Assembly: GCA_025093555.1 (NCBI GenBank)
Contig: JAIWNF010000037.1
Span: 310,001 to 374,000, forward strand
Reading direction: 5' to 3'
Source of the DNA: Circinella umbellata
Lineage: Eukaryota > Mucoromycota > Mucoromycetes > Mucorales > Lichtheimiaceae
DNA length: 64,000 nt
Part shown: positions 1 to 64,000 of the stretch, piece after piece
How positions within the stretch are numbered: the stretch's first letter is position 1
How the letters are laid out: each line of letters opens with the position of its first letter
The notes under the pieces: model-generated
Seen by the model: the letters and a program-made list of their open reading frames with translations, nothing else
Told to the model about the DNA's origin: nothing
The model's database searches: none
Made by a program: the position numbers and the translations under genes

Positions 1-2614
1 TAGAATTATTTAAAATATACCATCTCATTAATTATGTTTTGATGACATAAGAATACTATACACAATCACTGTATCAAAAATTATAGTACAGTTTACTCTT
101 CTTAATAAAGTGCCACACCCTGAAAAGCTTGATGTAGGTTCGCAAGTTGTGAACCCATTAAGATTTTTTTTTTAAAAAAAAGAGGGTGCATATGTAATTG
201 AGAGATTTGTAAAATTGGACGTTGCAAAAACGGGGTTTGACTGTAACTTTTTATCAAAGTCATTGAATAAACAAAACAAGTGGTATCAGATACTTGAATC
301 ATAGGTAATTAAATATTCTTGATTTTTTTTTTAGTTATGTTCAGCATCTTTTTTTCTAAAAAAAAAATTACGTACATCAAATGCCCTTTGGAACGAGGAC
401 CGACTTTAATTAATCTTGAAACAACTTGGATTCTATTACTAAGACAACCTTTGCAACCTCACCCCTTTTCGCTTTGATTTTTACGTTTGTACTAGTAGTC
501 AATACCTGGAGGCCAAGATTAAATAAATCTCGTATTCGTTAGATGTTTAAATCCCTGATAATAATAATAATAATCAATGTTATAAACTGCCTTGCTCCAT
601 TCTTTTCTCCAATTAACTCCTCTCCACAGAATTCAAGTCCTAATTTACCACTGTCATTGGATATACATTAATGATATGAAAACTGGGGCCTTAAAAACCA
701 TCATTCAGTTATTTGATTTATCAAAGAAGAATTTTTTAAAATTTATTCAAAGGTATTCATTGGAGAGCATGTGTGTGATTTCATACATATGCATGTTGTT
801 TCAGTCCATAAAATAGACCAATGTGAAATCTTCCCAATTCACTAGTGATGAAATGAGTAGACAAACAGAGCAGCCTAGCTTATGAAAATTATTCCGTCAA
901 CCCATTAAGACGTATAATTAATATGAGTATTTAATTCCTTGTAGGCACCGGTCAGAAAATTAGTACCAAAAGTACGTAATATAAAATTTAACAAAAAAAA
1001 ATGGCTGAACAGTCATCTTATATACGTAGAAAAATAATAGCCTTTATCATATATATTGTATTGGAGGTAATAAATGCATCTTATATCACTTTCAGTAACT
1101 TATTGTTTGATATGTAGCTTGTTGTGTATATCTTTTGTTAAATAAGCATTTGGAGTCATGTTTGGCGGATTAAAAAAAGCTGAACACCAAAGGGAGTGGA
1201 GACACTTTTGGTTAAAGACACCTTATTGATCCAAAATCATTCTATGGGCCGCATTTTAACTTCTCTAAGTTTGAGGTCAGCGGTTAGAGAGTTTAACTAT
1301 ATTACCGAAAAGGTCTTGTAAAATAAAGTTCATGATTTTTTTTTCTTTTACTAGCATGATAGTTTTATAAGGAAAAAGAAAAAGATGAACAGTAGAAATA
1401 CATTTTTATCCAATACTGATTTTAAAATAAAGGGGACGAATATAAGCTTCTTGCATATAGCAATAATCAGACTCAGTCCCACGGAGGTCAACAAAGATCT
1501 CCCAACTAGTGGTAACGTTGATAACATTGATTTTCGACTGCCCAACATCCCTTTCATGTAGCTCTTATTTGAGGAGGTTAGAAGATTGTTTGATAAAAGA
1601 ATGTGAACCCTCTATTTCTATATTTCGTGTACTCAGGCGTCAGGGATACAAAACATCCCAACAGTAATCTTTCATTATTTGTTAGAGATTTATCAATGCG
1701 AGAGTTAACTATCGCATGCTTGTTGTAGCAGATAGTGTGAATATAAGTATTCATTGTATTATGACTTATGATAATACTTTGGGGAGGATTTTTTGCCTCG
1801 AGAATGTTAAGATTAGATAGGTATTATATATATACCACCGTATGATTTCATTGTTTCCTAGTTCTATTGAAGACAGTTCGAAAGAAAAGATTCATCCAAA
1901 CGAATTTACAGAACAAAAAAAAACACGAACGTGCCAAGATATAATAATTCATGCAACATCTTTTGTCAATCTAATTATTTTCATCACATGTTCAAGTTGA
2001 ATCTTCCTTCCAGGACCAAATATGAAATTTGTGTTACGCCAAGTAAAAAAAAATAAAAAATGCAAAGTGGGATGGACCAATCACTAGTGGAAAATCCCAT
2101 ATTACTTTTTTGCTCCTTGGAAGCTCTGCTGAGCCCAATAATGATTATATTATTATTTTGCGCAGCTTTTATAAAAAAAATTACGTATTTCCCGCATGAC
2201 AATCAATTATTATTATGGAACTCGACAAAATAAAGTATTAGATCAAAATACCCAGCTTGCAAAAAAATGTCTATTTGAGGATACGAAGGAGGTTAGAAGT
2301 AAATGATTTAGTTTAGATAAAGAAAAAAGGATATTTATTTCTTATTGTTATTATTATTATTTTTTGTGTTGCAATAAAATAATAAATAATGTGTGTGTGT
2401 GTGTGTGCTCCCGACCCTGTTTTTATTTTTTTAGGCCCTCCTTCACAACTTCCCACAGATAAAACTTTTTTTTTTTCGCCATACATAATTCACAATCATT
2501 TTTTTTCCTTTCTTTCTCTCTCTTTTTTATTCTGTAAATTTTTTACTTTTTTTTTTTTTTTTGTATTTTAATATTTTATATACCACAAACTTATAGAAAA
2601 AAACAACAACGATT
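1..2614. other. AT-rich intergenic region, no gene recognised
   Basis: No open frame here has family resemblance, splice-supported continuation or non-random composition. The stretch contains long A/T runs and a short TG microsatellite near 2390-2407, followed by a pyrimidine-rich tract (about 2410-2570) just upstream of the Rho GTPase start, which may be that gene's promoter or 5' leader. Confidence 0.6.
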
Positions 2615-3702
2615 ATGCCTCGTAGAAGCAATAGTAATAATAAACTTCAGAAACAACTTGTTATTATTGGTGACGGAGCTTGTGGTATATACACCTTCTT
2701 TTTTTTTATTATTCACTCACTTTTCATATATATAACCGAATACTTTTTTAAAAAAAAAACTTAGGTAAAACGAGTTTACTTATTGTATATTCTCGCGAAA
2801 TATTCCCAGAAGTGGTATGTTATTTTATATATATATACATATATGGAATAGTGGATAAAAAAAAAGAAAAGAAAGAAAAGAGGGCTTTTTATATATAAAT
2901 AAATAACAGGATCAATTATTATAAAATATTTATATAGCATATTCCAACAGTATTCGAAACCTATGTCAAAGAGGTTGAAATAGATAATAAACGTGTTGAA
3001 TTAGCTTTATGGGATACAGCAGGTATATATACATAGGAATAAATTAGTTTATGTGTAGATGGGTTATATTATTAAACGATACACATATATAAATATTTTA
3101 AAAAGGTCAAGAAACATTTGATCGATTACGTACACTTGCATATCCTGATTCTGATGTTATTGTAATTGCTTTTTCGATTGGAGACCCTGAAACTTTAGAA
3201 AATGTTGAGGAAAAGGTAAAAAAAAAAAAATGGGGGTTCGGGGGAGGGAAAGAGACAAAGAAGTTTGCTATGACAATAAAATGCTCATCGTTGTTGGTGT
3301 TGTCATGGCATATTGAACTTATAAAGATTTTTCTTTTTCTTAAAAAAAAAAGTGGGTACCTGAAGTAGCACATCATTGTCCAAGAGTACCCACTGTATTA
3401 GTGGGCTGTAAAAAAGATTTAAGGAATGATCCAGAAACAATTGAAAATTTAAGAAATCAAAATTTAGCTCCGGTATCTTGGGCAAGAGTAAGTTTTTTAT
3501 CAAAGAGAAAGGGGGAGAAGGATGAAAGGAAAAAGGGAACTGATTTATATTCCATTCTTAATAGGGTTTGAAAGTAATGAAAGATATTGGTGCATCAAAT
3601 TATGTTGAATGTTCTGCAAAATTAAATGATAATGTGAATGAAGTATTTATTCAGGCCATCCGAGCCACATTCAATAAAAAGATATCTTGTAAAATATTGT
3701 AA
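2615..3702 (+). CDS. Rho-family small GTPase (195 aa, six exons)
   Basis: Membrane-associated molecular switch of the Rho family, which controls actin and cell-wall polarity in fungi. Exons by frame continuity: 2615-2684, 2765-2814, 2938-3022, 3106-3215, 3353-3487, 3565-3702; they sum to 196 codons including the stop. Visible motifs: P-loop GDGACGKTSLL (split by intron 1), switch [10 protein letters not shown], switch [15 protein letters not shown], the KKDL base-recognition motif (VGCKKDL), ECSAK, the Rho insert region, and a C-terminal CAAX box CKIL that predicts geranylgeranylation. The catalytic Gln of DTAGQE is present. The tail is short and only weakly basic. I cannot assign it to Rho1, Rho2, Rho3 or Rho4 without a tree. 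It converges with the next gene, leaving about 260 bp between stops. Confidence 0.93.
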
Positions 3703-3961
3703 GAGCTCCCCCAAATTATTACAAACAACCACTTTACACCTTTTTCCATATAATCATATCAATCACCCTTTCTAATTCTTTTTTCTTCAACAAAATATAT
3801 AAATATACATGATTCAATCTTTTTTTTATACCCCTTCCATCCTTACACTTTTATTTTTGTTTAACGAAATGAAATGGATTAGGGTTAAGCGAGAGAGGAA
3901 AAAGACTTATTATTTTTATGTGTCATTCTCTGGGACTGAGGTGCGTAATTTTTCCTTCATT

Positions 3962-6900
3962 TTAAGGACTAGTATCCATTGGATCACTACTACCCGTTTT
4001 AGATACTTTGCTACGCTTTAATTTTTGTTGGGCTTTCCATGCTTCAATACGTTCCTTCATTTCAGGTGCTACAATATCATATATTTATCCATCATTAGTA
4101 TACATACATATATCTAATTGTGTTCATGTTACAAATATATAATTTTTTTACCTGGTTCAATCATTTCCATTGTTAATGGTGCACGACTAAAAGGATCACG
4201 GGTATCACTTAATAAATGTGCACGAATTGTACTTCGATCTACAATAGTACCTGAAGTAGGCAATAATACTGGATCTTCCATTACACTAGAAAGAATAGGA
4301 TCTATTTTTTGACAAAAAAAAAATCAACAATCGTTCACAAATCGGGTAATCCGCGCCACAAACTTAAACTATCCCGCCCCCGCCCCCCACTTGACTCCCA
4401 ATCAATTAAATCCGAAATAATACCTAAAAATTCATCGGGAACATCACCTAATTCCTCTTCTTCTTCTACGCCACATTGAATAGCTTCTTCTACCTTATTC
4501 ACAAATGTTTCCAAAGCATGAACATCATCTGCATGTTTCAAACGTTGTTTTATCAAGATAGAAGCCGCTTTTGAAAAATATTCTTTTTTATAAGATCGAC
4601 CATCTCTTGCTACAGCTTCAACAAAGGCAGGGCAATTTAAATGAAGATAGATATCAATGATTTCAGAAAGTAATACACGTGGTTGAAAATGATATTTTTC
4701 TCGATTCTTGACTTTTAATTCTTGACATTTTGGACCGACTAATTGAGCAAGATTATAATCAAGCATAGCAGCTAAACGATCGACCACTTCAGATACCATA
4801 AATGGTTCTACTACTTCTTTGGTAAGATATTGAAGCATATGAACTGTTTCGTTACCCAAAGCGACATAGGATTGTGCTTGACGTTCTAATGTACGTAATG
4901 TACCTTCACGTTCTTGACGTTGTTGCTATAATATACATATATGCATATATTATTACGTATTCCTTTCAATTTTTTACTGTATATTTATATTACCTGTGGT
5001 TGAGCTTCCCATGTTGTAGTATCGTCCATTTCAGTTTGTATTTGATGAATTTCAGATAATTTACTTAAACTTTCATCCAACAAATAAGTAACATCACTCA
5101 TTAACATATTAACAAAGCGTGTAAATAATTCATGATTCCTTAAGAAGAAGAAGAAAAAAAGAAAGGTCAGTAAATATATATTGACAAGAGGAGAAATATA
5201 TAAAAACATACTTGCTCTCTTCACGAAGTTTAGAACGATGAGATGGATGATTCCAAATTGTTTTCATAATATGACTAATATTATAACGAATATTAAATTT
5301 ATCATAAAATTGAGAACTTGCACCCGTTTGTTCCACCTCTATAAATTTTTAATTTTTTCTTTTTTTTTCAGTATTTGAATAGATGTAAAAAAAAAAGTAA
5401 TTTAATAAAAAAATCACTTACCAACATAAAAGTTCATTAATGATGGAACTAAATGACCTAATGAAAGAGCATGAGAATTAAGCATAGGTTCCAATTCACC
5501 GGGTATACCTTTACCAAGTGGATAAGTAAAGAAAAAGAGAATCTATTATAATAATAAAGTTTAGAATATAAATCCATTTTATACCATTTGAATACTTTAC
5601 CTCGACAAGTTTTGCTTTCAAATATGGATTTTTAATATATTTTGAATTACGTAAAAAGGTAATAATAAAAGCTACTAATTCTTCTTGAGAGTTACTACGG
5701 AATGTAGGCGTTTGATAACAGTATCTAATAAAATAATAAATATATATATTTGTATGAGAAAAAAAAAGACCTTGAATTCCCATACACATTCCATTGAGTT
5801 TCCTTATTTGAAAAAAAACAACACAATACATACTTTCCAAGGAAAATGAAAAATTCAACAATATCTTCAATAAGCCATTCAGGTTGCATAGCAAATATTT
5901 CAGGAATATTATCAGGTAATGGAAGAGTAATTGATTTCCATGGATGTTGTTTGTGAGGATCTACAAGTCGAACTAACCAAGACATTTCTAAATTTAAGAA
6001 ACGCATTGTTTGTGATAAAAATTCTGTATCCATTAACATGGCTTCAAAAGCTAATTTATGCATTGCCATAACATCTAATCGAGCCTATATATTTATATAA
6101 TTGTATTAGATTTACTGTTTTTTTTTTGTTTCTATTGATACATAGAGTAACACATTGCGTATTCTTGTTATTATTTTACCTTCATACGCTTCATAAGAAA
6201 ATCTTGCATAGGCATCTAAATAAATATAATTATATAAATATATCATCCCCATGTCACATATTCAATTAATATATTACTTACAGCTGAATTACCCATACGA
6301 GCCATCTCTTGTTCCATACGTTCCGTTTGACGTTTTAATTCAGAATATTCTCTTTTAAATTCATTATAATTTACAGCTGATCGAATAGGACCATAATGTA
6401 TAAATGAAATAGTAAGAAAAAATACTTCTGTAATAAAATTATGTTCTATATATAATAATCCAATTTTTTTTGAGTCAGTTTATAAATATATATACATATA
6501 ATTTGATATATAATAAATAAATAAATAAGAACCTTTTTGTGGTCTTGAATCATTATAATATTCATCAGATTGTTCTGTTGTTCCACTAATTTTTGTATCT
6601 TCTTTTACATCAATACGACGACTTGTTTGAAAATAAGTTGGATCTATTTTATCAATCTAAATATATACACAAAACAAGAGAAATGAGAGAAAGAAACATC
6701 AAAGCGTCCCATAACTCCCAATACAATACAATACAATACAATACAAATATTATTATTACCTTGGATGCTTTGACATCCATAAATGGATCACATAAATTTA
6801 ATAAGATGGCTGCAATATTATGCATAAAACCTTCACATGCAACTGTTTGTGGATCCACTTGCATTTGAGCACGTTTTTCATTTAATTTCAAAATATGAGC

Positions 6901-9172
6901 AAAATAGGAAAGAACGGATTCTCGAGCGTTTGGACTTGACCTTACAATACTATTAATAATACCAAACATGGTTCTCTAAAAAAAATAATTGTATTTTAAT
7001 AATTATTTTTCCCCTTTGCGGACTTATTATTATTTTACCTGAATATAGTGAACTGTTCCTCTTAAACCGTTCATGCAAGATTCCAAGTCCGCTGAATATC
7101 GTTGTTCTGCGTTTTGAAAGAAATTTTCAGCTACCTTTGGCTATATATATATATATAAAGGGAGGGAGTGAGTTCATTTTATATAGATTTATTAGGATAT
7201 TTATATACATATATATATATATGTATACACTTACAGCACTGTCAGGATAAGCTGTTAAACGAAGGAAAGGACCTAATATTGATATTTCTTCAATATTTTT
7301 AGCCGTTGCATCGGATGGATCAAATTCTGGTAAAGTAGTAATCTATAAAAGGTTTGAATGATTAGAAACCTATTGTTGTATCTGTTTATTTGTAAAATTA
7401 TAGTTACCATGGATGCAATAGCTTTATTTTCACATAAGAAAGTTAAAGTCTATAGAAAAAAAAAGTGTAAGTTATTGTCAATCTTTTTTGATTTGTCATG
7501 GTAATGAACATGGTTATATACCTGTAAATGACGTTTATAATCACCAAGAATATCTATAGTTCGTAATTGTTCTGAAATGATTACAATAGCTGATCCAAGA
7601 ATCTATTCAAATTATATTTAGTTTTCAAAAGAAAAAAAAAACAAGTATTCATTATTATTATTTTAAATATTTACCATATCTAAACCATCATCTACAAAAC
7701 GTGAAACTAATTCATTAAGATATTCAGTAGGTAATCCTTGTACACTGTCAGGTTCTGATAATAATCTTGAAACAAGTTGTTGACCACCTAAAGGTGTACC
7801 ACTAACATATAATAATGATAGTAGTATATAATTAGTATATTCCAATTCCCTCTTTGATGAAAATCATTACCCCCAATGTTGACTTACTTTTCCAATTGAG
7901 GAAACATATCTGGCATTTGAATAAGTAATCCAGAATAAGAAATTAATAATTCCTTTACTGCATCTAATACACCAAGTCGTTTATCTAATACTGTTTGTTC
8001 CAAATTCTATATAAATATATAATGTTGTTGTTATTAACAAGGCAACCTTTTATATATCCATCATCTCCCCTCCCCCTCATCATCGAATAATAATAAAAAA
8101 ACAATAGTTACATACTCTACTTCTAGTCAATGTATTTCGTTTAATATCATGAGCTCGTTTCCAACAAGCTAAAAGATAATCAAAATCTAAAATTTTTAAA
8201 TCATTTCGTACATCTTCTGGATATTCATCATTAGATTCATTTGGATCAATAGATAATCTTGCAACTAAAATTCGATCCAATAATTCTTGACTTAAACGAT
8301 AAGGTGGAGATACTAATAAATAATAAATTTAATAAGTATTCGTTTATCCCATTTCCCCCTTCAAACTAATGTGCTTATATTACCATTTTCTTCTTCTAAT
8401 TCTGAAACTAATCCATGTAAATAAACACATCTTCCTTGTTTATAAACATCATCTAACTGATAATTATTTTAATTTATATATATATAGCAGTGTAAGTTTT
8501 CTTTTTCTTTTTCTTTAAATATTATATATGTCTTACGTTTAATGTAACTTGAAGTATACGAGACAATACATCATTTTGCCAATCTTCAAAACTTTTTGCT
8601 GGTACTACTCTTTGTTGATGTTGTTGTTGTTGCGATGGAGTAGGTGAAGAAGGCCTTACAATAGATGTCGATGAAGGAGTAGTAGTCGTCTAAAATATGA
8701 ATTATTTATCATTTTAAAATGAGAACGCGTATTTTAATGCAAAAAAGAAAAAATATTATTATTATTATTATTATTATTATTTACCTCTTTAATATTCGGT
8801 TGTTTTGCAGGAACGGATTTTGATTGTTGTTCCTTTGGTTTTTGTTGTATAGGAGAATCTTGAATAACAGGTAATGGTGTTGAATTATTACTATTATTAT
8901 TATTATTATTATTACTATTACTACTAGGAGTAATAGTCTCCTTTTGTTGTTGTTGTTGTTGTTGTAATTTTTTTTGTTCTTCGGCTTGTTGTTGTAACTT
9001 TGCAAGACGCTTTAAACGAATCTATAATTTTATTTTTCATGAAAAAAAAGAAAAGAGGAAAGAGTGCGTATATCATTTTTATTTTTTCGTTAATAATGAA
9101 AATACTAGAAAACGAAGAATAATAAATTATTATTATCATTTTTACTTTGTCAGCATCCGAGGGTTCAGACAT
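3962..9172 (-). CDS. UFD2: Ubiquitin conjugation factor E4 (Ufd2/UBE4B type), U-box E3/E4 ligase, many introns
   Basis: Extends ubiquitin chains on pre-ubiquitinated substrates handed over with Cdc48, in proteasomal degradation. The start is MSEPSDADK at 9172. A low-complexity N-terminus follows (poly-Q near 8945-8970, poly-N near 8885-8930), then SFEDWQNDVLSRILQVTLN and the long helical Ufd2 core (for example YLTKEVVEPFMVSEVVDRLA and YHFQPRVLLSEIIDIYLHL). The C-terminus is a U-box: DEFL is joined across an intron to DPILSSVMEDPVLLPTSG, then DRSTIRAHLLSDTRDPFSRAPL. The protein ends ...MDTSP with stop 3962-3964. About 1,000 residues are spread over well over a dozen exons with introns mostly of 50-150 bp. 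The U-box and core match the family closely; individual exon borders in the middle are less certain. Confidence 0.93.
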
Positions 9173-9490
9173 GGTTTATTGAAATAGCAAAAGAAAAAAA
9201 AAAACGTTACGTGTTGTCTTGTTTCTCTTTCTGATAGAATTTGTAGAACTATTGTTCCTCCGACCCTTTTTCTTTTTTGTTCCATCTTATAAATTTATTA
9301 CATTAGTATTTACCATATAAAGCTGACTATAATCAGGATATAAGTAATAATCTATGTAATATTATAGTAGATTACTATATAGTTATATATATATATCCAA
9401 TTAATTAAAGACATACAATCAAATATTGGGAAAAGGAGAGAAAGAACTAAAAGGTTTGATTGAAGGAAGAAAATGAGATACGTAGATCAA
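9173..9490. other. Intergenic, nothing recognised
   Basis: Short AT-rich spacer upstream of the UFD2 start. No motif other than A/T runs is evident. Confidence 0.5.
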
Positions 9491-10291
9491 TTATGAACCA
9501 ACTTTGGAGGGATCATAGGTATAGGTCTTTATTGTAAAAGGATCTAATGATTTTATAAAAGAAGGATGATAATGAGAAGAATGTTGTTGAGTGAGAAATA
9601 AAGGAAGCAAATTAGAACGAAATGAATAAGAGGATATTAAATGAAAAGGTATTGGAAACATAAGTTTAGAAGCAATAAAATCATTAGAATTCACAGGAGA
9701 AGGAGGATGAGGAAGAAATTGAGAATATTTTAGAAAGAAAGATTGAAGAGATGATTGTTGATTATTTAAGATACGAAAAAAAGTTAAAATGATATTACGA
9801 TGATAAGGACTTTTTTTTATAGTTAAAATATCTTCAGAAAGAGGAGAGAGATAAAAAAAAGCACTGAGCATGGTTTTAAGATGTTTGTCTTGCACTTGAT
9901 TAATATTAAAGGAAAGTTCAGGGGTAATATTTAAAGAAAAGTCAAGTAAAAAACGTTGTAAAAAAGAATTATTTATAGAAGATTGGTCACGAGGATAATA
10001 AGTATTCAATGCTCGATAAAAAAGGTCCCAAAAAAAATTAAATGATGAAGATTCCATAGAAGGAAATAATAAAGAAAGAACAGTATCACGAGGTGAACAA
10101 AATGAAGTAATTAAATCAATCACCCAACGTTGAATAAAATAAAAATAAGGATGATGATGAATTAATATAGGAATGATCCATGGAGAGTGTGAATTAAGGT
10201 GTCGAATCCAAGGATCAGGTTGTAAAGAATGGTTTTTTTCTTGATAATAACGATGGAATAAGAACATGTCATGAGATAATTTAGAGAACAT
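9491..10291 (-). CDS. LINE-derived orphan ORF (266 aa), equivalent to the segment after the RT domain
   Basis: Intact 266-codon frame from MFSKLSHDM to ...DPSKVGS. It is not a normal cellular protein by family. It resembles, block by block, the part of the decayed LINE at 51.7-52.5 kb that lies between the RT domain and the CCHC finger. Compare MFSKLSHDMF with MFPKISYDTF, and SPRDTVLSLLFPSMESSSFNF with QPHDGILCLLFPSLRPSSFNF, with similar spacing. No RT motifs precede it, and no CCHC finger or obvious poly-A tail follows. It may be a truncated retroposed fragment that happens to remain open, or an exapted piece. The likeness is read by eye from the two translations; that the product is expressed is not shown. 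Confidence 0.55.
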   Translation of the reverse strand: MFSKLSHDMFLFHRYYQEKNHSLQPDPWIRHLNSHSPWIIPILIHHHPYFYFIQRWVIDLITSFCSPRDTVLSLLFPSMESSSFNFFWDLFYRALNTYYPRDQSSINNSFLQRFLLDFSLNITPELSFNINQVQDKHLKTMLSAFFYLSPLSEDILTIKKSPYHRNIILTFFRILNNQQSSLQSFFLKYSQFLPHPPSPVNSNDFIASKLMFPIPFHLISSYSFRSNLLPLFLTQQHSSHYHPSFIKSLDPFTIKTYTYDPSKVGS

Positions 10292-11160
10292 ATTTAATTA
10301 CAGTACGGGTTAAAATGAGGAAAGAAAAAAGAATTCTACGTGAAATGGTTGCTATATGATTTTCTTTTTTAAAATGTCAATCGTATTTTACATGGGTTTA
10401 TTTTTATTTTTGCATGAAAATGCTATTTACAAGTTGTTTTGGGATTTTGCATAAATAAAGTTTGAAACGGCATAAGTGTCATCCAAACAATTAAACTAAA
10501 AATAAGTGTGTTCTAGAAGACATTATATATGACTTTTGAATATCTAACCAATCTAGAACACATTTATTCATATAATAAGCATTATTATTATTACGTATTT
10601 AAAATCAATCATGATACGTATCCAATGGTTACAATGCTAATGAACCCACTCGTATTCAGTATATTTAATAGTTCCCACTACTGTAATTATAACATGACTC
10701 TAAAAGGACCCTCTTCAACTAATATAATATACTATGAATTCAATGCAATTATATCATCACTGCAACAACTTTCAACAAAAGCAACGATAGTAATAAATTG
10801 TGAACTCATTCAATCATCTTGAAAAGAAAAAAAGGAGTTTGTTGCGCACCAAGTTAATTCTTTCTTTGAAGGTTACTTGAATTAACACAAAATCTCTTAT
10901 ATTTTTTTTATCACTCAAAAGCAACGATCATTCTCGATAATTCAATTGACAAGATTTCTTACAGCCATTTGTTTCATTTTTTTTTAAACAAACCAATCAA
11001 AAAAGCATTGGAAAATAGAATTTCCGATAAAGTTAAAACGTTCCTTTTCACCCCCTGAGAGACAAAGAGAAAGAAAGAGAAAAGAACCCCGCAAAAAGGG
11101 TTCTTGCTTCTTTTTTATATTTATTATTATTATTAATCTTTTTTTTAAACATTATTCAGA
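10292..11160. other. Intergenic region upstream of the AFG1-like gene
   Basis: AT-rich, with no coding signal I trust. The final 120 bp contain a purine-rich tract and T runs just before the ATG at 11161, consistent with a promoter or leader. Confidence 0.5.
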
Positions 11161-12902
11161 ATGTTTCGCACAACCTTACCAAGTAACATTTCTCGACAAA
11201 TTTTGAAAACAAAAACATCAAGTCGACCTCAATTACGTACTTTACAAACGACTGTTTTAAAAAGAAAAACTATTGTTCAGTCTAATAAAAATGAAGTTTT
11301 TTTACGACAAACAAAAACAATAACTCGATTCCATTCATCCTCAGCTACGGCTACGGCTACTATGGCTACTACTAGTAGTACCCCTTTTAATGAATCAACG
11401 CCAAATGCATTGAGTAAGCCCTTTTTTTTTTAATCTACATGGCAAAAAATAAAAAAAGGCAATATTATTTTAGGAAAGCTTATGCATATTCGTTTTTTTT
11501 TATGCAGTGTCCCCTTTGGCACAATATGATGCATTGACTGTATCAGGTGGACCTGTACGCGCAGATAAACATCAACGTCATATTGTTGAACAATTAGATC
11601 AATTATGGAACGAATTACAACATTACCATCCACCTGAAATTAAAGGTACAGCACAATCGGGTGCTGCTGCACCTAATAAAAATCAAGATGAAAATTTATT
11701 TCGCTCTGTAAGTAAAACATTATTATTTGATCCAAAGGATGGATTAAAAAAAAAGAGAGATTTATCACAAAGATTGGTAAAACTAATTTCATATTTTCCC
11801 ATCCACCTTATTTTAGTTTTCAAAATGGCTTAATAAAAGCAAATCTATTGCTACTGACATGGCAACCGAGATACTCGATAATGTACCTAAATCATTGTAT
11901 GTGTATGGAACAGTGGGTACTGGTAAAACCATGGTGATGGATTTATTTTATGAAACATTACCTATTCAACGTAAACGACGTGTTCATTTTCATGCATTCA
12001 TGCTTGATTTACATGCACGTATTCATTCTATTAAAACATCACAACCTCATCTTCCAAATCCACTCGGTCCCATTGCAGACGATCTTGTTCGAGACGCTTA
12101 TGTTTTATGTTTTGATGAATTTCAAGTCACCGATATTGCTGATGCGATGATTTTACGTAAATTATTTACTGAATTATTTAGTCGAGGTGTTGTTCTTGTC
12201 ACCACTTCAAATCGGCATCCAACCGAACTTTACCAAAATGGTATTCAACGACAATCATTTTTGCCATGCATTGATTTACTCATGGAGAAATGTCATGTAT
12301 TAAGCTTGAATTCAGGTACCGACTATCGCCAAATCGAGCGTGAAATGACGAAAACGTACTTTTACCCCTTAAATCAAGACACCCAGGAAAAGATCACAGC
12401 ATTGACACAACAACTGACTCAAAACAAGCCCATGAAACCCATGACATTGACTTTTTTGGAACGTTCATTGACTATACCTGCTCAAGTAGAGGGTGTTGCT
12501 AAAGTGTCTTTTGCTGAAATGTGTGATAAGCCATTAAGTGCTGCTGATTATCTTCAAATTGTTCAACATTTCCATACTGTGGTATTAACGGATATTCCTT
12601 GTATGACACTCAAGCATCGTGCTATGGCACGTCGATTTATTACTTTAATTGATGCTTTATATGAATCTCAAGTCACATTAATTGCTAGTGCAGAAAGTGA
12701 TTTTATTCATATATTTAATGCAACCGAAGGAGCAGAAGAAATAGATGTTGGTATGCGTGCTATGATGGATGATTTACATGTGACAGATGAAATTGAATCT
12801 CCATTATTTTCTGGTCAAGAAGAAGCTTTTGCTTTTCAACGGGCTTTATCTCGTTTAGTACAAATGCAAAGTAAAGAATGGGTGGATAGAAATTTACATT
12901 GA
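11161..12902 (+). CDS. AFG1: AFG1/LACE1-like mitochondrial AAA-type ATPase (535 aa)
   Basis: Mitochondrial inner-membrane ATPase of the AFG1 family, linked in yeast and animals to turnover of mitochondrially encoded respiratory subunits. Exons 11161-11413, 11508-11776 and 11817-12902 give 536 codons in one frame. The first 80 residues are rich in Arg, Thr and Ser and lack acidic residues early on ([20 protein letters not shown]), as in a mitochondrial presequence. Then come [20 protein letters not shown], the Walker [32 protein letters not shown], the Walker [19 protein letters not shown], and [20 protein letters not shown], all family hallmarks. The segment between HFHAFMLD and Walker B looks shorter than in other members I know. 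Confidence 0.92.
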
Positions 12903-13569
12903 TTTTGGAAAAATGAATGGATGAAAATCCCTTCCCCTCCAAAAGAAAAAAACTACTGTACATAACAAAAAAAAAGACTTTACATTTTTTTTTTTCTTAG
13001 AAAATAGGATTTTTATAGTCAATTTTTTTTTTTTTTGATTAGTTTTATCTTAGAAATAATTATAAATGACAGTTTTGAACTAATTATAACTTGTTCGTGT
13101 GTGTTTTTTTTAGAAAAAAAAAATATTTTGTTTGTATATATATATATATAAAAGATGACAACAAAAAAAGAACGGGGAAATAAAAAAAGGGGGGGGGGAT
13201 GGGAAAAGAATAATATAATATATTTTGGAAGGAAGAATGGGTAAGACGAGCGTGTGAAGTGTATAAAAAAATAAGGAGTAGGATTGAGGTTTTTTCTTAA
13301 AATAAAGTCACTGAAAAGAATGGTTGAAAGTAAATAACAATAATAATAAAATGCACTACGATAATACAAACTTTATATATATATAGAGAGAGAGAGAGAG
13401 AAACTATAATGAACGGGATGAAAAGGAATGGAGTCAAAGGGAAGAAGAAAAAAGCACAAGGTGAGTAGAAATATAATGATAATATATAGCATATAATAAT
13501 ACGTAATAATGAACAATAATAATAATAATAATAATAAATTTGTTGGAAATAATATTTAAAACGCGTGAT
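12903..13569. other. Convergent intergenic region with low-complexity tracts
   Basis: Poly-T/poly-A runs, a TA microsatellite (about 13136-13151), a G run near 13190, a GA microsatellite near 13384-13402 and an AAT run near 13515-13540. No gene signal. It lies between two convergent genes. Confidence 0.5.
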
Positions 13570-15333
13570 CTAGTCATCTGGAAAGAAAAAATACAAGTTT
13601 AGAACTTTTTCATGTTATGTTTACCTTTTCTTGTTTACATACCGGAAAGTGCAGCAGAATAAGATGAATAACAATGAAAGAACTTGGTATCATACATCGT
13701 AGTGTTGTTATTATTATTATTATTATCGGTAGATGTGGTAGTTCTATTATCCATACGATTGTTATTATTATTTTCTTCTGCTAATATAGTTTGTCCTGAT
13801 GAGGAAGAAGAAGGTGAAAAATCCCAACGAGCATGATGTTGATTCATAATAAGAGGTACATTTGCACTTTGTGACCGACCATGCGGTGCAAAGTAAGAGA
13901 GATCCAATGACGGAGAAATTGGATGAGAATGGTGTGGAGCAACAGCCACGACCTGCTGGTGTTGTTTTTCTTGCTGATGTTGCTGCGGTGTTAATGGTGG
14001 AGGAGGAGGAGGTGGATAATAACCTACAGATGTACTTGGTAACGGATGCCATGTATGTGGATTATAGCTTTGTAAAGGTACATCGGGGGGTGATGTCGTA
14101 GCAATAGAAGTAACCATTGTTCCCGATCCTCTTGTTGCTATACTACTTGTAGAAGAAGAAGGCGATACCATTTGTTTTTTTCGTCTTCCACTATCCGCAT
14201 AATGTCCCGGACTACGACCTCTCACAACTAAAGGTAACGATTGTGTACTAGCGACTGTGCGTCGCTCCCCATTATCCAATTCTACCAATAATTCCATGAC
14301 AAGAACAAAAAACTGTTGTGAAGCTCTTTTTTTACCATTATTAGCTGTTGCTGATTTGAATTGAATTCGTTCAAATGTTGCAGCAGTAGCCATAGCCGAT
14401 TCTCCTGAAACGATAGGCGGAGTCCCGAAAGGCGGCGATACGATGATCGGCTGAATAGCTAAAACTGGTGGGTCGTTTTGTGGCCCCTTGTCGCGTTTGG
14501 GGGTTAATTGAATAAGTTTAACTTGCAAGTCAGCTTCAAGTTGTCGTGCGCTTAATTGAAAATAAAAGTTTCGAATACGATGGTGTGGTTTTTCTATATA
14601 AAATGGTCCATCTCGTGTTACAATAAAAGTTCCTGTCAATTGAAAATAATTACGACGATAACAAGTCCATTTATCTTCAGCCAAAAAGAACCCACGATCC
14701 ATCTTGCATTGGATTTCAACTCCACATCTAAAAAAAACATATTTTTTTTAGAAAGGAAGATAAAAAAAGACAACAAGGAAGAAGAAGAAAAAAAAAAGGG
14801 GGGGGAGGATTGAGGGGAGCTTGCATTTGTTTTTCTTTTTTTCATTTATTATACATATAAAAAAAAACTATCGGTATTAAAAAAATAAAACTTTACTTGT
14901 TTCCATCGTCGGTATATAAGCTTTCATGCATTTGTGTTGCACCAAAGATGTAACCAGCTTCACTATCTGATGATGGCGAAATTGACCGTTTACTACTCGG
15001 TCTTGCATAAGGTGTACTTTGAGATGATCGTGGTCTACTATTTTTATCATTTCAATAAAATATCATAAAAACAGGAATTAGATTATAAACAGGTTTCTCT
15101 TTGTAAAAGAATTTATAATAAACGCGAGTTTTTTAATAAAATCGGGGTGTATTCAAAAGTAACCATAGTAACAACGACTCTTTCGTTTTATGAAAAAATA
15201 AAAAATTGGGCGTTGAGAGAACAAGAAAATATTCTTACTCGTCTTCGTTCATTGTTAAAGGCATAGAGTGGGATCTGTAATGATGATGACTAGCCAAGGT
15301 CATGACAGCAGAAGGTGAATGAGTCATTGTCAT
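13570..15333 (-). CDS. NDT80/PhoG-like DNA-binding transcription factor (442 aa)
   Basis: Ig-fold transcription factor of the NDT80/PhoG family; fungal members control meiosis, sexual development or nutrient responses. Exons read 15333-15239, 15037-14897, 14727-13643 and a terminal 8-nt exon 13577-13570, summing to 443 codons. The start chosen is the first Met of MTMTHSPSAVM, because upstream sequence is low-complexity. Domain signatures are CGVEIQCKMDRGFFLAEDKW, TCYRRNYFQLTGTF, HRIRNFYFQLSARQ, FERIQFKSATANNGKKRASQ and LPLVVRGRSPGHYAD. The DNA-binding domain spans roughly residues 75-255. The C-terminal half is disordered, rich in Ser, Pro, His and Asn, with a poly-N tract. Gene symbol withheld because Mucoromycota carry several paralogues. 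Confidence 0.9.
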
Positions 15334-15941
15334 GGCAATAGTAATAATAATAATATAATAGTAGTAGTAAAAAAAAAGCAAGGAGGCGTTCGACAGAAAA
15401 TAAATAAAGTGGCGGGCAAAAAGTTTTTTGAACAACTAAAACAAAAAAATGTGTGTTTTATTATTAATATTATTATTATTAAAAAATAAAAGAAAGAGAA
15501 AGATTTTTGATAAACACAAATAAAAATAAGGGAGAGAATGAAGAGAGAAGAGAAGAGAAAGAAGAAAGAAGGTGCAGGTAAACTGAATACGTTGCATATT
15601 TATATAATCAGTTTCATGTTGATCGAAATAAGAATAATAGTAGAGCAATAATTATTATATAAATTTGGGAAGCTCCTTCTTTTTCTTTTTGATTGCATCC
15701 TTATCGTTTACCTTTAACCCCCTTCAATGCAACAACCATATAATTCATTTCTAACAACTATTATTATAATTATGGATACAACAACAAGCGAAGCTGGTTT
15801 TTATTTTTACTATTATTATTTGAACAAAATTGTGGATGAAAGAGAAAAAAAAAGGAGGAGAGTAAAAAAGAAGAAAACATTACTACTATTACTACTACTA
15901 AAAAAAAAAGCTAAGCTCTTTTTTTTTACTCCTTAAATTCT
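15334..15941. other. Intergenic, purine/pyrimidine low-complexity
   Basis: Alternating purine-rich and T-rich tracts with ATT repeats. Open frames here are compositional artefacts with no family signal. Confidence 0.5.
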
Positions 15942-17200
15942 TTAGCGGAAACGACGGAACTGGTCGCGGTTGCTCTTAAAGTATTCTTCCACGTTTCTGG
16001 GTTCACGTTGCAAAATCTCTTTCAAGTCCTTGGTAGTGACATCGACACGATCTTGTGAAGCGAGTTCACACCATTCCATAAGTTCTTGAATAATTTCATT
16101 GTGGAAGTACATACTAATGGGCATAGTATAAGGCTTTTCAGTTCCTTGTTCACCGTGAGGACGGTCCTTGAAACGTTGGTCGTCCTTACGTTCACGCATA
16201 TAGTGTTGCCATTCTTGATTGCTGATATGCTTGTACTTGAATTGCTCAGGACTCTTGTCAAGAGCAATAGCCATACCACGGGCAATTTGTTCACCCTTCC
16301 AATTTTGAGAAGGTGTGAGACGATAAAGTTGTTTTTGACTCACAAAGGATTGTTTACCCACTTGTTCGCGAATAAGGTTAAACATGCCATCGATCATATC
16401 ACGTAAATCAATGGAACCCCATTTGGATTCTTGTTTAATGGGCATACAAAGTGCTTGTTCCTTTTCAGCCATAGGAGTCATTAAATAGAAGAGTTGATTC
16501 AAAAGAGGGATACGAGTAATACAATGTTTTGAGCCACTGAATTCTTGCTTCACCAATTCTTCAATTTTTAGATATTCGTGCAAATTCTTGAATTGTTGAC
16601 TGTCTTGCTGTTTGACATGCTCAACGCCAATCCTAATTTTTATTTTATTTTTTTGAAATTAATTAAGAAATAATTAAAATAAAGTTAGTGTTTTTATTTT
16701 ACATATAATTTTGGTTTAATTTAGTGTCAATAAGATGATGATCTTCTTTTAATAAAGTGTTTATATATACATATAAGGAGAAAAGGAGATGGATAAGAGA
16801 GAGAGAGAGAAGATATATATAAATAAAATAAATAAAAAGATAGGGTTGATCTTTTTTTTTCTTCTTACCAAGATTTCATGGCCATATGTTCCACACTTTG
16901 ATGTTTAGCAGCCTTAATCACGTTTTCAGCTTCTTGAACGCGTTGGAATGAATGTTCAGGTAACAAAAAGACACAACGAACTTCCTTCATAGCTTGACGC
17001 AATTGATTTTGATCTTGGTAATTGACTTGCATAAGTTCACCACCTAAACGTTCGATATCATCTAATTTTTCCTTGTTGCGACAAAGACAACGAATTTGCA
17101 TGTTTTGAAGTTCTTTGCGACCTTCCAAAAGACGACAGGCAATAGCATAGCCAACAAGACTATCGACATTGGTAATACAGAGCATTTGCTTTTGAGACAT
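15942..17200 (-). CDS. NmrA-like / atypical NAD(P)-binding Rossmann protein (340 aa)
   Basis: Two exons, 17200-16869 and 16632-15942, total 341 codons. The N-terminus (MSQKQMLCITNVDSLVGYAI, then ACRLLEG) is a beta-alpha-beta opening like that of atypical short-chain dehydrogenases and NmrA proteins. The canonical glycine-rich turn is degenerate (NVDSLVG), so cofactor binding may be weak or lost. Further NmrA-like features are CRNKEKLDDIERLGGELMQV, VRCVFLLPEHS and a middle part (LRDMIDGMFNLI) like the NmrA substrate-binding lobe. NmrA relatives act as redox-sensing regulators; no partner can be inferred here. The C-terminus is rich in charged residues and ends ...DQFRRFR. Confidence 0.75.
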
Positions 17201-18182
17201 TTTTGTTCTTGGTTAAAAAAAAAGAATAGATTGTTATCAAATAGACTTGATTTTGTACCTTTTTTTTCTTGAACACCAAAAATTCCTTTCTTTTATACTT
17301 TTTTTTTTTTTTGCTTTCCATTTTATTTTTTAAATCGAAAAGCTGTAATGCCATGAATGTATCCCCCAAAAGTAATAGTATGTTGGGTGGAACTACTTTT
17401 TTTTTTCTCATCCATTGAAAAATATTTATTGACAGGTATCGTTTTCGAGACCTTGACAAGCTTTTAATCGTGGGAGAATGTGCATATTACCATAGAATGA
17501 TATAATATCTACATTATATATGCTGTTATAAACCTGTTAATGACTCGCAATAAGTCGCAAGATTACATACCCCTTATAAATTTTTCCACGGTCTCGCTGA
17601 ACGCAATTATAATCTATTATTCTTGAAAAAAGGTAATACAAAAGCAAAATACGTAGGGGAGAGAACGATATTAATAATAATAATAATATTAATAAAATTA
17701 GAGATAATGTAATGTGATAATAGGATCATTCTATCTTATTTCAAACTTCTAAAAGAATAAAGAATTCTTGGGCTAAAAAAAGTTAGACGTTTTTTAATAC
17801 GTAAACATCACCCATGTATAAACTGAGGACGACAGCCGAGAATAATATTACTGCCCCAAAATAAACAATAACAGCAATAATAACAAAGCGTGGGATTAGA
17901 TAAATAAATGTGGCAATATGACTGGTTCTTTGATTATTTTACAATTGAGTTTATTTATGTTTTGTTTATATCTTTAAAAGAAATCAAAGAGAAATACAAT
18001 TTTTATATCATAACAGGATGTTTTTTTTGTTTGATAATGATTATTCGAAAATAACAGGAATTGGAGAAAAATATACATTAAGTGATGCGTGCGGATAAGT
18101 GAGAGGGTTCTTTTGTTTTGTTTTGTTTTTCTCTATATGAAATGCTTATTATTATCAAGTAACAAGAAAAAGAGGATTATAT
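17201..18182. other. Intergenic between NmrA-like and acyl-CoA dehydrogenase genes
   Basis: About 980 bp of AT-rich DNA with ATT repeats. It should contain the promoter of the NmrA-like gene on its left side and the 3' end of the acyl-CoA dehydrogenase on its right. No RNA gene or repeat pair recognised. Confidence 0.5.
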
Positions 18183-20312
18183 TTATTTATACTTGGTAGA
18201 GATAATCTTGGCAATGGTTTCCAATTGCATGTTATTGGTACCTAAATAATAATAATTATAAAATAAGTAATTCAATATATCAATCGCATTACATCATCTA
18301 ACTCTTTCAATTTCTCCCTCTTTTAATAATACATGAAGTCTCTTCTCCTTTTTTTTTATATATTTACCTTCATAAATGGAACCAATCTTAGCATCACGGT
18401 AGAACTTTTCAACACCAGTTTCACGAACAAAACCATTACCACCCATCCATTCAACAGCATAGCTAGTAGCACGTTCAGCAACCTTAGCAGCAACGAACTT
18501 GGCCATAGCAGCTTCCATGACGAATGGTTTGCCTTCTTCCTTAAGACGAGCAGCATTATAAGTCATCAATTTGGCGGCTTCAATTTCACAAGCAACTATA
18601 AAACAATTTATTATTATTAATCACATATTTTCCAAGTTTAATTACTCATACTTCCTCAAAAAAATAATCAACAAGAATAGAATTCTTACCTTGAGCAAAT
18701 TGATGTTGCATAGCTTGGAAACTACCAATAGGCTTACCGAATTGCTTACGTTCAAACATGTAAGGTAAAGCAATTTCATAAGCACCTTGAGCAGCACCAA
18801 TCATTTGAGCAGCAATACCAATACGACCTTCGTTTAAGGAGTCAATAGCATACTTGTAACCTTGACCAACTTCACCCAAGACGTTTTCTTTGGGAACCTT
18901 GACGTCATCAAAGTTCAAAACACAAGTGGAGGAAGAGCGGATACCGAGTTTCTTTTCCTTCTTGGCGATTTCAACACCCCATTCTTTTTCAACAATAAAG
19001 GCAGTAATACCCTTATAACCCTTGGAAGGATCACTATAAAAAATATCCATATAGATTAATTTATATAAACGATACAGTATAGATTATTTATCAGTTTGAT
19101 ATTATAAAAGAAAGATTAAAAGAAACTTACGCGTTGGCAAAGACAACAAAGATATCAGCTTCACCCGAGTTACTAATCCACATCTTACCACCATTCAAAA
19201 CGTAATGATCACCCTTATCTTCGGCACGAGTTTGAAGAGCAAAGGCATCAGAACCAGCACCAGCTTCCGAGATACAGAAACTACCAACGGTATCAGTGGC
19301 AAGACGAGTCAAATATTTTTCCTTCAACTCCTTGTTGCCCCACTTGCGAATGACAGTGTTGGTCAAAGTATTCTAATTACATAATAAAGCAGTAACGTGA
19401 GTTTTTTTTAACTTCTTTTATGACAGAAAATTACAAAGGGGCAATGTGGGTTTTTGCTTACGTGAATGTCACACAAGGCACTAATGGAGGGGTCAATTTT
19501 GGCCAACTCTATATAAACAAAAAAAAAGAGTGTTAAGAAGAAGAAAAGAACACTTTGTTTATTCCCTCATCCACAACATATATGAAGCTTCAATTAAGAA
19601 TGAAATGAACTATAAAGTTTACCTTCAACAGCAAGAATAGCAGCAGTGAATGAACATTCAGCACCACCAAGGTCCGCTTCAGTTTCGAGACCCATCAACT
19701 TAAAATAATAATTTACGCTTATGTCAGGTCTATGATACACGTGAAAAGAATCTCAAAAAAAAATACAAATATATAAAAACTTACCCCATTTTCGAACATA
19801 GAGTTAATGATTTCCTTATCCATAACTTCAGCTTCATCCATGGCGCGTACGCGGGGTTGAACAACCTCACGAGCAAAACGGGCGACTATCATATGTAAAA
19901 AAAAAAAAAAGGAATCAGTCATTTTTTTCCTGTATGGGAAGAAATTCGCGGGGTTTTCTTAGAACCGTGATTTACCAGTATCCTTAAGCATGAGCTCTTC
20001 TTCGGTGAATGAGTGGAGAGAAGTAGGGGGAGTATCAGTGACCGAAGGAGCAGAGTAGGTCATAGAAGAGTAGTTGCTATATATAATATAAACATATATA
20101 AATAATAACGAAAATATACATTCATAATAAACACTCTCTTCATCCAACCAAAAATAAAATCCCAATTGTTCAGACTGAACGTCCTTTCCTCTCACCTCCT
20201 CGCACACACACACACACAATTATTATTCTTACCGAGCAACATATGGAGCCTGACGACCGACCAAAGAAACAGAGCGGGCGATTTGAGGAAGACGAGTACG
20301 CAAGAAAGACAT
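18183..20312 (-). CDS. Short/branched-chain acyl-CoA dehydrogenase, mitochondrial
   Basis: FAD-dependent oxidation of short or branched acyl-CoA (isoleucine/fatty-acid catabolism) in mitochondria, passing electrons to ETF. The start at 20312 opens with an Arg-rich presequence, [20 protein letters not shown]. Exons then carry [55 protein letters not shown], the first family signature ([18 protein letters not shown]), [15 protein letters not shown], the C-terminal helical domain ([20 protein letters not shown]) and [14 protein letters not shown]. The catalytic base is the Glu of [14 protein letters not shown], placed across an intron. It ends ...KIISTKYK with stop 18183-18185. Eight or more short introns; about 430 residues, normal for the family. 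Closest by eye to ACADSB-type enzymes. Confidence 0.92.
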
Positions 20313-21670
20313 GGTTGAATAAAAAAAAAGATGAGGTTTGTTTCTATTTGAAAAGAAAGTAAAGAAAGAGAAAAAAAAACAAAAATGCCACTTCGAGGGA
20401 AAAAAGGGGCTCTTATTTTATAACAAGTTGAAAATTGAAGCTTTCCCACGCTCCCCCACACTTTGCTCAGGTTAACACAAGAAATTTTTAAGCTCCTTGA
20501 TAATGGCGATGACCTATTAGATAAACTAACATATACTATATTATAACTCTTATTCTCGCACCATTTATTGGATATTCATTAAGTTCTGTTTTTTAAAAAA
20601 AAATCAGCTGGTTTGACATTGTAGTATATAGTACAATTCACACGATAGTTCTTAATCAGTCACCCAATTCAGGGCAATCATACGCAATCTATCATCATCG
20701 TCTTCTCTCTTTCTCTCTCTCTTTCTACTTCTTTAGTGTAAATAAAATGTACATACCCCGTCTAAAAAAAAAGAGCTGTATCTAATTTTCTTTGGAAAGA
20801 TAGGAAAAAGAGTCATTCTTACTACGTTACTGCTTGTAATAATAATTCATCCAAGTTAGCTAATTTAAAGAAAACCCAGGAGCGGCATAAAGAATAGAAC
20901 AATTATTTAATACTACGCTATCTTTTTGTTTAATTATCTACAGATATTTTTGGCTACGATGAGAATCTTTTATATATAGATTCTTGATACGATCTAATTG
21001 CATTTTTTGATCTATGTGCATGTAAGAAAAATACATAACCAATTCCGGTTATATTATTCAACAGAATTTATCTCCAATTTTTCTTGATCTGAAAAAGTAA
21101 TGATAAACCTGCAGATATCTATTTACGTGTTACTATTATTCTTATTATTCTAGATTGAAATCCTAAAAATTATATTTTGATATTTATCTTGTAAAAATGA
21201 TTATCATATGGCCCCCAAAGTAAGTCGCGGAGGTCAATAAGGCTATATCATATTTTTTTTATCCCTTTACATGGATGAAGAACATACATGGACCTCAGGG
21301 GTTTGGAATAATTTAAACCAAAAAAAAAAAAAATAGATAACCCATCTACCGACAAAAACAAAATTTTGGATTGTATTTTTTATAATTATTTTATTTTTAG
21401 TATAAAAACTTTTAAATTTCTAAAATATTTTGTTTGAATTTGACAACGAGGTTACTGTTACAAATGCTAACTAGAACAAATGGCATGGGAAGAAAGAAAG
21501 AGATAAAAAAGATTAGAAGGTCTCACATTAATAAGAAAGCTGAGTTTACATTCTTTTACCAAATTAGAAAACCCCTTTTCTTTTTGGGTGGGGGAGATGT
21601 AGCCAATTTTACTGTTAGCAGAACTCTTTTTTTTTATTACACTCTTTATTAAAAACTCGTTCCCTTTGGG
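20313..21670. other. Divergent intergenic region
   Basis: Lies between the divergent acyl-CoA dehydrogenase and cysteine-rich membrane protein genes and should hold both promoters. AT-rich with A/T homopolymers and a CT-rich tract near 20700-20735. No further gene seen. Confidence 0.5.
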
Positions 21671-22520
21671 ATGGAACAACATTGTCGAGATCCCGCAGAT
21701 TGTCCTTTATTTCCAGTACATAGCTGCTTTGCTACTGAACGTGGATTAGTATGTCGAAATCAAAGTAAGCAACAGAGTATATATACGGAAAAAGATAAAA
21801 AAAAAAAAAAAGTACAATAACTTGGAATTCACACACCTAATTAAAACAATAAAAATAATAATAACAGACCTTGGCGGATTCGAAATGAATCCTACGATTG
21901 TGGATACTGTTGCTTATTTACCACATGGAGACGGGGATGACATTGGTGAATCATGTATCACGATACCATTATCTGACGAACTATATAGTTACATTGAGTT
22001 TCGAGGGCCAGACGTAATCAGTGAAGGTGATCTAGAACTTATTGGCAACTGTAGTCGTAATGCCTATTGTGACAAAGCGACACGTACTTGCCAACCGAAA
22101 CGAACCGTTGGAGAAAACTGTGAGAATAATATGGAGTGTTTTTATGGACTTGATATCCCCGGACATTGCACCAATAATACAGTATGTGCACCCAGAGACG
22201 ACTTACCACCTTATTACGGAGCTGCGCTCCATCAGTGGACTTTGGGAGATGAATGGCAGTCAGCCGTTTGGGCTGTCGTTGCTACAGGGGCAATTGTTTT
22301 ATTTCTAGTGGTTGGCCGACAACAGCTGGGGCCTTTGGCACACAGTGTTCATCGATTATATGAAAAATGGAAACAGCCTTCTCCACAACAACAAGAACGA
22401 TGGTGGAATCTTGGATGGGTTTATAAACGTTTTAATCGTAATGGAAGATTTAATGATGATGCTTACTATCCGTTAACAGATAGAAGAATGGCAGAAGAAC
22501 CACCTGCGTATCGTGAATGA
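21671..22520 (+). CDS. Cysteine-rich single-pass membrane protein, family unknown (248 aa)
   Basis: Exons 21671-21764 and 21868-22520 give 249 codons. The N-terminal 150 residues carry many cysteines (HCRDPADCPLFPVHSCFATE; later GNCSRNAYCDKATRTC, GENCENNMECFYG and GHCTNNTVC), as in disulphide-rich extracellular modules. They are followed by one hydrophobic span, AVWAVVATGAIVLFLVVG, and a basic, Trp- and Pro-rich tail ending AEEPPAYRE, which contains a PPAY motif (WW/Nedd4 ligand type). I see no signal peptide in front of the ATG and the frame is closed upstream, so either an upstream exon is missed or export uses the single span. Function not recognised. Confidence 0.75.
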
Positions 22521-23103
22521 TGATTTCCCCTCTCCCCAAGAAACTATTTTCTTTCAAAAAAAAAAAACGTGACATTCCATCCTCTACCTTTCTCCTCCTA
22601 TTTTTTTTAATACATGCAACATTTACTTTTGTACAATAGTCCATTACATAAATTTATATCCCTTCCTTCTTCATCTTTATTTTATTTTATTTTTCTTTCT
22701 GTTCTTTTTTAACAGATTATATATGTAATTTTTCTTTTTTCCTTCCTCATAAATGAATTAATAGTAAAACCTTATACTATATATATATTATTATCCGTGA
22801 AACGGCAAGAAGTAATATGGTCCCGGTTCAAGATATAGTAAAGCTGACTGAAAGGAACATGATTATACTGTTTAATTGGTTGCCAAAAAAAATGAAGTTT
22901 AGACATAAAATAATAATTAATATATATTAGTGTTAATCTCGCAAATGAATGCTGTTACATGTGTTCTGTATATGGTTATACGTACAGTTAAATAAAATGA
23001 AAAGTGTGCATTAACATTAGTCTATAAAATAGGGATATAAGATCCAGCTCTACTTTTATTATTGTTATACACATATATAGTACAGTAGTTGATAACATAT
23101 GTA
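22521..23103. other. Convergent intergenic region
   Basis: 3' flanks of two convergent genes. T-rich, with no coding signal. Confidence 0.5.
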
Positions 23104-24792
23104 TTAAAATATATCATATAATTTACAATTGATATCGTCAAGTGCTGTAATATCATAAGAACCACCCCAAGTCAATAATATATTCTTTTCATCAATTTGC
23201 GGAATATTTGGACAATTATGGCTCTGTGAACAAATATGTCGTACACTAATTTTTTGGAGATATTTTAATGTTTCGACAACAAATTTCAAATTGTCGCCAC
23301 CGATTGAACAATCAAACTCGACAGTTTTCAGCTGCTTTCTAAACGCTTGTATAAATTGACGTAGTTTATTTGAACTAAACCGATAGCAACCGGCCACTTG
23401 AAATGTCGTCAATCCAGGACAGTGTTCTATCAAGGTTTGAAGGATTTTATCTGTAATCCAGGTTCCCATTTCTAAATATCGTGTTAGCCTCAGATCTCGT
23501 CGGTACGTAAAATTTTCAAGTTGGTGCGCTTGAGATAATAAAGTGCACAATTTGCCTTCAAAATCTTGCTCCCTAAGACTTGCTGGAAACACACTTCTGA
23601 AACTACAAGTTTTGCCCAGATGCAGAATAACATGACGTAACCTTGGGAACACGACGTCCTTTGTACAGCAACTAAACAATTCCGCCCATGTTACATGAGA
23701 CGATGGATACAAGTTTTCAAGAAAAAGTAGCTCTAAAGTATTATGCACTTTTTTAAGTATCTCTTCTTTTATTTTCACATAGTCATAATAATGATAACGT
23801 ATATGATTTTCAGTGATGGCTAAAACTCGTAATCCTCGTTTCTGATATTTTTGCTTTGCTACCTTATTCAAAAGGTTATTATTATCATTGTTTCTGGTTC
23901 TTATTTCTTTTACTATTGGGTGGGCAAGCAATTGGCGAATTCTTCCATAATGGGTCATTCCAAGCACTTCTAAGTTTGGACATTGACCAAGCGACCACAT
24001 GTCGATAATACCCTCATGTGCGGTAGTTGCCATAGATTCCACAAAAATTTGTGTTAAATGAGGACTATTTTTTATCAGTTTTTTCGCAATTATACTATTG
24101 GTGTCTTTTTCGAACCCATCATCACGGAGCTGTAGCCATAGATGTTTCAACTTGAATTTAGTTGATGACTTTTTGAGAAAGTTTTCTGGTTCCGTACGTC
24201 GTTTAAATACGATGTCACTTGTGAAAGCGACTGTAAATTCAGAAAGATTGGGAAAAGTTTCGAAGATAGTCGGTGCAAATTTTTCTAATGCAATATGTGC
24301 ATCATAAAATGCGACTTGTTGAAGACTAGTCGGCTCGATCAATCGAAAAAAAGTCTTGAGCTGTTTAAGATGTTGATATGTCAAACCTTCAATCTCTATA
24401 ATAAATTTATTTATGCACATCTGCTGAGAATACTCATGTAATATTAATTCCACAATAACACGTTAGTTTTTGTTACCTAGTTTCTCGATGGTATAATGTA
24501 AACGTCTAGCACAAATAAATGTCAAACATTCAGATAACCATTCCTGGTTCATCTTGATGCACTTTAAACGAGTTGGTGAAAATGGATCAAAAATTTCTTT
24601 TGCCGCTTTGTTCGTTATAAACTCATTTTGTATCATATAACACCAAGTTCTACAGACGAGTGCACACGTAACAAAACTATCCTTTGAGTTTAACATTCGA
24701 AATACGTGTATCCAAACGTCATTCGGAATATCATTTGAATTTATTGTTGTCGACATTATTATTTTATTCTCTTTTGGTTGCATTATTACCAT
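23104..24792 (-). CDS. F-box protein with leucine-rich-repeat-like body (535 aa)
   Basis: Likely substrate receptor of an SCF ubiquitin ligase. Exons 24792-24477 and 24395-23104, joined g|ag across an 81-bp intron, give 536 codons. The F-box is near residues 22-60: NDIPNDVWIHVFRMLNSKDS followed by FVTCALVCRTWCYMIQ. The remainder is Leu-rich and repetitive in pattern (HLTQIFVESMATTA, LRVLAITENHIRYHY, LELLFLENLYP, HCPGLTTFQVAGCYRFSSNK), compatible with degenerate leucine-rich repeats as in many fungal F-box proteins. A second Met (MSTTINSND) 12 codons downstream could be the real start. Substrate unknown. Confidence 0.85.
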
Positions 24793-26931
24793 CTTCTTCG
24801 ATATTGTTGTCAGGTTTATCGTGTTTTTTATTGGTTGAGTTTTTTTTTTTTTCTGCTGGTTACAATTTATAAAATGATAATGTATCTAGTGATAAAAAAA
24901 ATCGAGTTAGACTACTGTATTATTTCAATAATATCAAATATACGTATCTCAATTTTATATTTGTCATGTAAATTATCTCAAAATGTAAAACTTACTTGGT
25001 AGCTATATTAGCCAAAACAGACAAGATATGTGGTCTGTACGTTCTTGCTGTAATTCAACAAAAAATAGGTGAAAGAAAAGGAAGATGAACCGTAAAAAAA
25101 ACTATCCAGACAACAATTAAACTCAGGAAAGGAAAGAAAACTTCTACACAGCCTTCTGTGTGCTACCAAACTATTGAAGGTGATGGAAAAAGTATGGCAC
25201 TATGAAAAAAGACTGTCTGGTGCTTTAATTGGGTTCACACTTCTTTATCATTTATTTACAGCAACACATATTGTGAATAAAAATATCTATTATTATTCCT
25301 TAATATAGAACAATAAAAGTAATAGGAGCGGGCGAAAAGGAAAAATTTGTTTCGAATTATGATAGGCAAATAACCCATTGTAAAACCCCCCCCCACTGAC
25401 CCTTTTCAGTTTTAAAGTGGTGAATACTAGCCAAATTATGCGTTACTGATAACTTTCTAAGCTAGTTTATCGCATAGTAGAAGAAACAATAACATCATTG
25501 TATGAATTCTGTTTTCTTCATAAGTTCATAAGAAACGTTGTTAATCTAAATTTCTAAATGTTATGTTTTTTTTACCATTTGACAAGTCGTTCAGAAAGGG
25601 CATTTTTTGACATTAAAGAAAAATATGCGGACCAATAAGATAAATAGGTAGATGAATAACTCTTTTTAAAAGATGCAATCTAACAATGTTACACAGTATT
25701 GTAATAATAAATTGAACATTTTGATAGAAAGTATGATTATATAAGTATTGCCAAAACCATTTGCTCTCAAAAACAACTGATGACCACGAGATCTTAATTT
25801 TCAGTTCTCATCACTCTGTAGAGTTTGATAAATAAAAAACGATGCTAAGGATCGTATTGAGAAAAAAAGCATTTTTTATGTAAGATGATATCATATAATA
25901 AGGTATATATGCTATTGGGTATAAAACATAATATCGGAACGAGTTAAATATATGTATTCATAGACGTCATTTGCACTGGTATCATGGGATTAGTACAAAT
26001 ATGTTCCTCTACGCACAGATAGAGAACATTTTGCATGTAATATTAAAGGTGAATAAAAATATGCGAGTTATCTATACTCACAAAAGTGATATCATCATTA
26101 CCATTATTGTTTATTTTAAGCTTATTTTATGTCCTTCAACAACTCACATTATAGTACTGAATAATGGTTAGACGTATAGTATGCAACTTCAAATAGCCAT
26201 GCAGGTGCTAGGCAAAAAAAAAGAAGTGCCCCCCACTTGAAACAACAATATAACTTTTTCCCTGCTTGGTATAATGAGTTGGATAAATCTTTCTCAGGCA
26301 ATACAACACTCGTTTCTCCAACCTAGCATTTTTCTAACTGAATTTTGCGTATATTTTGATCTGGCGTACAACTTGTAGAATGCATTGTATCGTCATAATA
26401 TATATATCATAAATATATTAACATATAATACAAGAGAGCAAGAAATCGACGTTTTTAGTTTAGTCGTGGCAAAATTTGATGATAAAAATTATTTAGTGAC
26501 ATGAAATACTTGAATTATGTAAATGATGAACTATATATCCTTTGGAAAATGTCTGTATATATATATATATATTATTGAAAAAAGCAAGTTGCTACTAAAG
26601 TCATTTCTAATACGGGTAAACGGTACGATGTAGAAAAGTGATTATAATGTATGGAAAAAAATAGAATAAAAAAAAAGACGATGGCGATAGTAAGGGTATC
26701 TTTGTATATAATAATAGTTTCAAGTTGTGCTACCTCGAAAATACGTAATAATAAGGCAGGGGTATACAGTAGTAGTGAAAGTATATTTATATGTATTAGA
26801 AGAAAGAAATGAAGGGAGGTGATGGAAGAAAAGAAATGAGAAGTTTATAAATGGGTTATGATATGCACAAAGGTATAACGATAATTAGAGAAAGAAAATA
26901 TTTATAATAATAGGATTAAGAGGTAGCAAAT
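24793..26931. other. 2.1-kb gene-free region
   Basis: AT-rich, unique-looking sequence with short A/T and C runs (CCCCCCCC near 25387). Open frames are short and unconvincing. No transposon ends or structural RNA recognised. Confidence 0.5.
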
Positions 26932-29605
26932 TTAATCCCACCAACCCAAAACTCGCCACCAACCCATACCGACTGTAAAGTAAACGACAAGATAGAAAAG
27001 TGCTAACTGGAAACCGATGATGAACCACTTAGCACGAGATACATAACCGGATGCATAATACATTGCAGCCATGCCTAAATAAAAGATAAAATGAATGAGA
27101 AAAATGCATATACCCATATATTTTTTGAAAAAAAAAAAAGGTATTTTTAAATGTGTGCCAGAAAAATGGATTCATTACCTGTAGAGTAATTTGTCTAAAT
27201 GAGAAAAGAAAAAACAGACGCATTGAAATGCGGGACGAATGAGAAACAAAGTTAATAATATTATAGTAATAACAACTTGCATAGAAGATTTACTTACCAT
27301 GCAACCACCCAATGCACCAAAATATGCGATAAATGCCACCAAGATCATAGGTTGAGCCCCTAATGCATGACCTGCATCCAAAAAGGTGCCAACAAAGGCG
27401 ACGATATGAGCACTCAAAGAAGAGAACATAAAAGTTGTTAAAAAGTAAGCTACTGCTAAGAATGGTACGGGTGGTAATCCCAATTCTTCAATTGCATTCG
27501 AAACTTTATCGCCAATATATTTTGAGGCTCCTGCTTCTGAAAGTTGATGGGCCATTGTAACGAAACCGGACAGCCATATTAAAGTATCCCACTAAAAACA
27601 ATAAATAAATGGAAATAATTCTAAAATTAAAAAAAATTCCTTATTTGGTTGTATTTTCTTTTTCTTTTGGTAAGAAAAAACAACAAACATGCACATTACC
27701 GCATTAGTATTATTTGAAATATCTTTCCAAGACAGTGTTCCCATATGAAGCAGAGCAATAATTCCTAAGAGTGCGACTAGTGTTGCGTCTAATTTTGTGT
27801 AACTTGATGTTACCCAAAGACTAAGACAAGTCAATAAAACAAAGCAAAGTTGCTAAGCAACAAAAAGAAGAGAAAAGAAACAATAAAAATATATATTCGG
27901 TCGTTAGTGGACAAAGATAGAAGAATGGGGGTACTCCGAATAAAATATATGTTTCAAAAACAATTTAAACCATTTACCCATTCTTTGCCAGACATGGTTC
28001 CCATGCGCTCAAGTTCTGTTTCAGCATGTTTGACAATGCCATCATTGGGGAATTTTGTTGTTGAATTGGAGATGCCACTACCTGTCGAACCACCACCTTC
28101 CTCTTCGTCGTTTCGTTTTTTACTATTGGAAGACAGTCCAACAGACCAACTAAGAATAATAGGTAATGCAAGTGCACAAACAAGACCAGGTACGATGCTA
28201 CCGGACAGCCAGGTTAAAAAATCAAAGTTTACTCCGTCATACAACTGAGATGATTTACTCAGAACAATTGGGTTGGCAGCCATACCTAAAATTATGTATT
28301 TTTTTTATGGGGGGAGGAAGGTCGGGAGGCCATAATGAAAGTTTATGATTAATAAGTAACATTTTTCTACTCATCCAAAGAAGGAAATGATGATGTCGAT
28401 ATGATGACTTTTTTTTTTCTTACCAGTAAGGAACATGGAGGCTGAAATAAGATTAGAATGATTACCAACCAACATCAGAAAAGCACCAATTTTTGAATCA
28501 TGTGTTGGAGTAGAGCCTAACGTGGTTGCTATCGCGTGGACTACAGGATGGATGATACCACCCCCACGAGCTGTATTGGATGGAACAAAGGGAGCAAGTA
28601 GGATTTCTATATGTAATGAGAATTTAGTTATATATTATTACATATGGAATTAGTCGCTCCTTATTTTTTATCATATTTAATACATAATCATAGCCACAAA
28701 AGCTATTTTGACACCCCTTGTTTTTTTTACAAGGTTCAAAAAAATGTACCTGAAAATACAATAGCGTAAGCAAGACCCATGGTACGTTTACCAAACATTT
28801 TAATCATAAGTAAGGAAACTCGACGACCAAGCTGTGTGACCTCGACTGCCTTGCCTAGATGAAATGCTGCAAAGATGAGCCATACCACCGAACTTGAAAA
28901 GCCTTCCAGTGAATGATGAAACGATTCTTTTGCACCATGACATTTGTAAGGGTCCCCCGTCAATGGATTCTCTTCTCCACACAATCTGCATTCAGTCGAT
29001 AACCCAGTAGATTTATCCACACACTGAAATGAATGGGTTAACGACAAAAGAGTAAGACCAGTCAACACAAGGATGGAAATATCCACTGATGTGGTAATGA
29101 GTGCGAAAATGCAGCTATTATAGGGAAAAAAACAAATGAAAAAGGGAAGAAATAAAAATTAGATACATGAGGTGATGCTGCACCATTAAACGATGAGAAT
29201 AGCTAAGCAATGGTAGTTATAAGCACAATACTGTAATTGTTGACAAATTTGTCACCAGTTGCTTATTCATTACCTCACAAAAACAGCTAAAATTCGAATG
29301 GCAGTAGGTGTCAATTCATCACTTGCTGGTGTACAGAACCAAATAAGTGATCCTACGGCTATTGTCGGTAATAATGAAACTGGCTGACTCTTCATAATTG
29401 TTGACCATGAGATGCGTCGAATAAATGATCCATTAGATGGACTACCCCTTTCATTGTTACCGAGTAAAGATGTATACTCGTCTGTAGTGTCGCATGGAGA
29501 AGGCGGCAAAATCATGGCGGGTGTTGTTGTGGATGGTGATGGGTGAATTACGTTAACAGTTTGATACTGGCGGTTATTATTGTTATTACCTGGTGACGAA
29601 GACAT
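26932..29605 (-). CDS. DASS (SLC13-like) anion transporter, similar to plastid-type 2-oxoglutarate/malate translocators
   Basis: Multi-pass dicarboxylate/anion transporter of the divalent anion:Na+ symporter superfamily. It starts MSSSPGNNNNNRQYQTVNVI with a cytosolic disordered head of about 75 residues. Membrane segments follow, such as LLPTIAVGSLIWFC, SSVVWLIFAAFHLGKAVEVT, DATLVALLGIIALLHMG and PFLAVAYFLTTFMFSSLSAH, and it ends ...GWWRVLGWWD. The segment EILLAPFVPSNTARGGGIIH matches the SNTARG(G/A)G signature of the DiT/CitT branch better than typical fungal SLC13 proteins, and a second half carries SSLSAHIVAF. A hydrophilic loop (NSKKRNDEEEGGGSTGSG) sits mid-protein. Six to eight introns. 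Transported substrate (malate, 2-oxoglutarate, citrate, sulphate) cannot be decided by eye. Confidence 0.87.
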
Positions 29606-32600
29606 TTATATATCCATCAATTAAAGAAAACAAAATAAAAAAAATTGAAAGAGAAATTATAAGAAGGATCGAAAAATATATCTGGGGCAAAAACTTGAAA
29701 ACTTGTTGGCTTATATACTGATTTGGTGGCGGGGAGAAGAAAGGATTAAAAAAAACATGCAGGACATATAATGATTCAGTTGTTGACTTGTATCCAACAA
29801 AGAAAGGAAACTGAGAATAATATATGACAAGATTCCTCTATTTAGGACAAATAACATTTTCTCTGCAGCTGATTCGGCCAAATTTTCTTACTCTCCGGTG
29901 ATTTGCTTTTTGGGCCCATTTCTAAATAGCTTTGCGCTTTCTATTGGTACCGCACTTTAATTTTCTCGTGACAAAAGAGAAATATTTCATTATTCTGTTC
30001 TCCGCCTTCATTTGTGAATGGGAAAGAATAACCTAGACCATGAATGATAGCCAGAAGATCTGAGGGAGGGGATGTTCAACAATAATAATTATAATAAAAT
30101 AATAATGGTATCATAGGTTTATTTAATACAATTATAAGTAGTGGCTATCAGCTGCTTTTCAACCAGCAATATAAAAAAGTATTTCTTTTTTTTTTGCTGT
30201 TAATTATTATAAAAATGCACTCCCCCCTTTTTATTTCTTTAAAGTATCTTTATACCTTTTTAAGGTTCGTACATTCCTTCATGACGTGGGTACCTAACAA
30301 CTCATTATTTACTAACCCCCAGTTATGCTTGTTGTTGTTTGAAACGATCTATAAAAACCAATACAATACGTAATAGTGGAAAAGAGGAGCAAAAATTCGC
30401 CTTCTCACTTTAGTTCTGTTCTCTTTTCCCTCCCCCAAACATCACCTTCATTCTCCTGTCACCGTTGCTCCTAACGACACGGCAATTTATGATATTTTGT
30501 TGCCAAGAGATGCAAGGGCTTTTTCGTAAATTGTAAGAGAACATACCCTCCTGGCTACTCATGCCAAAATGTGACAGTTCATTAACAATATCGTTTTATC
30601 TTTTTCCTGCACGATCAAATCACGCACGCACGCTCATTCGTGATTATCATTATATATCATGTGCGACAAGATAATTTTTCTGTATTTGTTAATAATGGTG
30701 GCGACAATAATAGGTACCAAAATTATTTTTATCTAAAGCTTCTGACCCAACTATGCCTTGTGTTGAATATGATGAGGAAATTAATGGAAACATAATTACA
30801 GCTATCATATTGTTTGCATACTTTACAAAAAAAAATATTGCTATTGTTTTAATATCATACATATATGAGATCGAAGATTTTTCATATCCATCTTTACAGC
30901 TACGTTCATAAATACGTACAATACTAATAGAAAGTAACAATAAGCCAATCTAGATCTGTTTCACAACATAATAAATTGTCTAGTCTTCTCATGGTGATAA
31001 ACGTGTTGTTACTGGGTGCTTAAAAAAAAGCACCAATAGCTACAGTATGTGTTACAAGCAATCCGAGGATCAAATCAAGTGTGTGTAATCAACTTTGATA
31101 GTGTCTAAATATGCATAATATTTTTAAAAAATGACTTCAGAACAAAAAGAGAGAAAAAAAGCAAACGACAATTATAATAACTTTGCCTCCTGTTTTGAGC
31201 GATCGACAGTTTATGAGTAACGTATATTTATTATTGTATAGTAATACATTTAACGTTTTAACTTGATTATCTTTATTGGTATTTTTATACGTATTTTAAT
31301 GATGAAATGAGGGAGATGTGTTTGTTCCGTAAATATTCATTTTTTTTTATTGTAATGATAATCAATATGTGTATTACACATATGGTCGATATCGTTACAC
31401 TAAGCTCGTCATTGCCATCTTTGAGAAACCCATCGTGATGTCGTCTGATTACGCTATTTGGTAAAACAAAAAGTCAGAGCGGGAGTTATAGTCATCCGCG
31501 GAAAATTTCATGGTACCACTACTTTTATTACTATTTTCTGCTACAAATCTTTGATCCCTCAACCTTGTTATTTTAACCGAGCTCAATGAAAAATCATTTT
31601 CAACCCCTTTCCTATCGAATATTATAAAGTTAATAAAATAGCAAGTAGGAGCAAAGCGAAAGGATTCCAACAAAGAAAAAAAGTCTTTTTTTCATGTACT
31701 CCTTGCTGATACCATTCTCCAGGGCGAGCGGAGCAAACAATGCATTTCCCTCCTTGCTTCTTTTTTCTTCTATTTTCTATAACACAACTAGTACCCTCAT
31801 GGTCAAAACTCTGGCTACTATTGGATTACAGAATCTATTGATTTACTATTTTTTTTTAATATTGAATACTTTTTTCTCCTCTATACTTGTTATTCACGGC
31901 GTATTTTTGTGAAGTGCTTTTTAAATGAGGAGTAAGGTAACTTGAAAAGCGTCAATAATCTAAATGACAGCAACGTAATGTAGATCATTTTTCATGCTTC
32001 TTCCTTTGACGTGATAATTCTGGGTTTATATCTAAAAAATTTTAACAATGTTCTTCTGAAAACCAATCTTCTGGTTAAAACCAAGATGGTGTGGTTGAGA
32101 ATAGTAATAATATTGATTATAAAGCAAGACCTTATATGTATGCAGTATCTATTTATTTTTGTTATCAATACAGAAGACTACGCACCTATTTAAGGACATA
32201 TATTCGTTCTCTTGCGGTTCACAGTGTTTTTGCTTATTTACAAATAAACGTCAAAAAAAGCATTGTTTTTCTTTATATAGTACATGTAGTAATGTAATGC
32301 ATATTAGAATTCTTTTTTGGATCCCAAAACGCATAAAATGCACAGAAAAAAGCTATATATAGTGCATAAATAAATCCTACTTTTTTAATCAAAAGTTCAA
32401 AACGCAATAGTGCGATTATGATTAATATTATTAATTAATAATTAATGAAGATAACCATATAAGATTACATGCTAGCGAATTGTGCGATGGAAAATTATGA
32501 ATAGAATACATTGTAAAGCTAAATAGCAAGAAGTAATAATCAGGTATTTTAACTCACATCTATGGCCACGTAGATATGATTATAGAAGAAGTTTGGTTTT

Positions 32601-33341
32601 AGTCGTAGCTTAACTGATAATGCTACACCTATATATCTCTTTACTGGGGGGGGGGCATAAAATATTAATGTAAGAAAAATAATCATTATTTACGCTACCT
32701 CCTAAGGGTTATTACCGACAACATTATATTAATTGGAACTTTTTGTACGTATGTAAATAAAGCATTCTGTCAACAAATAAAAGCATACTCCCATTCTGTT
32801 GCTACATAGAAGTGGTACAAAAAATACGTTTTATTTTTCATACGTAGTATTGAGCAACAAAAAAAATGACAGCTTCATATCATACGTAAACACTTATGCT
32901 AGAGTATGCATTCTAGTAATATAGTATCTTACGTAACCATTTCAAAGTACATTATTCTTTTTTTACATTACTTTCAGTAAACAGCTAATTTAAAAAACGG
33001 TTTGTTCCTTGAAGTAGATATTGTTCGAAGCCAACATTTTCACACGAGATGACGATAGAAGAGGCAGGGGTACATTTGATTTTAAGCATTTAGTTTGCCA
33101 TCATCGCTCCTTTTTAAGGAAATGAATCAAAACGACATTGGTGTTTATCCTCCGTGTGCTTATTTTTATTTGCATAAAGAAGATTCTACTACGAAAAAAA
33201 AAGCCTCATATGAGTTGAAATAAAAAACGCCAGGAGCCACGGATCTTTAAATAGATATCATCAAAAATATCATACTTGTATATAGTACAGTCGTTCTCTT
33301 GTTTGCTGTAAAGCAATGTAAGTAATCTAACTAAAGTTAGA
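29606..33341. other. Gene desert, left part
   Basis: About 3.7 kb of AT-rich DNA without a supported gene. The first few hundred bases contain the likely promoter of the DASS transporter. Short open frames show no protein-like character or neighbouring splice continuation. Confidence 0.5.
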
Positions 33342-34310
33342 CACCACGGCTAAAATGAGTAAGAGAAATAAATGGACTTCCATGAATCTGCATGTTCACT
33401 AATGACATGCATCTCTATGAAAAGTGTCACTTCATGCAGATTTATAGATCAACGAGGATTATGGATATTTATATATATTCATAAATCAATAAGCAATAGG
33501 ATCGTTCAGGTTCATGGATTTTCAACACCTGATATATATTTTACTTTATGAACGTATACATTATGCGGTGGTTATAACATGGTGGTTGAAACCACTTTTA
33601 CTATATTATCACCACGGCTAAAGTGAGTGATAGAAATCAATGGGCTTCCATGAATCTGCATGATTATTAATGGCATGAATTTCCATGAAGGCGTGTCAGT
33701 TCATGAAGATCTATAGATCTATGCAGAATCATAGATGTTCAGTCTTCCATTACCTATTTATATACTGATTCATGTAGATTCATTGATGTTCTATAGCCTA
33801 GTTTTTTAATGATATATATTTTACTTTATGAACATACACATTATACTGCGGCTGCAGTATGGTTGAAACCACTTCTACTATATTATGATAGGCACTTTGA
33901 ATAATAACATTCTCTTTTTGTGAGTCATTAACTATATGAGATAATAAGAAAAGTAGTAAAAGAAGTGCGTGAGAATACTACTTGTCATTAAACGATCCTG
34001 GTCTCACAGAGTATAAGTATGCAATTTCACAGATTATCATTCATATTTACAAAGCATGCATTTTTATTCATATTCATAGATATTTTTTATAGATATTTGT
34101 TCAGTTTTATGCAGATTCATATATCATTCAGAGCCATACATTGTCACTCAGATTTCTTAATTTTTGTAATACAGATTCATGGATTTATTTCCATGAAAAT
34201 GAATGGTTGTCTTTTTTCATGCATATTCATATAGAAGTATGGCATTTCATAACCTATAAACTCATATTCATAGAGAATTAGATAATTTCATGCAATTTTT
34301 TGCCGTGGTA
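33342..34310. mobile_element. Putative non-autonomous inverted-repeat element with internal direct duplication
   Basis: The left end reads CACCACGGCTAAAATGAG and the right end, inverted, reads TACCACGGCAAAAAATTG, sharing ACCACGGC then A-rich sequence. The left end recurs at 33610, so about 268 bp (33342-33609 and 33610-33880) is a diverged direct duplication. Both copies end in TTTACTTTATGAAC...GGTTGAAACCACTT. The interior is packed with variants of CATGNAGATTNATAGAT on both strands. No coding capacity. A target duplication was not found, so class and exact ends are uncertain. Confidence 0.45.
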
Positions 34311-37300
34311 ATGAGCTTATATATGAGAAACGCCACTACATGAACATGATGCTAGCTTAGAAGAAAATTATTAATATAATACACAATAATAAATGGTATT
34401 GTCGACACTGTTATTGATATGTAGTATATAGGTTACAGAACTTGTACGACTGGATTGAACGGTGACTCTGGACATAAGTATGTTTGTGCGTGTGTGTAGT
34501 TATGATGGAAGAGTAGGCTGTACGTATGTTTTTGTACAATAGATGTACATCTTTAGACTTTGTAAATTGGGAGATAAAATTAAAATAAAGTAATTTTTCT
34601 TATATTCTAACAATGGCTGGATAATAATTAAATATGCACACGCTCTATCTTTTTGTAAAGCTGCAAACTTGCGCTGCGTGTAAGAATTGCAAAATACTTA
34701 AAGAAACTATTTTTTAGTAAATAACATGGTGGACAACTAGAAGTACTGTAGAATAGAATTGATATTTTACAACGCCTGTCGTATTGTCTATCTTTTACAA
34801 CCAAATACTACAAAAAGTCTTATCTATGATGAATGGATCTTTTTGTTTTTTATCTTATCACCCTGCTCGTCATATATAGTCACCAGCGCAAATAAATGTT
34901 CTATACACTATCTTTGTGCTGTTATGTTTTGTTCAAATAATATCTAATAGAATAAAAAAGGTCCAAGTGAAAGACTAAAGGAATAAAAAAGTTACGTCAA
35001 TTAGCTTACTCAAGAAAGAGAAAACCAGTAAAGTCAACCGATCAAATAGTCAGTAGAGAAAAGGGGGGATTAATTGTTGTTAGGCAATAAAGTAAAGAAG
35101 GTATCATCATCCTATTATAATAAATGTTAAATCGCTTACTCCTTCAACTTCTAACCCGATTTCAGATAAGAATCAATATGATATTAGGTAAAAGCGAATC
35201 CGATATCAGATATATGGGTCCAATATCAGGTGAAAGTAAATCTGGTTCTAGGAGAAATTAAATATAATTGTAGGAAAAAGCGAATCTAGGTACAAGGATA
35301 GTTTTTATTGGACAGAAGACAATGCAATCGATATTCCTTACAAAGATTTTTGATACTGATCTATTTAGAACATATAGTAATAATGATAATAATGAAGTAC
35401 TATTGATAATAAAGACATAGCTGCTAATATAATGATAAAAGAAAAAAAAGATTCGAAAAAAAGGTCGAAAAGGGGACCAACAATGAGTTGTTTTTTTTTT
35501 CATTGCTGGGTAATTCACATTTAAACTTATGATAAACCATTTTCTCGTTACTAAGTCCGTTTATTGTTCTAAGTATAACCATGAAAAAATAGTCTCTCTG
35601 CAAAGAATATACTCTTCTTCAAAGACAGCCATCAAGTATTTTTACGTTTCATATTCTAATAACAATTGATCAGATTACTTATATTTTTTTGTCAGAAGTA
35701 CCTATAGTATGTTAAAATCTATAAAAAATTGAACAGTGACAATAAATAAAGTAGTTTAATGTATACTGAGACTACTAAAACTTATTTGGAAATAATGGTA
35801 TTCTTAGATACTTTTTTTTGGGATGATACCAAATAAAAGAATGAGTATTCAGTATCAAGAATTATCTATGTTTGAATAATCATCAGAAATAATTACACAA
35901 GTAGTGTGTACAACAATCACAAGAGAAAGGGCGGCGAATTATTAAGAGAAATAGTCTCCAGGTTTTATTACTTATGTTGCACGACTATATATTTTGGCTG
36001 ATAAAAAAAAAACTTTAAAAAAAGAAAGTTTTGCCATTGATCATATTTGCTCTGAGCAACCGGTTACTTTTTCACCTTATAAAGAAACACCCGGACCCAT
36101 TTTCTCTTGTTGCGTTTTGACTTTTCCTTTAAAACTTGTCAGATTGTGAAACCAATTATATAGCTACTACCACTTCAACGAGTATTCAACACTATTAATA
36201 ACGGAAGCTTCATTCTTACCATACTTTTGCTGGTCGTATCTTTTCATAAAAAGAATATTGACTACTCTTTTTCATTGAGTAACATTTAATTACTTTCATC
36301 ATATAATCAGATACAAGTATTATAACACTACTAATATCTTACTCTTATATGCTTAATCTTTGATTTTTTTTTAAAAAAAATTCTGAGTACGTACGTATAA
36401 CCAAAAAAAAATAATTTCTTTAAATCTTTTGAAAAAGTTGTTGATCTGTGCGCTCTTCTAGAATCGGAATGAAGAAAATAAAGTATTATGTTTCTTTGTA
36501 TACATATCAAAACAATCGGTTAAACAGAGCCGAATTAAGTAAACCGCGCAGATCCGCTTTTTATTTATAAACAGAAAACTATATATCCTTTAATGTTACT
36601 ATTCTTTTTTCAACTTGGACGACAACAAAAGCACTAACTAACCTTTTTTGCTGTTCTTGTGTGTAATTTTGACGGAGGCACTGGCGAAAAAAAAAAATCT
36701 ATTTGTCGGATAGATCTAAACCTTGGTTACCTCTATATCCATTATATGCACATCATGTCCCATGAGTTCAGTATGAAGTAGCAACCGTAATATTATGTCT
36801 CAAAACACCTTTCTATAAAATTCCTCATATAGAATCTATTAATAATATTGTTACCCAATTTTTTTTTTACTCTTAACAACAATAGTGTACCATTTTGTAC
36901 AAAATAAAAAGCTAGTAATTAGAATTTAAAAATATATTGTTGAAGTAGTCTATTGTTTACAAAAAAGACTGGCACCTTTCTTTTTATTGTGTATGGGAAC
37001 GCCGTGAGAGCCAATAATTCGGAGGATCTGGGCGATCGCGGAGAATAATATACTTGTAATGTAATCCACCTGATTGATCCATAAAATAAAAGAATGGAGT
37101 CTTTCACATTTTTCTATATCAGTCCCGTCATCATTACTTAAAAAAAAAGAGCAAAATTAGTAATAGATATGCTAGACTGATAATTGTAGGTTGTCAAGAA
37201 ATGTATAAAACATATGAGTATGCATTGGTGCTGTGATAGTAGTTATTTATCTCACGGAAAGAAGCAGCCGAGAAGCCGAGTTTTCAGGTATAGCCATCAA

Positions 37301-38056
37301 ACTTTATAAGATATTGTGCTACGATACAGGCGTCAAAAAAAAGACATATTAAAATTACTAGTCTGCAGTAGGAAAGCAGTACAGAGTATATAAATGGAGC
37401 ACTACATGTATAGAAATACTTTTTCAGATCCACCCTTGTGGCACCAATATGATAAAATTGGGTTGTTACGTTTAACAAGACATTTATAAATTTTGTTTTG
37501 TTTTGTTTTGATTATAGTTTGGACAAAAAAAAAATATTCTGATTAAGCATCTAATAATATTAATAGTGGTAATAATAATAATAAATTTTACTTTTATTTT
37601 ATGTTTTAGTTGCTTGAATGCATATGATGACAGTTTAGGTAAACACACGCCATTAGCATATAATATATACACAAAAAAAAAGCTTTTTTTGTTTGTTTGT
37701 TTGTGATTTTTTTTTTCGATAAATATACAAAAGGCGTTAAAATAACAACAATAATAATATAAAGCGTACAGTGCGACGAAAGGTTTCATAATAAGAGGAG
37801 GGAAATAGGAGATGAGAGAAAGATGTAGTTCTTTTTTTTAAAAAAATAAATAAATAAATAAATAACAATAATGATATACGTACAAATGAGGAAGTATTGG
37901 GATGGAGAAAAAAATAAAGAGACAATATTACAAACATAAACTTTTGGTAATTAGAAGGAAACGTGTATTGATAAAACAGATTCGCTTGATGGGTTTTTTG
38001 TCAAGAAAAGGAAACAAAAACTTGCATTGGATTTATACGTGTCTCTACACATGTAT

Positions 38057-38090
<34 letters not shown>

Positions 38091-38280
38091 ATATGGAGAT
38101 AGAACGATGAGCTGCAAGATTATAATATGAAAATGAGTAAGTGAGCGTGAGTGTATGTGAATGATGATGGTGATAATTAATTTTCGTTTTTTTTTTCACT
38201 CCAAACTTTGCGTTAATGAGTTTTTAGTGGCCTTAAAATGACGCGGTCGACAATTTTTTAAAAAGTGTATAGAACGCAAG
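34311..38280. other. Gene desert, right part
   Basis: About 4 kb without a supported gene. Apart from the degenerate repeats near 35.2 kb (listed separately), it contains A/T runs, TAAA repeats near 37840-37866 and TA microsatellites near 38055-38093. Confidence 0.5.
35155..35295. repeat. Degenerate direct repeats of about 30-35 bp
   Basis: Several imperfect copies of a unit like GATATCAGGTAAAAGCGAAT follow one another (for example near 35156, 35180, 35222 and 35270). They could be subterminal repeats of a decayed DNA transposon. No flanking inverted repeat was recognised. Confidence 0.4.
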
Positions 38281-38579
38281 TTATTTGAGATAAGGACAGT
38301 ATACTCTTTTATGACCGAATTTACCGCACCAAGAACTATTAAATTGTATAAAAAAAGTGATTAATATAAAGAGATGGTACGTGCATACGCGTTTCAATGC
38401 GCGTAGTAGAAAGTCGGTTGAGTTGTAATGTTAAAAACAACAGCGGATATAATTAGATATACATACCATTGATGACCGGTAAGGTTAACTGGTGCTATAG
38501 AATTAACGGGTGTTGACATAGGTTTGATTGGTAGTGCTTGATTCGATCGTGAAGAGTGGAAATGATATCTGCAAACCAT
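38281..38579 (-). CDS. Small CCHC zinc-knuckle protein (55 aa as read)
   Basis: Two exons, 38579-38467 and 38335-38281, are joined over a 131-bp GT..AG intron and total 56 codons. The second exon, only 55 nt, encodes CSWCGKFGHKRVYCPYLK and a stop, a perfect C-x2-C-x4-H-x4-C zinc knuckle of the kind that binds single-stranded nucleic acid. The first exon gives MVCRYHFHSSRSNQALPIKP and a Ser/Pro/Asn-rich stretch ending NLTGHQ. Both splice signals are strong (GTATGT; TTTAATAG). More coding exons could lie upstream: a possible acceptor (TTTGCAG) overlaps the chosen start. Function unknown; it could be a host gene or a remnant of a Gag-type domain. Confidence 0.5.
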
Positions 38580-40495
38580 AATGCGAAATAATAGTTGCCT
38601 GTAAGGTTAAGAAGAAAATAGTGATAATAAGGAAAAGAAAATGAGGTTCAAGCCGAAACAAAAGTAAAGAAAAGGATAGCTTTCTGTTGGGTCACCACTG
38701 GCAATCTTTATATCTCTTTTTATATCGAAAATTACTGAAAATTTTATTTTATAAACAAATTGCTTTTTTTTGTGTGTCAAACTTGTGTGCCCACAACAGA
38801 GAGAAAAAAAAAGGAGGTGTGAGAATCTCCCTTTCTTATTTTTTTTTAGATATTTGTAACGTTATAACATATTTCATCACAATATAATAACAATTTTCTT
38901 TTCTTTATCAACAATTTGAAAACATCGTCATATTTTTTTCTGAAAAAAAGTGAGGAAGAGCAACACGACAAAAACTCTGTGATGTATTAATAAAAATTAC
39001 CATTATTCTTTTTACGAAAAAAAAGCTTTTTAGAGACTCAAGGATGAATTGGTAGATAGAGTAAAAATAAAATGTTGAAGGTTGCTTGGTTACACCGAAA
39101 GGTAACGGGGCCACTGTAAAGTTTTTTTTTTCTTTTCAAGAGCTGTCACTTTTAGATTGTTATGGTGTGATTACCATAATGACATTGTAGACCGGAGAGA
39201 GCAGAAAGCACTGGCCTTTTACAGGTTTTTTTTATTATACACGCGATCAATGATAATAGAAAGTTGGATGGATAAAAAAATACTCTAAGGTCTCAAAAGA
39301 TAATGGAATATCGGTGAAAACAAGTTTTCATGGTAAAGCACGGACATACGTTTCATGAGGTAAAAAATAAAAGAATAAAATAAATATTGATGAGTAAAAA
39401 TTTATGCTTCAAAATTTTTTTTAGTTCAGATCGCTGGCGAACTTTTTGTTCTGGAAAGCACGGATCGATAATTTGTAACTTTGAATACCCTCCACCCTCC
39501 CCCCAACCCCCAACTCCCTCAACCCGCACGTAAAATAAAGAGACAGTAATATGGCAGTATAAAATAAGGACAACTAAAATGTTTTAGCAGGGTGAGTAAG
39601 TAAATAAAAACTTTTCACTCATATAGGTATCCAGCAATGTACCACCTTCTACAAAAACAAAAAGGTGCTCAGACTGTTTTTCTTTTTCGTGCTATCCAGT
39701 TTGAGCCACGCAGTTGATATTATGTTAGAAGTTCTGGATCACCATATACAAACAATACTTAAATATAACATAATTTTACAGGCGTTTCAGCCGACTTTGC
39801 TTATTTTGTTTCTCTTTTTTTTTATTGAGTAACGTTACATGGATTTTTATTTTGTTTTCTTACGTTCCGAAAACTTCAAAAATGTTGCTAATTGTTTGTT
39901 TCATTTATTGTTGTCCGTTTAGTTAACAGCATGAGCGCAATGTGGCAAAAAGAAATAACAATTGTTGCTTTCGGACATGAAAAAAATAGAGCTTTCTTTT
40001 GTCCTACACTCCAAAGAAAGATAATTTTTAATTGACAAGCTGTTGCGCAGAAACAAATTAAAAGGAATCACTTCTCCGTTTCCGGCTGATCAAAAAGAAG
40101 TTGTGCACACAAACGGCTCTCGGATGCATTTTCTATTGGAAAGCATCCGAGGAGTGAGAAAGAAAATGAGTTGTATCACCATTCTTTTACGCCAATAATT
40201 AAAAGAGAGTATTTCGTACATAAATTGTTTCAGCCTAAAAAACCAAAGATAATAAAAAACAACCAACAAAAAAAAAATAAAGTTTTTTGAATTGATCAAC
40301 ATTTATGGTTGTTATTCTAAAATTCGCCTCTTATTTTACTATTATTATTACTATTATTATTATTCCAATTGTTTGTATCTTGTTTTTCTAATAAACAAAA
40401 AAAAAGTTTCTTTTTTGGGTTATTTTCCTTTATAATATTAAAATACATTCTCGTTTATTATTATTATTATTATTATTATTATCCTATTTTCATTA
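38580..40495. other. Intergenic, no gene recognised
   Basis: 1.9 kb of AT-rich DNA with ATT/TTA repeats near 40340-40370 and 40455-40485. It may contain upstream exons or the leader of the zinc-knuckle gene. Confidence 0.45.
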
Positions 40496-41678
40496 TCAGG
40501 TATGTTCCAAAAGAATAACAACAAACATGGAAAGTAGAATTCCCAACACTGCGGTCGTTGCAATCAAAACTGTTCCCCTACTTGCTGGGAAGAACCCATT
40601 ACACATGGCATGTTGAGCATGAAAATATCGGGCATTCCCAAAATATAAAAATAAAATACTAAATGTTACAAAAATCGCACCTATTGACCGGCCCATCTTC
40701 CGATGATCCATTCCTGTTGTATCGCCTGGTGATAAGTGATACATTTGAGTGATTGCTAATAATATTAAAGTAGATCCGCCATTAGAGAAGTTTTTTTTGT
40801 TGACAAAATAAAAGTTACGCCTACTTTTCTTGCCCCTCTTTATAATATTCCTCCAAAATCAATATCCCAAAATAATAATAATAAAAAAAAATAGATGCTT
40901 TTGTTTGTATTTACCAACTCCTACGGTTATCAATGATAGAGATGTTCTTAGCCATGCCAAATATGTCCGTTCGTTTGCTAAATATGAATAGTTATAAAAG
41001 TTAATAAAGAATGAAACTTGCTATCATGAATGACCAAATATTTTGGTGCCGCCCGTGCGCAAATAAACCGAGAGGGTCGTCTGTTTCTTTTCTTTTCTCA
41101 TTCTAAATGTTTTTTTTTTCCATGAGCGTTCTTTTTTTATTTTTCTCTACTCGCCATATGCCATTGCAATATCTCTAATTCTATTCAATATACTAGATGT
41201 TCTTTCTTCCCACTGTTACTACTATGTATCTATCTTAATACATACCAAGATGATCGCGTGCAACACTCGCTTTATTTTCAAGCAAGAGGGATCGTGAATA
41301 CCTGGTGTAGATATTTGGAATTTTATCTCTAAATACTTTGGATAGTTGTTTTTCCGAATACTCCTCTTGCGATGACCGTGACTTGACCATATCATCATAT
41401 TTTTCTTTATGGTTGGTATTACAACAAGATCGATTTTCTTCATTCGCAGTAGGTGACAAAGACGGTATCGTGGATGATGTACAATCTCCGTGATACTGCT
41501 GTTGATAATCAATATTTGCTGGATTATTTAATTGTAATGGTAAACTGTTATTTCTTCGTTTGTCATACACCATAGTTGTAGGTGACCAAGATAGTCGATG
41601 AGGTGTGGATGAACAACTCAAGGAGGCATTATGAATATTGGGAGGGGCTGTTGTAACATTTTCTTTAGTAGTTGTCAT
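40496..41678 (-). CDS. DUF202 (YidH/VTC1-like) membrane protein with long disordered N-terminus (251 aa)
   Basis: Exons 41678-41246, 40977-40915 and 40755-40496 sum to 252 codons. The first about 145 residues are polar and probably cytosolic (Ser, Asn, Thr, Gln-rich). Then the DUF202 signature appears: ANERTYLAWLRTSLSLITVG, which extends into VAITQMYHL, with the Arg-Thr-Leu-Ala-Trp-Leu-Arg core intact. Three hydrophobic spans follow or overlap (LSLITVGVAI; IGAIFVTFSILFLYFGNARY; VLIATTAVLGILLSMFVVIL). The same fold occurs in the VTC polyphosphate complex, but this protein lacks SPX and catalytic domains. The role of stand-alone fungal DUF202 proteins is not established. Confidence 0.85.
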
Positions 41679-44010
41679 GATTTTCTTTTTAAAATGTATG
41701 TATTAAGGAATCTGAAGTGGGATATACAGGTGTTTGCTTTGACAGAAAAAAAGAGTAATTAAAACTAATTAAAACAGAAATAACTATAAATTGGCTATAT
41801 TTATATATTTATGATATTTGGGTAAGAAAAAAAGGGATGAAGAATTAGAAATAAACGCAGAAAAGAAGAAAAGAAAACTATGAATAATGAGGAACAGAAG
41901 GAGACATATATTTATATATAATAAGAATATTAAAAAAGATAATCTTGATAGACAAGATATAATATGCATACAAATGACCTATTGAAAGCAGCACCCGCAT
42001 ACTATATCTAACCATTCGGCAATCATATTGGCTTATCACATACATATCTTACGTATTAAAAGAATAAAACATAATTTTATCTGTCGTTTGACTAATCTTA
42101 ACCAAGGGGGTAGGTGAAAAGTGAAGGAGAAGAAAGAAAAGAAGGAGAGAAAGGGGGGGTGGATGAGAGAAAAATAAGAAATTGAATGTTCATCCGTGAA
42201 CATTGCCGATCACTTAAATAATTTTTTTCTCGATTTCACATTACTAGTTTATTTTCGTACATTGAAGATACTCTGCATAATAAGACTGCATTACTATGTA
42301 ATCGTACACCACATTTCTAAATACCTCATAGAAGAAAAAAAGCCATAATATGAATTATTTTTTCAATGTGAGTTCTATCAGTTCAGTTTGAATATTTTTC
42401 TCTCTCTCTCTCTCTCTCTCTCTTTAATTTTACTCTCTGTTATGTTATTAATCAGCTATAATAATATTACCAAGGAGAAAATTGAATAAGATTAAGGAGA
42501 GCAGAGTGATGAATGTAGACAACTTAGTTTTGGATCTTATACTTTCTCTTTTATATTTCCGAACAAAAATAAATACAGTAACAGTATGCATTTAATATTC
42601 TCCTACAAAAGTGTAATCTTTTATGGGTCCATCGTGCTTTCATATCACTCTGTATCCACCTTGTTGCTGTTGTTGTCATCATTACGGTTTTGGGAATTAT
42701 TATTTTGATAGATGAAGGACAAAAAAAGTAACAGTAAAAAAGCATACAAAAGCTTCAGCACATAAATATACTGATGGAGCCATGTGGTATGAATTCTTCT
42801 TCAGGTCAAGTATGTTTCAATCAAAAAGTATCAATCCAAAAAAAAAATTCTACATTATGAAAGAAAAGAGTCAGCAGTGATGCCAATACCTTGGGAATCA
42901 TGCACGTAACAGTGTATATTTTTATTTAGCCTCTAGTTGAGTAAAATAAAATAAAAAAAGGGTTCACCAGACATATTATATGGATAGATCATGCGAATCG
43001 CATCCCTTTACTACAATAAGGATTTTTCGAACTCTAGAGAAAACTAAGAAAATTGCAGAACATTTTCGAAAATGTGTGTAATCTGATAAACTTTCCAATG
43101 TATATATCATACGCAGAGTAACTGGGTTAATGTTACTGCATAAAAAACCTTAATTATCTAGGTACTAAAATCAATATGAAGGATGTTTCTGTAGTTTATT
43201 GTAGAGACCGTATATACAAAATAAATATGAAACAGTTAGCTAATGATTTTTCATTATATACTTTGTTCTGTTGATCGAAGTACGATATCAATTTACGCTA
43301 TTCCTTTGAGTTATTTCTTCATTGGTATCACGAATTCGTGAAATTAATAATAGTTCCAGCAATCTGTATGTAACTATGGTGATTATATTGCTGTAAATCG
43401 AGGTAAAAATCATATTGTGCAAAACAATATTATCTAAGCATTGGTAGAATTATACATTTAAGGTTTTGTTTGGTAGATCTAACTATTGTTCCATGTTCAT
43501 TTTAGCAGTGTAAGATAAGGTCAACTGGGAGTCATCATTTCTGATCGAGGCATAAAATAGTGCATCAAAGTAACTTTTCTTTGTATCAATATACAGTATT
43601 TTGAAAACAGCATATAGTGAGCTATATATATTATTCATTATAATATCGATTTGTCAATAGTAGTTTTTCTTTAAAAAAACCGGCCGACATTATTTAATAG
43701 TCGAGGAAGTGTGTGTATATAGAGAGAATATCTATATAAATTGAAAAGATTATACTCATAAGTGTGAACTGAAGAAGCAAATACTAATCTTCTGTCACTT
43801 ATATGGTTTGGAAAGAGAGGTGTTTTTGTATCAGTCACAGGCTTACACAACAAAAGTGAAACTTAAAAATTTCCTGCTGCATTATAAACCAATGGAGTTA
43901 ATGCTTACGCGAGTATGACAAAGCTTTTGTGGAACAGTCAATTATTATTAATAAGGGCGACTTTGCATCCATTATAAAAGAAACAAAACAAAAAAATTAA
44001 AAAAAAACCC
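41679..44010. other. 2.3-kb divergent intergenic region
   Basis: Separates the DUF202 gene from the divergent glutathione transferase gene. Includes a CT microsatellite near 42401-42423 and A/T runs. No gene, RNA or transposon end recognised. Confidence 0.5.
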
Positions 44011-45692
44011 ATGCTTCATCGAGTTTTTTCTCATTCTCAATATTTTCGTTTACTTTCCTCATTGAAACCTATTTCATTTCGTGCAATGTCTACCGCTAAA
44101 AAAGAACAAACTGAAATCCTCAACTGGGCTTCTAAGGATGGCGAGTTTCGTCGTCAACAATCGGTTTTCCGTGATCAAATCGTTGACGAGCCTGGTGCTA
44201 AATTTGCTCCTGAACGGTATATATATATATATATATATTTATCTGTGTTGTGTGTTGTGTGGTAATGTTTTCAAATATATTAAACGGATATATTATTTAG
44301 TGATCGATATCATTTATACGTTTCATTAGCTTGTCCATGGGTAGATATATGTTGCATAACAGCGCGATTTTCTTTCTTTTTGATTATCATGTAATATTTC
44401 TTCTGTTTTATTAATCAGTGATTGTATTCTTAGGCTCACCGTACATTGATGGTTCGTGAATTAAAAGGGCTTCAAGATTTTATCACTGTATCAGTTGTGG
44501 ATTATTTGTTGCTTGATAAGGGATGGTAGAGTAAACTATTTTTTATGATTTTACTTGATTTTTTTCCCCGCTCACTCACATATTTTTTGTATGACAGGAA
44601 ATTCTCACCTGCTGAAGAATGTCCAGGTGCAATTCCTGATACAGTTAATAATGCTTCATACTTGAGGGATCTTTATTTTAAGGTCAACCCTGAATATAAC
44701 GGTCGTTTCACAGTTCCTGTTCTTTGGGATAAAAAGCTTGATACTCTCGGTAAGATTTAGGAATATTCGTATATATACATTGATATTTGTGAATAAGTAT
44801 GGCTCACATATTTATCTAAAAAAAATAGTGAATAACGAAAGTTCTGAGATTATCCGAATGTTCAATACTTGTTTTGACAAGTTTTTGCCAAATGACAAGA
44901 AGGCTATTAATTATTATCCAGAAAATATACGTGCAGAAATCGATGAATTGAATGAATGGGTTTATGATACTGTTAATAATGGCGTGTACAAGTCTGGATT
45001 TGCAACATCACAACAAGCTTGTAAGTATTGTTTTTCTTTTCTGTTCGGTGAACGCTACTGTAATACACCCTTGAATATACTTAAGAGTAAGGTATAAATT
45101 ATATTTCTATCACGTAGATGAAAACAACGTTTACCCTCTTTTTAAATCCTTGGATCGAATTGAAGATATTCTTTCGAAATCAGATTATTTGGTTGCTAAC
45201 ACTTTTACTGAAGCCGATATTCGCTTATTTACTACCATCATAAGGTAATACATAATAATAACAGTAGTAATAATAGAGTAAAGTGGGTTATAATAAATGA
45301 TGAAGAATAGTATACTAACAAAAAAACTGCTATATATAACTATAACAATGATTATAGATTTGATCCCGTCTATCATGGTCATTTCAAGTGCAATGCCAAA
45401 TCTATTGAAAAAGATTATCCCAATATTCTCAAATGGGCACGTCGCATCTATCAGATGCCTGGAGGTAAACGTCAGCTATGTAACACATCATGTCTTAACG
45501 GGGCTTAGCCCTTTGCTCACACACTCACACACCGTCATCTTTCTTTTTTCTTTTTCTCTCACATTTATAGTTGCTGGTACAGTAAATATGGATCATATCA
45601 AAAAACATTATTATATGTCCCATCGTCAAATTAACCCTACACAAATTGTTCCTATTGGCACTGGACCTGATCTTTCATTACCTATCAGCTAA
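44011..45692 (+). CDS. ECM4: Glutathionyl-hydroquinone reductase, Xi-class (omega-like) glutathione transferase (345 aa)
   Basis: Reduces glutathionyl-(hydro)quinones and related conjugates with glutathione. Eight exons: 44011-44216, 44301-44340, 44434-44525, 44598-44749, 44829-45020, 45118-45244, 45358-45464, 45571-45692 (346 codons). The catalytic motif is CPWAHR, with an intron falling between CPW and A. The Xi-class N-terminal extension is clear (EFRRQQSVFRDQI). So are FTVPVLWDKK, SSEIIRMFN, the helical C-domain (EADIRLFTTIIRFDPVYHGH) and the final HYYMSHRQINPTQIVPIGTG. The first 25 residues are basic and Ser-rich (MLHRVFSHSQYFRLL), suggesting mitochondrial targeting, with an internal Met (MSTAKK) as a possible cytosolic start. 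Confidence 0.92.
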
Positions 45693-46035
45693 AAAAGAAA
45701 AGCCTCTTCAAATGCATAGTAATAAACACTCATTTGTTTGCTGAAAGTTCTTTTTTATAATGATTAATTCTCCATCCTCTTCTTTATCTCCTTTTCTTTT
45801 CATCAACCCTCACCCTCTCGAAAAAATATAATCAAGTAGTTTGACTAATAGGAGTCATGTTTGTATGTTTGGTTGTCAGTTTGTTGATATATAAAGAATA
45901 AAAATAATGATATTACAAATGACGAAACGAAAAAATAAAAAAAGTTTTTTTTCCGTGTTTGAATAAAAAAAAGGGTGAAGTGAAAAGGACAAGAGTGAGT
46001 AAAAAGAAGTATATTGATTTTTTTGTTCTTTTCGT
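45693..46035. other. Convergent intergenic spacer
   Basis: 3' flanks of the glutathione transferase and tropomyosin genes. AT-rich, nothing recognised. Confidence 0.5.
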
Positions 46036-46677
46036 TTATACACCTTCAAGTTGACGTTCCATTTCATCCAACTCATCCTTAACACCCTTGTGCTTAGCTT
46101 CCAACTCGTCATTCTTCTTATCCCAGTCCTTGACTTCTTGTTGAAGTTTAACTGCCTTCTTACCGAGTTGTTCGGCACGCAAGTCAGATTCACGGAAGCT
46201 TCAAAGAGCAAAAGAAAACCCAGTTTTAGTTATTCCATGCCAAGACTTTAACAGCTCAATATATATATACAACTAGCAACAAACGGAATTTTGAAAAAAA
46301 AAAAAAAAACTTACTTGGATGTAGCTTCTTTCAAATCAGCTTCAGCCTTTTCAAGTTGTTCTTCCAACAACTTGGCACGTTCTTGAAGGTCATTGAGATT
46401 ACCGTCCTTTTGGTTATGCTCGGATTCCAAATCGTCAACTTTCTTTTGTGCTTCTTCAGCACGTGTGTTGGCATTATCGATTTCACTGCGAAGCGTGGCA
46501 AGTTTCTAAAAGATTATGCATTTATTATTTTATTTCTTAGTTTAATTATATTTTTCTTTCCAAGGCTTAAATGGGTTTCTTTTATTTTTATATTCAATGT
46601 AGATATAAAACCAAGATGAAGCGCAACAAAAAAGATATATGAAAAAAAAGAGCACTTACCTCCTTGAATTTTTCCAT
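46036..46677 (-). CDS. Tropomyosin, short form (123 aa)
   Basis: Coiled-coil actin-cable-stabilising protein. Exons 46677-46660 (only MEKFKE), 46505-46315 and 46198-46036 total 124 codons. The translation is a continuous heptad coiled coil: KLATLRSEIDNANTRAEEAQ, then KKVDDLESEHNQ, LLEEQLEKAEADLKEATS, FRESDLRAEQLG, and the end VKDELDEMERQLEGV. Start and end align with fungal Cdc8/Tpm proteins, which I recall as about 161 residues, so roughly one 38-residue block is absent internally. No hidden exon is visible in either intron. The tiny first exon is supported by a perfect GTAAGT donor. Confidence 0.88.
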
Positions 46678-48367
46678 TGTAGATTATGATGAAAGGTTAT
46701 AAGGAAAAGAAAAAGAACCCAGTCCTTTGACCAGCCGCAAGGTCTTTACGCTTGGCATTTTAAGAGCCGCGCCACTTAGCAAAGTTGGGGCGCGTGGTTT
46801 CCGCTCTGTTCACGAGAAAAAAAAAAGGGGGGAGGAGAAACAAAAAAAAATATTACAGAGGACTTCTACAACTTAAATGAAATAATTCATAACTAAAGCA
46901 AAACGAGTTCATATTAAAAGAGAATAGATTAACAAAAGAATGATATAACTGTATAGTCAAACTTTCTAGTTAGCCTATTTATCTGAAATATTGAATAAAG
47001 CGTAACTAAGAAAAAGAAATAGTAGCCAAGAAGCAACGCGCATGATTTTGTCTGGATACATATTTTCTTTTTATTTATTAGTATTAATTATGTGAGCTGA
47101 AAGAACAAGCACTATTTAATGTTACAGAAGAAGTTAATATAATTGAAACAATATATAGTTGAGACGTTTGCATAGGGATGAGTATTAGTATCTTCAATTA
47201 TCGACAGTGGAACTCTAGTAATTCATCACGCAGCTATATTTTTATATATCGAACTGGGGATACATTTAAATAGCCGATCACCCTTCAAGATATTATTAGT
47301 CTGACACTCCATGTTATACCTGAGTATTTTATTTTTCCACTCTCAACAAATCCTTTATGTAAGCGAAAGATAAATTGTTCTTTTCTAAATGATCGACAGT
47401 ATCTTTATTCATTTGAATTATACATTTAGATAAAAAAAAGAGAAGAAATCAAGCAATAACTTTTTCGTTTGGATAGTCATTATTGTTATTTACAGATTTT
47501 TCTATAGGAAATATGGTACTCGGCCCGACTTTAAATAGACTAGATTTGACTATACCAGTTATTTTGAAATCTTGCAACTTAAACCGTCTGTTGGTTGTTA
47601 TTCCGAAAAAGAAAAAAAATACAGTAAAAATCCTTTATTATAAACTTTTGAAAGAGAGGTTAACTCTCCACTTTTCTGTAATTTTTGGTTTCTGCAACAA
47701 AAATCAAACTGGATGATATATAACCAAAGTATAAATGAAGAAGTCGTTGTTCATTAATCATATACATATATACCGTAATTTGTAAAAGTCAAGTTGTTTT
47801 TTATATTTTCATCATTGATATTACGGCTGAATTTAGAAAAGCTTCATTCTTATTATTAATATGCAATACGTATACAATGGTGCCATATGTACAAAAGCTC
47901 ATAAATGTACTTGAATATGTTGGGAAAGAAGAGTATATACTTCTTTTGACACTGAAAATGTCGAAAATGGTAATAATTGTCTTTTTAGGGTATAAAAAGT
48001 TGGAGGTAATGATATCAGGTTCAAAGGTTCGTGGTTATTGTCTGAAGACCTATCGTTGTCTTGTTGTCGTTGTCGTCGCCATTTTTTAAATCTCTTCTAA
48101 AAGTCGATTTATTCAATTCAAGGATAGCACCGTATTTAGTGTCATCCTTGTATTGACCACTCTCAGTTGTTTCCACTATCGATTGGACGCATCGACGCGG
48201 ACTCCTGTACATTACTATGGGAAGATAGTGTAGATCATGAAACTTGGGCACACCTGGTCAACCCCTCTGATGTACCTTGAAGTTAAGGAGAACAGGAATT
48301 AAATCACAATTATCCAGAAATCTACCAATTCATCCTCATCGTGAGGTAGATAAAGTTTGCGTTTATT
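46678..48367. other. Intergenic, boundary between host genes and TE-rich region
   Basis: AT-rich. A minus-strand frame around 48021-48251 (PKFHDLHYLPIVMYRSPRRC) has protein-like composition and may be a further scrap of the decayed gene to its right, but I cannot place it in a family. Confidence 0.4.
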
Positions 48368-50106
48368 TTATTTGGCAGCAATAACAATATCTTTGTGCTT
48401 CATCAATAAAAGTCCTTGACCTTCTCGACCTACAAAAAATAAAAGACAAAACCATTGAGTTCCAAACAAACCTAGCGTGTTAAGCGACTCTAACATTCAC
48501 CAAGTTCCCCGATTGTTAGGCTCTTTACCTTTGATATCGAAGCCAATGACAGTAAGTTTTTCATTACCACTTGATCGTACAAATTTGCTCCAAATACTTT
48601 GTTAAGACGCAGATTTTATTTGTTCCAACATCATTATATTCTCATAAGATGTCTTGTTTGGTTCAAATCCAGCATTCAAAAGCTCATACTTGGCATCGCC
48701 ATAAGTAATATACAAAGCTAAATCAACTTTGCGTTTAAGAATGCAATCTCCAGTATTACCACCTGGATGTTTATTGACTATTCAGCCAAACATGTCAGCC
48801 CGACTGGTAGTTCCACTGCTAACAATTATAATAGGGGTGTTCTATTAATAATGACTGATTATCTAGCTTTTTTTTTGTTGAAGATAAGCCTGATAATCAC
48901 ATTACCTGGAATTCCAATATCTATGTCGCGCAATAACGCCATAAACAATGGTTTCTAATAAGCAATAATTGCTGGTTCCGCTCCATCTTTGAGATCCAAA
49001 AGCATATTAGAGTAAGTGCAGTGGGGGCTGTAAATTACTCAGGCCTGTAACTTTACAGCAGCGAAATGGTGCAACGGTGGTTGTAGACCAAACTGTGAAG
49101 TTAAAATCATGGAGATAAAGCTGTAAAGTTACAGTCCGTGTAAAATAAGTTACAGTTTATTTAACACCACCATTGCGCTTATTCTTAAGGCTATGAAAAA
49201 CACAACGATCCAATGCCAATAATGATAAAATTCAAAGATAAAAAAAGCGCTTTTGATCACATTGTACTTACATGGGTTCCATCATATCCATTATTATCAT
49301 AACAAGAGATGATTTTATGTCTATGTTAGACTCCAATGCTGATAATCTTGTATTTGTAACAAAAGACGCGCGCAACAAAGTCCATTATACTCGAAAGCCT
49401 ACATAATATGAAGTTGAGTAAATGATGTACATCAATCATGCGTGTTCCTCTTTAACCTATACTATGATAAGAAGATCACCTTTTTGATAGAACCCATCAA
49501 ATCAACAACGTGAGTGGTTTGGTGATGGTTAAATTCAAACAATTTGTTGTCATTTATCATATCATTAACAAGGTCTGGAATAAAACATTCGTTCAAGATA
49601 GGACGATCAGTTCCTTCCACGTCATTTACTATTTCTGAGAGCAACAACCTAAAAATTAGATAAATGTGAATAATCTAGTAACACGCCTCTTAGTAATAAT
49701 ATTATTATTATATACTACGGGGCATATTCAATAGAAGATTATCACACATACAATGATTGTAATTTGTACAATTTGCTTAACGCTTGGATATTTAAATTTA
49801 GAGCGTACGCCACGATTGAAAATCAACCAATTGACGATACTATCCTCACTGTCTATTATATACATATACTGAATGCATATCGCTATATTGGTGTTGTCAA
49901 TCCTCAGGATCATGTTAAATCAAAGCAAAGCAATCTGTTAATGTCGACGATTTGTTGCGAGCTAAATGTTGAGGATCTCTAACATTAGCATCTGTATCAG
50001 AGTATACAGGCTCTTCTATCGGTAATATCCAGTCGTCTGACTGAAGGCAAATGGTCTTGCATTTCCTTTTCAAAAATTCTCTAACAACTTTCTGCTCCTG
50101 ATACAT
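48368..50106 (-). pseudogene. Decayed coding region of unknown, possibly repetitive, mucoralean ORF family
   Basis: Disconnected minus-strand pieces have protein-like composition. They run from REFLKRKCKTICLQSDDWIL (about 50.07 kb), through DVEGTDRPILNECFIPDLVN (about 49.6 kb), to a 3' part reading LKRKVDLALYITYGDAKYEL, SGNEKLTVIGFDIKG and, across a plausible intron, GREGQGLLLMKHKDIVIAAK with stop 48368-48370. Stops and frameshifts separate the blocks. The style (DDWILP...; a final small beta-rich block) resembles an uncharacterised ORF family I associate with Mucorales genomes, but this is from memory and unverified. A small inverted-repeat insertion sits in the middle. Confidence 0.4.
49020..49177. 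mobile_element. Possible MITE (about 155 bp)
   Basis: The left end CAGTGGGGGCTGTAAAT and the inverted right end CAATGGTGGTGTTAAATAAA are similar. Inside, CTGTAACTTTACAGC and GCTGTAAAGTTACAG face each other. It interrupts the decayed coding region. No convincing target duplication was seen, so it is tentative. Confidence 0.35.
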
Positions 50107-51184
50107 ATAGAGCGTTAAAAAAACGACTCGATTTTATCTTGGTTTTCAGTATTGTTTTTACTTGTTGTATTATGGGAATTTGCATTTGGAATGGTGTTGT
50201 TTTGAGCAATGTTATTTTGAGTAGTGGTGATACTGATTTTCCTGCAAATATTTGTTTTAGGTTGGTTTAAGCTCTTTCAGACGATCCACATTAATATCGA
50301 ATTAATTAACAATGAGTCGACATTGAATTATAAATCATTGTGAATAATGATATGCGTTTTCTCTTCGAAGGTATAAATGGTTACTCTTAGGGATCCTCAT
50401 GAGAACCGAAGAACCGGAACCGGACCGGAGCTGAACTGAGAAAAGTCGAGACGATTCTATGGAAGGAACCGACCGGAACCGACTTGGTTCTACATGGAAA
50501 AAACCGAGAACCGACATTATAATTTAGTAAATTCTTGAGATTTTTAAATTGTCATGGGAAAAAAACATTAATTGTGAAAATAAAGTATGAAGATCTGGAA
50601 TGTAGGGCTTTTTTTTGTATAAACTAGTATAAACTATTAAAGAACAAAAGTATACTGCGTTTTTTTAAATAAGCATTAGAAAAAAAAAATTATAAAAAAA
50701 AGAACTGGTTTTTTTTTGGCAGACTGGAAAAAGAATATCAAAATAGATAGTTTTCCCTTCTTTTTCTTTCTTGCATAATCACTTTCACAAATATAACAAC
50801 AGTACTTTTTTTCTATCATTTAACACGACTATTATTTTTTTTAAAAGTAATTCTTTTACAGATATAACAGCAATAACACAATGGCTGTTTTTGATGCATA
50901 TTTATTTTTATGAATTACCAATAATAAGTTTCTTTCTTCCATTTAACACAGCTGTCATTTACTTATTTCATTTGCTAAGTACTTTTTTTTTGTAGGGGCG
51001 GTGTTGCCGCACATTTTTATTTAATTATACGTCGGGGTTAGAGGGGTATAACTAAGAGATGCTAAAAACAAGGTTAAAACAAAAGAAAATATTATAAGGT
51101 CGAAGAGCATAAATTGAGAAGCATGGAATTGACAACGGGCAAGTATTGGTATACGAAACTTGAGAAGACGGGATCAATTTTCCG
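50107..51184. other. Intergenic or TE-derived, contains a hAT-like end
   Basis: Holds the CCGGAACC-rich segment at 50388-50520 (separate entry) and AT-rich DNA up to the LINE poly-A end. No gene recognised. Confidence 0.45.
50388..50520. mobile_element. Candidate hAT-like terminus with CCGGAACC subterminal repeats
   Basis: Begins TAGGGATCCTCATGAGAACC and continues with multiple GAACCG/CCGGAACCG copies on both strands over about 120 bp. The same plan (TAGGG end followed by dense GC-rich short repeats) is seen at the proven 8-bp-duplication element at 52542 and at 63324. The partner end was not found nearby, so this may be a broken copy. Confidence 0.35.
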
Positions 51185-51239
51185 TTTTTTTTTTTTTTTT
51201 TCTTTTTGTTGGAATCAATATGTGTGCTAGGAGCAGGAA

Positions 51240-52533
51240 TTATGGGGGTTCATAGGGGGAGATCATAGATTTGGAGATAAGAAAATGCATGTTGGAACAG
51301 ATATACTCAGAATTAAATGGCACTTGGTCAAAAAGAAATCGCCAATGCGCAGACCAAATTCCATGAAGAATGCATGCAATGATAACATGACTACTGTATG
51401 ACGAAGGATTGGGAGGAAATTTTAAAGAAAATATAGCTTGATGAATGTTAGATACAGAAGAAGTAGATAAAAAAAGGTCATTCCAAACTGACAACCAAAT
51501 GTTCCATTTGTAAGGACATGAATAGAGAAAATGTATAGGTGTGTCAACAACAGAAGGACAAAAAATACAACAAGGAGAATGATGAATGAGGGGGATAATG
51601 TGATGAAGGGTTTGTTTACACAGGATTGTTTTGTGTGAAACACGATACCATAAGTTTCTTACTATAGATGATACTGTTTCGGACCAAAACCTGTGCTATT
51701 GACTGGATCCCAGAGGCTCTACATAAGAAGTATGAGGATTACATAAAGTTAAAGATATTACAGTATGGCAGAAAATGCATAGGGTAATTACTCTAAGGGG
51801 TTTAGGAAAAGTGAAAGAATCAAGAAAAGCTGACGCCGAATTTTGAATGTGATTCGGAGATGAATGGGGAAGGGGTTGACAAAAAACCAAAAAAAATGGT
51901 TAAAGAAAAAGAAGAGATTGATCAATATATCGAAAAAAAGCAATTATAGTGTTACAGTGGGGGAACTGAGAATGTGGTTTTCTAGCTAATATGTTAGAAG
52001 AAGAGACGTAATATGCATCTGCCACAGTAAGTCTATACTTACGTAACTTGGGAAAAAGAGATAAAGTAAGAGAAGAAGGGGACAAGGAAATAATACTATC
52101 TAACAGTAGGCAAAGAAGTAGAGCAATAGAAGGGTTGTAAGAAAAAGAATTGCGTGGACAAATGTCGATAGTACAACCGAATAAACCCCATAAAGAGGTA
52201 GTAAAGTTAAAAGAAGAAGGACGAAGGGAAGGGAATAATAAACAAAGAATACCATCATGTGGTTGACACAACGCATTAAGGGAATAAAGAATCCATGAGT
52301 GAACAAAAGAATGATGTGGATGAGAAGTAAAGAATAATGGCATAATCCATCAAAACTGCAAACTTAATTGTTGTATCGATGCATTAAGCACTGAAAGACC
52401 ACCTTCATGGCGGGGTAAACGAAAAGTATCATATGAAATTTTAGGAAACATGTTAAAATTAAGAAAGGAAAAACATATAGAGCGAAGAAAAGTGAAAAAA
52501 GATTTAGGAAAAGGGATCAAACATAATACATGC
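51240..52533 (-). pseudogene. LINE polyprotein, C-terminal part with CCHC finger (broken)
   Basis: Reads WHVLCLIPFPKSFFTFLRSI, MFPKISYDTFRLPRHEGGLS, VLNASIQQLSLQ, then about 200 residues of the post-RT region. It ends with LWYRVSHKTILCKQTLHHII, and then PCCIFCPSVVDTPIHFLYSC, the zinc-binding finger found at the end of LINE RT proteins (C-x2-C-x7-H-x4-C). Stops occur (for example before WIMPLFF and after VEPLGSSQ). The upstream fragment 54434-54626 (SWHDKHSNQALSYLGYLLYS) belongs to the same frame. The 9491-10291 ORF resembles this region. Confidence 0.8.
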
Positions 52534-52541
52534 CACAGAGA

Positions 52542-54424
52542 TAGGGTTCTTCATCTCATCCGCTATCCGCTCATCCGATCCGACTATCCGATCTATCCGA
52601 TCTATCCGCAAGTGTTCATGTATTAAGAATTTTTTTTTTGAAAAAAAAAAGCTGTTTCAAAAGAAAATACAGCATTGAAGCGAGTAATAATTTTAGTTTA
52701 TTGAAAGTAGTAAGTTATAAATATTGGAGAAAATAGTTGATCCATTTGGGAGATCCATTAAAACTTTTGGATCTATACTCATTATTTAACCTAATCCCGG
52801 AAATGCTGAATCCTCGTCATCATACCGTTTTGTATTGCTTATATCACATAATATCCCGTTCCTGCCCAGCAACATTTGTTATAGATAATAGTAATAAGTT
52901 CTTTTTTTTTATTTTTATTATCATATTTCTCATTATTCCTTATAAATCATCTAATTCAAACAGTCATTTATATAATATTTCCATCCTCTTATCCTTATAG
53001 CAGTTGCCAAACAATCGTCTTCTAATGTTTGAAGAAAAAAGAGATAAATTAACGCATTGCTAATAACATAACCAGCCGTTTATCAATAACTACAAAGAAA
53101 ATCTAATAGCAGAAGCGTGGATACTATCAGAAATAATAACGGTAATAATTATCGTTATTATCATCATACGTGATCAATAAATAGTGAATTCCATAAATTT
53201 ATCAACAAAATAATGTATATATTCCGCATGTTGTGGTAAAGTCATATTGAAAGTGATCCAAGGGAGCAATATATGCTGTATTTCGCTATATTAAAGTAAA
53301 AAAAAAAAGTAACATAGCTTCATTAATCAAGTGGTACAATATCGTACGGTATAAAAGAATACTGGGTGTTATGTAGAGATGAATAGTATTTCAGTGATGA
53401 GCAAGAATAAAATAGATTTGTGAACGTCAAATGCATAATCGAATAGATAGAGGTGTGTTCGTCGTTATAAAAGTTGTAAGATTGTAATAACGTGTCATAA
53501 CAAAAAAAAAAGGTTTGAGATTACTACAATTATCTGGTATTTTGATTGCTCGTGTATAAGTTTATAAGTGTTAATGATCAGTACGTATATATAAAAATAA
53601 ATATTGAAGTAAGGGATGGAGTATATATGTTGATGTAACAAAGCAAAAATAGAGAAGAGAAAAGAAAAGTAAATAATAACAAAGAATTTTTGGGGCAGGG
53701 AAATAAAAAAAGAATAAGCTCAGCTTATTATTGGTGTAATATAATGTATATTGTAAATCAAAAATGAAGTATACTTGTACATGTATTTGTATAAATATAT
53801 AATTTACCCTCTCTTTTCTTTTTTCTTCTCTTTCTTTCTCCATTTATTTTTATATACACAGAATCCCCTTTTTCTTCGGCACTCTCTATTTCTACTTCTT
53901 TAACTTTCCTTTTTCCTTTTCCCGTTTTACTTTTTTATTACTTTTATCAATGGTTTTCATTACTAGTAATTTTTTTTATAATAAAACTTAACTCATATAT
54001 AATTTCCAGCAAAATATTGTTTACTTTATATGCTATACCTAGATGAATGCGGACTTTTATTAATATTATTGGCTGACTGTAGGAGCAAAGTAAAGCACTA
54101 TGCTTTGACAATCAATATAAAATAAACTATTATGTTCCTTCATCTTATTCATTAACTTGCCATTACTCTTTATTTTGCATCCTTAACTTGTTTTTTGCTC
54201 GGAAATCGCATAACTGTGCTGTGACAAATGCATTTACCATCTTAATCATAATTACATCTAAATAAAAAAAATTACCATCTTCTTGAACATCTTGCTACTC
54301 ACTAGATATTATCCGCTATCCGATCCGCATCCGCAGCATCCGCATCCGCATCCGTATCCGCACTTGCGGATGCGGATGCGGATAGCCCTATTATCCGATC
54401 CGATCCGATCCGTGAAGAACACTA
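52542..54424. mobile_element. hAT-like non-autonomous DNA element (1,883 bp) with 8-bp target duplication
   Basis: Flanked by CACAGAGA at 52534-52541 and 54425-54432. Ends are TAGGGTTCTTCA and, inverted, TAGTGTTCTTCA. The 8-bp duplication and short T-A-G-x-G termini are characteristic of the hAT superfamily. Subterminal regions are dense with ATCCG repeats (52558-52612 on the left; 54307-54410 on the right, including a palindrome around GCACTTGCGG). The interior is AT-rich with no transposase coding, so it must depend on an enzyme elsewhere. Excision in silico restores the LINE frame. Confidence 0.82.
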
Positions 54425-54628
54425 CACAGAGATGATAACAACAATACATTGAGTACTGTTGCATGACCCCGAATAGACAAATTATGTTGTGAGTGAATGT
54501 TACAGCCAGATTTAATTTTGGCAAGAAGGGTGTTAGCATAATCATCACGTTGTTTGGTCGATGAGTACAATAGATAGCCTAAATAAGAGAGAGCTTGATT
54601 GGAATGTTTATCATGCCATGAGATGATA

Positions 54629-54833
54629 CAGGATTTTTCCTAATGATTGGCGGGGGGTTTTTTCCCATCATGGCGGGGCCTTTTTTCATTTTGGCGTTGG
54701 GGGGTCTTTTTTGATTGGCGGTGGAATTTTCATGATTGGCAGGAGGTGAAAAATTACAATGGCGGTGTGAAAATTTACAATGGCGGTGCAATTTTAGATG
54801 ATGGCAGAATTACAAATTTCATGGCGGTTGGGA
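54629..54833 (+). repeat. Left terminal inverted repeat with nine TGGCGG-type boxes
   Basis: TGGCGG or close variants start at 54648, 54671, 54692, 54716, 54737, 54760, 54781, 54802 and 54822. Spacing is 20-24 bp, about two helical turns each. The first box lies 19 bp from the terminus. Boxes are separated by T- or A-rich stretches. Confidence 0.88.
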
Positions 54834-55077
54834 ACTGTGATTTTAATCCCTTATTAAAACTATTTTCTGTAGCTTTCTTATTATTTTTATGTTGTAAATT
54901 TTATAATTTATTAAAAAAAAACCATATTTAAATATGAAAAAAATAATAATAATAATATAAAGATAAAAATAATAAATAATAAATAATGATATGAAAAAAA
55001 TAATGATATAAAAAAAATAATGATATAATCAAAGGTAAAAAAAATAAAGGTAAAAACAAAAACTACAACGTTCCCTC
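54834..55077. other. AT-rich spacer between left inverted repeat and left transposase stop
   Basis: Very AT-rich with ATGATATAA-type short repeats; probably the 3' flank of the minus-strand gene. Nothing else is visible. Confidence 0.5.
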
Positions 55078-55887
55078 TTATTCCATGATGGCAAGTGATT
55101 GCTTAATCCACATTTGACAATCTTGGGCAGAAATTTGATTGGCTGAATCGGTTACTCTTGGTAGTAACGCATCAACTGTTGGCAACTTTCTATTTACACT
55201 GGCCTTCAGCTTCAACCAGAATTCTTGCATGGGGTTCAAGAAGGGCCGATGCTGAGGAAGATACATTATATGGAAGCCTTGTTTTACAATAGCCTCCTGA
55301 AATTCTTGGGTTTTATGGATTGGTGCATTATCCATAACTAAGGTCCTTCCACCCATTCCATTTTCCTTGAGCACCTTCATCAGCACCTCCAGGAACCCAA
55401 CATACTTGTCTTTAATACTACTACTTTTTCGTGGCATTCTTCTAGCACTTAGACTGACAACTCCTTCACCAGTGATACCACCCAAGAACGTAAAGATGTG
55501 ATTGCAAGGCATTGGGATTCTTGCCTTAGTAGAAGAACCTCTTGCTGGACGTCTGGGCTGTATGTTGAAACAACTTTCATCTATAAAGACACACTTATAA
55601 TAGTCAACACCGTTGATCATAACAGATGGAGTCATTGATTTAGATATAGAAGTTTCCTATTAAGTTATCAACTATTAGTTAATAAAAGTTTGAAATACAA
55701 GCCAAAATTCATAAAGAGTTATCAGTTTATTTTTTACCTTGGCCATTGACAAAAGTGGCTGTACACCACTGGTAACTCCACTGCATTCATTGGATATAAT
55801 GGGATAGACATCGTCCACTTCCATCTTGTCTTCAAGCATATCAACGTCTGCATCGTATGGTTGTCTGGAGCTCTCAATATATGACAT
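55078..55887 (-). CDS. Truncated transposase paralogue lacking the DNA-binding region and with altered catalytic Glu (242 aa)
   Basis: Exons 55887-55738 and 55656-55078 join in phase 0 (...SMAK/ETSISKS...) to give 242 residues. The N-terminus shares an acidic block with the full-length paralogue (YDADVDMLEDKMEVDDVYPI). The body is an IS630-type DDE domain: DYYKCVFIDESCFN, GGRTLVMDNAPIHKTQEFQE, YLPQHRPFLNPMQEFWLKLK. The whole region that in the paralogue holds the N-terminal DNA-binding part (about 170 residues) is missing. The third catalytic position, Glu in NPIEELW of the paralogue, is Gln here (NPMQEFW), and PPYSPF is changed to PQHRPF. The frame is otherwise intact. It is expected to be catalytically dead; it may act as an inhibitor or partner, or may simply be a relic. 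Confidence 0.8.
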
Positions 55888-56003
55888 GGTACTTGTAGGT
55901 TTAAAAAATTGAATAAAAATGTAAGCAGAAGTTGCAGTGGATAAACAGCTCTTTTATATTCTTTTTCTTTTCGAGCATCATAGTTTGAATAATATTTAAG
56001 TTC

Positions 56004-56080
56004 GTTACACGGAACACCCTTATTTAATATTTTTTATCACACACAAAAAAAAAGGCCTTGGAAGTTGGTTACACAGAACA
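56004..56080 (-). promoter_or_regulatory. Paired TGTTCCGTGTAAC-type sites upstream of the left transposase
   Basis: GTTACACGGAACA at 56004-56016 and GTTACACAGAACA at 56068-56080, 64 bp apart. In gene sense they read TGTTCCGTGTAAC, 117 bp and 181 bp before the ATG at 55887. A TATA-like ATATAAAAGAGC follows between the sites and the start. Confidence 0.6.
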
Positions 56081-56210
56081 ATCAGACAAATAATATGTTA
56101 TAGCGTACAAACACAGATGGATACACATGTCATTATAGAAAGGATGAAAGGAAAAAATGATGGGAGATATGTATTGGAAATGTAGCTATTATTAAAAGAA
56201 TCTATTTAAA

Positions 56211-56696
56211 CTAAGCTACCAAAAATATCCACAAGTCTCTTACAATTGAAAGACGTCTCAATCTAGTGCCAATTTCTACATGTGGGCTACATCCACTAAT
56301 ACACAAACGGCGTTCCAGAAGATGCAAGGCCCGGCCAATTTCATTCCACTTGGCTAAAACTCGACAAATAGCTCTTCTTGATACATTGAATTTTACAGCA
56401 ATGATATCCTTTGACTCCCATGTTTCGAAATACATTTGGGCTATTTGCTCTTTTATATCCACAGATAGCTTGACCCATTGTCGTCTATGAATCTCATCAT
56501 ATAGCTCCCATCCTTCTACTTCAAATAGAGGTATACGATTTTGATGAAGCATCAATGCACAATCAAGATTTGTTTGAACAGATTCTATAAACAAGAGCTA
56601 TTGTTAACAAAAGAAAATCAGTGATGTTGGCAATAACACACCTTTTATTTTAAGAACCGCAATAATGAAGTCTGCACGAACGTATGGGTATGGCAT
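56211..56696 (-). CDS. Small helix-turn-helix protein of the transposon (142 aa)
   Basis: Exons 56696-56642 and 56584-56211 (junction g|aa) give 143 codons. It starts MPYPYVRADFIIAVLKIK. The start is chosen because GTATAAAAGC, a TATA-like box, lies about 55 bp upstream. Residues about 65-100 (LSVDIKEQIAQMYFETWESK followed by DIIAVKFNVSRRAICRVLAK) have the spacing of a helix-turn-helix as in the N-terminal domain of IS630/Tc1 transposases. No catalytic residues. It may be a detached DNA-binding subunit or repressor. No family match is claimed. Confidence 0.6.
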
Positions 56697-56865
56697 TTTA
56701 AAAACGAATGAAATAATCCTTTTCCATTGCAGATGTGTTGCTTTTATACTTTTTTTATGATTGAATCCATAATGTAACACAAGCACAATCTCACAAATCC
56801 CACTCACAGACACATATCGTTATCCATTCTCAAGACAAATCAAATCAAAACCAAAGTAATTGTAA

Positions 56866-57269
56866 TTATTTTAATGAATTATTGTTTATTTCACGATGAC
56901 GAACTCTCTCTCGAGCAATGTGGGTTGCCACAGTGGACAAAGCCAAACCGGTTATTTCAGCCACGTCACGGACTTGGAGATGTTTGTCAAAATGAAGATG
57001 AAACATCTCCAGACGTTCTTGTTCCATGACGCATGCCTCTTTTTGACTTGGAGAGGGGTGGGTGAAGCTAAATAAACAGTTTTTTTTTCTCCATAAGCAT
57101 TCCATATATATATGTATGTATGTATGTATATATCTAGGGTATTTTTAAACTTACCAAACACAACATCAACCAGATCCAGAGACTCGATCCAATTATCATA
57201 CGCGATTTGGGGGTTGGAATTAGCATCATATGTGCCCTTAGTGTTGGCTTTGTAAATTTGCGTGCCCAT
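56866..57269 (-). CDS. Small helix-turn-helix protein of the transposon (95 aa)
   Basis: Exons 57269-57155 and 57038-56866 (junction g|ag) give 96 codons: MGTQIYKANTKGTYDANSNP ... DLVDVVF/EACVMEQERLEM. The C-terminal half (FDKHLQVRDVAEITGLALST then VATHIARERVRHREI) is a compact helix-turn-helix with a basic recognition helix. The alternative acceptor at TTTATTTAG does not keep the frame, so the acceptor after AAAAAG is preferred. Likely a DNA-binding regulator; inferred only. Confidence 0.55.
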
Positions 57270-57502
57270 TGTTAATAAAGATAAAATATGTTCATCTGAG
57301 TAACCAATTCTCCAGCTCTTAAATAGTTGCTTACCATCATTTTCTCACAATTTTTTTGTACTTTGGTAACAATTTTTTTTGTATATGGCAAACATGGGTT
57401 ACCCAGACCTAATCAAATTTGAATATTTTTTCTGGGATACTTTTGGGCTCCACAAAATAGACTCACACAACTACCCAGTAAAAATCAGAAAGAAAGTATT
57501 TT

Positions 57503-57943
57503 TTATTTATCAATAATATTGAGATAAGTTTCTCTATATTCCTGAGCCCATCGAAACATCATTGATTTTAGGACCTCAGTTCTATTATACCCTTTTCTTT
57601 CAATTGCACATTGTCTGATAGCCTCCTTAATTCTTTCATCCTCTCTCTTCCACTTCGGTACTCTTTGTTTTTTGGTTTCCATTAGTATTAAAACTTGTTC
57701 TTCTAGCTGTTGTGCCCTCTCCAGCATCTCTTGAAGAGCCAATTCACTAGGGAGCATGACCGATGGTTCATACCTTGTTCCCGTCCGCTTTGCGTCTAAA
57801 ACTCTAATAAATTCCTCTGTTTGAAGCATTAGAATACCATGTCTAAAAGTAATGTTAATTATCATACCAATCAGAGGATCTTCTCCATCACTGGCGTTGA
57901 CAGCTTCACGTATTTCATCATGACTTAGGGCAACGTCGCTCAT
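57503..57943 (-). CDS. Accessory protein of the transposon, unknown family (146 aa)
   Basis: A single-exon frame, MSDVALSHDEIREAVNASDG to ...ETYLNIIDK. It contains an acidic N-terminus, a coiled-coil-like Glu/Gln/Leu-rich stretch (ALQEMLERAQQLEEQVLILM), then a basic segment (KKQRVPKWKREDERIKEA). Its start lies about 190 bp from the first of six GTTACACGGAACA-type repeats at 58134-58451, so it may share regulation with the transposases. No recognised domain. Confidence 0.6.
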   Translation of the reverse strand: MSDVALSHDEIREAVNASDGEDPLIGMIINITFRHGILMLQTEEFIRVLDAKRTGTRYEPSVMLPSELALQEMLERAQQLEEQVLILMETKKQRVPKWKREDERIKEAIRQCAIERKGYNRTEVLKSMMFRWAQEYRETYLNIIDK

Positions 57944-58127
57944 TTGAAAATATTATGGAAAAGTCTATAGTAAAGGCATATAATCAATGTTATATATAAC
58001 AAAAATAAAACTTTAAAGAGAAATACGAATACATACAAATAGAACGTTACAAGAAACAAATTGTTTCATTCCACTCGAAGCTGATCCCATTCCGTTTTTG
58101 TGCGAGTGCACAGTGAACGTTCAGAAT

Positions 58128-58465
58128 TAGTTTGTTGCACGGAACAAAGCAAAGACCAATTTCATAAGAAAAGTACAAAGAGAAAATATTTAAAATTGTT
58201 ACATGGAACAAAGCAAAGACCAATTTCATAAGAAAAAAAATATTCAAGTTGTTACACGGAACAAAACAAAGGCCAATTTCATAAGAAAATACAAAGAGAA
58301 AATATTCAAGTTGTTACATGGAACAAAGCAAAGGCCAATTTCATAAGAAAAATACAAAAAGAAAATATTCAAGTTGTTACATGGAACAAAGCAAAGGCCA
58401 ACTCCATAAGAAAAATACAAAAAGAAAATACTCAAGTTGTTACACGGAACAAAGCAAAGTAAAAA
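58128..58465. repeat. 63-bp tandem repeat carrying the GTTACACGGAACA motif (six copies)
   Basis: Copies start at 58134, 58198, 58251, 58313, 58376 and 58439 (spacings 64, 53, 62, 63, 63). Each begins with GTTACACGGAACA or a one- or two-base variant and continues AAGCAAAGGCCAATTTCATA. A related single site occurs at 58552 (GTTGTACAGAACA). The same 13-mer appears upstream of both transposase genes, so the array may be a binding-site cluster. Confidence 0.85.
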
Positions 58466-58696
58466 TGCATAAACAAAATAATCAAAGCGGTCACTTGTAA
58501 AACAAATCATAATTATACTTTGGGACCATCTTGAAGGTGGATAATTAGGGTGTTGTACAGAACAACAAAAAATTGCTATCTTGTTGTGCTCAATTCATAT
58601 GATATATTTGAGCCATGTCAAAAAAAGTATATAAAGAGTAAGGCATAGATTCATTTATAGTGATAGTCCGAAAAAATAATTCAATATTTATACAAT

Positions 58697-59124
58697 ATGG
58701 CTGAAGATCTCCTTAATTTGAAGATGTACTTATGCAAGATGATATCTACAGCACAAGGGAACTGAGTAATGCACTTCCTTATACAGACTTTGTGGAATCT
58801 CCTTCCTTCTCACCATCACCATCACCATCACCATCGCCATGATCATCACAACAAGCAACACGACAACAGAGCAGAAGGGTGCACCGCACATATACATAAG
58901 ACGATATAATTGCGGTTTTAAAGGCACATTTTTTTCAAGGTCTTCATGCTGAACAAGCTGGTGCGATTGTTGGGATGCCCAAGACAACCACGGCAAAATT
59001 GATCCGTACCTACAGGCCACAGATGCCAGCACCACCTCCACTGCGCCGATCGCAACCTCGTGCCCCTCGACAGAGTAGCATGATCAGTAGAGTCAATAGT
59101 GACGTGTTGGCAGCTGCTTTGTAG
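58697..59124 (+). pseudogene. Broken helix-turn-helix gene of the transposon
   Basis: In one plus-strand frame: EDVLMQDDIYSTRELSNALP, YTDFVESPSF, a Ser-Pro repeat (SPSPSPSPSP), stop, SSQQATRQQSRRVHRTYT, stop, DDIIAVLKAHFFQGLHAEQA, GAIVGMPKTTTAKLIRTYRP, and a Pro/Arg-rich tail ending VLAAAL. The start codon at 58697 (MAEDLLNL) is one base out of frame. Both stops could arise from single C-to-T changes. The GLHAEQAGAIVGMPKTTTAK segment is helix-turn-helix-like, and DDIIAVLKAHF echoes the DFIIAVLK of the 142-aa protein. An unrecognised intron cannot be excluded. Confidence 0.5.
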
Positions 59125-59600
59125 CAATAGTTTTTTTTTTATTATCAATAATTTTTTTTTGCCATTGCTTGTTTAATTCAAATATTTACTTTATTTAACA
59201 ATGATATAATACTATGAGTTCTTTATAAAAAATGAGATTTGATTATTATGTACATCATATGCTTTAATTAAAAGTCGGTGTCCACGTATCTGCCTTTGTG
59301 TGTGTGTGTGTGTGTGTGTGACAACAAATTTAATTACTTCTCTCAGGGTGTTCTGTATGGTCCACTTACACGGGCTTTTTTTGTATGTAATAATTAGAAT
59401 GTTGTAATGTTCCGTGTAACCAGATTGAACATTATGCAAAATGATCTATGAGGCACAAAGAAGAAAAATAAAGAGTATAAAAGCATAACCATTTATCTAC
59501 TGCAGCTTCTGCTTCTGCTTACAAACCTATTCAGTTTCTTAATTAACAACCACAATGCTATCTATTAAGTTTGCTACTACCATACGATACCGACGTTGAT
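59125..59600. other. Promoter region of the full-length transposase
   Basis: Contains TGTTCTGTATGG at 59349 and TGTTCCGTGTAAC at 59408-59420, mirroring the paired sites of the left paralogue. A TATA-like GTATAAAAGC lies near 59474, followed by TATCTACTGCAGCTTCTGCT, which closely matches the left gene's leader (TATCCACTGCAACTTCTGCT). A TG microsatellite lies at about 59299-59320. Confidence 0.6.
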
Positions 59601-61088
59601 ATGCACGAAGATGAGATGGAAGTGGACGATATGTATCAAATCGTATCCAATGAGTGCCACAACTTCACTGGTGGTGTTCAATCTCTGGTATCCATGAAAA
59701 AAATAAAAAAAATATCAAAGGTATTTAATGAAGTATAGTTTTGTATTCCAAATTTGACTTGTATTCTGATTATCTTTAATAACTCATAGGTGATAATTGC
59801 AGCAAACATCCAAGCCCAAATTAATGGATTCTCAAAAATCCATTCTCTCAACTACCACTGAACCTGCTCAAAATGTAACAGAACCAATGAAAAAGGCTAG
59901 GGGAAGGCCATGCAAGAACCCTCAACAAGAAGCCGCTATTGTTCCAAAGCGTACGTTATTTAAATTATTAAGTCTCCAGTTTTTTTGTCTAACTTCGACC
60001 TCGTAAATTGTATAGGAGCTCATCGAGTGTATCGAGATCCAGAAATCATCCAACTGATCGACAGGATCCAAAACATCACCTTGAATGCTGCAGAAGCTGG
60101 CCGCGACCTTCTGATTCCCGAGCGGACTGCACAGCGATATTGGAAGCAATTCGTTGACGGCGAACCTTACCTCCCCAGTACAATAGGTAAGTCTCCCGGC
60201 CCTCCACCAACTTTGCAACCGATACATACCGCATTCCTACAGACGTATTATGACACCAAGTCAGACGCGACCCTGAAAGAAGCACAGCAATCACTTGTTG
60301 ATAAATTCAAGATCAGCATCACTCAAAGTGGCCTTCAAAAGCACCTCGTTAATAAATTTGAGCTTACTATGAAAAAGTTAGAACGAATCTCCGAGTACCA
60401 TAATTCTGATGAAACGATCGCCTCATGCATCAACTGGGCACACGCATTTGAATCTAGTGGCATGGATTATTACAAGTGCATCTTCATTGATGAAGCTGGA
60501 TTTAACATGCACATTAAACGTAGCTTTGGTCACTCGAAACGAGGTACTCCGGCCAAGGCTTTGGTTTCCAAGTCGCGTGGGGTTAATATAACTATCATAG
60601 GTGGAATCACTGGTGAGGGTGTTGTTAACCTGAGTCTTAGAAGACCACAAGCAGTTGTCGGTTCCAAGAAACGTAAACTCCGCAGTGGTGAAGAAAAAGT
60701 TGTGGGGAAAATTGGTACACGGGCAGAGCATTATATAGAGTTCTTGGAGGTGCTTATAGGAGTGTTGAAAGAAAATGGCATGGATGGAAGAACGTTGGTT
60801 ATGGACAATGCAGCTATTCATAAGACACAGGAAGTGCAGGAGGCGGTATCGAAACAAGGATTTGAAATAATGTACCTTCCTCCTTATTCCCCCTTCCTTA
60901 ACCCGATCGAAGAACTTTGGTCAAAGCTGAAAGCTGGCATTAAGCGCAATCTATTGACCACAGACGACACCTTATTGCCAAGGATCATTGACTCTGCCAA
61001 CCAGGTCACTGCCCAGGATTGTCAGGGTTGGATCAGGCACTCTCTTTCTTTTGTGCCTCATTGCATTAATGGAGAGAAAATGTTGTAA
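59601..61088 (+). CDS. Full-length IS630/Tc1-type DD34E transposase (446 aa from inner Met)
   Basis: Cuts and joins the transposon ends at TA. Exons 59601-59720, 59803-59950 and 60016-61088 give 447 codons. Order: acidic N-terminal block (DVDMHEDEMEVDDMYQIVSN); an AT-hook-like KKARGRPCKNP; a helical DNA-binding region (YRDPEIIQLIDRIQNITLNA, RTAQRYWKQFVDG); LVDKFKISITQSGLQKHLVN; then the DDE domain with DYYKCIFIDEAGFN, GRTLVMDNAAIHKTQEVQEA and YLPPYSPFLNPIEELWSKLK. The second Asp and the Glu are separated by 34 residues (DD34E), and all three acidic residues are present. Compared with the left paralogue, the leader has lost 2 bp between an upstream ATG (59555) and the conserved block, so translation probably starts at the inner Met at 59601. 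Confidence 0.88.
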
Positions 61089-61343
61089 TTCTTTTTTTTA
61101 TCCTTATATATTTTTTCTATCTTTATACGTAACCTTATTTTTATATTCATCCTTACAATTTTATATTTATATTTATATTTTACCTATCCTCATATTTTTT
61201 TATTTACACTTTACTCTTATATATTTTCATATATAAATATGTTTTTTTTTAATAAATTATAAATTTTACAACAAGAAACGATCTTCTGTTTTGCTAGAGA
61301 ATATATTTTTAAGAAGGAAAACAAAATCATAAATTATAGTTCT
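61089..61343. other. AT-rich spacer between transposase stop and right inverted repeat
   Basis: T-rich with TTATATTT-like repeats; likely the transposase 3' untranslated region. No other signal. Confidence 0.5.
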
Positions 61344-61545
61344 CAACCGCCATGAAATTTATAATTCTGCCATCATCTAAAATTGCACCGCCATTGTAAA
61401 TTTTCACACCGCCATTGTAAATTTTCACCTCCTGATAACTATGAAAATTACACCGCCAATCAAAAAAGACCCCCAACGCCAAAATGAAAAAAGGTCTCTG
61501 CCATCATGGGAAAAAAAGGCGCCCCAATCATTAGGAAAAATCCTG
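61344..61545 (-). repeat. Right terminal inverted repeat with nine TGGCGG-type boxes
   Basis: Mirror copy of the left repeat. Boxes (CCGCCA on the plus strand) end at 61352, 61372, 61393, 61414, 61437, 61458, 61481, 61503 and 61526. Spacing is 20-23 bp, and the outermost is again 19 bp from the terminus. The fifth box (near 61437) is degenerate (TATCAGG). Confidence 0.88.
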
Positions 61546-61547
61546 TA

Positions 61548-63323
61548 TTAAATTCCGCCAAAATAGACAACCAATTGGAAGATTCCATGCCGAATAATGA
61601 GATAACTTGGGTTTTTAAAAGATTGACCTTGGCATTGGAGGCAGCAGCACAAGTATCAAAGTGAGAAAGACAGTGACAAAGATCTTAGTAATTCTGTAAA
61701 AAAACAAAAGCATCATCGGCATATGCCAAAATTTTAGCAGCAGGTGGGCCAGCCACACCAGGTAGTGAACTGGGAATTTTGTACCCTTTAAGCTCTTAAT
61801 CATGTAAAATACGTTGCAATAAAGGTTCAAAAGCTAAGTTAAATAATAAAGGTGAAAGTGGATCACCTTGACAGACACCGCACTGTTAGCGGATAGAAGG
61901 GGATAAATGACCGTTTACATTAATAACAATTTGAGTGCCAAAAAACAGACTGATAATACAATGAACCAAACTTGAGGGGAAGCCAAAACGATTAAGGACC
62001 TACTGAAATTACTCCGGATGAACTCTATCATATCCTTTTTCCTGATCAAGCAATAACCCTATATGGGGAGAATTGTGTCAATGTGTATGATCCATAATGA
62101 CTTTTACCAACATCCCATTATCTGCAATATACCGACCATAAAGAAAACCAGTTTGATATTGATTAACAAGATTAGTAGCAACAGATATCATTCAATTATT
62201 GATAACTCGAGTAAAAATTTTACAGTCTACATTAAGAAGTGCGATTAGTCTCCAATTTTTTAGTGAGGACAAAGCACCCTTTTTGGAAAGTAAACATAAA
62301 CAGGTGCTAGACTATGAATTTGGGAAGTGTGCGTCTGATAAAGCTTCGTTATATACCTGATGGATGAGAGGTTGAACACCGGGATGATCAAATATTAATG
62401 CTAATATAATATAAGGCAGGCTATCAATACCAGGACTACTCTTTTTTGGACAATGATTAACATGGTAAAGTAATTCTTCCAAAGTAATAGGAGCAGTCAA
62501 TCAATTACGAACTGATGGAGCCAAACCACATGATGCTGGAAGTTGATGTAATAAGTCGTCAATTGCTGGTGAGGTGTACGATAGAATAATAGTTTAGTTC
62601 AACAATAAAAATATAATAAAACGATGAGTCCTTTGAAATAGTGTTTATTCTTGAAAAATAAGATAAAGATTATTATTCTATGTACGAGTTGGTCTATTTA
62701 TATGAGCTGTTTATTATGATGGGTTATCTCTGGTATATCATCTGAAGAATGTATCTTAAAGAATGCTATCTTCAGGTATGATAACCTTATTCTTTGGAAG
62801 ATCCTTTTTAGCTTTATCAGGGGTAGACCCTTAGAATCTCCGGTATTTTATACTCTTAATTCCAGGACACTACAGCTGGTTGAGCGATAGGTGCTGGTGT
62901 ATATAAAGTATCATAAAATAAACAGACCGAGTTGTACATATGAGATATTGAAGAGTCAACTGCTAAAGTATTTGGATGCTGTAATGGAGGTAGAGCACGT
63001 TTAGCTTCTCTTGTTTTAACTATTCTTTTCAAAAACCCAGCAGATTTTTCCCCCTCTTCCTGAAATTGGACAGAAGATCATAGAGCTAAATTATCCATAT
63101 ATGTTTGTTGTAATGCTGCTATTTCAGTTTCCTCTGCTGTAATTCTATTTTGGTTAACATGATGGTTATGTGAACGTTGTAATAGTTGATTTCGTAACCG
63201 TTGTAGCTTTCGTAATTATTGTAGCTTTCGTATTTCAATGGCGCGTTTATTTGCTTGTTTATGTCCAAATTTTTGACATAACTTTTTTACCATAATTTTG
63301 AGGTTTTCCCAGGTTGTTTGAAT
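61548..63323 (-). pseudogene. LINE polyprotein, linker and reverse transcriptase part (broken)
   Basis: Upstream linker: QTTWENLKIMVKKLCQKFGH, EKSAGFLKRIVKTREAKRAL, FYDTLYTPAPIAQ. RT domain: ELLYHVNHCPKKSSPGIDSL, SLKNWRLIALLNVDCKIFTR, VNQYQTGFLYGR, GLLLDQEKGYDRVHP, CQGDPLSPLLFNLAFEPLL, and the catalytic YADD box in LAYADDAFVFLQ. About nine in-frame stops interrupt the RT, with no frameshift across about 930 nt. A solo LTR (62570-62874) splits it between the linker and RT. Non-functional as it stands. Confidence 0.85.
62570..62874. mobile_element. Solo LTR (305 bp) with 5-bp target duplication
   Basis: Flanked by GCTGG at 62565-62569 and 62875-62879. The element starts TGAGGTGTACGATAG and ends CCAGGACACTACA, i.e. 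TG...CA termini as in LTRs. No internal region is present, so it is best read as a solo LTR left by recombination of a Ty1/copia- or Ty3/gypsy-type element. Removing it restores the LINE frame (..IAQPAIDDLL..). Orientation is unknown: the minus strand gives TGTAGTGTCCTGG as the start. Confidence 0.8.
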
Positions 63324-63485
63324 TAGGGATCTTAGTACAATCTGGATTTATAAACCGATCCGTTTTTCATACGGATTGGATCGGATTTGGATTGTGTCTC
63401 AATGGATTCGGATCGGATTCGGATCGTAATTCTACAATCCGGACTGTAAACAGATTGAGATCTATGGATCTGTCGGATTTTTCTG
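63324..63485. mobile_element. Left end of a hAT-like element, continuing to the right
   Basis: Begins TAGGGATCTTAGTACAATCT, immediately where LINE coding (IQTTWENLK on the minus strand) stops. It is followed by dense GGATCGG/CGGATT repeats to about 63485. The plan matches the 8-bp-duplication element at 52542. The other end is not identified and may lie outside the window. Confidence 0.5.
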
Positions 63486-63860
63486 ATCCATCATTATAAT
63501 TATAGAGTAATAGATCAAAGTTTTAACAATGCTGTGGTAAGGTATATATATATATTCAAATAAAGAAGAGAGTAAGTTTTTGTATATTATTATATACTTG
63601 AATAGAGCAGTTGAAAGGAAAAGTAGTAATGGCTTTAATATAGAAAAGAAATATCTAAAAAGAAAAAAACAAAACTTGAAGATTAAAAAAGAGAGATTAA
63701 TGAACTTAGTTATTATTTTTATTAATCTAGTAATGATAAAGAGAATTATGAACTTTTATTTGGTTGTAAAACAGAAAAGGTAAACTTATACCTCTTATTT
63801 TTTTCAGCACACTACTCGCCCCCACAAAAAAAAATCCACGTCATGTTATATTTCTACCAC

Positions 63861-63996
63861 CACCATAACTTTTTTTTCCTACTATAACTTTCCCACTATA
63901 ATTTTTTTTCAACTATAACTTTCTTTTCCCATTGTAACTTCTTTTTTCCCATTATAACTTTTTATTACTACAATTCTTTTTTTATTATAACTTATT
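63861..63996. repeat. Periodic ACTATAACTT-type repeat array
   Basis: TAACT cores of the repeat ACTATAACTT (or variants) lie near 63866, 63885, 63899, 63916, 63935, 63955, 63971 and 63988, separated by CCC/TTTT tracts. Spacing is 14-20 bp. The array continues toward the window edge and resembles in style the boxed inverted repeats of the 6.9-kb transposon. Confidence 0.55.
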
Positions 63997-64000
63997 TATT

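Follow-up and report, generated by a model that had tools for sequence, protein, structure and literature searches.

Tc1/mariner elements are textbook minimal transposons, usually 1-2 kb long with one gene, and what holds their activity in check is chiefly how the sole encoded enzyme behaves. A 6.9-kb segment in the genome of Circinella umbellata, with transposase paralogues at its two ends and several smaller genes between them, raises the question of whether it belongs to a multigene transposon lineage, as the original prediction held, or is a chance composite, and of what the additional genes might do. The window analyzed is a 64-kb stretch of this genome, which was surveyed over 50.8 Mb in 210 contigs; all contig labels used below (C13, C61 and so on) belong to the same genome.

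Boundaries and insertion site

The element spans positions 54629-61545 of the window (6,917 bp), and the predicted coordinates were found to be exact at both ends. It is bordered on both sides by a TA target-site duplication (54627..54628 and 61546..61547). The left boundary reads ...gata followed by CAGGATTTTTCC, with the element starting at 54629, and the right boundary reads GGAAAAATCCTG followed by tatt..., the last element base being 61545. Inverted repeats of about 200 bp had been predicted, and we found arms of 239 nt at 84% identity (54605-54843 and 61331-61569) together with a 38-nt block at 92%. The left terminal inverted repeat (TIR; 54629..54843, plus strand) contains nine TGGC[GA][GT] units at offsets 20-194 with a spacing of 20-24 bp, compared with a mean of 0.76 and a maximum of 4 in 500 shuffles, and the right TIR (61331..61545, minus strand) contains seven units in register with the left, so that as many as nine sites, in a phase of 20-25 bp, lie in a TIR. 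The 27-base terminus, allowing up to three mismatches, occurs at 55 places in the genome versus none for a reversed control pattern, which argues that the ends are not due to chance. The segment is thus confirmed as a TA-flanked DD34E Tc1/mariner (IS630-type) transposon with CAGGATTTTTCC ends.

The host site of the insertion is a decayed LINE-like frame. A 447-nt query of the joined flanks found no empty site at the DNA level in this genome; beyond the window's own flanks it matched a short stretch on C174 and, in another copy on C150, a single side (77%, query positions 5-198 of 447). Continuity at the protein level was used in its place. With the flanks joined at a single TA, the LINE-like frame is continuous across the site, and 33 of the 44 listed matches run across it uninterrupted. 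An NDT80/PhoG protein is also encoded in the window, in keeping with a fungal source.

Genes and repeated motif

The right-hand gene, TnpR (59601..61088, plus strand; exons 59601-59720, 59803-59950 and 60016-61088), encodes a full transposase of 446 amino acids with a Pfam DDE_3 match (E 5.5e-26) and the catalytic residues D-D-E, the second aspartate and the glutamate being separated by 34 residues, as expected from the DD34E assignment made earlier. Exon 2 contains an RGRP stretch that we take to be AT-hook-like. The start codon is uncertain, and the frame of the C206 copy extends further upstream. No helix-turn-helix (HTH) match was found in TnpR by Pfam profile search, and a single-gene relative on C130 gave only a weak HTH_23 match (E 0.071); the presumptive DNA-binding regions of the two match each other strongly by profile.

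The second paralogue, TnpL (55078..55887, minus strand; exons 55887-55738 and 55656-55078; 242 amino acids), is present as predicted (DDE_3, E 2.4e-16) but comprises the catalytic domain only and falls short of a full transposase. At all eight TnpL loci (the window and seven others) the match to TnpR starts no earlier than residue 147, so the HTH part is missing from TnpL. A segment near EKVVGKIGTRAEH of TnpR is likewise absent in six of six aligned rows covering both TnpL subfamilies. The catalytic residues in the window are D, D and Q; the glutamate is replaced by glutamine in all three window-type rows and also in C28, and is kept in all three C61-type rows and also in C49. TnpL is therefore a catalytic fold without the DNA-binding part, and its catalytic glutamate has been lost in the subfamily of the window. 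The C61-type TnpL has its last residues in common with TnpR. In trees that left out the TnpR of C24, the TnpL rows clustered together in 77% and 85% of bootstrap trees, which moderately supports a single origin.

Four smaller genes lie between the paralogues. Three of them had been read as open and one as broken; we found two open (HTHb and orfD) and two damaged (HTHc and orfE). HTHb (56211..56696, minus strand; exons 56696-56642 and 56584-56211) encodes a 142-amino-acid HTH protein, whose C61 homologue matches HTH_23 above and HTH_Tnp_4 below the cut-off (E about 1e-5). HTHc (56866..57269, minus strand) is a small HTH-like gene with one intron that is open in C61 and carries in the window a one-base frameshift relative to the C28 and C186 copies; its Pfam matches, including Sigma70_r4_2 (E 1.7e-4), are all below the cut-offs. 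Both look like DNA-binding proteins, in addition to OrfE. The orfD gene (57503..57943, minus strand) encodes 129 amino acids once a 51-nt intron is removed, and is predicted with modest confidence to be helical (AlphaFold mean pLDDT 69.7 from three sequences); no meaningful Pfam match, no PDB match at E<=0.001 and no relatives in prokaryote genomes were found. No relatives of TnpR were found in viral contigs, and a PHROGs search gave no useful match.

The orfE gene (58697..59124, plus strand) combines a Ser/Pro-rich N-terminal part with a transposase-type HTH; it is broken in the window by a frame change and stops, and open in C61 (184 amino acids). Its AlphaFold model (mean pLDDT 38.4) gave no usable structure. 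On profile comparison OrfE is homologous to the first HTH of the transposase, with hhalign E-values of 1.8e-6 and 9.4e-5 against 0.029 and 0.014 for the best of 60 column shuffles each. For HTHb, HTHc and orfD, hhalign found no homology among the three or with the transposase, and the idea that they share an origin with it gained no support; in that run one reversed control (reversed TnpL compared with the single-gene DNA-binding part) reached E 0.0025. No Pfam match to a tyrosine recombinase or a zinc-finger/kinase protein turned up in the accessory genes scanned. Introns are required in the models of all six genes except orfE, the HTHc model being taken from C61, and for TnpL, HTHb, orfD and TnpR their modelled places in the window agree with those in C61.

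The predicted tandem array is real, consisting of about six 63-bp units (58107..58487, plus strand) with six GTTRCAYGGAACA-type sites. The same motif occurs upstream of TnpR (59408..59420, minus strand; TATAAA at 59476) and of TnpL (56004..56016, plus strand; TATAAA at 55953 on the minus strand), with a second TnpL site at 56068 having one mismatch. Nine sites were found in the element versus 0.06 in shuffles, and beyond it there is one weak site in 54.6 kb leftward and none in 2.5 kb rightward. In C61 a variant of the motif particular to that copy lies upstream of TnpL and again upstream of TnpR. The symmetric promoter motifs that had been proposed are supported.

Related copies and selection

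A diverged copy on C61 has the arrangement TIR-TnpL-HTHb-HTHc-orfD-orfE-TnpR, with the order and orientation seen in the window and with protein identities of 38-80%. All middle genes are open in C61 only, where the end of TnpR is interrupted by another repeat. Partial copies with pieces of the window gene order were found on five contigs (C24, C28, C186, C206 and C13). Within this genome the check proposed for the multigene lineage, a search for copies sharing its gene order, thus came out in favour of the prediction. Matches to the accessory genes lie almost exclusively within such elements (orfD on four of four contigs, in six rows, the C35 element also containing short pieces of it; HTHb, 9/9 rows; orfE, 4/5; HTHc, 3/4), and only two were found beyond known elements (C4 and C199). 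Copies with the right transposase and these TIRs alone, which would have spoken against a multigene lineage, were looked for, and none was seen among 13 pairs of ends facing each other no more than 20 kb apart; a full-length transposase match was listed in the window pair only, as an at-least count, with the sequences of seven of the 13 pairs retrieved. Derivatives on C13 and C112 have TnpR 3' pieces copied into both TIRs, two C139 loci show such pieces at one end, and in C35 first-exon pieces of orfD are copied into both TIRs.

Five of the six genes show signs of selection, with pN>=pS in 0-16 of 1000 bootstraps for TnpL (four pairs), HTHc (three), orfD (two), orfE (three) and TnpR (one); this test took in 17 of the 33 compared pairs. 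HTHb is the exception and has no selection signal (pN/pS 0.66-2.5, with pN>=pS in 87-987 of 1000 bootstraps). Two close pairs outside the bootstrap set likewise lack a signal, namely TnpL of C24 and C13, with dN/dS of 0.97 (NG86) and 1.38 (YN00), and orfE of the window and C206, with three differences and dN/dS of 0.61. The TnpL and HTHb rows of C186 are absent from these counts.

Proposed self-regulation, alternatives and known elements

Taken as a whole, the locus is probably (at about 0.6) a six-gene Tc1/mariner lineage whose accessory proteins restrain its own transposition, self-regulation being what appears to fit the sequences best. TnpR would be a working-type transposase that inserts the element at TA, and the five other genes travel with it as a fixed set. 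TnpL and OrfE look like transposase halves turned into separate proteins, of which TnpL could pair with TnpR to give dead or stalled dimers and OrfE could compete for sites, while at least one HTH protein may bind the GTTACAYGGAACA sites that adjoin the promoters of the two transposase genes and recur within the central array. Their joint action would hold transposition at a tolerable level; we infer the protein partners, the identity of the motif-binding protein and that the effect is one of damping. Counted against this explanation are the lack of a selection signal in HTHb and in the two close pairs named above, the sub-threshold or absent domain matches of HTHc and orfD, the fact that C61 alone has every middle gene open, the two broken genes of the window copy, and the C24 (L012) and C13 (L018) pieces, in which no motif site was found. 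A stronger version, in which the transposon split its transposase into three kept genes and added HTH regulators and an operator array, giving a built-in dose-control circuit with a logic comparable to a phage's regulatory region, is put forward tentatively, at somewhat under even odds.

The length of the TIRs and their phased sites, as many as nine, would also suit a multi-subunit transposition machine of which the accessory proteins are needed parts, TnpL as a structural partner and the HTH proteins helping to pair the ends. The bootstrap-tested pairs show selection on TnpL and orfE, and the C61-type TnpL retains D-D-E, both of which agree with it, but single-gene relatives with similarly phased TIRs manage without extra genes and the catalytic glutamate is gone from TnpL of the window subfamily; we consider it unlikely. 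It is less probable still that TnpL is a functionless by-product of copying between inverted ends (gene conversion or foldback) in an otherwise ordinary multigene element: gene ends copied into both TIRs elsewhere (C13, C112 and C35), the last residues common to C61-type TnpL and TnpR, and dN/dS near 1 in the close pair C24 and C13 all point that way, but pN is below pS in the four bootstrap-tested TnpL pairs, the EKVVGKIGTRAEH segment is missing in both subfamilies, and the TnpL rows group together in the trees.

Cargo serving the host, as in gene-carrying fungal elements, might be suspected from C128 and C151, where TIR-bearing elements of the same family carry unrelated open frames; the conserved set here is, however, largely of DNA-binding type and partly made of transposase domains, and its matches outside known elements number only two, which makes this reading very improbable. 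The inverted paralogues at the two ends would fit two mariner copies that trapped unrelated genes at this locus, but no inner TIRs are reported, matches to the accessory genes are nearly absent from the rest of the genome, and the element is not a chance composite because C61 repeats all six genes with order and orientation unchanged, parts of the arrangement lying on five other contigs. That reading is rejected as scarcely credible, and taking the C61 copy as one recent insertion conflicts with its protein identities.

With the Tc1/mariner DD34E group the element shares the TA target, TIRs, DDE_3 domain and 34-residue spacing, and it is unlike the usual members in its length, six genes, catalytic-only and DNA-binding-only paralogues and operator-like repeats. 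Single-gene relatives (C130 and C25; C142:505k) have a related DD34E transposase (identity 43-47% and 58-59%) and share TA followed by TTG...TTTTTTCC ends with TIR sites phased at 20-24 bp, but they measure 1.8-2.4 kb, show one gene and have the site core TTTGCG/TTCGCG versus TGGCGG in the window. The KP protein of the P element, a shortened transposase thought to damp transposition, is a deletion product of the whole element; TnpL is likewise shortened, but is a separate gene beside the full transposase in each element, and its damping is predicted.

Multigene Tc1/mariner elements are already known in ciliates. TBE (Oxytricha) and Sardine, Thon and Anchois (Paramecium) likewise combine a Tc1/mariner transposase with other genes; Sardine measures about 6.7 kb, has TIRs of 425 bp and carries at most four ORFs (PMC3464196), and TBE has three ORFs, with purifying selection reported in the title (PMC4724952). 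In the ciliate elements the additional genes encode a tyrosine recombinase and a zinc-finger/kinase protein, besides hypothetical ORFs (PMC4724952, PMC3464196). The gene set here differs from the TBE/Tec/Sardine type, its extras being transposase halves and HTH-like proteins. A literature search found no fungal precedent for a six-gene Tc1/mariner build, which is weak evidence.

The related copies that keep the gene set suggest that the extra genes may help the element to control its own jumping. A lineage in which catalytic-only and DNA-binding-only paralogues are retained together with candidate regulators would mean that Tc1/mariner elements can evolve dedicated control genes, and it offers a compact system for testing directly how a mariner transposase is regulated in trans. 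It would also be a multigene Tc1/mariner build outside the ciliates, with a different gene set.

Conservation of the six-gene set

The gene set of the window element (54629-61545) was found at several loci of the genome, and both its structure and its conservation can be read directly from these copies. On contig C61, the same terminus is followed by TnpL(-), HTHb(-), HTHc(-), orfD(-), orfE(+) and TnpR(+), all of them open except TnpR, which an ATCCG-type repeat interrupts close to the end of the gene. Identity to the window genes is 80% for TnpR (320 codons), 67% for HTHb, 60% for orfE, 52% for TnpL, 44% for exon 2 of orfD and 38% for HTHc. Fragments of all six genes lie in the same order on C24 (341-354k), with long inserts and stops, and left parts of the element are present in C13 and C24:386k. 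Close copies of the window element were found on C28 (94%), C186 (97%) and C206 (95%), each ending at the start of unrelated sequence.

In whole-genome searches, all six orfD rows (four contigs) fall within these elements, as do four of five orfE rows, the fifth being a weak match on C4. All nine HTHb rows belong to loci that have these ends or a TnpL gene. The search with the C61 version of HTHc gave four rows, three in elements and one on C199, and missed the window's own HTHc. Short pieces of the orfD first exon are also held by the C35 element.

The gene models use GT-AG introns predicted from the sequence, and the resulting proteins are stop-free: TnpL has 242 aa in the window and 238 aa in C61, HTHb 142 and 113 aa, orfD 129 and 141 aa, HTHc 110 aa (C61) and TnpR 446 aa (window), with an uncertain start codon as the frame in the C206 copy extends further upstream. 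The predicted introns of TnpL, HTHb, orfD and TnpR are at matching places in the window and C61. Compared with C28 and C186, HTHc of the window is shifted in frame by one base, and orfE of the window changes frame close to its start and contains in-frame stops; both genes are intact in C61, where orfE (184 aa) is open without an intron.

Extra genes are known from other elements. PMC3464196 describes Sardine, an element of about 6.7 kb with TIRs of 425 bp and as many as four ORFs, together with Anchois (two extra ORFs) and Thon, PMC4724952 gives three ORFs for TBE, and a Tc1/mariner tree paper states that additional ORFs are possible in DNA elements (PMC7325037). More than 200 Tc1/mariner copies per genome are reported for Mucorales in the accessible text of PMC7928374, which describes no multigene build among them. 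Our literature search, which did not reach most subscription papers, turned up no such gene set in a fungal element of the Tc1/mariner type.

Insertion site and related elements

The original prediction had the ends, the TA at either side and the coordinates exactly right, as re-reading of the sequence showed. The long inverted repeat spans 239 nt (84%), a few flanking bases included, with an additional block of 38 nt at 92%. The target site is directly visible, and joining the flanks over a single TA leaves a frame that is continuous through the insertion site. Read by eye, this frame resembles the reverse transcriptase of a decayed LINE, with a YADD stretch and with stops further off. A search with its translation gave 44 rows, of which 33 cross the site, nine are one-sided and two are the window's own flanks; the best match (C90) is 65% identical and lies within a 1260-codon frame. 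No DNA-level empty site was found in the genome (50.8 Mb, 210 contigs, the window being on C142) with the joined flanks. An ATCCG/GCGGAT-rich repeat is found beside the element (54311-54420) and also in the C61 locus (L015:8060-8160 and 9820-9901), where the transposase is cut; it perhaps represents the ends of another mobile element.

The 27-base terminus TACAGGATTTTTCCTWATGATTGGCGG has 55 occurrences in the genome (31 forward, 24 reverse; at most three mismatches) against 0 for the control. Facing ends of this type no more than 20 kb apart form 13 pairs; a pair on C13 probably combines an outer end with an inner one, and that on C164 (14.7 kb) could have arisen by chance. Seven pairs were retrieved for inspection (window, C13:583k, C24:379k, C112, C128, C151 and C35). 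Among the matches listed in a transposase search of the genome (at least 116), only the window's pair contains a full-length one, and the listed protein matches in the 2.1-kb pair C200:699122-701249 are all TnpL-like.

The elements on C128 (L023:1917-6975, 5.06 kb) and C151 (L033:167-6496, 6.33 kb) occupy separate sites, each with TA on both sides. As their shared blocks are 97-99% alike and their transposase remnant is only an 18-residue TnpR trace, ends of this family seem to have been mobilised in trans fairly recently. These non-autonomous elements hold open frames of 250 and 165-174 aa with no Pfam match. The 8.3-kb C35 element (L032:178-8455) has inverted repeats of about 508 nt (93%), both with an orfD-first-exon-like piece, so that gene ends are copied into both TIRs. 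An open frame within the 8-kb C24 copy (L014:5024-5305), read by eye, resembles a retroviral-type integrase and may belong to another inserted element. Inverted pairs of transposase relatives with equal or near-equal scores, about 4-22 kb apart, were also observed among the matches listed, either outward-facing (C178:302574/311022, C169:233825/237442 and C207:42760/64768) or inward-facing (C79:275824/286035); these could be large palindromes or other two-ended elements.

Protein relationships and selection

In TnpR, as in the single-gene relatives, the catalytic residues are D-D-E, with the second D and the E separated by 34 residues. TnpR and TnpL have in common the catalytic domain and an acidic, short exon 1. 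TnpL has lost the HTH-region stretch, since the TnpR match starts at query residue 147 or later in all eight loci (window, C28, C186, two on C24, C61, C49 and C13), and the upstream frames show the short exon where this stretch would stand. The TnpR segment EKVVGKIGTRAEH is absent from six of six aligned TnpL rows, four of which are trimmed to the start of the catalytic domain and do not cover the N-terminal part. The catalytic E is replaced by Q in all three aligned window-type TnpL rows and likewise in C28, while it is kept in all three C61-type rows and in C49. All TnpL sequences are placed on a single branch in trees of 13 rows (78/79 and 80/84; 77% and 85% of bootstrap trees), a moderately supported grouping that is not firm because the TnpL branches are long.

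Profile comparisons, based on thin profiles of 2-4 sequences, relate orfE to the HTH region of the transposase: E is 1.8e-6 (55 columns, 27% identity) against the N-terminal region in the single-gene relatives and 9.4e-5 against that in TnpR. Sets of 60 column shuffles gave best E values of 0.029 for the first comparison and 0.014 for the second. In a separate run, one control with a reversed sequence, in which orfE had no part, reached E 0.0025. Judged from these profiles, orfE is the DNA-binding half of a transposase. The C61 HTHb matches HTH_23 and HTH_Tnp_4 (E about 1e-5), HTHc matches HTH models below the cut-off only, and no family was found for orfD, whose predicted structure is helical with modest confidence.

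A total of 33 gene pairs were compared and 17 of them carried into a bootstrap test, in which the count of pN>=pS per 1000 was 0, 0, 1 and 16 for TnpL (third-position excess in four of four pairs), 0, 0 and 1 for HTHc (two of three), 1 and 1 for orfD (one of two), 0, 0 and 0 for orfE (three of three) and 0 for the single TnpR pair (one of one). All selection ratios are rough, because some of the copies are damaged and saturation is approached in several comparisons. HTHb gave no selection signal in four pairs (87, 165, 256 and 987 of 1000; third-position excess in none). Counter-cases outside the bootstrap set are TnpL of C24 against C13, with dN/dS of 0.97 (NG86) and 1.38 (YN00), and orfE of the window against C206 (0.61, three differences). 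Three HTHc pairs involving the window were saturated. Silent-site divergence in the HTHb region (56211-56594 and homologues; dS about 0.35) is much below that of neighbouring genes, and this region may therefore have been exchanged between subfamilies.

Sites in the element and proposed roles of the accessory genes

Nine GTTRCAYGGAACA-type sites were found in the window element against 0.06 in shuffles, an optimistic expectation as the motif patterns were picked after viewing these sequences; one weak site occurs in the left 54.6 kb and none in the right 2.5 kb. Two sites are upstream of TnpL (56004 and 56068; TATAAA at 55953), one is upstream of TnpR (59408; TATAAA at 59476) and six are in the central array. 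The motif is palindrome-like, since its reverse strand fits three of the nine sites with two mismatches. Variants occur in C61 (L015) at 2716 on the TnpL side, with one mismatch, and at 4437 and 6511 on the TnpR side; in the C24 locus L013 two GTTACACTGGACA sites stand in the interval from orfD to orfE, C24:386k (L014) has one, and the C24 and C13 pieces L012 and L018 have none.

The TIRs contain TGGC[GA][GTC] units at offsets of about 20, 43, 65, 88, 109, 132, 153, 174 and 194, with five to nine units in each of ten ends examined and a spacing of 20-25 bp, doubled where one is missing. The single-gene relatives on C130 and C25 have TTTGCG every 20-23 bp in four of four ends, and C142:505k has TTCGCG at 22, 46, 69 and 114 (left end) and at 68 and 113 only (right end). 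Phased sites at about 20-25 bp were thus seen in three related transposase families (L029, L030, L031 and the window), most weakly at the right end of L031, with TTTGCG, TTCGCG and TGGCGG as cores. This transposase lineage thus seems to be characterised by a row of sites on one helix face, the core being family-specific.

We consider it somewhat probable (about 0.6) that the element represents a six-gene lineage whose accessory genes damp transposition. TnpR would cut at the element ends, TnpL and OrfE would compete with it as partner and binder respectively, and the motif sites at the two transposase promoters would be the targets of the HTH proteins. The accessory proteins might instead be parts of the transposition machine as helper subunits, which we regard as rather unlikely. 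TnpL as a functionless by-product of copying between the inverted ends is less likely still; the dN/dS near 1 of the C24 and C13 pair favours this explanation and slightly lowers our confidence in the main one. The bootstrap counts of the four TnpL pairs speak against it. For this family of Circinella umbellata, a self-damping multigene transposon lineage remains our preferred reading.
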